From NCBI GenBank assembly GCA_002803225.1, contig NXFV01000306.1:1-64000 (forward strand): a DNA stretch of 64,000 bases. Direction: 5' to 3'. Shown piece after piece: positions 1 to 64,000 of the stretch (within the stretch, counting starts at the first letter, position 1; every line of letters begins with the position of its first letter). The position numbers were made by a program, and so were the translations under genes. The notes below the pieces were generated by a model. The model saw only the letters and a list, made by a program, of their open reading frames with translations, did not search any database and was not told the DNA's origin. The stretch is from Gamarada debralockiae (taxonomy: Eukaryota > Ascomycota > Leotiomycetes > Helotiales > Hyphodiscaceae).

Positions 1-805
1 TCAAAAGGATTTGAATATGCGTCCTGCACATTTTCTTGCCGGGATGTCATCTCTGGGAAGTGCGAACTTTGTAACACCATCTTATGATCCACGTCGCTCT
101 TTATCTCGAGTCGAAGTTTATCAATCTCGGACAAAATAAGTTCTCGGGTCTCATTGTGTTGGTCGTTTACGATTGCGTGGAGCTTTGTTTCTCCACCTTC
201 CTACTTGATCACTAGGCTTTGTACACCCTCACTCAGATGATCAAAGTCTTCGGTCTGCTTCATGGCGGCCAAGTTGTGACAGTGACTGCACAAAGGTATT
301 AAATTACATCTCGGAAACTGTGATCTGCCTTAAAGCCGAGTGGAGGGTCTCACTAGCGACAAGCTAGGAAAATCCGATGCTAAGCTCACCTGAATTCAAC
401 AAGAAGACGAGTCTCCAACACCATCCTATAAGACTCAAACTGCTTTTGCAACTCATCTATTTTAGAAGGTTCCCAGAGCGCCTTGGCTGTACGGCCCATG
501 GCGCGAAACTTCTGGCCTGGCGCCCCTTCCAGCTTGCTCAACCTTGCCAAAAGCCGGTTGGCAGAGTCGTCGCATTTCCGTCCGAGATCGAGTATCGCTT
601 GATCTTCTGTAGATATCTGGCTGTTGGGAGATGTCGATTTTTGAAGAGCTTCGAACGCTGACCGAAACACCTTGGTCACGCCGTTCAGCTCTGGCTTAAC
701 TTGACCCGTCTTGTACGCCTCGTGGCATATCTCCGCGACCTTGAGGCTGAAGTCTACGAACTGGATGACGTTGCAGGCCAGTGAAAATGCTGGGATGGCT
801 TCCAT
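1..805 (-). pseudogene. NLR-type protein, N-terminal fragment, broken
   Basis: The 5' part of a fungal STAND/NLR-like gene running off the left edge. Exon 1 (805-390) begins MEAIPAFSLACNVIQFVDFS, the alpha-helical N-terminal domain seen ahead of NACHT or ankyrin modules in many Pezizomycotina proteins. A canonical intron (389-286, GTGAGC...TGCAG) joins in frame to exon 2, which reads SHCHNLAAMKQTEDFDHLSE. An in-frame TAG at 203-201 then interrupts, but the same frame stays open to the window edge with family-like text (TRELILSEIDKLRLEIKSD, then MVLQSSHFPE). The open frame after the stop argues for a recent nonsense mutation rather than a short gene. A truncated N-domain-only product remains possible. 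No NACHT or repeat domain is visible inside the window. Confidence 0.6.
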
Positions 806-1100
806 ACTTGCATGCAGATATTCAAAAATTTGATCGAAGGCAAAGAACGATGAGGTACACAGCTTGGCCGACTTTTGCCTCGTTGGTGTGCTGGATGTTC
901 CGCTACGTTAATCCGTTCCGGACGACGAGGCTTGCTGTGTTGGCAAGGCTTTGGGGCAGGCTGCACGCCAGCCATTTTGCTGAGTCCGAGGCAAAATTCA
1001 CGTAATAAAAAACAGAGTATCTGCATCTTGAATCACTAGACTGATATAGCTGATGAACAGGCATTCGGATTGATACCACGTGACAGTACCCACATTCTGG

Positions 1101-2210
1101 TTACCTCCTTCCTCTATCTCTTCTCCCTGTGTCCTCAGTTTTGCGTCGTTTCTGAAGACTCGGCCCATGTTCCATTCCACTACCTCTCGGCCCATCCTCT
1201 GTTGGTCTTTTCCGACTCTTCTCCAACAGATTCTTGCCCTCTCCACCCTTCCTCTTCGTCAACCGATCAATACGATCAATGCCCTCCCCAAGATCCCTCC
1301 ATTCCTCTCCACCGTACCCAGCATCCTTTCTACCACCTTTCTTAGCCCGCTCCTTCTTGCTCTCCTTCGGTAATCGGACATAATTCCTCTCTTCATATTC
1401 CCGTCTCTCTTTCTCGTCCCGCTTTTCCTTCTCGCTCTTGGACCTTCTACCACCCTCAACTATACCACTACCGATACTGGGTTCCACCAATGGAGCAGTA
1501 GACAGTTCCGTAGATATAAACTCATCCAAAGTTGCAGACTTATTGGGCTTTCGTACCTCTTTCTCCCGACGATCAGTCGTAGGCATGGTCTTTGCTTGGA
1601 TGCGCGGTGGCTTGTAGACCCCATCTTCTGATCTCCTATTGTCCGTTTCTGCGCCGGTAAATGAAGGTCGTATGAGAGAGGAGGGGTTGGGTCTGTATTG
1701 TAGATCGTCGATTTCGGATGCTTTGAGCGTTACCCCCCCATCCTTAGATTCGGCATCGCTATCCTTATCCTCATCGTCGTCCTCTTCCTCAGAGATATCT
1801 TCCCTCTGAGCAATCGTGCCATTTGCTTTCAATGCTCTGTCTGCGGCTACCTTGACGTCCTCTGCGGCGCGCACGACTTTGTCGATTTGATACTTCAGAT
1901 CCTTTTCAAGATTCAACACGCCCTTGTCAATAAAAACGCTCAATTCGTGAAGTTTTTTAGTGACCGAGTTGTCCAAGTCTCCGTCCTCCTCTTCATCGGA
2001 GCCACTTCGACCATTTCGTATCTTGAGAAGGATGAGGAAGACGAGATTTTGGAGGTAGGAGAGAAAGAGCTCATTTTTGACATCGAGAAGAGAGATTCCA
2101 TCTTTTGGAGGAAGAAGCGACGGAACTTTGTCCTCGGCCGCTTCAGAGGCAGAATTTATCGATTGAGTAAGAGCCTCCAGCAATGCTGGCAGAGTAGATT
2201 GGATCGCCAT
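1101..2210 (-). CDS. LCP5: Lcp5/neuroguidin-like U3 snoRNP (SSU processome) protein
   Basis: Single-exon gene of 369 aa. The N-terminus (MAIQSTLPALLEALTQSINS, then LDVKNELFLSYLQNLVFLIL) is the Sas10/Utp3/C1D domain of Lcp5 and neuroguidin, which bind U3 snoRNP and act in 18S rRNA maturation in the nucleolus. An acidic stretch (EEEDDDEDKDSDAESKD) follows, then a long Lys/Arg/Glu-rich tail with nuclear-localisation-like clusters (KSEKEKRDEKERREYEE; KKERAKKGGRK) ending in RRDRGRR, typical of the family. An ATG 49 codons further upstream (2357) is open in frame, but that extension resembles no family N-terminus, so the start at 2210 is chosen. It is divergent from the TM9SF gene and shares a roughly 400-bp promoter region with it. 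Confidence 0.85.
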   Translation of the reverse strand: MAIQSTLPALLEALTQSINSASEAAEDKVPSLLPPKDGISLLDVKNELFLSYLQNLVFLILLKIRNGRSGSDEEEDGDLDNSVTKKLHELSVFIDKGVLNLEKDLKYQIDKVVRAAEDVKVAADRALKANGTIAQREDISEEEDDDEDKDSDAESKDGGVTLKASEIDDLQYRPNPSSLIRPSFTGAETDNRRSEDGVYKPPRIQAKTMPTTDRREKEVRKPNKSATLDEFISTELSTAPLVEPSIGSGIVEGGRRSKSEKEKRDEKERREYEERNYVRLPKESKKERAKKGGRKDAGYGGEEWRDLGEGIDRIDRLTKRKGGEGKNLLEKSRKRPTEDGPRGSGMEHGPSLQKRRKTEDTGRRDRGRR

Positions 2211-2606
2211 TGTGTTCTGTTGAAGCTGCCAAAAAGGTAATATAAGCGGAAAGAAAATATAAGTTTGGGGTTGCAGGGATCGTCGGCAAAAGGTTTTACC
2301 GCGCCGGGAGCCAGATCGGTGGATATACTGAAGGAACACCAAGCTCCTTGAACACATCCAACGACGCCGCGTCGCTTTGAGAAGGACAACAATAATTGGC
2401 GCTGAAGGACTTCGAAGGTCTCGTCAACTGCGTACCCGGTGTATAAGTGAATCGGTTCGTTGAAGTAAATTATTCTGGCTTCGATGCCAGCTCATTGAGG
2501 GTGCTTTCAAAACTCGTAAGCTCCTCCTAATTCTTCCAAAAGCGCAAAAGGATTGTAGCCTAACGCATTCCCAGAGTCGACTCTTTCCGTAACATATCCA
2601 CTCGAA
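2211..2606. promoter_or_regulatory. Divergent promoter region, LCP5 / EMP70-like
   Basis: A 396-bp gap between two divergently transcribed housekeeping genes. It must hold both promoters and 5' UTRs. I see no convincing TATA box or other named motif. Confidence 0.4.
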
Positions 2607-4587
2607 ATGCGTTTACGGAACCTCTCGCCTTCTGCGGCGCTCCTTGCGACTCTCCTCGCCGCCCCAGAACTCTCCTTAGCTTTCTACCTACCAGGTGTTG
2701 CGCCAACATCATATAAAAAGGGGGACTTAGTACCTCTGAATGTCAACAGCCTCACGCCCGTGGGCTCACAAACCGATGGCACATTACGATCAGTCGTCTC
2801 ATTCGATTACTACCACCCTGCCTTCCACTTCTGCCGACCAAAACCCAAGCCCGAATATGTATCAGAAAGTCTAGGCAGCATCCTATTTGGAGACCGAATA
2901 ATGACGTCCCCTTTTGAGCTCCACATGGCGGACAATAGTACATTCTGCAAGGTTCTATGCGACGTGAAGTTCCAAGACAAAGAGGCGGGTTTTGTCAATC
3001 GACGAATAGCGCAAGGCTACGCGCTGAATTGGCTTGTTGACGGATTGCCTGCTGGACAACTGATCGAGGACGAGGTTACGAAAACGAGGTTTTACAGTCA
3101 AGGATTTGCGTTGGGGAGCAACGACCAGAAGGAAATGCATCTGAACAATCATTATGATATTCTGATTGATTACCACAAATTCTCTGATGACCAGTATCGT
3201 GTGGTTGGGGTTATTGTGCAGCCGGACTCGAGGGCGAGCCAGGATGGACTGGCCTGTGGAGAAGGTGGACCACCTTTGATTCTAGACGACAATGAAAATT
3301 CCGAAACTGCTGTTCAATGGACCTACAGCGTATACTGGATCGAATCGTCGACCGCGTGGGCTACCAGATGGGACAAATACTTGCATGTTTTCGACCCTAA
3401 GATCCACTGGTTCTCGCTCATCAATTCGGCAATTATTGTTATCTTTCTGACGATCACTGTTGTCTCGATTCTCTTGCGAGCCTTGAGAAAAGACATCCAA
3501 AGATACAATCGCCTGGACTCGATCAACCTGGACGATTTATCGGGAACATCTGCTGCTATTGAGGATGGCGTGCAAGAGGATTCCGGGTGGAAGTTAGTAC
3601 ACGGCGATGTTTTCCGAACACCAGGTTCTCCACTCATCTTGAGCGTGTTCCTTGGGAATGGCGCTCAACTTTTCGTCATGACCGGGTTGACCATTGCCTT
3701 CGCTCTTCTAGGATTCCTTTCTCCATCAAACCGTGGCTCCTTAGGCACAATCATGATTTTGCTCTACACCATTCTCGGCTTCATCGGTGGCTACGTCTCT
3801 GCACGTGTCTACAAGTCATTCGGTGGTGAAAAGTGGAAGCTCAACATCGCACTCACCCCCTCACTCGTCCCAGGCATCGTGTTCGGCACTTTCTTTCTAT
3901 TGAACCTGTTCCTCTGGTTCAAGGAATCTTCCGGAGCAGTTCCCTTTACCACCATGCTTGTTATTGTCGGCATCTGGTTCCTGATCTCTGTTCCCCTTTC
4001 ATTCGCCGGATCTTGGGTGGGATTCCGCCAACCACCCATCGCACCACCTGTTCGCACCAACCAGATCCCCCGTCAAATTCCTCCAAGCACAACGTACATG
4101 CGACCCATTCCATCCATGCTACTTGTCGGTATTCTCCCATTCGGTGCCATCTTTGTGGAGCTGTACTTCATCATGTCGTCCATCTGGTTCAGCAAGGTTT
4201 ACTACATGTTTGGCTTCCTATTCCTCTGCTACGGACTCATGATCATCACTTGCGCCGCAGTGACAGTTCTCATGGTGTACTTCTTACTCTGCAGTGAGAA
4301 CTACCATTGGCATTGGAGAGCATTTATGACTGCTGGTGCGTCAGCTGGATATGTATTTGCGAATGCGTTAATTTATTGGATCACGAAGCTGCAATTGGGG
4401 GGTCTTACTGGGAGTGTTCTATACATTGGATATAGTGCGCTGATTTCCTTCCTTTTCTTCATCCTTACTGGTAAGTCGTCCCACTCCCTTTCTGCAAACT
4501 CAGCAGCTAACTTGAACAGGCACCATCGGATTCTTTGCCAGCTGGGCGTTCGTGCAGAAGATTTACGGATCTATCAAGATCGACTAA
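2607..4587 (+). CDS. EMP70: Transmembrane 9 superfamily (EMP70/TMN) endomembrane protein
   Basis: Two exons (2607-4470, 4520-4587) with a 49-nt GTAAGT...ACAG intron give 643 aa, the normal length for the family. A cleavable signal peptide (ALLATLLAAPELSLAFYLPG) is followed by the lumenal domain, with conserved text such as YYHPAFHFCRPKP, SLGSILFGDRI and FCKVLC. Nine transmembrane helices follow from about residue 270. The spliced C-terminus reads GFFASWAFVQKIYGSIKID, ending in the KxD/E COPI-binding signal characteristic of TM9SF proteins, which is lost if the intron is ignored. Family members act in Golgi/endosome sorting of membrane proteins, cell adhesion and metal homeostasis. The symbol marks the family; which yeast paralogue (EMP70, TMN2, TMN3) is closest cannot be decided here. 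Confidence 0.9.
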
Positions 4588-5034
4588 GATCACAATGTGA
4601 AAGAGGGAAGAGGCATGTTGACGCGGAGATGGAAGAAAACACCGGTGCGGGTTTTATTTTGTTTGTACGATACGCTGGAATTTCAAAACATTTCAGTGGT
4701 GAAGCGGGAAGGGTGGCGATGGCGTCTGCTTTTGGTTCATGTGGCAGTAGACAAATAATCTCTTTCGCATTCCCACTACATGAAAACGTTGATATGTTGC
4801 TCGTGATGTGAGAAGAAATCTAACAAGTGAATTAAAACCCAGGCAGACTCGTATACTGCACAAAAGTTTGAATGGCATATCGCACACTATCTAGAGCAGA
4901 TTTCTCATCAAGATGCGGCTGTGAGGAAGGCTGTACATGTCAAGGATCTTCAAATACAATGAGCCTCGACCAGGAGAAATCATCAATTATCCATCTATCC
5001 CCCCACCCCAACACCACTATTTTGTCTTGGTATC
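4588..5034. other. Convergent intergenic region
   Basis: Shared 3' flank of the convergent EMP70-like and MED4 genes. It probably carries both 3' UTRs. No further gene or repeat seen. Confidence 0.5.
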
Positions 5035-6098
5035 TCACTCAGAATCATCGTCATCGTCAAAAGTCTCCAACTGGAACACCTTCGGGCGTTCCTCCCTCCT
5101 CTCCCCACCAGCACTTCCGCTAACACTCATGCGTCTCTCCATCTCTCTCCTCCTCTCCTCTTCCAACCTAGCCCTTTCCTCAGCCTGTACTCTCTCCTCT
5201 TCCTCCACAATCCTCTTCCGTTCCGCCTCCAACTCTGCACCCCGCTCAGGATCAAACGTCGCCGGATCCTCTCCCCGATCAAGCAGTACCTGAATAGTAG
5301 CCAACGCGCCCCGCTTGATATCATGCTCCGCCGGCCACGGAAAGAAAGGTACCTGTGCAAGCGGGTTTAAAGACTGTTGCCATTCTTGCGGAAGCGCCGT
5401 CGTGGAATTGGACGTGTCTTGTGATGTTTGCGCTTGTGTAACTCCCCCGGCGTTTGAAGGCGTCGCAGAATCAATTTCCATCGCCGTGCCATTATTGCTC
5501 ACACCTACATTGCCATCTGTGATGATGCCATTACTGCCGTTTGTAGCTGCCACAGGTGTAGTAGTGCCGTTTGTTTGCGGCTCGGATTTGTCCTTCGTCG
5601 GACTGGAGGCTCCCGCCTCGGCAGCTCCTATTTCAGTTGTCTCGCGATACGTAGCTGGGAGGGTTTTTTCGGATATTTTCTTTGCGTAGCTTAAGAGTTC
5701 GGAGTAGGAGACCGGATTTGTAGTTTCGGGGAAGACAGTGGAGGGGGTGTTGATGAGGGCGCGACGGGTGTCGGTTAGGAGGGTGAGAGTCTCGCGGATT
5801 TGGGTGTCAAGGGTGGAGGAGGTGGAGCGGAGGGAGATAATCTTCTCGTGGTTACGCTGATGGAGGGATACTGTAGTTGTTAGCTTTGGCCGGTGGAAGG
5901 GGAGGGTGGGGATGTACGTTGTTCAAGGCCTTGGTTGAGCTCTGCGTCGGCGGTCAATAGATCGGTTGCATGAGCTGGTGTAGGGTTGTAAGTTGAGATT
6001 GAGGTTATTAGCGTCTGCAGAGCTTTCTCTACTCGCTCGAATCGAGCGTCAATGATTTTGTCCATGGTTGACCAGGAAGGCGCTATGTTGATTGACAA
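5035..6098 (-). CDS. MED4: Mediator complex subunit 4
   Basis: Two exons (6098-5918, 5870-5035) joined by a 47-nt intron (GTACAT...CTACAG) give 338 aa. Splicing yields MDKIIDARFERVEKALQTLI, then AELNQGLEQLSLHQRNHEKI, the coiled-coil start typical of fungal MED4 (Mediator middle module, RNA polymerase II transcription). The central part holds the YSELLSYAKKISEKTLPATY segment. Later come the conserved PFFPWPAEHDIKRGAL motif, a charged coiled coil rich in Glu/Arg, and an acidic tail (FDDDDDSE). The first ATG is at 6098, but a second at 6065 gives the MDKIIDARFERVEKAL start and may be the real one. Convergent with the EMP70-like gene. Confidence 0.85.
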
Positions 6099-6233
6099 CG
6101 AGGTTTAGAAGGCGCGACGATAGGAGCTCCACCCCTGCAAAGCCCCTTTAGCGTGGTTCCTTGGAGGTCACATGATGGTCCCTGAATTCACTTCACGTCA
6201 AAGTCGACATAACTCTCGTTCTGTGAACGAATT

Positions 6234-6442
6234 ACCCGTATTAATTGCTTTTACAAGCCACTGTGTATAATCGAATTATACACCACATCTTAAAAAAATA
6301 AAACATTACAAAATAATTTGAATAAGCATTATATTAATTGTTTTAAATCTTTTACTAGAAAAATTATAAAAAAATTTATGTGATTTTTAAAATGGATATT
6401 GCTTATAGAATGAATTGTTCTTATAAAGCAATTAGTACGGGT
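6234..6442. mobile_element. MITE-like AT-rich inverted-repeat element
   Basis: The ends are inverted copies. The left reads ACCCGTATTAATTGCTTT (6234 onward). The right, on the reverse strand from 6442, reads ACCCGTACTAATTGCTTT: one mismatch in 18. The 209-bp interior is very AT-rich and non-coding, unlike the flanks. I see no clear target-site duplication, so this is probably an old non-autonomous element. Confidence 0.5.
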
Positions 6443-6864
6443 CAATGTTTTCCTTTTACGGAAAAGGAGAGCGGTCAACGTTCTTGCCAGGGGTTGAGTC
6501 AGCTCGTAAACAAACTCACCAGCTGGGCGGCACAAATATCCTCTAGCGTCGGCCGTCAGTGTCTTTAGCCTTACCTGTCAGATCTGCACCGCTTTGAAAG
6601 TTGGACCCAGGGTGGTGGTAAACCCTTGCTACGATAGGCCCCATGATTTTATTTGAGTATCGCCAACGCCTGTACATAAGCCCTAGAGGCTGACGGGCTT
6701 GCCTCTCTTACTGTATAGGCAGTTGATGGCGCCCAACGGCGTCTGAGCAGGTTGCTTAACCCATTGGGGGCGGAAAGACAAATATATAACCTTATATAAA
6801 TCCTTACTTTTCCCTGCAGTCCTCAGTCCGTTCGATAGTGCTTGCTGGCCCTTCTACTTCCATT

Positions 6865-6902
6865 CCAAGGGCGATTCTTCTCTCCAAGGGCGATTCTTCT
6901 CT
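6865..6902 (+). repeat. 19-bp tandem duplication
   Basis: Two identical adjacent copies of CCAAGGGCGATTCTTCTCT, just upstream of the hemerythrin-like gene and probably in its promoter or 5' UTR. Confidence 0.9.
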
Positions 6903-7011
6903 CCTCAATTGAATATTTACAATCTCGATTGTGTTCTCTTCAATAAACCATCATCTTGATCTCTATTCCTTTCTGTTAATTTTCAGTGTATTAAACCCTG
7001 CAACCGTTAAG

Positions 7012-7924
7012 ATGGGAGGCAAGCCATCAAAGCCCGCCAAGCAATGGGCAGACAGTCCTTTCAAACTGATCGAATCACCCCGCTTTAAACTCGGCGTAAG
7101 TCCCCTCCTTCCATGCCCTCCCTCATTAAAACTCTAAAACTCCCCTCAGAACAAAGACCTCTCTAAAGAATCCGGCGCCTTCGCCTGCGCCAACGAAATG
7201 GCCCTCGTCCACAACGTCTTGATCCGGGCCCTAAATTGCATCTACCTCCAAGCACCCAATGTCAAGAATCCCGTCGACGTTGCCGATTTCCTCACCTTCA
7301 TGCATTCCTGGTCTTTATTCCTCCACATGCATCACGACACCGAAGAGAGCGTCATCTTTCCCCTATTTGAGTCCAGTATAGGTATGCCTGGCTTCATGGA
7401 GAAGAATGTGGAGCAGCATCATGGCTTTGGTCCTGGTGTGGGCGAGTACGATGGTTATGTGAAAGCTTGTCAGGAGGGAAAGGAGACTTTTGATGGGGAG
7501 AGAGTCAGGAAGATCGTGGATGGATTTGGAGGGATTTTGACACAGCATTTGACGGAGGAGATTGATACCCTTCTCAGTCTCGAAGAACACTCGGAAAAGA
7601 TCGACTGGCATGATTATCATGTGAAGGTGCAGAAGAAGGCTGTTGATGAAGGTGACTCGGTATGTACTCCTTTCATCTTTGTTGCAGGACGCATTTCACC
7701 GGGAGATTCAGCTGACATTATTGCGATAGGAACTCGAAATTCCATGCATCATTACCAACATGGAGTTCCACACCGAAGGCGGTATTCACGATCCTCTGTG
7801 GCCACCGCTGCCGTGGCATGCGCTTCTTATTTTCCGGTGGTGGTATATCCCGAAGCACAAGGGTGCTTGGAGATTCTCTTCTTGTGACTCGCATGGGAGG
7901 CCGAAGGAGCTACCCTTTGTCTAG
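7012..7924 (+). CDS. Hemerythrin-like HHE-domain protein
   Basis: Three exons (7012-7095, 7150-7659, 7730-7924) with introns of 54 and 70 nt (GTAAGT...CTCAG; GTATGT...GATAG) give 262 aa. The middle exon holds the HHE cation-binding four-helix fold: HNVLIRALNCIY, FMHSWSLFLHMHHDTEESVI, NVEQHHGF and ILTQHLTEEIDTLL provide His/Glu ligands for a probable di-iron centre. The third exon contributes a Trp-rich tail (WPPLPWHALLIFRWWYIPKH). Fungal members are soluble proteins of uncertain role, suggested in oxygen or nitric-oxide sensing and iron handling. No signal peptide. A TATA-like motif lies about 230 bp upstream. Confidence 0.8.
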
Positions 7925-8140
7925 GTGACATTCGATATCTTCAGGTTCTGGCGATGAGGCTCTTGGACTTTTCGCCCGCTGATTGCTATTTGTTAAGCGA
8001 CTTCTCCTTTGTGTTTATGCTAGCTGTAGATTTAATCCTACAGTCTCTGATATCCTAGCATGATCAATTCCGTATGCAAATCTAGACCCCATCTGCCACC
8101 TATTTTCTACGTGCATCTCTCTCTTATACTTCAATCTCAT

Positions 8141-8821
8141 TCAAAATGGCCGAAATCTAATATGACATCTCTCAATCCCCACATTATCTTCGCATCCCTC
8201 AATCTTAAATCTCTCACTCCACCTCTCCGTTCCTTTCCCATCGACATCATCCCACAGGACAACAGCAACATAGACCCTTTCTCCCTTAAGCTTCTCGATC
8301 GACCTCCCTTGCACCTGCCCCAGGAAACCATCTGCCTCGTCATCTCCGATAGGAAAGTGGACCGTTTTAGGAGCTGGCGTGAATGTCAAGATTTCCGCGA
8401 CGCTGGAGGGTAAGGATTGTATTTTGGGTTTGAACGCGATGTGGTGTACGATAGGCATGGCGGATGCTATTGGTATCAAGATTTGCGTTATGGCCCTGAC
8501 TTTTGAGGGAGTGGAAAAGGATACGTGTGAGGCTAGGGTGTCCCATGCTACAATATATCAGAAAATTCGAAATCAGGGTTCGGAATGTAGGTTGGGGAGA
8601 AGAGTCAGAGATAAAGGTAACGTACTAAGCCAAAACTCGACCTTATTCGGGTCTTCCACAACCGTGCCCCACGATCCGGAAAGAAAACCGGGAGGCGTGG
8701 GAGAGGTGAGTTCGTGGATTATTGCGGCGGCGGTTGAGGGTATGTCCGTTCCTGGGAGGACGGGGAGTTGGAAGCGCTCAACTAATGGGAGCGGTTGCGG
8801 CATCTCGTATACTAAAACCAT
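8141..8821 (-). CDS. Small ABM-like alpha-beta barrel protein (hypothetical)
   Basis: Two exons (8821-8626, 8547-8141) with a 78-nt intron (GTACGT...TTGTAG) give about 200 aa. The joined frame reads VEDPNKVEFWLTWDTLASHV, so what look like two separate frames is one gene. The pattern (short beta strand, VEFWLTWDTLASH, then a second MPIVHHIAFKP strand) is like fungal antibiotic-biosynthesis-monooxygenase or stress-responsive dimeric alpha-beta barrel proteins with two repeats. This assignment rests on fold-like resemblance rather than a decisive motif. No signal peptide or membrane segment. Lies tail-to-tail with the hemerythrin-like gene, 216 bp away. Confidence 0.55.
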
Positions 8822-9322
8822 CAAAAGTTATTCAAGAAAGGTACAATGGGACTTGGTGGATTTTGACAAAGTGGGCTATATTTAAACATTGTCTGAAGAT
8901 AAGAGATACGATATCCAGCCGACCCGAGGATCGAGGCTGATCTTCAGCCTGATTTTCATATAGGCTAAATCAGGACTGACTTCGAGAGATCATGAGAGAT
9001 AGGAGGATTAAACACCAGAGTCGTGAAGCAAGTGAAATCGTTTGATGGAGATGAAACCAATTCCGTATGAATAGACACACTGGTATCTAAAATGATAAAA
9101 TTCCAACTCAAACCACGCGCCGACTGATGCAATCCTGCCCCGTGCTCCTATACGATGCTCCAGACCCATTTTGGTACCCCGTGGGAACCAAAGAAAGGTG
9201 ACATATGAGAGAAGACGAAGGAAATCATGTACACCGATTTTTCCAATCGAAAAGGTGTGCGGCTTTGTTGAAAGGCCCCTCAATCAGGAGAGATAATTGC
9301 TGAGAGACACACTGAAAAGCGC
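8822..9322. other. Intergenic region
   Basis: About 500 bp upstream of the barrel protein and downstream of the broken secreted-protein gene. No gene, repeat or motif recognised. Confidence 0.4.
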
Positions 9323-9753
9323 CTAGTTGGTCTTCTTTCCGTTCGCCCGAGTCTTCACAATAGACTGAAGGTAGCCAGTAAAGTGGCTCTGCATTCCAGA
9401 GATGTGGACATAGTTAGAATCATTGGCGATAGCCTTGCCCTGAGCAGCGTTCACTGCAGCAATGTTGTGCTGAGCATTGTAGGTATTGAGCTCAGAGATG
9501 CATATCGGCCGTCCTATCAGCGATGATGACCATCTTCGGACGAGCTAGGTGAGCAGCGCTCATGCAAGCGGCGAACTCGGATTCGATGTCGTCGTTGCGA
9601 GTCCAGAGATCGGTCTCCTCTCTTGTGGCTGGTGGCAGTGGATGCGACTGTAGAGACTGCTGTTCCGATCAAAACCAATGGCCTGGCTGCGATTGGTTGA
9701 GCAAGGCTGATGGCAGCGGTGAGAGCAACGGTGGTAGGGGTGAATGAAACCAT
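9323..9753 (-). pseudogene. Small secreted protein gene with two frameshifts
   Basis: A clear signal peptide starts at 9753 (MVSFTPTTVALTAAISLAQP, then IAARP). About 40 codons in, the coding text moves to another frame (EETDLWTRNDDIESEFAACM, then SAAHLARPKMVIIADRTAD). After about 40 more codons it moves again (ISELNTYNAQHNIAAVNAAQ, SNYVHISGMQSHFTGYLQSI) and ends at a TAG (9325-9323). No GT...AG pair of intron size explains either switch, so two indels are inferred. The intact ancestor would be a secreted protein of about 140 aa, possibly effector-like. Sequencing error is the alternative. Family not recognised. Confidence 0.6.
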
Positions 9754-10797
9754 TTTTTGCTAATTTGTTGTTTTGTTGAAGAAACTTGGAAAGCGTGAAG
9801 TAGTTGAAAGTTGAAGATGTTTGTTGATGAAAAGGGAAATTTCTAGATGTCTTCGACAGTCATGTACTTTCCCCTCTACCTCCATGATCTCGCAGTGAGG
9901 GGTGTCGTTGAGCACTTGAAACTCAAAATAGTTACATTTCAGAGGATGGAAGATTAATTTCACTAAAGTTGATATCTTCAGAAAGAACTTTCGAAGCGGG
10001 TGTAAAGCTTAATCGCCAGAGAGGCTTCGAAACAGCCAAGAATGTTTTTTGATTCCATTCGAGGAGACAAGTTCCTAGAAAGAATAAGCAAAGCAAGAAC
10101 TTCACGTTCCAGGATGAGCTTTGCATAATCGCCAAGTGAGGCTACAAGCGGCGAGGCTGTTTCCTACAACTCCATTCAAGCATGCAGCACCGGTCCTGGC
10201 TCCCTTGCGGCGTACAGGTATTTTGGGATAAAGCACGCGGCGTTGATAAGATCCCTAGGATTCCTCATCATGCAACAATTAGGATCAATAGTGTTGTATC
10301 GCGTGAGTTTCAGTGTAAAATGGGAACTGGGAAGGAAGGATTTTCGGCGAGGCTGAAGATGCGCAGTCGCCAAGATCTTTATTTTGGTTCGCGAAGAACT
10401 GTCGAATCAGACGATATTGTGGTAAAATCATGTATGTATTGATGTCTCTAAGGAAGGAAAGTTAGAGGGTTGCCAGAACCCGAAATATGTGTACACAACT
10501 GTTGCCATAGCAACCAGCTCATCTGGCAAGAACCCAAGCGAAGGCTATCACTGAGGAGAAAAGGGGCTTCACATCGCCCTTCTTCTCGTCCGGAGAAGTT
10601 TTGGTAGTAAATCTTAGTTAGCGACAATGACAGACGGGTAGTAAGGAATTATACTGCTTTATCAAAGTATTCTCTAATTCGATGCCAAATCCGAGAAAAT
10701 AAGCTTCCGAAGCCCCTCCTTACCTACTCGAAGTTGACTTCTACACTGGTCAGCACCCATTTCTACTCTTTTAATGTCTATCATCACACACTAACCT
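9754..10797. other. Gene-poor region
   Basis: About 1 kb with only short open frames lacking recognisable domains or codon bias. Nothing supportable seen. Confidence 0.4.
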
Positions 10798-11240
10798 TTA
10801 ATACTCTCGAGTCACAGTTCTGCTAGCCACTTTACCTTGTGCTGCCTTCTTGCAAGGCTTTATGTGCACCGGCCAATCTAGAACCGGATGCTCTTTGCCA
10901 CAATAAGATACCACTCCACATCTCGCACATTTCTTTATGCCTCCGATCTTCTGGTATACCTGCAGGGTATAAGCTCTCCCGTATCCCTTGGGGTCGGATG
11001 AACCGGGTTCGCGGTAGCCCTCCCGACGTTGTTTTTGCCATAATATCCTATCAGATCACATTCGACTTTGTCACAAGCTGGATGAGAAATGAATTTGATG
11101 AAGGGATCGGCTACGATGTGAAAGGATGATACTGAAGCATGGCAACGGTGGTGGGCACAGATGCCGCACTGGCATTGAGAAGCGGTGAGAGCGGCTAGGT
11201 GGTGCTCTAGTAAGATGGGCATAACGGTATTCATGAAGGT
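10798..11240 (-). pseudogene. MYND zinc-finger protein fragment
   Basis: On the minus strand one frame encodes GIKKCARCGVVSYCGKEHPV followed by LDWPVHIKPCKKAAQG. This matches the MYND pattern (CxxC, then CxxxxH, DW, H and C) used for protein-protein contact. The frame is closed by TGA at about 11058 and ends with TAA at 10800. Upstream, another frame has a Cys/His-rich stretch (CQCGICAHHRCHA) and then ACDKVECDLIGYYG. No intron joining the two was found, so this is probably a decayed small gene, though an unrecognised splice is possible. Confidence 0.4.
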
Positions 11241-11699
11241 TTTCTTGTATTAGGGGTTGACTTGAGTTACATTGCGGTTGGCATTGACGAGACTGTGAGG
11301 GCATTGATGAGCTGAACTCGAAGCGTACGGGAATGGTTGCTATGTTTGATTATCAGGTTGATATTTGAAACCCGATTGTGAAGCTAAAAGCTGGAGGTCG
11401 GGAAGCTAGATGAGTGAAGCGAATGCAAGTGGCGTTACGTCGGAATACTGCAGAGGAAGGCCCGGCTGGCAAAGGATGGAGGTCCCCTGGTCTTTTGTTC
11501 GATTTCGTGGCCATTTGCGGGATAGTGGGTTGCAATAACCTCCAAGAGAAAGTAAGCTCAAGAAAAGGAGAAGAAATTCAAGGAAAAGAAGGAACCTGCG
11601 TGTCAGATGAATCTAAATTACATGGGTACTCCATTGCAATTGCGAGTAGGTTCAAGGCACTTACGGGTCTATTGATCCAAATCCAGCCTCAAAGCTCAC
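11241..11699. other. Gene-poor region downstream of the P450 relic
   Basis: The missing C-terminal half of the P450, including the heme-binding loop, is not found here. No other feature recognised. Confidence 0.35.
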
Positions 11700-13027
11700 C
11701 TACGACGGACGTCGCTTCACCTTAACCTCACATTCGACGATCGTTAAGAAGAGCATATATTTCCCAGCAGTTTCATCTGTCGCAACCCAATCCTCCCCCG
11801 GTAGTCGCGGAAATTTTACAAAGTTCCTGATACAACTCTTGCTGCAAGCCTGGGTCTCTGAAACAAAATCCATAATAGAAGTAATCGTCGAAGCAGTAGT
11901 ATCGCTGCCACTACCAATAGAACTAATCACCTCGGCCAGAACCTCATCTCCAGGAAGTGGTGACCCAGTATCAGGATCTTTGGCGTTCAAGATGAAGCTT
12001 AGCAGGCCTTTCCGAGATGTAGTTTCGGCTTTGCGCTTCCCGTAAGCTGCTCTTCCAAGTTTCTCGAGGTTTGCTTTGGCTCGCAAGCCATTGTGCCAGA
12101 AAGGGTTGATCCGCAGGTATTGCATCCAAGGTCTGAGCCAGTGGGACGTGGCTTAGAGCGTTGATGACTTCGCCTCTGGCGTCGATGGTGTTGATGAGGT
12201 TATAGTTATCACGTCCACTGACTAGTAATCCAAAGGACTCGCTGAGGGAATAGTCTCCTACTTTCTGGCAACTGACTTATTCGTACGATTTGAGCGATTC
12301 CACTTACCAATAACAACAAACGTAAGGAAGTTTGCTAAGGGAGCTTAGCAACGTGGTGGAAAGAAAAGGGTTGAGTGCTTACACCACCTGTAAAAATCTA
12401 TAGCCGTAGATGGGGCCTCTTTAAGGTGTTTCCGGAAGGCGCTAACTAGGTCTTGCATGTCCGCCGTCATGTAAGGTTCAAATTCCAGCATATTACTCAG
12501 AGAGAAAGCAGGGCTCACATATCTCCGCTTTCGTTGGTGGGTATGCGGGTCCCGACTGTTGAGGGCTGGCCGACTTGGAGGAAGGGTGCCACGATTCAGG
12601 AAATCGGACCCCCTCAGTTGACATCCAGAACTTATCTTCATAGAAAGGGCATTTCAAGAATCTTATATTATGGCCGCATATTTCCGAAACTGCTTTGGGA
12701 TCACTGATCGAGATGTAGTTGGGTGTGATTCGCACGATGCTGCCGTACTTTTTGTGATGCTCTTGAACCCATTGCGAGTGTCTGGCCATGCGACACTGAA
12801 GTACGAGGGAAGGTGGCGAGAGCTTTGACAAGGGACTGGGATACTTCCTCAGAGAAGGTCGGATTGCTACAACAACCAGGTATAAGGTCTGCATCACCGG
12901 CAATTAGTACGAAGATAGTTCCTTGATTGAGAATATTCACATATAGAACGGTTGCCACAATGACTGACAACGCTAGATTTCCCACAATCGGCGGGATAAC
13001 TTCAGGACTTAAGCTTGTAGCCATCAT
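11700..13027 (-). pseudogene. Cytochrome P450 pseudogene
   Basis: Pieces of one P450 lie in order but in different frames. They are: an N-terminal membrane anchor (MATSLSPEVIPPIVGNLALS, 13024 on); the early catalytic domain (HSQWVQEHHKKYGSIVRITP, ISISDPKAVSEICGHN); the C-helix region (RDPHTHQRKRRYVSPAFSLS); and the I-helix oxygen-activation motif (EVISSIGSGSDTTAST), then EDWVATDETAGK. Sequence is lost before a usable K-helix ExxR, and no heme-ligand Cys loop follows. At least three frame changes plus the 3' truncation make it non-functional. The ancestor was an ER-anchored monooxygenase of secondary metabolism or detoxification. Confidence 0.75.
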
Positions 13028-13344
13028 TTCTGATTCAGGATGATATAAACGGTGTAGATATGTAAAATGCGGAAAGGAAACTCCATGCCAAAGGAGCGCG
13101 TTCCTATTTATGTAAGAGTTGAGACACTGGAGTTTCAAGAAAGGTGAGGTAAGATTTGAATTGCTCTCGAGGTAAAACTTACAACTCAAGCTTGTCATGG
13201 TGGGAATACGAGTCAAAAGGCTGAAGAGGGGTAGTTTAAGCTTGAACTTAGCTCGAAACGCCTATAATCAGATAGCTTAGAATATCTCTTTGTCCTTAAT
13301 ACCTTCTTATTATGTACCTTGTTTCTATGCTTATGTATTTTATC

Positions 13345-13600
13345 TCAAGTCTGTGTTTTGTAGTGGTAGTGGCAGTAGCAGAAGCTGTTGATGACTGGCA
13401 GAATGGGCTGTGGACTTGACCCGTCTAGTGGTAGTGATATACCTTGGAAATCATAGTCAAATCCTAGCTGTCTAATATATTTGTTGACTTGTTTTTGAGA
13501 CTTGATTCTTACTAGGTGTTTGTAATACAAGTGGCTACTTAGTGCTGCTGGCTTCACTGTGCACTGGCAGCTATTGTATTATCATTTGGTATCTTTGTGA
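13345..13600 (-). pseudogene. OrsD-like C2H2 domain fragment
   Basis: The minus strand reads CQCTVKPAALSSHLYYKHLV, then IRQLGFDYDFQGI. This resembles the zinc-finger start of fungal OrsD-like (DUF3505) proteins, which are common near repeats and in decayed regions. Only about 75 codons survive, with no downstream continuation. Confidence 0.4.
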
Positions 13601-13633
13601 CATTGAATATAATTGAAGCAGTAATGGTTTTAT

Positions 13634-13680
13634 ATAACCCTAATATTTATAATTAACCCTAACCTCAAAAAAATAACCCG
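13634..13680. repeat. Interstitial telomere-like motifs
   Basis: Degenerate (TAACCC)n text: ATAACCCTAAT, TTAACCCTAACC and AATAACCCGAAACC within about 45 bp. Short and imperfect, so possibly chance. Confidence 0.35.
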
Positions 13681-15014
13681 AAACCTGAGTTCTACTACCG
13701 CCGCTGCTATCGCCTGCTAAATCAAGTTAACACAGCTAGAGTCAAGTCGAGCGCAATAGAGCACAGGCTATAATCTATAGTGGAGCCATACACAAAATGC
13801 CTGAATCTAGACTCGTTTTGGGAATTCGCTACGAGCAACGGAATCTGAATGGTCCAAAAATAACTCCCGGAAGTTTCGAACATCAACGTAAACATGTTGG
13901 CGATTTAAGGAAATTTATCGCGGAGGCGGACTTTGTATACTTAAAGTTAGAATCCGTGAAAATCTACTCATCCTGATTGTGGCCGAGAACTAAATGATGG
14001 CTACCAGCTTCCCGGTCTCTTCCCAGTATTCGGTTGTGGTCCGTGGAGTGACGGGTTATCAAGTTCATTCAGAGTCTGCAGTCGCATCCACCTTGCCGCT
14101 GGCGCGAAGAATCGATTACACAGGCATCTTTATCGATGATTGAAAAAAGCATCCGGCAATGTTAGATCCCCTGCCATCCAAACAGAACAGGTACGCAAAA
14201 GCCAGGGAACGAGGCAACGGTAGAAGAGAGGCCAAGATCCCCAAGATCCCTAAGATCCCTAAAGCCTCTTGAGAAGGCACCAGCCGTGGTCGAATGATGG
14301 GTTTTAGGATTATTAGAACCAATTTAGATCCACTCTTTCTCTTGATGAATTTATTGCTCAGGGAAAGACAAAGTCTGGCAGCAAGTCTTACAGAAGACAC
14401 CGTGACTCGTCGCTTTTCGCATTCGGCTTGATAACAGGGAAGATTAAGAAGGGGCTTGTTCCTGTTGGGGAGGAGATTTAGGAATCAATTTGTAAGCCGG
14501 TGCTGCCGAAGATGACATGAGCGCATGGCAGTACGTTGTTTACAGGAACGCTTCGAGAGGAATAAAAGACATTCCGTCTGCTTTCACTTGCAGCCTTTGA
14601 TAAGGAGTCATGTTCGGCGAGGTCAGACTTCTGCATTCTGGATGCGAATATCCAATAGAGATTGCTCGAAGCATTTGAGCAACTTGCCTGACGATTGTGA
14701 TCACGTTCAAAACTTCAACCCCATGTTGAGGGACATGCCTGTGAATACGAGGCTAAGCGATTACTGAATTAAAATTTGCAAGCAGTGATTGGTGCCCTCT
14801 AGCCTCCCATATGTGGCCGCCGTTTAATGCACGGCTGAGGACTTCAGCTGCCTAAATTTTTCAACTTCAAATAATCAAACTCACGATGCTTTAATCATGA
14901 ATCTCCTCCCCAACATTATCGCTCTCTAAGTCCTCTCTTTCCTTCCTACAGTCGTTTCTGTGTCTAGTATTTATCTTGATAATTCAATAATTCCTCTCGT
15001 TCGCCATAATAAAC
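13681..15014. other. Gene-poor region
   Basis: No gene recognised. Contains a small direct repeat of AAGATCCC/TAAGATCCC at about 14231-14262. The final 150 bp are C/T-rich and probably the former promoter of the surface-protein pseudogene. Confidence 0.4.
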
Positions 15015-16137
15015 ATGATGAACTTTGTATTTTCACACAGCCTTGCGCTCTTCTCAACCTTTCACTGGCATTGCCACCGCGATGCAACCTCAACACGGCA
15101 GGGCCAGATTGGGACTACACAGCCAACGACTTGGCCAATACCACTTCTCAATCCTGTAAAGATGCTTACAGCGCCGATATCAACTGTGACGTCACACTCC
15201 TCGGCCTTGTAGCCTTCGACAACAGTTGCACAACGTCTTGCAAAGATTCTCTAGACAGCTATGTGGCAGGCGTGCAAGCGACTTGCACGGCACCGGGAGA
15301 CAAGTCTCAGGAATCTGGGAGGAGACAATGTCGATATGTATCTAGATCCTGTAGAGATTGTTAGGCAGATTTTTCAATACACCTTTACATCGGACTACGC
15401 CAAATCTTCGTGGGTCTGCAAGCATCCCAAAACCAAGCCTCACTTCTAATGACTATTGTAGCAATGGTTCATACTGTTACTTCGAACTCACTGCCAACGT
15501 AGATTCCTCCTCAAGCGACGAATGCGTACAGTAGAACCTCTCTATAAGCATCCTGTAGATAAGCATACCTGACCAATAAGCATGCGACCCTCGGTCCCAA
15601 GCAAAATTTAGTGTGTTATATTCCCCTGGGTATAAGCATAACCTGACTTATAAGCATGCAATCCTTGGTCCCGAGCGTATGCTTATAGAGAGGTTCTACT
15701 GTAGTCCAGTTCTATATAGTGGCACACGATTGCCCCGCTTCTGCAAAAGAGTTAATTACGACTGGTTGGTATCGAGGGGATCTTGGTGGGCGGACGAATT
15801 TGCCACTGGTTGGACTAGACTGACTGAGGTCTGCGGAGTGGCTGGAGATAATAGCACTTCGTCTTCGAATTCGACCGAGATGAGTCAGGTACGGCAACGG
15901 GGACTACGACTGCTGTGCTGGGCACGGAAACAAGTACGGCATCGGGGTCCTCAGCGGCAAGGGACAGCGACTTCTTCGACTTCATCAGCTGCGTCAACTT
16001 CTACACCCACCTCAAAGAGCTCTCCAACGGCCTCGACCAATGCTGGAACTTTTCTCGGGCCTGGAAATGTTGTTGGTACGGCGTTCTTGAGCTTGGTTTA
16101 TGCTTGCTTTGTCGTCTGGATATCCATAGTATATTAG
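15015..16137 (+). pseudogene. Secreted, Ser/Thr-rich GPI-anchored-type protein, broken by MITE and frameshifts
   Basis: Starts with a hydrophobic leader near 15015. It continues in other frames with a Cys-rich ectodomain (DWDYTANDLANTTSQSCKDA, CTTSCKDSLDSYVAGVQATC, DPVEIVRQIFQYTFTSDYAK). It then reaches WWADEFATGWTRLTEVCGVA and a Ser/Thr-rich stalk (ATSSTSSAASTSTPTSKSSP). It ends in a hydrophobic tail (GTAFLSLVYACFVVWISIVY) like a GPI-anchor signal. At least four frame changes are needed, and a 173-bp inverted-repeat element sits in the ectodomain. The layout resembles fungal cell-wall proteins and LysM-like surface proteins, but no LysM domain is evident. Confidence 0.65.
15529..15701. mobile_element. 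MITE with perfect terminal inverted repeats (pogo/Tc1-like)
   Basis: A 173-bp element flanked by TA on both sides (15527-15528, 15702-15703). Its ends are perfect 23-bp inverted repeats beginning CAGTAGAACCTCTCTATAAG. The interior has two diverged direct copies of a roughly 45-bp unit (each with ATAAGCATGC and a TTGGTCCC/TCGGTCCC motif) and no coding capacity. TA duplication and CAGT-type ends point to pogo/Fot-type transposase acting in trans. It interrupts the surface-protein pseudogene. Confidence 0.9.
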
Positions 16138-17264
16138 CGAATCAATCATGTCCGTCACGATACCGCTTTGATTGGAATACAGGATACCAGTCCTTCAGAC
16201 CGCTAAGGAGGACTGGACAACTCAGATTGTGACGATATTTCTTGAAATATCCATCCCTAACTGTACGGTAGTTGAAGCATTTAGGCAGTGAAATCCTCTA
16301 GAGCTAACTCGTCCATCGTTCCCGGTGTCTGAGCGTTCTGAGATCTTCTATTCCGATTAATCCAGTAGCACATATTTAGGTTATTTGGGCTTGATCTAGG
16401 TAAGAGGGTCTTCGCGCCAGGCAATCAACGTCCAAAATACCAGCGGGGCTGAATTATCTTTCGTGGTCGTCTAGTATCTTGGTGATATTTTTCTATCCCA
16501 GCCTCTTGGAACTGCCTTGAGTCTCCAAGTAATCTGGCACATGATGAGGGGGGGGGGAAGAGAACCTCAACATCTACAGTAGGCACAAAAGATGAATCTT
16601 TGTGCAACAGCAGCCAATTTTCTCCTGTAAGAATTGATGAAGCCTTGAGGCTCTTCAGAATTTTGAAAGTCTAGAATGGCCATAAGCGCCCAGAGGCTTT
16701 GCACAGCCTCAACTACGGTGGCCGGATCAAGTCGTTGCCCCGCGCCATGACACGATTGACAAGCAGCGCCAAACGAGGGGACTTTCGCCTCATTCTAGCA
16801 CCTTATCCACCCGGTCCACCTACATTCATTGAATCCAAACTTGAATCTCCACGACCCAGACGACGCAGCCTGCACGGCCAAGTGAATCTCGTTGTTTTAT
16901 TAAGGAGCTCAGCCTTCTACGTAACCCCGACATTGATTGCGCAAATAGCTGCTGAGATCCGCATAAGCCACGACGACCGCCGCTTGCCTGCGCTGTGTAC
17001 CTGCATACCATCGATCAACACCCAGCACGAGACATCGCCAGTTAAGATTGATACCTGCGACCCTGCGTGAAGAGAGAACGGCATTGTCTGTATATCATCA
17101 TCCGCTCTGAACATGTCCCGGATGGAGCTGACAGCCTTTGTGTTTTGCAGAATCACCACAGCCTCCTGACAGTCCGGCGCTTTTGATCGTACTTCACGTC
17201 CGCGAATCGCTTCGAAATCGCATATCTGTGGTGGTTGAGGAAGGTCAATAAGTGATTAGATAAA
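16138..17264. other. Intergenic region upstream of NCS1
   Basis: About 1.1 kb without a recognisable gene; includes a poly-G run near 16549. The 3' part should hold the NCS1 promoter. Confidence 0.4.
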
Positions 17265-18728
17265 ATGGGTAAATCGTAAGTAGACGAATTTTATGGTTAT
17301 CTACACATCCCCGCATGCTGCATGGCATCTTCACCACACCAAGCGGGCGACCTCAAGGGAAAGCTAAACACACTCTTGACCTTCGAGGTGCTCGAGAAGG
17401 TTACCCTCAACGATTCGAATTGGCTGGTTCGCTCCAGATGTCGCGCAACTCTGAGTCCTCGACCAAGGTCTTCCACCTCCCTGATCTGATGAAGCTGGAG
17501 GACAAGGCTTTTGCGACGCAAAACTTGTCAGATACGGTCACAGTTTGGGCAATTCCATATTACGCGCAGCGCAAGTACTGGTTCAAGATATTTATCGGAT
17601 TCAACTATGGCCTCTTTGCTTCCCTCCTCACTCACTGGACTCTGCATGGCATCCCAGACCCAACCTTCAGCGACGAGAATGTCAGAATCTACCAATACCT
17701 CGCAGGAGATGCTGGCTTTCAACCCATGGAGGAGATATTTGGCGACCTGAAAATCAAACCTGCTCGCAAACTAAAGCCCAAGACTTCCCTTGACACAATC
17801 TCTCACACCCGCAAACGCAACTCAGATCTGGCCCCTGCTGAAGTTTCCCCGCCGCGATCTCCTTCCATCATGTCTCTGAAGTCAAAGCTATCATTCGATA
17901 GTTTCAAATTTGGACTCCGCCGAACCTCCAACAAGCTGGACATTGGAAACATCGCTGCGCAAGCTGTTGAAGGTGAAGATGAACTAACTGGAGACCTTAG
18001 GCAATCCAAGCTCTCCCAGGAGCAGCTCAGTGAACTTCAGAGATCCACCCACTTCGACAAGAAGGAGTTGCAGCAATGGTACAAAGGTGAGTTCACCGTA
18101 CACCTCTCCAATATGCTCTTGCTAATATGTCTCCAGGTTTCTTGAAAGACTGTCCCTCTGGCATGCTCACCAAGGAGGAATTCCAGAAGATTTACCGACA
18201 ATTCTTCCCCTTCGGCGACCCTTCTTCCTTCGCGGATTATGTGTTCAACGTCTTCGATAGCGATAAGTCTGGTTCGATCGATTTCAAGGAGTTCATCTGC
18301 GCTCTCAGTGTCACAAGCAGAGGAAAGATGGAGGATAAGCTCGATTGGGCATTCCAGCTCTATGATATTGACGGCGATGGAAAGATCAGTTATGATGAGA
18401 TGCTGGCGATCGTTGAGGCAATCTACAAGATGGTAAGTCTGCAACCAATAACCCTTGTTTGAGGTCACGTGGACACGATTGTGTCCGCATGAGACCAGTC
18501 CTTCGTCAATGTAGTGAGTTTGAACGATGTGCTAATTGCCCGAAACAGGTCGGTTCCATGGTGAAGCTCCCCGCAGACGAAGATACCCCTGAGAAGCGAG
18601 TGAAGAAGATCTTCCGCATGATGGACAAAGACGAGAACGGCAGTCTGGATATGGAGGAATTCAAGGAGGGCAGCAAGCGCGATGAGACGATTGTATCAGC
18701 CTTGTCACTCTACGACGGTCTCGTTTGA
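17265..18728 (+). CDS. NCS1: Neuronal calcium sensor 1 / frequenin
   Basis: Four exons (17265-17275, 18001-18086, 18137-18432, 18549-18728) give 190 aa, the canonical NCS-1 length. Exon 1 is only 11 nt (MGKS). It joins across a 725-nt intron to give [20 protein letters not shown], with Gly2 and Ser6 forming an N-myristoylation site. Canonical EF-hand loops are seen at [26 protein letters not shown] and [13 protein letters not shown]; the first hand carries the family's CPSGML variant and is non-binding. Family members activate phosphatidylinositol 4-kinase at membranes in a calcium-dependent way. The long first intron contains an open frame that runs in frame into exon 2 (see findings). Confidence 0.93.
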
Positions 18729-19189
18729 TTGTTCTGTTTTGGATGCGAGCGATTTCGATGTTGGCAGGTTAGACGGAGGGCGGTCTCCACGACTCCTAGG
18801 GTACTTTCTCCACTTTTGTATGCCCTGCGAAGATATGAATCATGGATGGATGGTCGATGTGGTCTTATATGGGAATGGGGAACGGCAGAGTGGTATTATT
18901 GCATGTTTTCAGCGTGGCCTGGCAAGTTTCCTGGGCTAGATACCGTGGCATGACTGATGATCGACATGCAATGAAAAAAGGATTCATGAATTGGGTTTTC
19001 AGATTGGTGATTAATTCGGTTCTTTGATCTCTACTCCATACACCGTCAAGTGATGCCTCCACTCTCGTACGTCATGTTTCATTATACCAACACTCTTAAT
19101 CCAACACGCATTCGTATATCCATAATCATACTCTCAACAAACCTTCCCCGGCCCGTATCTCATTCAATCAAACTAAATGAACGAACGAT
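18729..19189. other. Convergent intergenic region
   Basis: Shared 3' flank of NCS1 and the 741-aa gene; probably two 3' UTRs. Nothing else seen. Confidence 0.45.
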
Positions 19190-21838
19190 TTACTTCTTAT
19201 GTTTGCGGCTTCCTCCCTTACCCTTCTTCTGCGACTTCTTTGACTGCTTACCACTCACACCATCCCCAGCACCAGCTTCTTTCGCAAGCGCCCTCTCAGC
19301 AATAACCCTCGCCCGCCCCGCCTCCTGCTTCTCCCTCACCTCCATCCGTCTACGAATCTGCGCCTCAACAGCATCATTAACCGGCACCTGCTTCTTCGCA
19401 TCCACCACCTTCGCCGCCTTCTTAGCAGCAACGCTCTGTCCCATCCCCGCTGCGACTCCAGCCTCATATTCAGCAGCCAGTTCGGCCTCATAAGCTTCGA
19501 AATCCGCACCGTCTTCGGGGGAGAACATGAACGCATGCATCTCGGCTGCTGTGAATCCTTGACTGTCGAGAATATGTTGATGGTGGGGATTGGTGCTGGC
19601 TTTGGCGTAGTATTCTTCGCGGATTTTCCGCGCTTCGCCGGCTCGTCGGATCTGTTCAGCTTCGTCGCAGTCCATGAAATTTAGGTTCTTTTGGGCTTCC
19701 TGTCCGAGGCCGGGAAGACTAAAATATCCGGGGTTGGCAATTGTTCAATTGAGGTGAGTGATTAGAATAATGCTGATTTCTTTGATATCCGGTGGTAGCT
19801 CAACAAATGTGAGAGATTAGTAATCGACTTACTTCGTTTCTCCTTTCTCCCACTTCCTACCAGCAATGAGCATAGCACGGTACTGTTCAGCTCTAAGATT
19901 GATCTCAACCTCCAACCTAGCCTCTCTCTTCTTCCACTTCTCGTGAGCTACGGAAGGAAAGCCCTTGGAGAGCTGAGCTTCGGCACCCTGTGCGAGTCGC
20001 ACCTTACGAGAGCCCATAGTTCTCTTAAAGCACTCCACATCTTGCTCGATCTCGGCTGCGTCTTCTTCGTCGGTTTTGTTGGGCTTGCTAGGATGCTGAG
20101 AAGGAACGAGTCCTCTTTGAGGGGGATACATGCCGTCGAAGGGATGGAATCCCGCGAAAGAACCTCCTCCTTGATAGGGGTTGGCTGATGAAGCTGCTGT
20201 CACACTGTTTAGGTTCGTTCGGTTAGTTTAGAGGATTGAAAGGTGGAAGCATTGGTTTTTAGAAGAGACTTACTGTGTGCCTTCTCCTTGAGAAAGAATC
20301 CACGCTTCAGACGAAGCCCGTCCTTGAGAAGCAATCTCTCCCTGAGAGTCAAACTCTCCTAGATAAGGGACCAATCTCGGAGAACTCGCTCTCTGCCTAA
20401 TACTCGCTGTGTTAGTTGGAGTGATTCAAAGGCGGAAAGGGATTGGGTGTTGCTTACCGTGCGCCAGCTCCATGAGAAGGAACTGCACTTAGAGAGGCAA
20501 CCACTCCTTGAGATGCAACTACTCCTTGAGATGCAACCACTCCTTGAGATGCAACCACTCCTTGAGAAATACCAACATTCTGAGAAGTACCAACATCTTC
20601 AGTAGTACCAACGTAGTGAGTAGTAATAACATCCTGATCAGTACCGACACGTTGTGATGGGGCAACTTCAGGTCGAGGTCCGAGTACCTTCTCACGCTCA
20701 GCCCTGTATAGGTGCCCGAGACGTCTCTTTCGATATTCCATCACTGCGAAACGCCGCGCATCCTCGTTCTTGTTCACGGCTTTTAGTTCATTCGCGATCG
20801 AACTTGAAGAGGCTGGAAATTGGGTATTGCCGTCCTGACTCGAACTGAGTGAGACTTGACTGCTGTCGGTCCTACTCGAACCCGCTGGAGCTTGCGTACT
20901 GGCGGGGTTACTCAAAGTCGCTGCAGCCTGTGTATTAATCGCTTTACTCGGGCTTGCTGGACATTGGCTATTAGCGACCTTTGCGGAACTGAGAGCTTTC
21001 CGTGCAGCTATGCGTTCTTCTTTCGACATGACCATCCAGGTTTGCAAGTTTTTGACCTCATCATTCGTCCAATGATCGAGCTTCAAGTACTTTCTGAAGT
21101 CCTCAATGGGGGAATTGACGATAGCTTGGACCTGTGCGTCGGTGTCGATTTCCTGTAGAAGATCCGGGTCAGTAATCCCTCGGTATGGTCAGCGATCCCA
21201 ATTACTGACCTGCTGGGTTTTGCCTTTATCCTTTCCGCCACTTTCAACCTTCTCAGTACCAACGAATACTAGAGAGACAGGGACGTTAGTAATAGCTCAT
21301 CTTATTTGGGTGATTCTGGGTATCTGCTCACGAACCTTTCATTGGGCATTTAATCTTGGCTTCCCCTTGAATCACTTCCTCTTCTGTTTTGTCCTCTTCC
21401 TCTCCCTCGGAGTCCGTCAGAAAGTCCTCTCCCGTCTCCGTATTCCACGTAATCTCTCCACCCTCGCTTTCGAATTGTGCTTCATCGAGAGCCAGGTTGA
21501 ACTCCTATGTGGAAATTAGCAATCGTTCAGTTTATTGCAACGAGTCTGAGCATACTGACCTTCAAATACAACACGACCCGATTCCAATGTAGCCAGTTGA
21601 TTTGCACTTTATGCATGACCTCTTCGATTTGGACATTCATACCCCACGTCAAGCCCTTTGCTTGCTCCAAGGTCAAGCCTGGGTGAACAAGTGACAACAG
21701 GGGGTCACCTGAAGGAGCATGATGAGAGGAGGAGGCGCGGTAGGGTTGCTTGTGCCGGAGTTTGTGGGGATGAGGGATCGAACTCGTTCTTATGCGTTGA
21801 GACATGATGAGCAATTGGGCTTGCGGATAGGTAGTCAT
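19190..21838 (-). CDS. Unrecognised 741-aa charged protein with SQGVVA repeats
   Basis: Seven exons (21838-21560, 21504-21336, 21268-21210, 21152-20458, 20396-20274, 20204-19833, 19718-19190) splice in frame throughout to 741 aa. Introns are 55-114 nt with GT...AG ends. The N-terminus has MSQRIRTSSIPHPHKLRHKQ and a helical LTLEQAKGLTWGMNVQIEEV. An acidic region follows (DSEGEEEDKTEEEV), then a Ser/Gln-rich linker with about four tandem SQGVVA hexapeptides near 20490-20580. The C-terminal part is helical and charged (REARLEVEINLRAEQYRAML, DEAEQIRRAGEARKIREEYY). It ends in a Lys-rich tail (KKSQKKGKGGSRKHKK), suggesting a nuclear or nucleolar protein. No known family recognised. The gene model is supported by frame continuity at all six junctions. 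Confidence 0.7.
20490..20580 (-). repeat. 18-bp coding minisatellite (SQGVVA repeats)
   Basis: Near-identical 18-bp units (CTCCTTGAGATGCAACCA on the plus strand), about four in a row, inside the large exon of the 741-aa gene. Length differences between strains would keep the frame. Confidence 0.85.
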
Positions 21839-22645
21839 GATGCGGCGCCCAATTTTTCAGCGCAAGTCAGCGATTATCTGTTGTGTGTGGTTTCGAGGTC
21901 GCGGCAACTGAGCGATTGTGTTTCCAAGCAGGCGAGGCTATGATGGCGAGTCTTCGGCGGCTAACGCAAATGAAAAGCAAACTTCGGGCTTTGGACTGGA
22001 GAACATTCACCAAAGTCACGAGTTCAGAGTAGACGAGGAATAGCGCCGAGCTTCGAGGAGTACAAAAGAGCTTCCAGCGGTCAACAACTTGGCAACAACA
22101 TATCATGACATCACCCGTCCCGCACGTGCGGCCTCCAACCTCACTTTCCCGACAAAGAACAATTAGAAGTAAGTCAAAACATTGTCTTTCCTTTCAGTTG
22201 TTGTGTGTATATTTGTTTCGCTTTAACGGCTATTTGCCTCTTGCAATGTTTGTTTGATTTGAGTTGCATTGAGGAGATTCTGGGAGGAGAGACTTGTGTC
22301 GCAACCACTTCACTTTCAGAACTTCGTGGCAGAAGTCAAGGGCGCAAGTCTCTTTGAGCAACATGACTTTGTGCGTTTCCAAAGATTGTAATTTCCAACA
22401 AAGGGTCTCGTTCCTAACAAATTCACCTGTTCATGGTGTCGAGAAGATTCAAGATGCTTCCATGACGCCATGGATCAGTCGCTGCCTTCTCTGGTTCGTC
22501 CTCACATGCTCACTTTGTTCGAGTAATTGAATACTTGGGTTCCGTGAATACTTGACTGCTTCTTCCTTCACTTCCTATGTCAATTGTTCATCAAAAATGA
22601 GCGCGTCCACTTGTGAATAGTACTCTTGCTAACTGGTTCTCAGAG
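21839..22645. other. Divergent intergenic region
   Basis: About 800 bp between the 741-aa gene and a plus-strand hypothetical. An ATG at 22107 followed by about 20 codons and a GTAAGT donor (near 22172) could be an upstream exon of the plus-strand gene, but no join was confirmed. Confidence 0.35.
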
Positions 22646-23397
22646 ATGGCGCCGTTTTACAGCGGCCGTTTGCTTGCAGCCCCAATGAAACAACAATCAT
22701 CTGTGACATCAAGAACGGCGCCTAAGAAGACCGGTGAGTTCTCCCTTATACAGCCCTTTATTTCAATTACTAACTTCAACTAAAAGCTGCAGTTCTCAAA
22801 GCTGAGGAGCCACTCCCTAAACCCAAGATTACTGTTACCATTGAGATCACCCAGATATACGAAACCAAGACCTTCAAGAATAACAATCCTTTAGCTTGGT
22901 CCTGCATTACTGTCGACAAGTCAAAGCCTGTTGCGGTTACGAAGGAGGACGTGAGCGAGGAAACCGGTTTGGGTAGTGTTCAAGCTGAGGTCAACGATTC
23001 GGAGAAAGACAGACAAGCTACTGCGGGCACCATTATGAACGTGATCGAAGAAGCTGCTGTCACTGAGGAGGCTACTGCCGCTGAGGAACTGGATGTTACG
23101 GAAGGAAATGGTCTTGAGGAAGTAAATGGCGTTGCGGAAAGAAAGGATGTTGAGGAAGGAAATGGTGTTGTGAAGGGAGTCGGTGCTGTGGGCGAGGTTG
23201 CTAAGAGGGGTACCATCACAGAGGTGGTTACTGTTGAGGGTGCGGAAGTCGTGAAACCACAGTACAACCAGGGCCAAGGTCGTAGCTGGGCTTATGGTCA
23301 GAGTCAGTTTCACAGCGATGGTCGGCGTCGCAGCTGGGCTTATGGTTTGGAGAGAGACACCGAGCGACACATCCCCGCGGTCCGCCCGGAGTGGTAG
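22646..23397 (+). CDS. Hypothetical protein, 232 aa
   Basis: Two exons (22646-22733, 22787-23397) with a 53-nt intron (GTGAGT...AAAAG). The start reads MAPFYSGRLLAAPMKQQSSV, which could be mitochondrial-targeting-like. A beta-like stretch follows (KPKITVTIEITQIYETKTF), then a Glu/Val/Gly-rich low-complexity middle (VTEGNGLEEVNGVAERKDVE). The C-terminus has two RSWAYG motifs (QGQGRSWAYGQSQFHSDGRR, then RSWAYGLERD). Not recognised. Convergent with the next gene, whose stop lies 133 bp away. Confidence 0.5.
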
Positions 23398-23530
23398 AGA
23401 AGGCTCTTGCTGAGTGGTGCCGATGAGAGATTGGAAACGAGGTTTCTTGTCTAGAATCATGCATGGCACAGCAGAATTTATCATCTCCACACTCGCTTTC
23501 AATCTCCCAATTCCATCCGTGACTTTTATT

Positions 23531-24495
23531 TCAATCTTTGGGTCTCAATCCCAAAGCTTCAATCCGCCTCTTCTTCTCCTCCAGCCATGGTCCTTCAGTC
23601 TCTTTCGTTCCCATTCTCCTTTGTGCTTCCTCAACCATCTCCTCATGCATCTCGACAGTAGAGCAAACCGAGAATTTAGCCACCATATCATCACCCCTCG
23701 CAATCATCTCCTCAACGTGCTTCCAACCCCTCTCATCCTTCTTCTTTGGTATCCGAAAATTACTCCCCACCCTCACAACACTATCTCCACAAGAAGGACA
23801 TCTCTTTAAATGATCTTCAGACAACTGATAATGTCTCGGAATAGTAATCACTTTCCGCCACCACAGATTCGGCTCATACTTCTTCAACCTCTCATATTCC
23901 TCCTTATTCAAATCATTCTTCTCGTTCGTTTGATACCGCTTCCACAGCGCGTCGACGCTTCTCTTCTCCTGACTCTTTTCATTTGCGCGACTGTGCAGGC
24001 GAGCCTGATTTTCAAACGCAGCCTTCAATCTCGGCTCCCTCTCAGGCTTAGGTCGCACTTCCCAATCACCATACTCCGAGATGCGATAATCATTTCTGTC
24101 GGGATCATAAGCTGGTTTGATGCCCCTCCTGCATTGGGGTTTGGCGCAGATAAATTTCGGGCGCCACGAAGTCTGGCAGGCGACGTAATTGAGTCCTGTC
24201 CGACCGGGCGGAGAGGTCATCCAGTTGTAAGGGTAATATGGCTCAGGATTGCTGAGCAGATGGTGGCGGGTGTTTTCCGATATCTTTTGACAGAATTCAA
24301 CCACTTTTCGGCCTGATTAATCAAGAGAACACACACCTGGTCATCGCCGTAAGGACAACATCCTCTTGAGCAGCCACGGATAGCTACATCTCCGATTCGG
24401 CACCCTACGAGGTTGGTGATGTCTGATCTGAGGAGTGTTAGTTTGTACTTGAGAGATGGGAAGGGGATGGATTTTTGGTACCTTTTGCAGGACAT
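23531..24495 (-). CDS. Hypothetical Cys-containing protein, 285 aa
   Basis: Three exons (24495-24482, 24427-24337, 24283-23531) with 54- and 53-nt introns (GTACCA...CTCAG; GTGTGT...AAAAG). The first exon is 14 nt (MSCK). The joined N-terminus is Cys-rich (CRIGDVAIRGCSRGCCPYGD) and runs into DQISENTRHHLLSNPEPYYP. Later pairs of Cys (CAKPQC; RCPSCG) could bind zinc. The remainder is charged and helical, ending ALGLRPKD. The second intron resolves what would otherwise be a frame change. No family recognised. Confidence 0.6.
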
Positions 24496-25121
24496 CTTGA
24501 TTTGTGGTTCGAATGTCGTTGGGGTGCTATTTTTAGAATTCAGGGGCTTCGGCAACGGGTATGGCAGATAAAGCCTTTGGATTGACGGGTCGTATCCTTT
24601 CTCGAATCGTCAGACTGTCAACCAATTTATTGTAATCAATTGAAAACGAGGAGAGAGTAATTGCATTCATTTAAAGGGGTTTGGAGGGACTTTGTATGAA
24701 AAATTTTGGCTTTTCAAGTGAGTCAGAAGCTGCGCCTCGATACGAGATAATCCGGGGAAACACGAGCTTCACGTGCTTAGTGGCTAGTCGTCTTGGTGTA
24801 CAAAGTCTTGGACATCAACTCCTTTTGTCGTAACCCATTTGTAGCTTTTTATCATCATCAGTTAAGTTTGTCTACATCAATCCAACTCGCCGGCTCGGGA
24901 AGTTGTAAGCCCTAAGGCATGAAATGAGGCGTGATTCGTAGTCGTTCCGAACCCGAAAAGTCTCTCCGATGTCATCCAATACTGAGATTTGCGTTCTGAA
25001 GTCACTTGAAGCAGTATTTTGAGATGATACAGACGATGAAAAATCTCATTGCAATTTGAAGAACTATCAAATCCTGTAATCCATCAGAACCGAATTCTCT
25101 CGTCATGTAGATATTGGACCA
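24496..25121. other. Intergenic region
   Basis: About 625 bp between two minus-strand genes. It holds the promoter of the 285-aa gene and the 3' flank of the GST gene. No repeat or gene seen. Confidence 0.4.
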
Positions 25122-25903
25122 TCACTTTGCAGCCGCAGCCATCTTCGCAAGTCTCTCCTGAGCCCTCTCTGCAACAACTTTCTCATTCCAAATGTAAGTG
25201 ATGCTCTTCTCTTGAGTCACTGCGTTCGCCCACTTCCAGAAAGCAGGAGCCTTGGCTTCAAGAGTAGTCAGGACGCTGTGTGGAAGGAGACCGTCGTACT
25301 TCGGAGAGCTCAGGACTCGAAGAAGGAAGGAACCTGTTTGGACCTGAAGGAAGTTAGCATTCATTTCCTCATTCAAATTTACGGTTTCAAAGGACGATAT
25401 ATTCTCACCTCAGCAAGAGTCAAACGACTAGCACCGCCGAAGAACGGAGCTGCATCCTGCAACAAGGGCTCGATCTCCTTAACAATGGCATCCACGAAAA
25501 CACCAGCCTCCTTCTCCTTCTCCTCCTTAGTCGCCCTCAACGCAGCAAAGAACAACCCATTAACCTTGGTAAAATACGTATCAACAAAGAAGTTGATCTT
25601 AGCTCTCTGCAAAGCTCCTCCTTCCTCAGAGCTGCTCTTCTCGAGATGGGAGGGGTGGGAGTCGACAAGGAATTGACACACAATCGCTGATTCGGTCAGA
25701 ATGATTCCATTATAGTCCAAGGCTGGGACGAGACCGCGTGGGTTGATGGCGAGGTATTCGGGGGTCCGAGGGACGGAGAGGTCTATGATTACGGTTTCGA
25801 AATCGAGACCGAGTTCGCGAAGGGCAATCTGGGAGCGATGGGCCCAGGGGCAGGAGTGGGAGGTATAGAGGGTGATCTTGGGAGGATTAGCGTTGGAACC
25901 CAT
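25122..25903 (-). CDS. Glutathione S-transferase, omega/Ure2-like
   Basis: Two exons (25903-25409, 25343-25122) with a 65-nt intron give 238 aa. The N-terminal thioredoxin fold reads ITLYTSHSCPWAHRSQIALR, with a CPW active-site motif (Cys at about residue 18) typical of omega-class and GTO-like GSTs. NPRGLVPALDYNGIILTESA gives the cis-Pro and the glutathione-binding Glu-Ser. The C-terminal helical domain includes FFGGASRLTLAEVQTGSFLL across the splice. Soluble, with no signal peptide. Likely roles are glutathione-dependent thiol transfer, deglutathionylation or detoxification. Divergent from CNS1 with a 412-bp shared upstream region. Confidence 0.85.
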
Positions 25904-26315
25904 ATTGAGTATTTGAGTAAGATTCCTAAACTGTTCGAAGCTTATGAAAGGTAGATGAGGATAAAAAGGGGTGGATCACGTGAAGTATCAACAAATTGAG
26001 ATTGAATGAGGTGGATTTGAAGTAGAATCAAAAGAGTGAACCTCGCGACTTCACGGGGCAATCGGCTCTTATATCTCAGTGCATTCAAGAATATGCAGCC
26101 AATTTAGCCTCCGTTTTGGATGTGAGGTGATCCGGAGCTGGGATTGCGTCTGTGCCCCTCATTTGGATTTCTAAAGCTCTTATCGCGATGGTGGGGAGCT
26201 GATAAAACTTCCGCTCCACTCCGCCGACCCCGCCCAGCAGAAACAAAAGTCCTCGGCATTTTCAAATTGCTCACACAACACAACCTTTCCTCAATCCTTC
26301 AAATCAACCAACAAG
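25904..26315. promoter_or_regulatory. Divergent promoter region, GST / CNS1
   Basis: A 412-bp gap between divergent start codons, so both promoters lie here. The CNS1 side has a C/A-rich leader (CACACAACACAACC) before the ATG. No named regulatory motif identified. Confidence 0.4.
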
Positions 26316-27584
26316 ATGAAAATAGAAGAGCTTGCAGACAATTTTGGCTCTTCGGCCAAGGTCTCTGCGCCTCCCAAACCCGATGAACCGATTCCAGGAT
26401 CTGATCTCTTAACGCAAGCTATGAATGCGTTTGCCTCATCGAACGAAGCTGCGACACAAGATGGCACGACGCCTTCCTTACCTCCTGCCACGGCTGCGAT
26501 GCGCAACAAATCCGCGGACGAGATGCTCAAAGATCTCAACAAAGTCCCTCTCTTCATGACCGAATTAGAAGAGAACGACGAGCTCGAAGCTATGAAAGCG
26601 CTGGCATACGAAGGCACACCGGCAGAAGTCGCGCAAGGTTTCAAGGAGCGCGGGAACGAGTCTTTTAAAGAGAAAGGATGGAAGGATGCTAAGGAGTTTT
26701 ATGGGAAGGCTATACAAGTACTGTTGACCGAGGTGCGAAAAAGGCAAAAGGGCGAGGAGACCGAAGCAGGAGATGATCTGGAGGAGGTGAAGAAGGAGAT
26801 CGGGATCCTGGAAGCATGTTTGGTGAATCGTGCAGCTTGCCATTTGGAATTGAAAAATTTCAGGAGCTGTGCGCAAGACTGTGCTAGTGCCTTGCGGATT
26901 AATGGGAAGAACGTGAAGGCGTATTATAGATCTGCGAAAGCCCTGCTGGCGTTGAGCAAGATTCCTGAGGCGGACGATGCGTGCGCGAGAGGCTTGGCTG
27001 TGGATCCGGAGAATAAGGCGTTGCAAAGCGTTGCGAAGGAGATCATTAAGAAGAATGAAGAGGTTGCGGCTAAGAAGAAGAAAGAGCTGGAACGGGAGGC
27101 GAGGAGGAAACAGGAGGACGCTACGTTGAAGGCTGCGCTCAAGGCGAGGGGCATTAAGACAAGGAAGACGGCGCAACCACCGGAGATGGAGGATGCGAAG
27201 ATTGAACTTGTGCCGGATCCGATTGACCCTACTTCAACGCTTAGTTTCCCGACGGTGTTACTCTATCCGCTGCATTTGGAATCAGATTTCATCAAATCTT
27301 TCAACGAGACGGAACTACTTGGTGATCATTTGAGCTATATTTTGCCTGTTCCTTGGGATAAAGAGGGCCAGTATACACCAAATAGTGTCGAGTGTTACAT
27401 GGAGACTGTTACTGGTGGGCTGGTCAAGGTTGGGAGGAAGGTATCATTGCTGAAGGCGCTGAGTTCTGGGAATATCGAGGTCGTGGATGAGGTGGTGAAG
27501 ATATTTGTAGTTCCGAAGGCGAAGGCGGATGAATGGGTGCAGGAGTTCAAGAAGAAGAAGGCTGCTGAGAAACCTGGACCCTGA
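26316..27584 (+). CDS. CNS1: Hsp90 co-chaperone Cns1/TTC4, TPR protein
   Basis: Single-exon gene of 422 aa. An acidic N-terminus carries the Cns1/TTC4 signature DLNKVPLFMTELEENDELEA. A three-repeat TPR clamp follows at about residues 105-235 (AQGFKERGNESFKEKGWKDA, CLVNRAACHLELKNFRSCAQ, VKAYYRSAKALLALSKIPEA) and binds the EEVD tails of Hsp90/Hsp70. Next comes a Lys/Glu-rich helix, then the C-terminal wheel domain (TLSFPTVLLYPLHLESDFIK, LPVPWDKEGQYTPNSVECYM). Cns1 is an essential cytosolic co-chaperone linked to translation elongation in yeast. The length matches the family. Confidence 0.9.
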   Translation: MKIEELADNFGSSAKVSAPPKPDEPIPGSDLLTQAMNAFASSNEAATQDGTTPSLPPATAAMRNKSADEMLKDLNKVPLFMTELEENDELEAMKALAYEGTPAEVAQGFKERGNESFKEKGWKDAKEFYGKAIQVLLTEVRKRQKGEETEAGDDLEEVKKEIGILEACLVNRAACHLELKNFRSCAQDCASALRINGKNVKAYYRSAKALLALSKIPEADDACARGLAVDPENKALQSVAKEIIKKNEEVAAKKKKELEREARRKQEDATLKAALKARGIKTRKTAQPPEMEDAKIELVPDPIDPTSTLSFPTVLLYPLHLESDFIKSFNETELLGDHLSYILPVPWDKEGQYTPNSVECYMETVTGGLVKVGRKVSLLKALSSGNIEVVDEVVKIFVVPKAKADEWVQEFKKKKAAEKPGP

Positions 27585-28044
27585 ACAACGAGTGGGACTT
27601 GTCAACAGATTTCTCAACGTAGTATCTAGCGGCTGGTTCGGATCCAGGGCTACAAATTCAGTGTGGTCGAAGTGGACATGGCGGCAGCGATGGCCACGGC
27701 AACGATGTTGGCCAGGGAGCCAGCCTATGATGGTTGTGTGAGACAGAGATGTTAGACGACAGCCAGCTGTGGTAACATGTGTCGTTCGTGCACGTTCAGA
27801 ACATGGATGTAAGTATCATTGAATGGACAGCGATTAAAACCTATGAGTACAGAGGCCAGTGAAATGGCCATGAAATCCATCAACAAGACCAGAAGCAAAA
27901 CCCCAACATGCCGCATGGTCCAATCGTCCACAAAAGAAATCTGCACATCAGTCCCACAGCCCATCCAACTTGTCCGGCCATACCTCAAACTCCAGCCAGC
28001 CTACCCAAACCATACCATGTTTCCAATTCCAATTATGGAGCCAC
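27585..28044. other. Convergent intergenic region
   Basis: 3' flanks of CNS1 and the APSES gene. Nothing else recognised. Confidence 0.45.
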
Positions 28045-29663
28045 TCACATAGAAGTAGCTCTCCGTCTCTTGACTCTCGGACCCTCCAAAAGATCCCACT
28101 CCTCTTGGGCAACCTCCCTGGCAGACTCAGTGCCACTCTCTCCATCCTTAACACTCAACTTCATCAACAACCACGCAGCCTTCTTCTCCACTCCGCCAGC
28201 AAAGCCACCCATATCATCCATCTCCCGATCACTGCTCTTGTCCTCAACATCAACACTCGCCTTATCATCGGTAACGCTAGCGCTCTCCTCTCCATCATAT
28301 TCATCATCAGCATCAACCTCATCTACTCGTCTCTTGCCGCGCCATGTGCCCGCCATAGGAATGTCTGCCAAGCCAGTGGAACGCGGGATAGCGCTGAGCC
28401 AGGGATTCGGACCGAGGGCTTTATTGGGAGAGATGTTGATAGACGAGTTGGCACTATGCGAAATCATGTTTCTCGGTCCCCAACTCTGCTGGCGAGAAAG
28501 GCTACCCGGTGTGCCAGGAGAGCAGAAATATCCATCCGCAGAGCTCGTCTCGCTTCCATTCTCCAGATCCGTATCGGTCGGCGTACCATACGAGTTCTCA
28601 CCCCCATGTGCGCGCTTGAGTCGCAAACGTCTGCCGAGCGTAGGAGGCGTGGTGCACACATGCATATTCATACTCAAAGACTCGTTTTTGACGGAGTGTT
28701 GAGGGGAAGAGGGATTTCGCGGCGTGGGCGTGAAGGAAGTGTTTTGGAGGCGAAAGGCTTCGGCTTCTGCGGTGGCTTGTACGACGATTAATGGGTCGAT
28801 TACCATGCGACCGTGTTCGGGGGCTTCGGGTGGGACACATTGCGAAGGGAAGGAAGGTCCGAAGATAGGGATTAAGGCGCCGGCTATGTGCGAGCAGAAG
28901 GTGGTGCATACGGCGATGGCGCAGGAGTAGGGCATCCAGTATCCTGTGCGGTCAGTTAGGGAGTCTCGTGAAAGGACTGGAACGGGAGGTACTTTACCTT
29001 GTGCTGCCAGAGCACCTCCTGTAATGCTATGGGTGATTCCTTTGAGACCAGGGTTCATGTTCAACATTTTGGCCGGTGTTGTCTGAAAAGTCGTCAATTG
29101 AAAATTCGAAATCATTTCCGCAGGAAATATTGACCTTGGAGTATTTGCAGCACTTGAAGAAAGGAGTGATGCGGACGAGTCCAATATTATAGTCCCACAT
29201 CACGGTGTAATCCTTGTCGTCTCCAGGAACTTTGAATATGTACTGAAAGACTGCAATCAGAGTCAGCCAGAGTCGTCCTCCGTCGCAATCAACGCATCAT
29301 CGTACCTTCAAAACTTTCACGACCTGTCTTCTCCAGGAAGTTCTTCTTCTCACTGTTGTAAGGAATGTGACGACAGTATTCCTGAATCTTACCAAGTGGG
29401 TAGACTTCAAATTTTTGGACCTCGCGAGTTGTTTCCTCGTCGAATTGTTCAAACGGTGGAAACTTGACCTCGCCCTTAATCTTACCCTTTGCAAAAACGG
29501 CACCATCCTTAGTCATCTTCTGCTTCTTGATTGAAGAGGAAGTCAAAAGTGGACTACCATGGGATGAAGATGCGGTGCAGAGCGACGACGAGGGGCTTGA
29601 TGGCAGCCGTGTGCCTCGCGGTTCTGACTTGACAGGGTTGAGAAGTGATGCTACGGAGAGCAT
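28045..29663 (-). CDS. APSES/KilA-N transcription factor (Xbp1-like)
   Basis: Four exons (29663-29306, 29250-29135, 29082-28998, 28943-28045) splice in frame to 485 aa. The DNA-binding domain runs from about residue 40 ([40 protein letters not shown]). After splicing it continues into [56 protein letters not shown] and [20 protein letters not shown]. This is the APSES-related arrangement of fungal Xbp1-type regulators. The C-terminal half is Ser/Pro/Asp-rich, probably disordered, with a basic cluster ([12 protein letters not shown]) as a nuclear signal. Likely a nuclear sequence-specific repressor or activator. The Xbp1 rather than StuA or Bqt4 subgroup is inferred from the domain order and is less certain than the domain itself. 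Confidence 0.8.
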
Positions 29664-32574
29664 AGCGTTGGTTTTGGAGGGGTTGATGGAGTTGAAGCCT
29701 CTAAATTCCGCAAGCACGAAATTCTTCTCTTCGACGACGAACGAAATCTGATAAGGGTAAAGTACCCAAGCAGAGAATGTGTCGGTACAGCGAAGCAAAG
29801 AGCTAATGTTTTGGGAGGCAAACGGACTTCCAAGTAATAGACCGTTCGGCGGTCTTTAACAGGAAATCGGCGAACAACGAATTTGAAAATTCGTACTTCT
29901 TCGATGCCAACTAGCGGTGCAGGTTCCTGCAGTCCAAGGCTGTAATGCTAATGTCTCTGGTCACTGTCAGCGTTCTCGGTGTGGAAGGTCTTTGTTGGCT
30001 ATGTCTAGGAACCGACCTGGGGTATGTTGATCGTCCGTTTGCGCGTCCACCGCTTATTCTAAAATCGAGGGCGAGATCACTGCACAGCATGCAGCTCCTT
30101 GGAAAAACGAAATCTGAGCCCTTGAAGCCCTGGCTGGTTCAAGAGATATGACTGATCTTATGACCTCTATCTTGTGCGGTATGAATACTTTGAAGAAACA
30201 AGCTCCGATATGATGGGATCGTGATCCAAACGACTTTTCGAATGCTTCTTAGAAGATTCTCCGCTCCCGTGCCCGTCGACACGGAGCCAACGGGCCCAGT
30301 GCTCAAACGTGCATACGCATTCAGAGTGCAAATATCGAGGAAAGGTGTTTCGCTAAACCCCAACACAGCAGAATTCTCCATATGGAGGACAGAGCATCCG
30401 GCTGCGTAACAGCAATGATGTCTCGCCAGACTTAGGATAGGAGTTTGACACCAACAAATATTGTGCTACTGCCCGATCGGGATCAAAGCTTGTTTGAAAG
30501 TGGATAGAAATGTTGCTGGGCACACATGCTGGCGAGGAGTCTTGGGACGGGAGGCTGCAGTAGTCGCGTGTGGGATACTGTCATTGACTGCCATGCTCTG
30601 AAGATAGACAAAGAAACCGTAGTAATTAGCTTGACGCTTTAGAGACAGATTGCTTGACTCGATGCATGTGGACGACTGTATTCCAAGACCAATCGAAATT
30701 TGCAACTTGTAAGCTAGCGTTAAGGCCGGAGTATTGCTCATTGCTCACACCACACCTGAGCTTTCAGTCTCAGTAATATCCTTCATGATTCAACGATCCG
30801 GAATCCCCTGGCAAGAAGCCTTATGCCTCTAACCGTTCTCATCACATTTTTCTCCGTCAACTTCTCAAAGAACTTCCACGAGTCTTCGGGAAATTGACTA
30901 GAATATTCCCTAGCCTCAGCTAATGCTAAGGGCTGCAGCTGTCATTTGAAAAAGAATGGTAGAGCGCGGCGGGACAAAATGCACACAGGCATGTGACGGG
31001 ATGCTTTGGTTGGTCCCTTTAGTCTCAGAAGATGACAGTTACCATGCCAGTGAAATGGAGTTCAAAGAGATACTCAGAGTGGCCTGTTCATATAGTCCTG
31101 TAATGTCTGATATACACTTTGACTCTGGAATGAAAAGAAAATCATGAAGAAGCAAATTGCAGAGGCAAAGCAAGAGGCAAGAGACGTGTTGCGAATCAGA
31201 GAGATTTGGATGGAAACAAAACTTGAATATGGAGCATTCCGATGCTGCAACAATACACGAGAGGACGAAGGTATGTTGCTCGATACCTCGAGCCGTAGCC
31301 TGAAGACTCTGAAGCAAAAATAACTGAGATCAGTACAGCAACCGGTGTCGACCAGAAGCTGCAGTCGCCCGCCATGCCATGAGGCACCTCATTTAGGCCA
31401 ACCACATTGTCGCCTATGCATGTCGACAAACGAAGAAAGGGGCGAAATGGCTGATGGGCCAGATGATAGGCGGCCACGACTGTTGACTCGAAGACCTGCA
31501 TGCATACAAGAGAGTTGTGAGACTCTTCCTCCAACTTATGCAGCACTGTTATCTGAAGAACTATGCACGTCAAGGCACATCCAGGAATAGCATCGAATGG
31601 CGATATCGGAAGATATTAAACTTCAAGCTCTTCTCACATATTCAGGGCGAGTGGTGAGGTCGAATCTCTTGCTGATGCCTATCGTCTGCAAGAGCTTCTT
31701 GATCAGGAAATCGAGTGGTACAACTACGGCCATACAGAGTTACTCAATTCGTTTCACGGATCAAGGAAGGGACTCCTGACATGACAGCCGTTGAAGTTTC
31801 AGATGTGAGGAACGTGTGGAGCACAAATATATTGTGATACTTTTCGAGCCTCTTCGGGCCACCTGGCTATGGGTATGGTATGGTATGACAGCACGGGAGG
31901 ACGGCTCAATGCAGCGTCCTCATCGGAAGGATCTTTCCCACATGGCGAATTCTCTTTCGTTTCACAATGCCTGCATTACCGTTGAAGTGTAACCTTGGGG
32001 TGCATCCAAACCAACAAAATCTGGGAGGAAATAGTGATGAGGCGAAAGTATTTCCTCAACTGTGGAGGGAAATAGGTTGCCATATCGCACGCACGGACCA
32101 TGTCTGAAGCTAATGCCCCTGTTTGCGGGGAATATATATTTTTTAAAGGAATTACAATTCAAAAAGATATAATTGAGCGAACAAGGGAGTCTTTGGAAAT
32201 TGTTCAAATAATTTGAACCACGTCCGTTATTGGGGTTTGAAATATTTCTTTCCACAAAGGTTCGTTTTCTAGTGTTTGTATTTCTTGTCATTGTCCAAGT
32301 CGTCGCTGCCTTAGGCAATCACAGACCACGCTAATCAGGCGAACATCCCTTAGCGCATTTCACCAGACGCGAAGAGCCTTGTTGTTTATTTACAACTTCC
32401 AAGGTGCACAACTTCAACCTCACCTTTTCACGTTACCCATTTCCTTTCAATTAATCAACATTATCCGACCTCAGTCGCTCATGCGCACCTGAACGAACGA
32501 TATCTACTTGCGGGTGACACTGGCCGCCCACACCTGCAACAATCCAATCTCGAATTTCAACGCGTCGCGCGGCG
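29664..32574. other. Long intergenic region (2.9 kb)
   Basis: Between the APSES and TOP2 start codons. Only short open frames without family resemblance are present on either strand. The left part probably holds a long 5' leader of the regulator; the right 250 bp hold the TOP2 promoter. No inverted repeats, tRNA or transposon text found. A non-coding RNA cannot be excluded. Confidence 0.4.
32560..32565 (+). promoter_or_regulatory. ACGCGT (MCB-like) hexamer near the TOP2 start
   Basis: A perfect MluI cell-cycle box, ACGCGT, lies 10 bp before the TOP2 ATG in a CG-rich patch. MBF acts through such sites on replication genes in yeasts. The position suggests 5' UTR, and one hexamer is weak evidence. 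Confidence 0.2.
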
Positions 32575-35500
32575 ATGGATGATTCGGTCATGGAAGACTC
32601 AGTCTTCGATGACTATGGAGACTCTGATGCTTTCTCTCCCGTTGCTGTCCCCGTAAGTCGCTTTGTTGTACCCTTGGAGTCAACTGCCCAAAGTGTCACA
32701 GCCCATGCGAAGTTGCGACCTGTCAGTGTGCGCGAAGTTATCCCTTGCCCAATCTACAAGTGTGATTGTGATTACCCAGTTTGGACCATTGCCAGTGACC
32801 ACGTCAGACGGAATACATTTATTTAGTCTTGTGCAATCGAAATCTATTCAATGCGAGAACGCAGATGACTTGCACACCAGCTGACAGTTACTCACACAGA
32901 AAGCCAAGGCCAAGGCGGCACCAAAGAAGGCCGCCGCACCGAAAGCCCCAAAGGCTGCACCGAAGAAGATGGTTCAGACTACTCTCAAAACTACAAAGCC
33001 AGCCTCCAAGAAGCGTCCTAAGCCAGACAGCGACGAAGATGACGAACCCCCGTCCGACCTTGATTCCCTTGATGCCACTGGGCTGTCAAATACCCCTCCG
33101 AGCTCGAAGAAGCAGAAAAAGGCGCCTGCTACGAAGGTCGAGGAATCTGATATTGAGAATGAGAGCATGATGTCTGCTCCCTCAAAGAAGGCTCCGACAA
33201 AGAAGAAGACTGTCACAGAACAATACCAAAAGTTGACCCAACTCGAGCATATCATCAAGCGTCCGGATACATATATTGGGTCGGTTGAGCGGACACAGGA
33301 GTCCATGTGGGTATTCAACTCTGAGACTTCGCAGATGGAAATGCGAAAAGTCTCCTTTGTTCCCGGTCTATACAAGATTTTCGATGAAATCCTAGTGAAC
33401 GCGGCCGACAACAAGCAACGTGATTCTACCATGAAGGTTATCAAGGTCGTGATAGACCGCGAGAAGGGAGAGATCAGCGTGGAAAACGATGGCAAGGGTA
33501 TACCAGTCGAAATCCATGATGTAAGCCGAAGCCAACCTTCTTGTGAATGATAGTAAGTACTGATCGGTCAACTCTACAGAAAGAGAAGATCTACGTTCCG
33601 GAAATGATATTCGGCCACCTTCTGACTGGATCAAATTACGATGACGATGAGCAAAAGACAACGGGTGGTAGAAACGGTTACGGAGCCAAGCTTTGTAACA
33701 TTTTCAGCACTGAGTTCACCGTGGAAACCCAAGACTCCAATACCGGCAAGCGATACAAGCAGACATGGACTGAAAACATGGGCAAAATGGGCAAGGCAAA
33801 GATATCAGCCAGCAAGTCCTCTGACTTCACCAGAATCACGTTCACGCCCGACTACAAGCGATTCAAGATGACTGGCATTGACGACGATTTCGAGGCCATG
33901 GTGAAACGCCGTGTCTATGATATGGCAGGAACAGTCAAGGGCGTGAAGGTGTTCCTCAATGGCAATCAGATCAAGCTTGATTTCAAGAAATACATTGAGA
34001 TGTATGCCAAGTCTATCCAGAAGGAACGTGGTGTGGATGAAGACCCTCAGCCTGCTGCTGCGTCCGTCATCGTCGAAGACCCCAAGGCTCATGCAAAGTG
34101 GGAGATTGGTTTTGCTGTCTCGGACGGCTCCTTTCAGCAGGTTTCTTTCGTCAACTCGATTGCAACTACCTCCGGCGGTACCCATGTCAACTATATTGCG
34201 GATCAGATTTGCGACAAGCTCATGGAAGTCGTCAAGAAGAAGAACAGCAAAGGTGCTACCTTGAAGACCAACCAGATTCGTAACCACATCTTCCTGTTCG
34301 TCAACTGCCTGATCACCAATCCCTCTTTCACCTCTCAGACCAAAGAACAACTCACGACCAAGATCAAGCAATTTGGCAGCAAATGTGTCCTTACTGATGG
34401 TTTCTTGAAGAAGATTGGGCAGACAGAAGCCGTGCAAAACATTCTCAATTTCGCACAAGCTAAGGCCGACCAAGTGTTGGCGAAGAGTGATGGAAACAGA
34501 CGTTCTCGCATGAGCAATCCCAAGCTTGTCGATGCTAATTTGGCTGGTACCAAGCGTGGCCATGAGTGTACACTTATTCTGACTGAAGGCGACTCTGCCA
34601 AAGGTCTTGCTGTCGCTGGTCGAGCTATCTTGGATCCCGATCGCATTGGCGTATTCCCTCTTCGTGGTAAATTGCTCAACGTCCGCGATGCCTCCATCGA
34701 TCAGATTTCGAAGAATGCCGAAATCCAGAATATCAAGCAATTCCTTGGATTGAAGCACAAGCAGGTCTACAAAGATGCGACAGGTCTTCGGTATGGCCAT
34801 CTTATGATCATGGCTGACCAGGATCATGATGGCAGTCATATCAAGGGTCTATTGATCAACTTCCTTCAAGTTCAATTCCCCAGCTTGCTCAAGATGCCCG
34901 ATTTCTTCAGAGAATTCATCACACCCATTGTCAAAGTTTGGAAGGGACCGAATCCCAAGAAGCCTCTCAGCCAGAAGTCTTTCTTCACCATGCCTCAGTA
35001 TGAAGAATGGAAAGAGCGACATCAAAACGATAAGGGATGGAAACACAAGTACTACAAGGGTCTGGGTACCAGTGCACCTGAAGATGCACAGATTTACTTC
35101 AGCAACCTTGATGATCACTTGAGAGAATTCGAGACTATGAAGCCGGAGGAAGAAGAGATGATTGATCTGGCCTTCTCAAAGAAGAAGGCTGATGCTCGCA
35201 AGCAATGGCTTGGAAACTTCGTCCCTGGAACTTACCTCGATCATTCGACAAAGACTCTGACCTACGACAATTTTGTCAACAAGGAACTCATTCTTTTCAG
35301 TATGGCTGACAATCTTCGGTCTATTCCTTCCGTTATCGATGGACTCAAGCCTGGACAACGTAAGGTCATGTTCGCTTGCTTCAAGCGAAACCTCATTCGA
35401 GATATGAAGGTCGTTGAGCTGGCTGGTTACGTCTCAGAAAACACGGCATATCATCATGGTGAAACATCTATGCACCAAACTATCATTGGTCTCGCGCAGA

Positions 35501-38177
35501 ACTTTGTGGGATCGAACAACGTCAATTGCCTCGAGCCCAGTGGAAGTTTCGGTAGTAGACTCGCAGGTGGCAGCGATGCTGCGAGTCCTCGTTATATTTT
35601 CACTAGACTTTCCCCATTCGCAAGACGTGTCTTCTCAGCCGCCGACGAACCAAACTATGAGTACAACATCGATGATGGCCGTCCAATTGAGCCGACCGTC
35701 TATTGCCCTGTTGTCCCGATGGTTCTTATCAACGGTGCGGATGGTATCGGCACTGGTTGGAGTACCTCAATTCCCAACTACCATCCAGTGGATGTCGTCA
35801 ACAACTTGAAGCGCCGCATGGGCCGTCTGGAGGGCCAGAATGGAGAGGAGCAACCTTTCCAAACCATGGTACCTTGGTTCCGTGGATGGAAGGGCACACC
35901 TGAGGAAGCTGGAGCTAATCGCTTCAACTTTAATGGTATTATCCGTGAGGCCGGAAACAATGAGGTCGAAATCACTGAGTTGCCTATCCGTATGTGGACT
36001 GATGACTTCAAAGCTAAGCTTGAGGATATCATCAAGGCTGAGAAGGTTCCGTCATTCATCAAGGATTACAAGGAATTCAATGATCACAAGAGCGTTCACT
36101 TTGTCATTCAGTTGGATGAGAAGCACATGAAGGCAGCCCTCTCCGAGGGCCTTGCTGAGCGGTTCAAGCTCAACAAGACCATTGCTACTTCCAACCTTGT
36201 CGCCTTCAACCACAGAGGTCAAATTCAGAAGTACGAGAAAGTTGAGGACATCTTGGAGGAGTTTTATACTTACCGTATGAACATGTACACCAAGAGAAAG
36301 GTTTGTTGTATCTTTTCTTTAATTGGATAATGGCTTACTTTAAAAGGCATACTGGCTGGCGAAGATCAATACCGAGTATCGAAAGCTCAAGAACCAAGCC
36401 AGATTCGTTATCGAAATCATCGAAAACAAGCTCATTGTTTCCAAGAAGAAGAAGCCGGCCCTCGTTGCGGAACTTCGTGAGCGCGAATACGAGCCTTTCC
36501 CGAAAGTCAAGGATGCCCAGAAAGCTGGAGAAACTGATGATGTTGTCGAGAATGATGACGAAGTTGCGGCTGATGAGGATGGTGGAGCTAGAGACTTCGA
36601 CTATCTACTTGGAGTGAGTACTTATTTTCGTATCTAATGGTACCTTTACTGACATAGAGCAGCTACCCATCTGGTCCTTGACACAAGAGCGTGTCGATAA
36701 ATTGAAGCAACAGATGGTCAATAAGAAAGAAGAACACGACATTCTCCAAAATCGCAGCGAGAAGGATCTGTGGTGCCAAGACCTGGATGACTTCGTTCAA
36801 GAATGGGAGACCCAATTGAAGGAAGATGCTGATTACCAGAAGACAATTCGCAACACTAATCGTCGTGTATCTCGAAAGATCGGAGCTGGCAAGAACGTCA
36901 AATCACGCAAGAACGATGATGATGATTTCGCTGCACCTAAGTCCAAGCCATCGAAGCCCAATCCAGCCAAGGGAGTGACCAAGGTTGAGCATAAGACGCA
37001 CAAGGGCTTCCTAGAGATGTTCAATGCTAAGCCAAAGCCAAAGCCTAGTAGTGGTATGGGATCAGATGGTGCTGAGGACTCTTTGTCTGATGATGACTTT
37101 GCTGCCCTGGGAGCTGCAAAGTCTATCTCAGCTGAGGCATCCCGATCCACAAGCGAGCAACCGGCCAATGGTAGAAGCAAACGTGCCGCCGCAGCCGCTC
37201 CCAAGAAGTGGGTCATTGATGATGAAGAGTCGGAGGATGATGATAGCAAATACCTGGGAGATGTTGGCGATATGGTCAAGGGAATTGGTGGTGGCGATAC
37301 AGCCAACGGCCGAGTCTCGCTTTTTGCCATGTCCCGCCCTGGTACCAGTCATGGTGACCGACCTACAAGCAGCAATGGCCTTCCAAAGGCAAAGTCCAAG
37401 GCCAGCAAGCCCTTTGACGTGTCAGATGGAGATGAGACAAACTACGAGATGCTAGCAAGATCTTCCCCTTACAAGGCAGCTCCGGCTCCAAAGGATACGC
37501 TTGACAGCTACCTGTCTGATGACGACGATCTCATTCCTGTTATCACTAAGAAAGCCCCTGTCAAGGCTGCTGCCAGAGCTCCCAGCGCCGCTCCTCTTGT
37601 CAAAGTTCCTGCCAAGCGCGGACCAAAGCCAAAGAAGGCACCTGCAAAGGAATCAACCCCTGAGCCTGAGCCCAAGCCAGTTGCTTTGTCTCCTGCTGCC
37701 AAAGCTTATGCTGCCAAGAAGAGCAAGATGGACCTTGGAGCCAAGAAGGATGTGTTCAGCGAAGATGAAGACGATGACATCGAGATGAACGATTCTCCCC
37801 CACCAAAGCCAGCCGCCAAAGCCGCCAAGGCCACCAAGGGAAAGGCACCAGCTAAGAGAGCTGTTCTCAGTGATGACGATGATGATCTTGAGATGGACGA
37901 CCTTCCACCAAAAAAACCTGCTACCAAGCCGGCCGCAAAGACCACAAAGGCAAAGGCACCTGCAAAGAAAGCTGCCCTCAGCGACGACGATATCGAGATG
38001 AACGATTCTCCCCCGCCCAAGCCAGCTGCTGGTCGCGGCCGCCCTCCACGCGCTGCTGTTGCGAAGGCAAAGGCAAAGCCTATCTATATTGACTCCGATG
38101 ATGAAGATGAAGATGATTTCGAGGCGTCTGCGGTCGTTGAGGAGCAGAGCGAGGACGACTTTGATGATAGCGATTAA
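32575..38177 (+). CDS. TOP2: DNA topoisomerase II
   Basis: Five exons (32575-32652, 32900-33520, 33580-36300, 36347-36613, 36663-38177) give 1,733 aa. The GHKL ATPase has EILVNAADNKQRD (about residue 190) and the ATP-binding GGRNGYGAKLCNIFS. The TOPRIM domain has LTEGDSAKG (Glu at about 569) and the metal-binding ADQDHDGSHIKG (about 645). The cleavage core has AASPRYIFTRL with the catalytic Tyr at about residue 905. The last exon encodes a long Lys/Ala/Asp-rich tail with repeated EMNDSPPPKPA and acidic SDDDD blocks and ends EDDFDDSD, as in other eukaryotic TOP2 regulatory tails (phosphorylation, nuclear localisation). It decatenates chromosomes in the nucleus and is essential. All junctions are canonical and in frame. 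Confidence 0.95.
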
Positions 38178-39133
38178 GGGAGGGATGGGTATTGGAAGGG
38201 ATAGGGCGTTTATGGGACACTGTACACTAGTTATTGCGTAGATCCAAGCATGATTTTATATCTCTAAGTCGTTCATTCTGGCTGGGCAATTGAGTGCTTT
38301 TGAACCTGAATCATTCGAATCAAACGAGCGATTGCGTCTAATTATTCAGTCTGAAGAATTGATTCTATATTCATGAGGTCTGAAGATCAGCCACGCTAGT
38401 AATCTGAATCCTTCATCCTATTTGAAGCAAGTGAGAAATTGGATCTGGATTGAATGATGGAGACTGCGAATTTGAATTGTTCAAATCAAATGAATTAAAA
38501 GAATTGCTCAACTTAACCTAGCAATCTAATCCGAGTCTTTCTTTTGAGCTGAGCAACTGGATGTGAATCGTCCTTGATTAAGCGGTCGAATCAGAGTTGT
38601 CCATTCTACTGGAAGGAATGGATGGTTCAAAAACAAAGAGAGACATTGTGTTCATTCAAATGAATGGCTGAACTTCCTACAGCACACCATACTAAACACT
38701 CGGGTTAAATCATACTGTATTTTAGAAGACACTTGATATTGATGTTTACCCCAGAGAAATAATCCGAATTAGGGATCGCGCAGCGCACAGCCTCGCGAGG
38801 CTTGAGAAATAATCTTGATCCGGGATCGCGCCGCCGCGCGAGCAGGCCTGGCTAGACCCGCATCAGGGAAGACGGCCTGGCACGGGCCACCGCCACTGCC
38901 ACACCGCCTGCCGTAAATGCACTTTCAGGTATACTAGCACTGTTATAGCTAGCTGAACTTTAGACCCCTGCTACCTGCGCCTCCCCTGCAACTATCCTCG
39001 GCTAGACCACTCGTTATTGCATCAAAAAACAGCATCAACTCGTATCCTGAACGCGGTTGTACTACGCAAAGTGCAAACGCTTTCTTCGCCATCAGAGCCT
39101 TGTCCAGCTTCGTTTATTATTTGTTGTTTGAGA
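38178..39133. other. Intergenic region with a GC-rich tandem repeat
   Basis: An A/T-rich part with many GAATC/GATTC words (38270-38620) gives way to a GC-rich patch (38765-38990). The latter includes the 50-bp imperfect tandem repeat listed separately. No gene recognised. Confidence 0.4.
38754..38853 (+). repeat. 50-bp imperfect tandem duplication
   Basis: Two adjacent units, each starting GAGAAATAATC and containing GGGATCGCGC, with differences between copies. Confidence 0.6.
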
Positions 39134-40527
39134 ATGGAGGGAGTACGGAAATCAAAGCCTCGCCGGTCGCATTTTAAGACCCGGACTGGATGTGTGCAGT
39201 GCAAGAAACGCAAGATCAAGGCATGCCAACCTCTTGTTTCTATTATCGCTCCTTGTCTCCGAGAGTCTACTTTCCCTACAGATTATGCCCAGAATGAGCA
39301 TTCTCGCTGATTCACGTACCAGTGCGATGAACAAAAGCCCACATGTCGGAAGTGTAAACAACATGGAGTGGCATGCCTTTATATTTCCAAACCCTCGTTC
39401 AGTGGCATCAGCACAAAATCCTCCTCGATGTCGTTGCCCCAGAACTCGGCACCGAATGCGTCCTTGCCCGCCTCATTACCAGGCTCCAGCCAACCTAAAA
39501 CTTTCACCATGCTGGACCTTGAACTCATCCACTCTTGGGTCAGCACATCAGGCCCGATAACCTTTCTAGAAAAGCCATCCGCGTCATCAACCCTCCACCT
39601 AACTTTTGTCGAAATAGCCTTGCAACAGCCCTTCCTAATGCACGAAATTCTCTCACTTTCCGCTCTGTATCTTGCTCAGTCCAAACCACATTCAGCAACT
39701 CCCTACAGTCTCGCTTCTACCACACATCATGATTTAGCAGTACGTATTTCCGGAACAAAACCACCCTCAGGCAATCATCTCACGACACCCACTGATAAAG
39801 CCACTACTCTGACAAGTTCAAAATCTAGCTCTCACTCTTTCAACCCGCTCTCGCCTCTCTCACCCCCTCGAACTCCGATGCCTGCTTTGCCTTCAGCATG
39901 CTCCTGACAATCCACACCTGGGCCCAAGCCGCCTCCTCAACCCACGATTTCCACCTCTCATCGCAAACACGTCATGACGCAGAATCTGTGTGCATCCAGT
40001 GGATCAAAATGCACCGCGGCAACAATGCCGTTCATGCCGCTGTCTGCCCGTGGTTGCAAGACGGCGTGTTCGCTGAATTCCGGCCTTGGAAAGAGCTGCT
40101 TGAGATATCTACTCCGCAGCCACATCCGACTCTCGAACAGCAGCATCTAGACTCTGTGGCTGAGACGTGGAGTCTCTCCTCACATCTAGACTCCGTGAAA
40201 CAGACTCTAAACAAAGCGTTAGAAGAACTCCGAAATATCTTCTCGCTGACAAACACAAGTGAGAATAGTATGAAGCATGTAGGGGTGCTGGCGTGGTTCT
40301 CATTGATACCGGAGGAGTTTGTAAGGTTGGTGGAAGCGACCGTCCCGGAAGCAATGTTGATACTAGCAAGTTATGCAGTGGTGCTGAAGAGGATGGAGTA
40401 TATGTGGTGGTGTAGAGGGGCAGCGGAGGGGTTATTAGCTATCGCTACAAATGCGTTGCGGGGGGAAGAGAGGTGGGAGGAGTATTTGAGGTGGCCGATT
40501 GAGAAGGTTCTAGGGCGGCAGGAATGA
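39134..40527 (+). CDS. Zn2Cys6 transcription factor (Upc2-like architecture)
   Basis: Three exons (39134-39220, 39323-39739, 39829-40527) give 400 aa. The zinc cluster is split by intron 1: RTGCVQCKKRKIK joins CDEQKPTCRKCKQHGVACLY, completing six Cys. The first intron starts with GC (GCATGC...CCAG), a GC-AG intron placed because it restores the CDEQKPTC motif exactly; without it the frame stops. The downstream helical region (MLDLELIHSWVSTSGPITFL, FLMHEILSLSALYLAQSKP, then AFSMLLTIHTWAQ) resembles the short fungal-specific domain of sterol uptake control protein-like regulators. Nuclear DNA-binding regulator. Targets unknown; the neighbouring oxidase is a candidate only by proximity. Confidence 0.8.
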
Positions 40528-41189
40528 AGAGATGCGAGACGCCGACAATAATGTAATCAAGACCTGGTGCTCGTGGGGCATATATAAAGGGGTGTTTATA
40601 TTTATTTGTCGGTGAAGGCAACTACGGAGTGGAGGCGCTTTGCTGGTTGAATGATTGTTATACCTTGCACTTTCTAGAGTATTATTATCGTGCTCCACCC
40701 ACGTCTTCCAGCTCTGCAACGAACGCAATGGTTTTCACTGATAACGCTATCACATTACAAGCCGATAGACCAATTTCATCAAGGGTGTAGGATAACCAGT
40801 TTCTGAAGTCTCCACTCTTAAAAAGTCTAGGCTGATGCAATGCCCGCCTAATATTGTTGATAAAGCAGCTTTCTGATTCTACGCCACCCTCTATCCTGGA
40901 GGGGTGTTCCGATCAATGTCTAATAAACCCTGTTTTAAACAACGCCGAGAAGAGCATTCAAAGGAACGTCTAACTAATATATAGTCCTGGTACTTCACGA
41001 AGTAAATCTGCGCTTCGATTTACCTTTATCCACCCGCACAATCTCTAGCAGTTGATAAAGCAGCCGCAAGACCTCATTCATGACAAAGTCAGCTCTATAC
41101 TCTTCCCCCTCTGATCCGTCCACGAACTTTATGCGCAGGTCTACCAGCTGCAAAAGTCCGCATCTTAGAGTCCGACACGGCATCTGATG
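40528..41189. other. Intergenic region
   Basis: Contains a 66-codon minus-strand open frame (41195-40995; LRIKFVDGSEGEEYRADFVM) that looks coding-like but matches no family I know. It may be a fragment captured with the adjacent RTA1 tail piece. Confidence 0.3.
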
Positions 41190-41267
41190 CTTCACCAGGG
41201 GGTGTACTAATTGATGACGGATTTGTCAGCAGCCAGAACACCAAAAACAAAACGCGTAAATAAATGG
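41190..41267 (+). pseudogene. Inverted fragment of a second RTA1-like gene (C-terminus)
   Basis: Plus-strand text ASPGGVLIDDGFVSSQNTKN ends at a TAA and mirrors the C-terminus of the minus-strand RTA1 pseudogene (APEGVLIDDGFVNSRKH). The DNA forms an inverted repeat of about 43 bp with 41441-41483. Nothing upstream continues the RTA1 frame, so only the tail of a second copy remains. Confidence 0.55.
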
Positions 41268-41427
41268 TCTTTCTTACGTATCTAGTACTACAGTAGAAGT
41301 CCGTGCGCGTATTGGTGAGATGCTAGATTAGGTGTAAGAGAGTCGTAGAATCAAAGGGAGCACCAATTAAGAGTGATATATGGTAGTATTGTAGAGAATT
41401 AAGAACACAGACTTTACAGCTCAATTT

Positions 41428-42435
41428 TTAGTGTTTTCGGCTGTTGACAAATCCGTCATCAATTAGTACACCCTCTGGTGCTTTAGCTGCCTTCAACCAC
41501 CTGTTAATCTCGCTCGGGTGCCGCAAATTTACAGTACCCACGACAGTAACCATCAACGTCGCATCAAAAAGATACAAAAACAACTCCCTGCTCTGCAGAT
41601 ACCCTCCTCTCCCCTGGATGTACTCGACGACTCTATAAATCGACCGCACCACAATCAACGCATTCGCCGCATTCGCCGCATACAGCGCCCAGATATGTCT
41701 ACGTCAGTTCATGTCGGATCGGGAGGAGAACTGGGTAGGCATTTTGTTGATCCGCGAGTGGAAGAGGATAGAAGTGAAGATGAAGACGCCGAAGAAGAAG
41801 ATCTGGACAAAAAGGCCCGCCACAATGATTTTCTGGCCGAGGCTGGCTGAGGAGCTGTTGTTGCTGCCGCTCGCACTAGCTAGAATAGCGCCGCCTGGAA
41901 TAGTCATCGGAGTTAGTATAGATGTTTGTTGAAGAGACGAAGTACGGGAGGAATTGCTGTACCTGCAGCTTGCGCTAAGAACGATATAACGTCGCCCGTT
42001 ACGAAGACCTTGGTAAGCCAGCGACGTCGGATCGGCGAATGTGCCTCTCCATCTGTGAGAAGGATGATGCGACCGAGTATCATGTATAAGGATGCTGCGA
42101 AGAACGCTGGTCCGAGCAGGATAAGTAGGGACTGGATGATGAAGGGCCCGCGTTTGTAGTTGGGGCTTTCCTTGACGGACATCATGCGGGCAATGTAGCC
42201 AATGAGTCCAACTGGGATTGAAAGTGTTAGTCTGGGTGTAGGTTGATACTGAGGTAGAGAGATGGAAAGACTGAAGGAGCCTTACAGAAGCCTCCGATGA
42301 GGAAAGGGACAAGGAACCAGGTTTTCGTGCGGATCATTTGCCAGAGATGGATGAAGTATTTATGGCAAAGAGAAAGATAAATATAATAGCAGCCGTGGCG
42401 GAAGGCTCATAGTCGTAGTACGCTGATTTTGGCAT
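41428..42435 (-). pseudogene. RTA1-family membrane protein, disabled
   Basis: An almost complete RTA1-type seven-helix gene. It opens MPKSAYYDYEPSATAAIIFI, then shows HLWQMIRTKTWFLVPFLIGG, GPFIIQSLLILLGPAFFAAS, ILFHSRINKMPTQFSS and the tail EINRWLKAAKAPEGVLIDDG. Two canonical introns lie near 42284-42216 and 41958-41898. Two lesions are visible: a one-base loss after LFAINT in helix 1 shifts the frame, and a TGA replaces the Trp expected after SSRSDMN. The rest remains open, so decay is recent, or these are sequencing errors. RTA1 proteins are plasma-membrane lipid-translocating exporters linked to resistance to toxic compounds. Confidence 0.7.
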
Positions 42436-43061
42436 CTTTGCCATTAACGAAGATAATAATCAAAATATAAGGTACTGGAGTCAAGGAGACAGCAGGATCA
42501 GACACAATAAGAAATGTGAGAAGACATTGCAGGAGAGCTGGAATTATCACTGGGAGGACAGACATATAAATAAAGACAAAGAGCCTCTCCAAGTCTGCAT
42601 ATTGCGTAGCAACTGCGAATACGACAAAACATTACTGGCTTAGACTGGATCTGCGGTTTATCTCAAGGCTAGTATACGGAGGTGGTAAATATACCTTCCT
42701 TCGCACTTCGCTCATTTCCCTTTCGAGTTTCGCTTCCCGCTACTGTCTGGGCAGTGCTGCGCCTGCTACCCAGCTCTTGTGCCCTGTGGGCTTCAATCCG
42801 GAAAAGGAAATTTGCGAGAGGTACGAGGAAGCTAACCCTAACCCGGACGAAGAACGTCATCACTTGTCAAAGCCCAGCACGAACGCCCCTGGCGGCAATA
42901 TTTGCCGTCTGATTTCGATGACCCTTCTAACAGCTACTGATTTTGAATCCGAAGCACCTCATCATCCTCATGGCCTTCTCCTGAGTCCTGGCCAGTGTTC
43001 GTATTCGCGAAGGGAATACCCGCTAAGTACCACCACTCCTGTGAGCCAGAGCACGGGCCTC
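42436..43061. other. Intergenic region with one possible coding remnant
   Basis: About 42680-43064 on the plus strand holds an open stretch (CPVGFNPEKEICERYEEANP, LLTATDFESEAPHHPHGLLL) preceded by hydrophobic LRTSLISLSSFASRYCLG. It resembles the start of a small secreted protein but lacks a good ATG and ends at a TAG formed at the border of the next element. Not recognised. Confidence 0.3.
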
Positions 43062-43063
43062 TA

Positions 43064-43338
43064 GTCGAGGACAGCAAAAACAGACTCTTTTTAAAAAGTC
43101 TTAAGACTGTAACGAAAATAAAAATTCTAAAGACTGTTTATTAGTATATGTGCTTCGCACTTTAAATCTGCCTCTTTAGAGTTTTTAAATAATGTTATGG
43201 TTGAGTATGATAGATAAATTTGTCCGGAATGTTACAAGGGCTTTGATTTCTTAGAGCTCGCGAAAGCCTGAAGTGAGGCCCTGAAATGCATTAGAAAAAT
43301 CCGTTTTGGTGTCCCATTCCGTTTTTGCTGTCCCCAAC
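43064..43338. mobile_element. MITE with TA duplication
   Basis: A 275-bp element flanked by TA (43062-43063, 43339-43340). The left end is GTCGAGGACAGCAAAAACAG and the right end, reverse strand, is GTTGGGGACAGCAAAAACGG: 17 of 20 match. Interior AT-rich and non-coding. The TA duplication suggests a Tc1/mariner/pogo-type transposase. Confidence 0.7.
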
Positions 43339-43340
43339 TA

Positions 43341-43690
43341 GGGCTGTGCTTTGCCCCTGAATAGGGAATGACGGAAGCCCAGGAATTAGTAGGGAAGGGA
43401 ATAGCCTCAAAATTAATTTCGGATATTACTTTCTAGGAATGTAGAGAGGAAACTATTCAGGCAAAAAAGCTCGACCTTGTTGACTTGCTTCGGATAGTTT
43501 AATTGCCAATAATTTGAGGATAAAGATAGCTCTTCTGTGAAAGATCTTATTGGAATTGCACCTTTTCTAACCGAAGAGGAGCTCTGGAGAATACCTATAT
43601 AAGACATGCTTTAGTGGCTTAGAGAATGAAATGTCTGTCCAACTCACACTCTTTCTACTTAACGGATTCAGCTGACTTTCTTTCACTACA
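43341..43690. promoter_or_regulatory. Upstream region of the FAD oxidase gene
   Basis: Holds the presumed promoter; ACCTATATAAGAC (about 43592-43604) contains a TATA-like TATATAA about 95 bp before the ATG. Confidence 0.4.
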
Positions 43691-45626
43691 ATGTTCTTCC
43701 AACCTTATCTACTCTCGTTTCTATCTTCATCGGTTATAGCTTTGAATGCTGTGAGGTCTGAGGATTCCCAATCGACAGGCGTAGCAGCAGCATGTCTTGC
43801 TTTCGAGCAGAACTGGATTAATATCACCTATTTCTCAAACGATACAGTGTACACAGAAATCAATGAAGGTCAGCAGCAATTGAAAAGCACCCACGGTCTC
43901 AATTATTCCACGCAAGAGTCCTGCTGAAAAAGGGAATGAGGGCTTGACTCAAGTGAAATGCTTCACATCCAAGTGGTCAACATCCGCATTCTATGCTCTG
44001 TCAAGCTGAGAAGTCCAGAGGAGTATCAAACATGGCATATGGAGGCACTGTAAGCTTATGAGCTAATATATCCTTCCAGACTACTTCACCAGTGCTGCTT
44101 GGCTTGGCCCTGCCTGCATCTTCACCCCAGCAAGTGCTGAGGAGGTGTCCGACGCGATTAAGATCTTCAACAATACTCAAACCCCATTCGCGATCCGAGG
44201 AGGAGGACATATGCCCATCTCTAACGCCGCAAACATCAACTCATCTGGTGTTCTACTATCAAGCTCTAGCCTGAGCCAGCTAATCCTCTCTGAGAACGGA
44301 TCGAGCATCGAGGTTGGGGCTGGCAATATCTGGTCGCAAGTTTATGAATATTTGGCTCCATTCGAACTCACAGTCGTTGGGGGCCGTGCAGGTACGTACA
44401 TTTCTCGAATATTCTTTACGTTAAAATCTAACACATAGTCCAAGGCATAGTTGGTGTACCTGGCTTTGTTCTTGGTGGCGGCCTCTCCTTTTTCGGTAAT
44501 CAGTATGGTTGGGCGTCAGCCAACGTCCTCCAGTTTGACGTAAGTATTCTCCCAATGGAATGCTGGATGGATTAGGTCAACAGCCAAAAGTGGTCAGGTT
44601 TTCATGTTGATTTAATCTGTCTGGGACTCCTTCGACCAGTCATCTAACTAAGAGGTGTGCTAGTGCGTTCTTGCGAATGGAGATATTGTGTCGGCTACTC
44701 CGACGAATGAGTACTCCGACCTGTTCTGGGCTCTCCGCGGCGGCGGCAATTCCTTCGCTATTGTTACTGCTTTTCACCTGAGAACTTTTTCTCTTCCAGA
44801 AGTTACCCTGGGTCAGGCGACATATGGCAACGTTCTAAGCACTGATTATCTCGACTATGTCTACGGCTTCGCCCACAACGGATCGCAGGACCATAAAGCA
44901 GGCATCGAACCGCTCGTGCAATGGACTCAAGGAGTAGAAAACCTCACATACCAATCTATAATGTTCTACGATGGAGACAATGCCTCTCCTGCTGCGTTAA
45001 TTAACTTCACGAATGTTATGAAGCCAACCAACTCTACCTTCGAAGTTCGGCCATCGATGTACAACTGGACCGAAGCAGCAGATCCCGCACGGGAGGCCCT
45101 CACTGGACTTCGAAGCCGGTTCAACGTGGTGTCCATCAAGGCCGACAGGCAGGCCATGCAAATCATCCACGATACCTTTTTTGAAACCATCCAGGTAGAA
45201 CTCGCGGACGTAGTTGGCGCTATCGGGAGTGTTGTCTTCATTCCTATCATTGAGAATTACATTACTGCGTCGACCGTCAGTGGCGGTGACCCTATGGAAG
45301 TTGATCCTACGCAGGCTCCTTATATCTGGGCAGAGGAGACCGTGCTGTGGTCCGATGCCGCCGATGACGTGAAGATCACAGACTTTCTGAGTGCCTTTAA
45401 CACCAACGTCACGGCCCAGTTGAGTGTACTAGACAATGTGCAATCGCCTTTCCTCTATCTCAACTACGCAGACGACACTCAGTTTGTCTTCGAAGGTTAT
45501 CCAAAGAACAACACATTGAGGATGAAGTCGATCCGCGACAAGTATGATCCCGACATGATGTTTACTAATCTGATGCCCGGTGGATGGAAGGTAGAAAAAG
45601 CCTTGACTGGCGAATATGAAGCATAG
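43691..45626 (+). CDS. Secreted BBE-type FAD-linked oxidase
   Basis: Four exons (43691-43868, 44080-44391, 44439-44539, 44664-45626) give 517 aa. A signal peptide (MFFQPYLLSFLSSSVIALNA) leads into the FAD-binding PCMH domain: TSAAWLGPACIFTPASAEEV, then FAIRGGGHMPISNAANINSS with the His that can bind FAD covalently, and VGVPGFVLGGGLSFFGNQYG. The C-terminal substrate/BBE domain ends YLNYADDTQFVFEGYPKNNT and DPDMMFTNLMPGGWK. Numerous N-glycosylation sequons fit secretion. The 211-nt first intron is longer than usual; the join E-DYFTSAAW fits the family. Such enzymes oxidise sugars or secondary metabolites; the substrate is unknown. The only complete enzyme gene in this accessory block. Confidence 0.85.
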
Positions 45627-45856
45627 GGTGTCGGAGGGACATTCCTAATAGGGTTAGATCAGGTGTGCCATGTAATGTGTTTCGTAGCTTTTAAGTTGCG
45701 AATTCTCCTCCTAAATTCTCTTTCTTCCTTAGATCTTAGATCAATTACAACTACAGCTTTTATGCCTTAACCTTCGTCCATATATCCGTGCAACTATATC
45801 CGTTGACAATAACTAACATCGCCTAGTAATTCCAACGACAAACGGCATAGGAAGAA

Positions 45857-46400
45857 ATGAGAAAGACACCAGGACGAGATGAGATATCAATCTTAGAAAC
45901 AGTATGCCTCAGGGCAGTCAAAATCCTTACCAAAGCAGCCGTCAGCCCTGAAGAAACACACGATTTCCGTCACCTCGTCTCCGCAAGGAAACGGGACACC
46001 CGTGAGAAGATGCTCGGGAATGGCAGGAAGAATGGCAGTCGACAGACAAAGGCAAATACTTACGCCGGATTGATGAACTCCCTTCAAAACGCACACAGAA
46101 CCTGTACGGCCCACTCCAGAGGAACCGGGCATATCTGCTAGCACAGCTCAGAACAAGATATTCTTGGTTAGCGACCCACGCCAAAATTTACGGCTTTAAG
46201 GAAGAGAACAAGTGTGAATGTGGGGCAAGAGAACCGTCGTACATGTCCTAGTAGACTGCCCAAAACCCAAAGAACTGAGAAAACAGCTCCGGGGTAAGAT
46301 AAGAGAGGCATTCAACGACGTAGCAGGAATGATCGGGGGCCGCGGCAACTCAGTCTCCGAAGGTTTCTGGTAGAATGATCAGTGATAGTGCGACGGCGAG
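45857..46400 (+). mobile_element. LINE (Tad-like non-LTR) retrotransposon 3' relic
   Basis: Plus-strand frames give QLRTRYSWLATHAKIYGFKE and then CECGAREP, with conserved VDCPKPKELRKQLRGKIREA after a frame change. This is the C-terminal zinc-binding and tail region of fungal LINE reverse-transcriptase proteins. The upstream part (LETVCLRAVKILTKAAVSPE) is in another frame. Only the 3' end is present and it is frameshifted, as in 5'-truncated dead copies. Confidence 0.65.
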
Positions 46401-47310
46401 GCAAATTCGAGACCGCGCGAAGCTGGCTCAGCTCGTATCTTGGCTAATGCGAGGCAGATTTGCGAAGGTGATGAGCGTCGCAGAGGGTCCGCAGCATCGA
46501 AATTAGGAGGGACGATCGGACGGATTCCTGCTCGACGCATAAACCTCAGCTGCGGCGTGGCCTATCTGGTGAGCCTGGTGGGGAAGGGGGCCAAGCAGAA
46601 GGGCCGAATACGAGGCGTAGTTCAGAACGAAGCGTCGCGAGCGGGGCACTGTTGGGTGTTGAAAAGGAAGGATGGAGGAGAAGAGCGAGAGATGGGCAGG
46701 ATGCGGCTCTTATACCCCGCGAAAGCGGCAGTGGGCCCGTGCACGCGCCTTGCCTGAAGCGGGGGGTCGCGGTTTCCTGATGCAGACTTGCCGTCTGGTA
46801 TTTTACTACTTTTAATGACTAGACAGCAAACTAGCTGTTATTTTCGGAGGTTTTGGCCGCTGCTTTCAGTAGCCGACTTGCCAAAATCTCGCGCCGCCCT
46901 GATACTCGCGTACCTAGCGGCCAAGGCGGCACGACCCCAGCCGTCTGGAGGCCCATTTCTGCCACCTGACCCGACCCCCAACTGGCGACCTTTCGACCTG
47001 ACATTGACGGTCGAAGGGATGTATCTTAGATATATATTTTCCTCTCCCCTCAAACCAATAAGATTTGGAAACATATTTAGAGCAATATAAATATTTTAAA
47101 GGGGAGTGGTGAAAGATAAGCGAGAAGGCGGTGGTATCCCTGAATTTCAGGTGCTCACGGATGGCATCCTCCATATTCTCCCCCGGAGGCCAGAACAACT
47201 TCCAACAATCGTTAACCGGTAATAAAGCATGAATCAAACGCAGAAGTGAATTGACTTTTGTTGGATGATTTGATTGATTTTGGATCAAATCTTACAATAA
47301 TAGGTCCAGT
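46401..47310. other. Gene-poor region after the LINE relic
   Basis: GC-rich to about 46990, then AT-rich. May include degraded LINE 3' sequence. No gene recognised. Confidence 0.35.
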
Positions 47311-47711
47311 TCATGTGACTGCGGCCTTCTTCTTCGGCATTGACTCCTCCGGATTCAAAGGGCCTTTCCCATCTCCAGTCCATCCCTTCACACCATTACT
47401 TCCCTCGCCCGCGATGACACCTTCATATTCGGGACCAGCATCCGGTGCTGGTGCAGCTTTCGAGGACCGGTTGACTTGTGTACTCTGCTCACATTCAATC
47501 ATCAGCATCACTCTTCAATGAAATGAAAAATAAATAAAAAGTTCGGACTAAAAGTGACTATTGAAGTAAAACTTACCGTTCCCTCACTTCCATGTACGAG
47601 ATTTCCCAGACCTGGATCAGCTTTCCATTCCGCACCCGCGCGCTCGCTATCGATCCTTTGCGGCTCCTGAGTTACTCGAAATTTTCCGTCCATATCGACT
47701 ATTTGAGACAT
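47311..47711 (-). CDS. Hypothetical small protein, 102 aa
   Basis: Two exons (47711-47577, 47484-47311) with a 92-nt intron (GTAAGT...GAGCAG) give MSQIVDMDGKFRVTQEPQRI through EWKADPGLGNLVHGSEG. Exon 2 follows with NRSSKAAPAPDAGPEYEGVI and ends GKGPLNPEESMPKKKAAVT. Hydrophilic, no signal peptide, probably disordered. It resembles small conserved fungal proteins of unknown function. The in-frame join and balanced composition support it as real. Confidence 0.5.
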
Positions 47712-48994
47712 GAGTTGAATGGGATTGCAGGCGGCGTTTGCTGACTCCAAATTAGAGATGGCTTATGATATATACTTGAAAAGAGCTATCCGGACCTGGA
47801 CGCTGCCGCCTCTGTACTTCCACACTCATGATGTAACGCCAACGAATACCTTGCATTGAACCCCACAAAATTGATGGAAGACGTCAGACAAGTAACTTCT
47901 AAGAGGGTGCATTCGCAAATGGTCGACAGTTTGTCAAGGGTTCTTTGTTGTGATTCGCATCTAGTGATGTGGAGTGATTTCCGTGAACCTCCTCGTCATT
48001 GAATCAGGGTTCATTCGACCCACATTGGCCCCGCCGTTGCAAATTTCATGTGAAGGTGAAGTCATCCAAAGATAACCAAGGCGTGAGGCAGTTTAATACA
48101 CTTGAAACCCCGATCCAACGAGCTAATTTAACCTATTAAGCTTGATCTGCCTCCAGAACATGAGGGCACTGAGTTGGGCGAAGGAAATATCAGAAAAGGG
48201 GCCAAGGCAAATGGAAGTGTTGCGATAGGACGGCTATGTCATACGCCGCTGCAGCCGTGGAGGAGCAACTGGCTATCATCTACTTTGTACACTACTTTTG
48301 GGGAGGACTTTAGAATGGACGCTGCTATCTGACGCTAAAAGGATCTCACTGGAAGCAAGAAGGGTATCCTTCGTCATGCCCATGAATTCAGTGAAGAGAA
48401 AATACATTACTTCCGAACTTTCCTTAAGTAGAAAGCTATGCAGGGTTTAAATACCAATCAATCAATGCTTCAAGACAGTGCGTAATTGCTCCTTCCCTCA
48501 ATTTTCCTTTTCTGCCATCGATCTGTTTGCAAGGCTCATCCGTCTACCGCTCTGAGCTCATAGCCCAAATATCATCCTTTGTGATCCTCCGACCAATTAG
48601 ATGCACCGTTACGTCACAACGGTTTCAAGTTATCAGCCCCAACTAGGAACACCCGAAATCTCATCCTTGTAACTCCAACAAAAACAATTTAAATTTCAAA
48701 ATGGAACAATTCTTATCTATTTTCTGTCTCCACTTTAGATCTAGTACTTCTACACTCTTTAATCTACGTAACTACTTTTCCACAAAATTTAGTACGGTTA
48801 ATTGATCACGCAGATATCTGAGGGGCGCGCGCGTGGCGGATCCGCCAATGACCCCGCTAATGCCGTAACCGGCCGTGGATATCACCCCAACAAAATCCGC
48901 CGACCCTTCGCACTATACTATTAACGCGACCTTACGTCACACGACCTTAAGACTCAAGATGGTTCATAGTCACGTATATTCGAGCCTGCTATAC
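47712..48994. other. Gene-poor region left of the NLR element
   Basis: About 1.3 kb with no gene recognised. Becomes AT-rich near 48690-48800, then a short GC patch (GGGGCGCGCGCGTGGCGGA), before the element border. Confidence 0.4.
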
Positions 48995-48996
48995 TA

Positions 48997-49080
48997 CAGT
49001 AAAAGGCGAATTGAGTGTCGCGAATTTTTTAGTTAAATCTTTTAAGCGGGCTCCACTTTTGGACTTTGTGGCTGTGCACC
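48997..49080 (+). repeat. Left terminal inverted repeat of the NLR element
   Basis: About 85 bp, the inverted copy of 53967-54050; the outermost 50 bp are identical. Confidence 0.9.
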
Positions 49081-49379
49081 CCTGCCGAGTCTGTAACTGA
49101 AAGTACCGTCGCTACCCACAGAGTAGCGCGAGGGAGGAAAGGCGGCCGACCGTTTTGCCGCCATCAACCCTCTTATATTATCCTCTACGATTTCATGAGA
49201 GACGCGAAACAGCGAGAATGTTTTAAGCTGAATAATATATATGTTGCTTGTAATACTGTACTATCCAGTAGTACTGTAATTTAGCAATCTTAGTGTAGTA
49301 ACTTATATAAACAACTGCTCCCCCAAGGCCCTCTCTATCAAAGTTATGAAAATTAATATAATTTAATTGAAAGGCCGTA

Positions 49380-52300
49380 TTACAGAAACAACTTTTGCAG
49401 CCCATAAAAGTCTTCTGGTTGAAGTGCCCCATGTATTCTTAAGAGCCGTTCTACCCTTTCATGTCCATAAAGCGATGCTAATTGTAAGGCGGTCCAGCCG
49501 CTGCTGTTCTCCGAGTTAATATTTACACTATTATTAAGTAGTAGCTGTACGACCTCGAGGTGCCCGCTCTGCGAGGCCCAGCAGAGTGACGTCCATCCGT
49601 CACTAGTAGTAGCATTAATATCGGCGCCCTTCTCGAGCAGTAGCTGCATGACCTTGAGGTGCCTGTTCTCTGAGGCCAAGTGGAGTAGTGTCCATCCGTT
49701 ACGAGTAGTAGTATTCATATCGGCGCCCTTCTCGAGTAGTAGCTGCACGACCTCGAGGTGCCCGTTCTCTGAGGCCGATTGGAGTGGCGTTAATCCGTAG
49801 CGAGCAGCATTGACATCGGCGCCCTTCTCGAGCAGCAGCTGCACGACCTTGAGGCGTCCGTTGTGTGAGGCCCAGTAGAGTGGCGTCGATCCGTAGCGAG
49901 CAGTATTCATATCGGCGCCCTTCTCGAGTAGTAGCTGCACGACCTCGAGGTGCCCGTTCTCTGAGGCCGATTGGAGTGGCGTTAATCCGTAGCGAGCAGC
50001 ATTGACATCGGCGCCCTTCTCGAGCAGCAGCTGCACGACCTTGAGGCGTCCGTTGTGTGAGGCCCAGTAGAGTGGCGTCCGTCCGTTGCGAGCAGCATTG
50101 ACATCGGCGCCCTTCTCGAGTAGCAGCTGCACGACCTCGAGGTGCCCGTTGTGTGAGGCCCAGTGGAGTGGCGTCGATCGGTAGCGAGCGGTATTCGTAT
50201 CGGCGCCCTTCTCGAGTAGCAGCTGCACGACCTCGAGGTGCCCGTTGTGTGAGGCCCAGTGGAGTGGCGTCATTCCGTAGCGAGCAGTATTCATATCGGC
50301 GCCCTTCTCGAGCAGTAGCTGCACGACCTCGAGGTGCCCGTTCTCTGAGGCCCGGTAGAGTGGCGTCGATTCGTCACTATTAGTAGTGTTAATATCGGCG
50401 CCCTTCTCGAGCAGTAGCTGCACGGCCTCGAGGTGCCTGTTCCCTGAGGCCCAGTGGAGTGGCGTCCATCCGTCACTAGTAGCAGCATTGACATCGGCGC
50501 CCTTCTCGAGCAGTAGCTGCATGACCTCGAGGTGCCCGCTCTGCGAGGCCCAGTGGAGTGGCGTCCATCCGTCACTAGTAGCAGCATTGACATCGGCGCC
50601 CTTCTCGAGCAGTAGCTGCATGACCTCGAGGTGCCCGCTCTGCGAGGCCCATTGGAGTGGCGTCGATCCGTCACTAGTAGCAGTATTTATATCGGCGCCC
50701 TTCTCGAGCAGCAGCTGTACGATCTTGAGGTGCCCGTTCCCTGAGGCCCAGTGGAGTGGCGTCCATCCGACACTATCAGTAGCATTGACATCGGCGCCCT
50801 TCTCGAGCAGCAGCTGCACGACCTTGAGGTGCCCGTTCCGCGAGGCCCAGTAGAGTGGCGTCTGTCCGTCACTATCAGCAGCATTGACATCGGCGCCCTT
50901 CTCGAGCAGCAGCTGCACGACCTCAAGGTGCCCGTTCCGCGAGGCCCAGTGGAGTGGCGTCGATCCGTCACTAGCAGTAGCATTGACATCTGCGCCCTTC
51001 TCGAGTAGCTGCTGCACGACGGCCTGAATTCCAAAGAATGCTACCAAATACAGCCCTGTTATATTCTTTGGGAACCGTTGGCTGTACCCTGTATCTGATG
51101 AGTATAGCTTCTTGGCTAGGAGGCCCTGACTCGATGCCTCTAATTGGGCTTTTCTCTCAAGAAAATTATTGACTTCCGGGATTAGTATAAAAGCCTTCTG
51201 AGCGTGGTAGCCCCAATTATGTGCTGCATAGTCGTATAGCTTATTCGATTGAAGCCGTTGCTCAAACTCGTTATTATTCTGACAAATCCCATTCTCGAAC
51301 TCATTAAATGAGAGGTATGTAACACAAGTTGCTGTGATCTCACTCTCAGCCTTTGGGGACCATTGGCTTTGTGTTCGCTCGAAGTACTCTTGTGTTGTGT
51401 AATGGACTAATCGAATGATACTACTCTCTTCGTCGATAGTAACTAACCCCGCACAAACAGAGACCATGTCTTCACTCTGTGGTAGATTCTCTTCATCAAG
51501 CTTAGAGTCGCCAATCTCTATAGCAAGGGCGTGCTGGAGTTCTAATATAGTTAATGGTCTCTTTGCACACGTGATCCAGGACAAGACTTGTTTTGCTAGC
51601 TCTTCTTGGTCGTGTAGCTGCCCTTCGATACGATCCATTGCGTCATTATATGCACAATCATATGTATTCGTTCCTATATGTAGTTTTGCAATAGCGGCTC
51701 GGATAGCTTTAGCTGATCTCTTTCCAATTAGAGAATCGAGATGGAGCTGTGCAAGAAGAAACCTTTAAATAGGTTAGCACTTAGTCTTCTATATAGAGAA
51801 TATAAGGAACTTACATTCCCTTGACTAGTAGCACAATCCCAGTTTTGATTTCTTTTTGTAGGTCTGGGTTACGACCAACAAAAGCTGGGAGTCGATACAT
51901 ACAACCATCGAGATATCGTCGGACATCTTCCTCACTCGCACGAATCTCTAGTGAAATGCTCTCTTCAAACCTCTCCGTAACCTCAGGCAAGAATCTTGAA
52001 GTCGCAAAGACATTTGCACTTGACTTAACCTGAGCTAAGAAGATCTCTGTTAAGAGTCTGGTTCGGCATCCATCAGTCACTTGACACTCGTCGAGTGCGT
52101 CGATAATGATAAAGACCCTTGAAAACATTGTAGTGACAGACTGAAGCGTTTTTGATATTTCATCAAATAATGGCCGTGTTCGTTTGATCTTGTGTTTTTC
52201 ATACAGAGCTTTCACACTCTCTGGTAAAGAAACCCTCTCCTGGCTCAGCTGCTTTAATAGGCTTGCAAGCAAGCTATCAGCCTTCTGTTCGTCTTGCCGC

Positions 52301-53157
52301 CGGAAGTTGCAATAGAGGTACGCAATGCCAATGTCTGCCTCCCTCCGGAAGCGCATGGCCAAATCATCAATGGTAATCGCAGTAAGAATTGTCTTCCCGG
52401 CTCCAGGCATCCCAGGACAAAACAGTGTCTTCTTTGGGGTTTGCACCCATGTCTGATATTCATCCGAATCAATAAGCCATTGCCCAGTCCCCGCTTCTCG
52501 TCGACTAATGAAATCGCTTTGCTCTGGCGCATAATCGACAGTAGTGAGCCACTCGAGAATGGTCTGCCGCTCTTCGCGATGCTCTCGGTCATCTTGGCGC
52601 TCATTCAAGCGATCCACAGCCACTTTCGTAGCTAGGGAGGTTTGGCTAAAGATATTCAGTCAGATTGAATTGTATATAAATGATAATGCGCAATTACCTG
52701 GCAAGTTTTCCTTGGAACGCATTTAACAGAGTAACGTTTGCCACGATACGGCTCCGTAGATCGCGTATATCATCCGGCTCCCACTTTAACCTCTTCCATA
52801 CTCTCTTTATACTTCTACCAACGCCCTTTAATCCTGACTCAAGCTCGCGATACTTGTCAAGTGTAAGTTCTAGCTTCTCGAGGACGTTTCGACAGCCGCT
52901 TGCGATCTCGTGGAGCTCTTTCGTGTCTTCGTTGTTAAGCTCTCGTCCTGATAAGACTTCGAGGTCTTGAAGAACAATTGAAAGGCTTCTGACTCTATTA
53001 TTTGAAAATAAATTAGCGCTAGTCATTAACTTGACAGTATCCTATACTCATCGGAAATGTCCTTGAACTGGTCAGGGGCGTCGATGAATTCCTTCCGGAT
53101 CCTGATTGCAAGCTCGATCACTGCGATAAAATCACCGACGCTAAAACCAAAACTCAT
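49380..53157 (-). CDS. NACHT-ankyrin NLR-like (STAND) protein
   Basis: Four exons (53157-53048, 52994-52698, 52645-51815, 51762-49380) with 52-53 nt introns give 1,206 aa with no interruption. Residues 1-135 form a helical N-terminal domain (MSFGFSVGDFIAVIELAIRI, DEVRSLSIVLQDLEV) typical of fungal NLRs. The NACHT domain has a P-loop GMPGAGKT (about 214-221), Walker B VFIIIDALDEC (313-323) and downstream helical segments. From about residue 649 there are 16 full ankyrin repeats plus a partial first one, nearly all ending LLLEKGAD. Fungal proteins of this layout mediate non-self recognition and regulated cell death, with fast-evolving repeats as the sensor. The gene lies wholly inside the TIR-bounded element. 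The ligand and the exact N-domain class are not determinable here. Confidence 0.88.
49420..51060 (-). repeat. Homogenised ankyrin-coding tandem array
   Basis: About 16 units of 96-99 bp inside the NLR gene, many near identical at DNA level. A two-repeat block of 192 bp is duplicated in tandem (about 49740-49931 and 49932-50123, essentially identical). Confidence 0.9.
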
Positions 53158-53966
53158 TGTGATAGCAGGTACAGCCCTGTTATTAGCATAGGATAAGGCA
53201 GGCTAAATGGAGAGTAGATGGAGATGAAGCAGAGAATAAAGAAAAGTCGTTCTGCAGCTTCGCAAAGAAGATCGTCTGCACTCAGCCGCACGAGGCTGGA
53301 TGCGCCGGTGAGGCAGACTCGGGCATGATGCGCTGGCCATGTTGGACTTGCATAGGAGACAGAGATTGTCCACTTAGGACATATGAAGCCAAGCTGAGAA
53401 GCTAGAAGGGTTACCGACAACATTCGAAATGCTCTGGTCAGAGTAGTCCTATAGTAGCCTTGTGCATGGCCACCGCACTCTACATGCAATCGTATAGAGA
53501 TTGCAACGAAGGCTGAGCGGACACATTCTTGCCGCCGGTGCGAGTATCTGGGGTCTTACACAGCGTCTGCTATAAAATCCGCCCATTCTCCATGTTCGAG
53601 AATAGTTCTAATAGGAATTAAAGAAGGTCGAAGTTCTTGGATCGCGCAGTGGTCTTGGATATTATGTGAAACCCCGTAGAAACTCCGAGCCACGTGTCCT
53701 CTCCGTCGACAACCTCCTTGCTGCTTGCCTCGATACTTGTCAATTTAGAAGGCATCCCATCATGGAAAATACTACCTTTGATTGGCTCGACAATAATTAG
53801 CTGTGCAGCATTGATGTGCGACACCATGGTCGCTGACGCGAAACGCGCTGACTCTAGCGGAGTGGAAAAGGAGAATGAAAGGATAGGATTTGCCAATTCT
53901 GCCCTCAAGTCCCTCGCTCCGCTCTACGGTTATTAGCGGCGGTACCTTGGGGTACAAACTGGGGTG
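53158..53966. other. 5' flank of the NLR inside the element
   Basis: Presumed NLR promoter. It also holds an open minus-strand frame (53908-53618; MVSHINAAQLIIVEPIKGSI, DGEDTWLGVSTGFHIISKTT) that I cannot assign; it could be captured host sequence or non-coding. Confidence 0.35.
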
Positions 53967-54050
53967 GGTGCACAGCCACGAGGTCCAAAAGTGGCGGCCC
54001 CTTAAAAGATTTAACTAAAAAATTCGCGACACTCAATTCGCCTTTTACTG
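53967..54050 (-). repeat. Right terminal inverted repeat of the NLR element
   Basis: Inverted copy of 48997-49080; followed by TA at 54051-54052. Confidence 0.9.
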
Positions 54051-54059
54051 TAGTTTGTC

Positions 54060-54720
54060 TTCCCCTAGTCTATAATAGTCACAGGCACTAGCTATTACCA
54101 CGCCCCTCCTTCGGTAGTGGCATCAGGAAGAGGTCTAGTAGGACTAAAGCTCCTTGATAGCCAAAGATGTAGTTTCGTACAGTATTATATATCAGGACAA
54201 GCTCTAAGTAGTCCTTGTCATCCTCACCTTCAACAATCGGGTGATTACTAGCCTCGACAGCCGCAGCTGCTTCCTTCTAGCGCTTACGCGGCTGCTCCTT
54301 TACTGCCGCTGCCGCTGCCTTCCTCTTCCTCACCTTCTCCTCATCTAGCCAGCTGCCCTGCGCAGAGCGCGCTAGGCAGCCTTCTCCTTGATAAAGAGTA
54401 GTAGCTTGCCCTCATCGACCTAGTCCCCTAGGAGGTACTTACCACCAGGAGGGAAGCTTTGCGCAGCGCACCAGGTCCTCCACTCCTTCTGCTTTGGAGC
54501 GTAGCTCCTAGCTGTATTAGGCGGCCAGTGCGTATAGTAGTACTCTAGTGTCTCGTCGCGTACTGCCTGGATCCTAGCCTCGAGCTCTAGGGTCAAAAAA
54601 GGGAAAGAGAGGGGGGGGGAGGGGGGCACGACTGTAGGAGCAGCAAGAGGAGCCAAGAGGTCTCTGGCAGTACAGGTGCCATGAATAGCGCGTCAGCTAG
54701 GATAGCTGCCATGATCAGTA
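54060..54720 (-). mobile_element. Crypton-like (GCR1-type tyrosine recombinase) relic with stops
   Basis: The minus strand reads MAAILADALFMAPVLPETSW, then a frame change to ELEARIQAVRDETLEYYYTH, WPPNTARSYAPKQKEWRTWC and AAQSFPPGGKYLLGD. This is the N-terminal region common to fungal Crypton-type proteins (GCR1-like DNA-binding family). The frame then continues past TAG codons (VDEGKLLLFIKEKAA and later charged text) with further TAGs, a pattern expected when CAG becomes TAG through C-to-T change as in RIP. The recombinase core is absent. It abuts the right end of the NLR element. Confidence 0.6.
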
Positions 54721-55828
54721 ACCCCAATAACTTTAATTGTAGCTTTATAAGTAGCATTAGCGTGATATACTTACGGCTTGACGTGAGAGTGTTGTAGGCG
54801 TACGAACTGGGTCGAAAGAGCTTCGACAGACAGTAATAGAGGGCGAGTGACCGCGGCACGCCATCACCGCCATCGCAGCCCTCATGATATCACGCCTAGC
54901 GCCGTCATCGAACCGTAATCTCTGCGAAATTAGCCCCTGGTCGTGAGGGCTTGGCAGTTACGGGCCTCGCGGATTTGCGTGGGAAAGTGGATGATTTCGC
55001 AGTGCTCGATGACCACCCGACCTCAGATACCATTGATTACTAAGTTGATTTTGAAGCGACCAGTTCCCTTTTCTCTCGCTTACAAGTCTCGAAAGCCCTC
55101 ATCTCGAGTGACATCCCCACAGCGGTTATTTCCTTCCCCAAAGGACGTTCTCGAATTCAGCAATCCTGTCCGCAGCTTTCTTGATGTGCTCCGTCATCTG
55201 CCATTTCATCAGATGTATATAAATAGCTGTTCATTACATCGGATTGGATCGGCTTGTGACCACTTCTACCACTATGAAGTTAGTCGTGAATCCTATGCGC
55301 GCTAACAACTTCACGTAGGCGTCTTACCTTGAGCAGATACCAGAGCTCATAATTCTTGTATTGCATGACTTCGAGTGTTCGGAAGACATTGTGGAAAAAT
55401 TATCTTTGCATGAACGGGCCGTGGGACTATAGGCTGAAGTATAATGTCAAGACATAAGTAGTAGTTTCCACCATGGAAGGCTCAGGGATGCTGATGATCT
55501 TTAAGTATGCTGAAGTGCGCGCCGGTCTCCTAGAAGATTGGCAACACCGCCTCACGGATGAACTTCCCCATTCAACCTTGAGGATGTGTCGGATGTGACC
55601 CTTCCTGCCAAACTTTCACGCTTATCAACCGTGATGACCTTGCATCTTCTTCGAAATCCACATATTTGAAGCTCAACAAAGCTTCTCGACGATTATCCAG
55701 CGATCTCTAGGCGGTTGCGTGCCCCGCTGATGCCTGAATATTGGCTCCCATTCAAATTTATGTCTCGAACTCCATCTGAATGAAGGCCATACCAGGATAA
55801 GGCTTGTTCTGCACACTCTCTGTACTTC
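54721..55828. other. Gene-poor region
   Basis: About 1.1 kb, no gene or repeat recognised; probably decayed flank of the C2H2 pseudogene. Confidence 0.35.
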
Positions 55829-58733
55829 TTGGATCAAGTTAGCGCTTCTTCTGGAGCTCGCCCACCCGAGATTGATGCGCCGCGATGCGGAGAATCGTGG
55901 ACTGTACCAATGGGTCTCCGGATCCGAGACCCGAGACGGGAGCTTCCCAAACATCCAGCTGTTATACCGTCGGACTGGACACGCAGCACAAGTCGGCCAA
56001 TTCTGACCGTAGTTGCTGACTCAGGCCAAAATGTGCAGATAGAACCATCGAAAAAGTTTCCAGCAAAACTAGAGCCTCTCGATGAGGAGTTTGGGAGAGA
56101 CGCCTTCTCGCGAGAGGTGACTACACCTTTCAATGGACCCCTTCCGACGTGTGGAGGATCTAGCCTAAAGCCTCATCAGGGGAAGTGGGATGTGCAGAAA
56201 GAATCCCAGTATAGTCGCCAGTTCTCGATTTCTGACGCTCATATTGATGGTTTGCCTTATATCACAAGAGACGGTGATTTCATGTTCGGAGCAGAGACAA
56301 TGTCAGATGCGTCCTCGGCAGCTACGAGCTGAGCCAGAGGTAAATCTACTTGTTTCTCAAAGAGTGGAAGGTCTGCTTCTTCTGCATCGTCCTCTTGCTC
56401 CTCCACAGGTCACTACGATGGGAATTCCGAGAAACTTGAGAGACATCAACTTCCGACCTGGCATCAAGACAGTAAACCACAGCAACCAAGCCAATATTCC
56501 GAAATACCCCGACCTTTCAAAAAGGAACGCATTGTATGTAAAGAAAGTCAGGACATATTAATCACCAAGCCCACACCAAGAAGAGAATACCTTGACAAAC
56601 TGGAAACACCTGAGAAGTTCTTGTTGGTGCGCCATGATTTGGAAAAGGAGCAGAGGCAATCAGGAAAGAGAAGCAACGCAAAGCACATCTTCGAGCACTG
56701 AATCAGGCAAATTTACTGAATATGGACTCGGAAGATTCTGCTGACAGAAGTCAAGTCTTGGTAAACAACGACTTGCAAGCTTGTACGCTGGGAGCTTGTG
56801 GAAGGACGACGCCAGTACATCAAACCTTTGGTACTCCTACCTCTTCTAGTGCAAGTTCTGAAACTCTTCCTCTTCTTCATCAAGAAGAAAGCATGAGTCC
56901 AACCCCGCTCCACATGCCTGGGTTCGAATCAGAAAGAGCTCCCCTAAGAGGCTCCCAGATTGACTCGACGTCTTCGGAGGATACTATCGATTGGGAAGAG
57001 GACAGTGATGCTCCCAGCTCTTCCCAATTTACGCGCCTACTCTTTGCTGGTTAGGATGAGGCAAAGCTGCAAATGGGAGCTTCTCTTCTTCGAAGCCATA
57101 TGACGCCAGTGCAATCTAAATTTGTTGACAGATTAATGATAGAGTTCTGGACCATCTTTGACAACAACTGGCCGACAGGCACAGGTCAATATGAGGTGGG
57201 ATCTGGCGAAGCACATCAACCAAGTAGTTCATCCGCATCTGATTCTGGAACGTTCTCTCTTCGTTGAGTGCACCGAAGCGCCGCAGAAATGATGACGGAG
57301 AAGAAGGTGAAACAGATGACCACTCTGGACGGGGGTGCAAGCGACTGGACAAGTTACCGGTGGTGGGAGAAGAGGACGTCCATATGAGGCTGTTTGCCTG
57401 CCCCTTTCGGAAACGCGACCCTCGGAAATACTCCGTCAAGGAGTGGCCCTCAATCCACAAAAGACAAACGCTCGACTGAAATAAGTTAACTGCCTTATGG
57501 AACCTCGTTAATGTTTCATTAACAATCGGCTGATAGAGCCCATCTCTGCCAATATCACCACATTCAACAGTGCGTACGGTGCAAAGTGGTTTTCGATTCT
57601 GAAGAAGACCTCGATGCGCACACCATGGCCATAGCTAGATGTGATGTCGAAGAGAGCGAACCTGTGGATGGTACGACCAGAAAGATGAAAGATCAGATAC
57701 AATCGAGGAAGAAGTCCCATCCTGGACAGACGGAAGTCGAAAAGTGGGAACAGATATACAGAATATTGTTTCCAACTGCGGCAGTTCCGGATCCTTGTAC
57801 GTGATATTTCATCTTTTCTCTTCTCTAACCGAAAATATAACCCTACTTTCCCATTGACACGCTGTCTACAGCTAATAATTTTTCAGACTTCGAGCCAGTG
57901 TTAGACTATGACGCACAGAGGCCGCAGTCTCCAGATTCCGGCAGTCTGTCAGCATTTGAATCCTACCTCAGCCGAGTGTTTCCCGGCTTTGTGCGAAGAG
58001 TTTTTGAGTCAGCAATCAGTAATGAATTGCAACCCATCGAGACACAGCTACAAAGTCGAATGATCAAATTGATACAAGAAGCACAAAGGCAAGCTTTCTT
58101 AACCTTCCATGATATGAGAAGGACGAAATCTGAAGCTGGACCACCAATCGGACTCGATACGGAGATGGCCTCGTCTCTGGAGAGAGACCAACAGACAAGT
58201 ATGGAGGCTTTTTTCCAGCCTCCCTCACCTACAGTTCAGACTGGACCTTTCTCCGACTTAGCTGAACTCGAAGTCACCCAGCAAGATACAGGGCATCATG
58301 CCTCATCGAACTCAGGCTATGCTTCTCACAACACTCTCTTCAAATCTTCGCCCGATGCCACGCTGAACAGAACGGAGAACGGTGCCGCGTTCACTTCTGG
58401 AATCAATGTTCAAATAAACTCAGAAATAGGTAAAGAAACGGACTTTCCCGATTTTGATACTGCACATTTCGTAGATTTCAACGGGCCAGAAAGCGCTGCT
58501 CCATCTACATGGCTGGACATGCCACAGAACTAGTCAAACATTCCAAGCAGCGAACCACTTCCCGCTCCCTCCCGAAAGGGGCACTCAATCACGACGCCCT
58601 ACCGATAGAAATTCCACAGACATCCACCGACGTATCGCTTGAGGAGCCATGGCCTTTAAGTATGGACTCATTGGGAATAGACGTTGAGTTGGAGGATGAC
58701 CTGGACATGCCGAGGAGACAGGACGTTGAATAG
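55829..58733 (+). pseudogene. Fungal C2H2-domain protein, degraded
   Basis: Segments of one gene lie in order. They include: KKERIVCKESQDI and PTPRREYLDKLETPEKFLLV in the middle part; LQMGASLLRSHMTPVQSKFV, then WTIFDNNWP; and a basic acid-rich piece leading to RLFACPFRKRDPRKYSVKEW. After these come HLCQYHHIQQCVRCKVVFDS (zinc-finger-like), SRKKSHPGQTEVEKWEQIYR and, after an intron near 57797-57886, SAFESYLSRVFPGFVRRVFE. This is a common Pezizomycotina family with a CPFRK-DP-KY motif and a C2H2 finger. Breaks include TGA at 56330, TAG at 57052, a frameshift near 57260 and TGA at 57477, plus a final +1 shift where the acidic tail (DSLGIDVELEDDLDMP) continues. Some breaks could be missed introns. 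Start unclear. Confidence 0.55.
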
Positions 58734-58831
58734 CGATATACAACAATGCTTGTGAATGTAGTGGCATCAACTCCAATTCCAATTTGGGTATCATAACTAG
58801 CCTATCTAATTCATATGGCTTTCCTTTGACC

Positions 58832-61043
58832 TCAAGCCCGAGAACAAGTACTCCTACAGTTCCTCCAATCTCCCAAACAGCTATAACACCATTCCGCGCC
58901 ACAACGACAAGTCATATGCAAACATCCCTCCGTTCTTTCAAGAATCGCCCTACACCTCGGACATGTTTTCCAACCTTTACTATTCGCGAGTGCGACGACA
59001 GCTGCTCCTTCCCGATCCTGTGCACACACACCAGCATGTTCAGCATTGTTGCAAGAAGAGCAAGTACGAGTGCTGCAAGTGGGACAGATAGCCACCGGCC
59101 CGTGGACCGAGTTGGGAGGTATGAAGAGCCGGCAGTTGCGGTTTGAGCAGTATCGCGGGTTAGGAGTAGTAAGTTCGAGGATCATCAGGTCGTACCGAGT
59201 CACGGTTTGGGCGGGAAGGAAGCGAGCTGCCAAGGAAGCAGGGATCGGGTTGCGAGTGCAACATGTAAAGGGTGCTCGTGAGGTAAGAGCGGTGTTGAAT
59301 GCACCTGTTTCAACTGTCAGATTCATGACTTTGGTGAGATCCAGGGAAAAGAACTTACCGACTATGCAATTCCCGCAGTAGTAATGCTCGCAACTCAACA
59401 GGCACATATCGACTTTGTCTGAAGGCTCCATACACACCACACAATCTACCTGGCGTTCTCTTCTCTCCGCTTCTGCAGCTTCAGCGGCTAATCGTTGCCG
59501 TTCCTCTTCTTCCTGCCTTTCTAACTCCTCAGCAATCCACTTAGCTTCCTCAGCAGCAGCTCTTCTTCTTTCTCTCTCCTCTTCTTCCACCTTCTCAATT
59601 TCCTCAATCACTCTCCTAGCAGTATCCTCCGCTTCCCTCATCTCTTGCTCCCATTGCTCTTGTGCCGCCATGGCAGCCGCTTGGTCCCTCCTAATGGCTT
59701 CATCTCTCGCTTCCTCACTCCTTCTAATCGCATCCGCAAAGGCGGCTTGCTCTTCCAACATCCTATCTTCCCTCGCCCACTTCTCCTGCAAGCATTCCAA
59801 GTTCTGCTCATTAATCCCATCTTGTTCTTCCCACTCGCTGGCCAGCCGTCTCGCAGCCTCCATCTCGGCATCGAGATTCAAGACCCTTGTTTTCTCTTCT
59901 TGTGCCAATTGTCGAGCGTAACTGTCAAAGCTAGAGGATTGACCTTGTTCATTGTCTAGTTGGGTTTGTAATTTTTGTGCTGCGAGACGGTCGAGGTCGT
60001 ACTGACTGGGTGTCGTGGCATTCTCGAGTGAGAATGCAAACTGCAGCGTGTTCTCGAGCTGGTCATCTCCAAGCGCCCATTCAGATTGTAAGTTCGCTAC
60101 CCGCTGTCTCTCGTCTTCGAAGTCGAAGAATATGTCGTCAGGCTCGGGGTCTGTATCTCGAGGAGAGGTATTTGGAGTATTGCTGCCAGGACTGGACGCG
60201 GGAGATTGGTGGTCGGGTATGGGGTCGGAGAAAGGATTTGTGGGAGGGGGCATGGAGCCTGGTATCAGGGCTTCGTATGGTGGAGGAGAGTCATCGTCAA
60301 GATCTAGAAGGTTGGGGATCATGCTGGGCTGCGGCACAGGTGAGACGACTCCCTCAGGCTGGACTCGAAAATTCGTGTTTCTTTCCAAGTCAACGGGGAT
60401 GTCTGGTATCGTTGTATTTCTCACTTCAACCGTCGGAGGGACCAAAAATCTAGGGCCCTTCAATATCGGCCACGAATTAGCTCCATTATTATAAGCAGGC
60501 GGGCACAGTTCTTACCTGCTGGCCGTAGTCAGAATTCGGCCCCTTCGGTCGTTCTTCATACAGTCCCCGAGTATTACTCGGTCCTGGACTCTTCGAAGTA
60601 ACTGGAGTAATCCACTGTCCTGTGATCGGGTTGATATACGGCTCATCATCCTCATCCTCCCAAACAGTCTGAAAGCCATAGTCCGGAAGAGACGGGAGCT
60701 CTCTATCCAAGTCAATCAGACTCTCATCTCGACCACCAACCTCAACCTCCTTTCCTTTTCCCTTACCACTTCCCACATTCGCGTCCTCATAATCCCCACT
60801 CCCTGTGACCCATCTCCTCACATTCTCCGCAATTCTCTCAACAACCGACAAACAAGACTCCGTCGCAACAGACCGGGCGTGAAAATACTCCGTCCGGGCG
60901 AGATCAATGCTTGTCTCTACACCCTTCCCCCGACAAGGCTGCGTCCTCTCATGCAGCTCCTGCTCCACCTCCAGATACTTCATGTACCTGCTCAGGGCAT
61001 CAGTGAGTACGGACGTCACGACGGAGTCCTCGATATGCTCCAT
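58832..61043 (-). CDS. RBR-type E3 ubiquitin ligase
   Basis: Three exons (61043-60516, 60457-59359, 59304-58832) give 699 aa. A roughly 500-residue N-terminus holds a Pro/Asp-rich linker and a long Glu/Arg coiled coil (about 355-513). RING1 follows: CVVCMEPSDKVDMCLLSCEH then YYCGNC. The IBR domain is RYCSNRNCRLFI to CPTCSTRTCSSCNNAEHAGV. RING2 is CPRCRAILERTEGCLHMTCR then CGAEWCYSC, with the catalytic Cys in HMTC that accepts ubiquitin from the E2. The second intron (59358-59305, 54 nt) contains no stop and keeps frame. Splicing gives CIVGAFNTALTSRAPFTCC, which fits RING1-IBR spacing better. Substrate unknown. Cytosolic or nuclear. Confidence 0.88.
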
Positions 61044-61615
61044 CTCGTGCGCAGTCTTAGACCAGCCATAAATAATGTCACCGACTACAAGCCTTCACAC
61101 ACACAGTTCGCAGTACCTGAGGTCGGAAGAGCAAGGGGAGGTGTGGGTGAGGTGTGACAGTGGAGCTTCCACGTGATGATAAGAGACAGGGCCTTTCAGT
61201 GGCCGGATGAAACACATTGTTATACCACAATGCGAGAACCTGGAAGAGATTGGGCCTTCATGCAGCAGTGGCAGCTCTTTTCCTGGTAATTGTCTGAGCA
61301 CGGTAGCTCTTGAGCGTATCATTTGGTGAGGCTGTCGTGGTGGCGTCGAGGGCTTGATTGCCTTGGTTGATTTGGGGGCGAGGGTTAAAGCGGCGGTGGT
61401 GTGCTTCCCATACAAGGCTGTGAAGTTTGGGGCACAGTATTATATCCGAATGAATGTATATATATATTTTTGGGCTGCTGAAGTGCCAGATGTGACAAAG
61501 GGTTAGTAGTGAGTGGTATATACCAAATATCGCTCTCAGAAAGTCAACGAAATTCCTCCTCTCATCTGATCACCCAAGCAGATGTATCGGTCTAAGAAGT
61601 AAGAGAATGCCAATC
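61044..61615. other. Intergenic region
   Basis: Promoter side of the RBR gene and 3' flank of the large conserved gene. A TATATATATAT run is at about 61457-61468. No gene recognised. Confidence 0.4.
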
Positions 61616-63959
61616 TCAACTCCCCTCTCCTTCGTTTCCTGCCATCTCACCAATCCTCTCCAATCTCAATGTACTCATCTTCCCCCTCTTCGTCATCGCC
61701 CTCGTAACACTCCTCTTCAGCCCCACCCTCGTCTTCTCCAGTACTCTACACCTCGCATCCCACTCCGCCTCCGTACACATCTCCGTCCCCTCCACCAAAT
61801 CCTCCGTCGTCAGCCTTCCTTTCTTATACTCATTCATCGGCACCTTCACAAACTGTCTGTTCCGCTCCTCAATCAATTTCCCCGTGTCTCTCTTGCTACT
61901 GCTGACGCGAGAATGCTTCGCTTGCGTTGTGATGCGGAATTCTTTGAGTGCAGGAGCAGTGTAGCCTTTGTTTCTAAGAATTTTCTCGATGCGCCGAGTG
62001 AGATATGACTTGAGTTGTGCGCGGCGCACGCCGATGGGGAGCATGATGGAGCGAGCAACTTGTCCTACGGTCTGTGGGTTCGTAGATGCAATAGCCATTC
62101 GTAGAATTTCTAGTACTCGAGCTGGTGTCCCGTCTGAGCCTTCAAACCATTCCAAGATCGTCTTTAGGCATGGGAAGTGGACTGCAAATTGGTTACCGGG
62201 ATCTTGAGACTCGCCAAGAGAGATGTTGTTGAAAGCTGGGCTTTGGGCTAGGTAGTTCTGGATCTCGTGGCTGACGTCTTCCTCGAGCGAGAATTGCACC
62301 GCGTTCAAGATCTCATCTGAGTAGTTCGCTGAATCTTGGGATGTGACTGAGACGTGTCCGTCTTCTTTCTCTCCCACTTCCATTGCGGATCCTTTATCAA
62401 AGGAGCAAAGAAGACGGATACGAAGAGAGTATGGGAGCGAGCAAATGATGTTAAAGGAGTCGAACGGATGCAATTTTCTGGGTTTTCCTCGCTCCTCTAA
62501 AAGATTCTTTGACTCAGTGGCAAAGATGTTGCGATTCGAGGGAAGACCATGCCATATTGCGACACAGCCAGGTTGGACGTGGCCACCCTCAATTCTTGGA
62601 TATACTGGACACACCCAAAACCGTTCTTGTGGTAGCTTTGACCTGAGATGCTTTTGAGTCTGTTTAGCGTGCTGCTTGACGCTCATCTTCGCACCTCCGT
62701 AGTACCACTTTGGCTTGCTCTCGACTTGATACGCTTGCGAGCTCGGCATGCCAGAGGTTCTCTGCTCAGAAATAGATTGCGTGAGGGCAACCTTGGTCTC
62801 GAAGGTCGCAGACTCTGTGACTTTGTTCGGGAGATCCGAGATTTTGTGAGTGACTGGAAATACCGAATGCTTCAACCATGCATCTCGTTTATTCTTCTCA
62901 GCCGCAGAGCCGAGGAGAAGACAAGAAGATCCGGCAAAGCATTCATTTCCAACAACTTGGCTTTCGCAGAGGTTGATCATAGTCTGCTCCTGCACCCCAA
63001 AATGCTCGAACTTATTTCCCAGGAAGATGATTGTGCGGCCGCGATACTCCTCAAGAATGTTTCTCGTGGCTTCATCGTCTTCCTCATTCTGCTCTTGTCG
63101 AATCAGTCCACCATACTGACTGACATTCCAGACATCCATTTTGAGACAGAGATCTTTGCGGATGAATTCTCCAATTGCCTCAAATCTCTCTGGCGGCGTC
63201 TTGACATTCGTAACCACTAGAATGCCTGCATCCTCATCGTAGATGTGAGCCGCAGAAATCTGAATCTTCAGGTCAAAGCTTTGCGTGAGTCGCATGGGAA
63301 CTCCCAAATCACCTAAACTTCTTCCACTTGCAGGAGCTGGACCAGGACTCGAGATAAAGAACTGAACGTGTATGATAGTATAAGCGTGATCCTTCGCTCT
63401 ATGAGAAATCCTAGATGTCTGAGAGATCTCGATGCTGGACGCAGCTGCAACCTTCCCTGTCTCCCGGAAAGCTTCTGGGCTCCAAGCCCCTGATGCTGCG
63501 AGGAGAGAGCCTGCTTCGGAAGGAATGGAAATTTTGACTTCCGCTCGGCGAGGCGACACTCGACCGACGCCAAATATCTTGTTGCTTTGGTTGTGTATTT
63601 GCATAGAGATTATGTTTTCTGAGCCTTGGGCTACAGATTGAAGATAGTCGATCTGTTGGAGTTCTAGCGGATACCTAATTTCGATTGATTTGACAAAATC
63701 AAAGTTTTCCAGGCGACGATTGAGTCCCGGCATTGTTGCCTTCAAAGCGATGGTTGTAGCCATCTCGTAGGCTTGGCCGCCGTGAGCAAACATGTCGGGT
63801 TCTCGAATCAGAGCTTTGATAGAACCCGGCAAAGTCACCGTGTGACCTGCCGGAATGGAAGGGACGTAAGTCAGGCCATCATTTCCAAGAAGTGGCTGAA
63901 GACATTCAGAAGGATCAATCTCCAGTCGAGTCTCGCGAGTTGGAGAGGGCATTCCGCCT
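61616..63959 (-). CDS. Large conserved fungal protein (DUF7932-like), 3' part
   Basis: A 778-codon open exon (from the first internal Met at 63952) encodes the C-terminal portion of what looks like a large fungal family. Family-like text is GGMPSPTRETRLEIDPSECL, SIPAGHTVTLPGSIKALIRE, NRRLENFDFVKSIEIRYPLE, NQSNKIFGVGRVSPRR and IIFLGNKFEHFGVQEQTMIN. The tail is helical and basic. The GG before the Met is in frame and is preceded by an acceptor-like ATCAG. Stops lie just upstream in that frame, so the exon probably begins at about 63959 and earlier exons lie outside the window. No signal peptide or membrane helix in this part. The DUF7932 name is from memory of the family pattern and should be treated as tentative. 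No function known. Confidence 0.65.
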
Positions 63960-64000
63960 GATCGATATTATCATAACAATTCCTAACATGGGTTTTGAGG

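Follow-up and report, generated by a model that had tools for sequence, protein, structure and literature searches.

A probable Tc1/mariner-type transposon family with NLR- and HET-type genes as usual passengers in the fungus Gamarada debralockiae

Tc1/mariner elements are typically about 1.3–2.4 kb long. The family described here resembles these elements (DD34E, DDE_3) and their non-autonomous derivatives in its terminal inverted repeats (TIRs), its TA duplication, the presence of a DD34E transposase in one copy and the existence of copies without transposase, but it measures 2.8–6.4 kb and its cargo is a recognition gene of host type, which varies among the copies. The plant Pack-MULE and Pack-TIR elements likewise are non-autonomous, have TIRs and contain sequence from host genes; theirs are mostly fragments of all kinds, whereas several of the genes in the present family are whole and belong to a single functional class. 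Among fungal elements, ToxhAT is reported to be a 14-kb type II DNA transposon carrying ToxA. It is comparable as a compact class II transposon with a gene unrelated to transposition, but it is of the hAT type with one effector-type cargo, whereas the family here is Tc1-type with several different recognition genes. Starships are reported to carry fungal NACHT and HET genes (PMC9594970; PMC9815663 cites such evidence), and those of 143 and 294 kb described there are tied to a DUF3435 tyrosine recombinase, which is absent from the 294-kb one (PMC9594970, PMC9815663). Starships of that description are also mobile carriers of fungal NLR/HET genes; in contrast to their 143 and 294 kb, the present elements are 3–6 kb, with TIR/TA ends, a DDE transposase remnant and usually one passenger.

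The window analyzed was a 64,000-nucleotide stretch of contig NXFV01000306.1 of G. debralockiae. It is highly probable that an element in this window (C107) is one member of a small Tc1/mariner-type transposon family in which the usual passenger is an NLR/HET gene, with a different one in every complete copy that carries such a gene. The initial annotation had described TA-flanked inverted ends of about 85 bp with an identical outer 50 bp, and this was confirmed. The left TIR (48,997–49,081, plus strand; approximately 85 bp, starting CAGTAAAAGGCGAATTGAGTGTCGC) and the right TIR (53,966–54,050, minus strand) were delimited by arm comparison and family alignment, and the inverted arms at 48,993–49,081 and 53,966–54,054 were 94% complementary. 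Both ends read TACAGTAAAAGG..., with identity over the outermost 52 bases including the TA and 50 bases without it. The left and right TA of the target-site duplication were located at 48,995–48,996 and 54,051–54,052, respectively, from the sequence and from alignment with empty copies. The window element has the TIRs by which Tc1/mariner elements are recognized. The initial annotation had noted no transposase between the ends; no transposase ORF was seen inside the element, but the right 265 bp (53,787–54,052, minus strand) showed 72% identity to the end of C634 on the transposase side by sequence comparison. Positions 53,799–53,903 showed very weak similarity (E 0.01) to the start of a transposase-remnant ORF.

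The cargo of the window element is a single minus-strand gene (49,380–53,157), for which Pfam analysis and the gene model predicted an NLR with an NPHP3_N/NACHT domain, a winged helix and approximately 15 ankyrin repeats. The Pfam scores were 1.2e-37 for NPHP3_N and 3e-7 for NACHT, in addition to the ankyrin array. In the best-scoring models, the spliced frame encodes approximately 1203–1210 amino acids, from an ATG at 53,157 to a stop at 49,380–49,382, and is interrupted by three introns near 53,047–52,986, 52,697–52,646 and 51,814–51,763. The initial reading of one NACHT-ankyrin gene with three clean introns held for the single gene, its open spliced frame and the number of introns, but the sites of intron 1 were ambiguous. 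The gene follows the fungal NLR architecture of an N-terminal effector domain, NACHT or NB-ARC, and C-terminal repeats, with a weak N-terminal match (PigL_N-like; E 0.0013, below the cut-off). No NLR or HET gene was found among the 10 other window ORFs scanned, a set that includes EMP70, topoisomerase II and Sas10, and no DUF3435 was found among 10 large window ORFs scanned.

The end sequence is not confined to this locus. Its pattern gave 26 matches at up to three mismatches in the 54.3-Mb source genome and none in the reversed control; in viral contigs, there were no matches. A search for paired inverted copies flanked by TA yielded six facing pairs 2.8–6.4 kb apart, every one TA-bounded, where approximately 0.02 were expected within 7 kb. 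As a set, the two ends of each element resembled each other more closely than ends paired anew (of 720 pairings, 10 including the true one scored at least as well), which argues against unrelated miniature elements that happen to face each other. The two ends of the window element are each other's nearest relatives; in the other elements, neither direction of comparison placed an end's own partner as its one closest relative. Five further elements are cut by a contig end (C180, C112, C1096, C1097, and C284), and seven ends have no detected partner (C604, C49, C785, C160, C283, C297, and C62). A profile search of the examined loci of these unpaired copies found no full-length partner end. Apart from the ends already known, the same search returned only a weak match in C848 and, 400 bp inside C160, a fragment of an end 17 bases long.

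The window element was found within an older repeat, a piece of which forms the left flank (48,845–48,994, plus strand) and which continues in the right flank (54,053–54,202, plus strand), as determined by repeat-copy comparison. In other copies, the left flank joins directly onto the right flank through its final 20 bases only, and the remainder matches approximately 1.6–2 kb further upstream. At 13 other places in the genome, these 20 bases, the TA and 45 to 85 bases of the right side run contiguously, the 20 bases being all that these empty copies have in common to the left of the TA. The junction is spanned by 13 of 44 host-repeat rows, and 11 of these were aligned base by base without the insertion, with TA at the site in seven and TG in four. 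At the C951 site, 38 of 41 host-repeat rows span the junction and all four aligned copies have TA; at the C1084 site, four of eight rows span it, and the four aligned copies show TA in one, CA in two and a diverged sequence in one. At all three elements, the empty copies lack both ends and all sequence between, demonstrating the TA target-site duplication. The initial annotation had named the lack of an empty site as evidence against an element; empty sites were found, and they are paralogous, being other copies of the invaded repeat in the same genome of one strain rather than orthologous loci of related species. According to indices of repeat-induced point mutation (RIP), the window's host repeat was heavily mutated in four of seven copies, whereas eight elements were not heavily mutated.

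A decayed transposase was identified inside the family ends of the C1084 element (DDE_3; E 5e-26). Its D–E spacing of 34 corresponds to the Tc1-like DD34E type, and C1084 is the only copy in which a DDE/D transposase with Tc1-type spacing was found inside family ends. The proposal of a pogo/mariner transposase with the same ends was accordingly correct as to the ends, but the enzyme is Tc1-like DD34E/DDE_3 and not pogo. N-terminal transposase remnants persist at the ends of C576, C283, and C634. The analysis revealed no functional autonomous copy, since the reading frame of the C1084 transposase is broken and a local inversion divides the HET gene of this copy. A Tc1-like transposase is the likely motor of the NLR/HET-carrying family.

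Two elements of the same genome, C91 and C513 (3.3–3.6 kb), are related to the family in having a transposase approximately 43–45% identical to that of the family, TA-bounded TIRs and a second gene, which is convergent with the transposase and common to both (40% over 84 amino acids). In contrast to the family, their end sequence differs, and the three ORFs scanned for the second gene gave no Pfam match. They were considered as autonomous partners and rejected on account of their own different ends and second gene. No TIRs were found around a transposase and NLR gene pair in C529, whose NLR gene is truncated by the end of the contig.

Five of the six complete elements enclose an NLR- or HET-type gene, distinct in each: a NACHT-ankyrin gene in the window element, a hydrolase/PNP-NB-ARC-TPR gene in C634, and HET genes in C951, C576, and, by similarity, C1084. 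The sixth, C37, contains only a ubiquitin-like-domain gene (ULD_2). Among the contig-cut elements, clear NLR/HET cargo is present in C180 (HET and NACHT) and C1097 (patatin, NB-ARC, and TPR); C112 (WD40) and C1096 (TPR) are at most compatible with NLR-type cargo, and nothing was seen within the 690 bp of C284. Inside the seven unpaired ends, an NLR/HET-type gene was present for C604 and C49 only. With three to four ORFs scanned in each, C785 contained DUF726 and ORFs without a match, C160 an MFS transporter and a transcription factor, and C283 FAD-binding and dehydrogenase-like genes; C297 and C62 had no gene-like ORF inside. Taken together, the paired TA-bounded ends, their cargo, the C1084 transposase and the empty sites therefore indicate a Tc1/mariner-type family that is mostly non-autonomous. 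An immune-type passenger is usual where both ends are known, and several single ends are without such cargo. That these copies form a mobile TIR/TA family with NLR/HET cargo is almost certain, and the original suggestion of a compact element with TIR/TA ends around a single NLR gene is supported by the family of ends, the empty sites and the Tc1-like transposase in one copy.

An ordinary non-autonomous Tc1/mariner family could have taken up nearby genes passively, with NLR/HET genes prevailing through their number and their dynamic regions and the cargo being irrelevant to the success of the element. We regard this as possible but somewhat doubtful. HET and NLR genes abound in the source genome, and recognition genes lie just outside three copies (a HET gene 375 bp from C37, a HET gene approximately 640 bp from C1084, and an NLR fragment adjoining the C604 end); therefore, proximity plus capture is possible. 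The ULD_2 gene of one complete copy, the five single ends without such cargo in the parts examined and the orientation of the cargo relative to the transposase-side end, which varies among copies, are also consistent with it. However, the five of six complete elements contrast with a base rate per element of 3.2% with the 347 matches listed, or 10.5% when the full set of 1195 candidates is taken as genuine, and the chance of at least five of six ranges from 1.9e-7 to 7e-5; among the matches listed alone, two of the six score as NLR/HET-bearing. Two other repeat sets of the same genome gave about 3% among the matches listed: of 132 DDE_3 places, 4 had an NLR/HET gene within 2.3 kb and 7 within 3.2 kb; for 38 copies of the C951 host repeat, the corresponding numbers were 1 and 2. 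Large open genes, not fragments, in C107, C634, C951, and C180 also speak against passive uptake, as does the absence of NLR or HET genes from the 10 other window ORFs scanned. We judge the chances to be even that the cargo is retained by selection rather than through chance capture.

A chance arrangement, in which an NLR gene that does not move happens to lie between opposed but unrelated copies of some widespread short inverted-repeat element, is extremely improbable. Unpaired ends do occur in the genome, but the excess of facing pairs over the 0.02 expected, the joint absence of both ends and everything between at the empty sites of three elements, and the mutual affinity of the window's two ends contradict such a coincidence. 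The NLRs are also very unlikely to belong to a giant tyrosine-recombinase element in which the TIR/TA ends are incidental. The NACHT and HET genes reported in Starships would fit this explanation; against it, three units within the 2.8–6.4 kb size range are inserted at single sites, one with a DDE_3 transposase inside, and the flanks in the window include EMP70 and topoisomerase II among their genes.

For the Tc1/mariner-type family, we propose that a transposase of the C1084 lineage cut and pasted the elements via their conserved outer ends of approximately 60 bp, and that this enzyme may now act in trans or be extinct in this strain. The ancestral element would have contained a transposase plus cargo, and most copies would have dropped the transposase and kept or swapped the cargo. 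Because the copies have only short or diverged stretches in common, they may evade RIP, which has left several copies of the repeat around the window element heavily mutated, and the cargo genes would therefore remain intact while mobile. More tentatively, and with slightly less than even probability, the family may represent a kind of immune-gene cassette that has not been described before, in which a Tc1-type vehicle is specialized for recognition and cell-death genes, short common ends are kept and the gene is exchanged between copies. Such a cassette would remain under the length that RIP recognizes and would shuffle and spread the allorecognition repertoire.

The NLR and HET repertoires of fungi are large and highly variable between strains, and, to our knowledge, their turnover is an open question. 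The window NLR lies in a small element and other copies of the family carry other such genes; therefore, recognition genes are not restricted to giant carriers but can also move in very small ones. A cut-and-paste vehicle of 3–6 kb that repeatedly carries NLR/HET genes provides a concrete mechanism for repertoire turnover, easily scored as presence or absence at TA sites. Set against the RIP-mutated repeats of this genome, the elements also suggest how mobile genes can remain intact under active RIP. If true, such an immune-gene cassette would shuffle and spread the allorecognition repertoire of the fungus.

The window element (handle C107; C handles denote contigs of the source genome and the elements or ends found on them, and L handles denote stretches of these with local coordinates) is delimited exactly by 85-bp inverted ends, of which the 50 outermost bp are identical, with a flanking TA on both sides (48995-48996 and 54051-54052). 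A single minus-strand gene lies between the ends, and a Pfam scan predicted NPHP3_N (E value, 1.2e-37), NACHT, and GPIID winged helix domains followed by an ankyrin array. The sequence and the Pfam scan therefore bear out the initial annotation, which had described a TA-bounded element of this structure with one NACHT-ankyrin gene. It had also claimed an uninterrupted gene with three clean introns; the best gene models gave an open spliced frame of approximately 1203–1210 aa (start, 53157; end, 49380-49382), but the splice sites of intron 1 were ambiguous. The closest same-genome paralogue of the NACHT part was 66% identical, and the 120 database homologues listed reached up to 93% identity, including one from Oidiodendron maius (79%). 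The source is probably a leotiomycete-like fungus. Fragments of a relative of this NLR were located directly outside the single end C604 (L019 2-469; L029 7543-7743).

Further copies of the ends were searched for in the 54.3-Mb source genome, which is made up of 1112 contigs. The window end as query identified 17 places and the majority end 24, and a 28-base end pattern allowing up to three mismatches identified 26 places, compared with none for the reversed control. The end sequence is thus not unique to the window. The 26 places comprised 12 paired ends, one extra left end (C37), five cut-off elements at contig ends, seven partnerless ends, and one weak match (C848), and 21 columns were invariant across 25 aligned ends. 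The paired inverted copies that the initial annotation had proposed to look for were found as six facing pairs within 7 kb, of 5058 bp (the window), 5803 bp (C634), 2821 bp (C951), 6389 bp (C1084), 3715 bp (C37), and 4054 bp (C576), whereas approximately 0.02 would be expected for 26 random places. Taken as a set, the ends of the same element resembled each other more than re-paired ends did (10 of 720 pairings were equal or better, the true one included), and the two ends of the window element alone were mutual nearest relatives. A second end subtype at C576 left, C283, and C62 had only the outer 55–60 bp in common. C37 carried two same-orientation left ends 140 bp apart (L012 902 and 1042), the arrangement expected had one element inserted into another's end.

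NLR- or HET-type cargo was present in five of the six complete elements: NACHT-ankyrin in the window, hydrolase-like/PNP plus NB-ARC-TPR in C634 (two in-frame ORFs, 673 and 898 aa in length), HET in C951, HET with weak ankyrin in C576, and HET in C1084. The main cargo ORF of C1084 had no Pfam match and was assigned by similarity, sharing 53–63% identity over 165–174 aa with the HET regions of C180, C951, and C576; the first half of this HET gene (L011 1412-2272) is inverted. The sixth, C37, contained only a ubiquitin-like ULD_2 domain. Elements cut by contig ends carried HET-NACHT (C180), patatin/NB-ARC/TPR (C1097), WD40 (C112), and TPR (C1096), and nothing was seen in the 690 bp of C284. Inside the single ends, a HeLo-kinase gene (C604) and a HET gene (C49) were found. 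No NLR/HET gene occurred among the ORFs scanned at C785 (DUF726 and three ORFs without match), C160 (MFS transporter, transcription-factor domain, and one ORF without match), and C283 (FAD-binding ORF, weak dehydrogenase-like ORF, and two without match), and C297 and C62 had no ORF of at least 90 aa inside, simple repeats aside.

The source genome is itself rich in such genes, with at least 150 HET matches (150 of 770 candidates scored), at least 154 NPHP3_N matches (150 of 358 candidates scored), and 43 NB-ARC matches among 67 candidates. The chance that a 4.6-kb segment overlaps an NLR/HET gene would lie between 3.2% (matches listed) and 10.5% (all 1195 candidates counted), and at these base rates the probability that at least five of six elements hold such cargo is 1.9e-7 to 7e-5. 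Among the matches listed, which are incomplete and score only two of the six elements, an NLR/HET gene lay within 2.3 kb of 4 of 132 DDE_3 transposon places (7 within 3.2 kb) and of 1 among the 38 copies of a second repeat (2 within 3.2 kb), indicating no enrichment of these genes around transposons in general. Ten other large ORFs of the window included no NLR or HET gene: six matched Sas10, EMP70, Cns1/TTC4 wheel, topoisomerase II, IBR, and DUF7932, and four had no match. Recognition genes directly outside the C37, C1084, and C604 ends count against an element family with such genes as its usual passenger.

Empty sites, i.e., other copies of the invaded repeat that run through the insertion point without the element, were sought for the window element, C951, and C1084; the window query joined 150 bp of flank per side at one TA. 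The window junction was crossed by 13 of 44 matching genome copies (one further copy passing it by 4 bases was left out); 11 were aligned base by base, none with an insertion, and the site read TA in seven and TG in four. These matches start 20 bases left of the TA, and the farther left flank matches 1.6–2 kb upstream on some of the same contigs, so that either the window's copy of the host repeat is without a stretch there or the other copies gained one. The C951 junction was crossed by 38 of 41 matches, with approximately 30–110 bases on the left side, and four aligned copies read TA without insertion. For C1084, 4 of 8 matches crossed, and the four aligned copies had no insertion (one TA, two CA, and one diverged). 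The empty TA sites that had been suggested as a check thus exist for three elements, some with a variant of TA, but they are paralogous, not allelic. These sites show that the ends and cargo of the three elements were inserted as a single unit. The landing site of C951 (L036 4545-4760 and 38 further places) is a repeat of approximately 270 bp with at least 38 copies, which starts TACAGTAG at the insertion site, resembling the element end.

Repeat-induced point mutation (RIP) depends on thresholds of repeat length and divergence. By the indices TpA/ApT and (CpA+TpG)/(ApC+GpT), four of seven stretches of the window's host repeat were strongly RIP-like (L039, L045, L046, and L047; 1.77–1.85 and 0.27–0.56; GC, 29–41%), two were intermediate (1.48–1.58 and 0.90–0.99), and one was unaffected (1.07 and 1.24). 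The gene-less C297 stretch (L025) resembled the affected four (1.55 and 0.33; GC, 28%). Eight cargo elements had no RIP signature (0.78–0.94 and 1.11–1.26; GC, 47–52%), nor did the window element's own flanks by the same indices; the whole window measured 0.69 and 1.29. Sequence common to the elements extended over a few hundred bases at most, the longest among the compared stretches being approximately 480 bp at 66% and 432 bp at 75%. Each cargo would therefore be single-copy, with shared parts probably too short or too diverged to trigger RIP.

A candidate transposase was found in C1084, where a DDE_3 domain (E value, 5e-26) lies near one end and the last D and E are 34 residues apart. The initial annotation had proposed to look for a pogo/mariner transposase gene with the same ends; the one in this element is Tc1-like (DD34E) rather than pogo, and it is broken, because the N-terminal portion lies in another reading frame. 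Remnants of this N-terminal portion remain at ends of three further copies, C576 (62% identity over 99 aa), C283, and C634, and the right 265 bp of the window element are 72% identical to the corresponding C634 end. Related transposases (39–50% identical) are encoded on C513, C91, C812, C529, and C581. The cousin elements of C91 (L030 3980-7261) and C513 (L031 2173-5767) are TA-bounded with their own TIRs, and their ends read TACARCCATAT.CATAACTAGTGT; both carry a transposase plus a convergent second gene, which is common to the two elements (40% over 84 aa) and had no Pfam match. On C529 (L050, C529:18000-23941), a minus-strand DDE_3 transposase of the same clade (L050 1091-2070) stands back to back with a plus-strand PNP-NACHT NLR with ankyrin-like repeats (L050 2244-5941). 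No TIRs were found around this pair, whose locus is cut by the contig end; it is possibly another such unit with other ends.

Transposons can carry fungal NLRs, as stated in PMC9815663, which cites Starship work. PMC9594970 describes NACHT and HET genes inside Starships, as well as the 14-kb ToxhAT. A literature search of limited reach returned no Tc1-type NLR element, and we do not claim its absence from print. Both the type of transposon and the class of cargo are already known, and what stands out is their small, dedicated combination.
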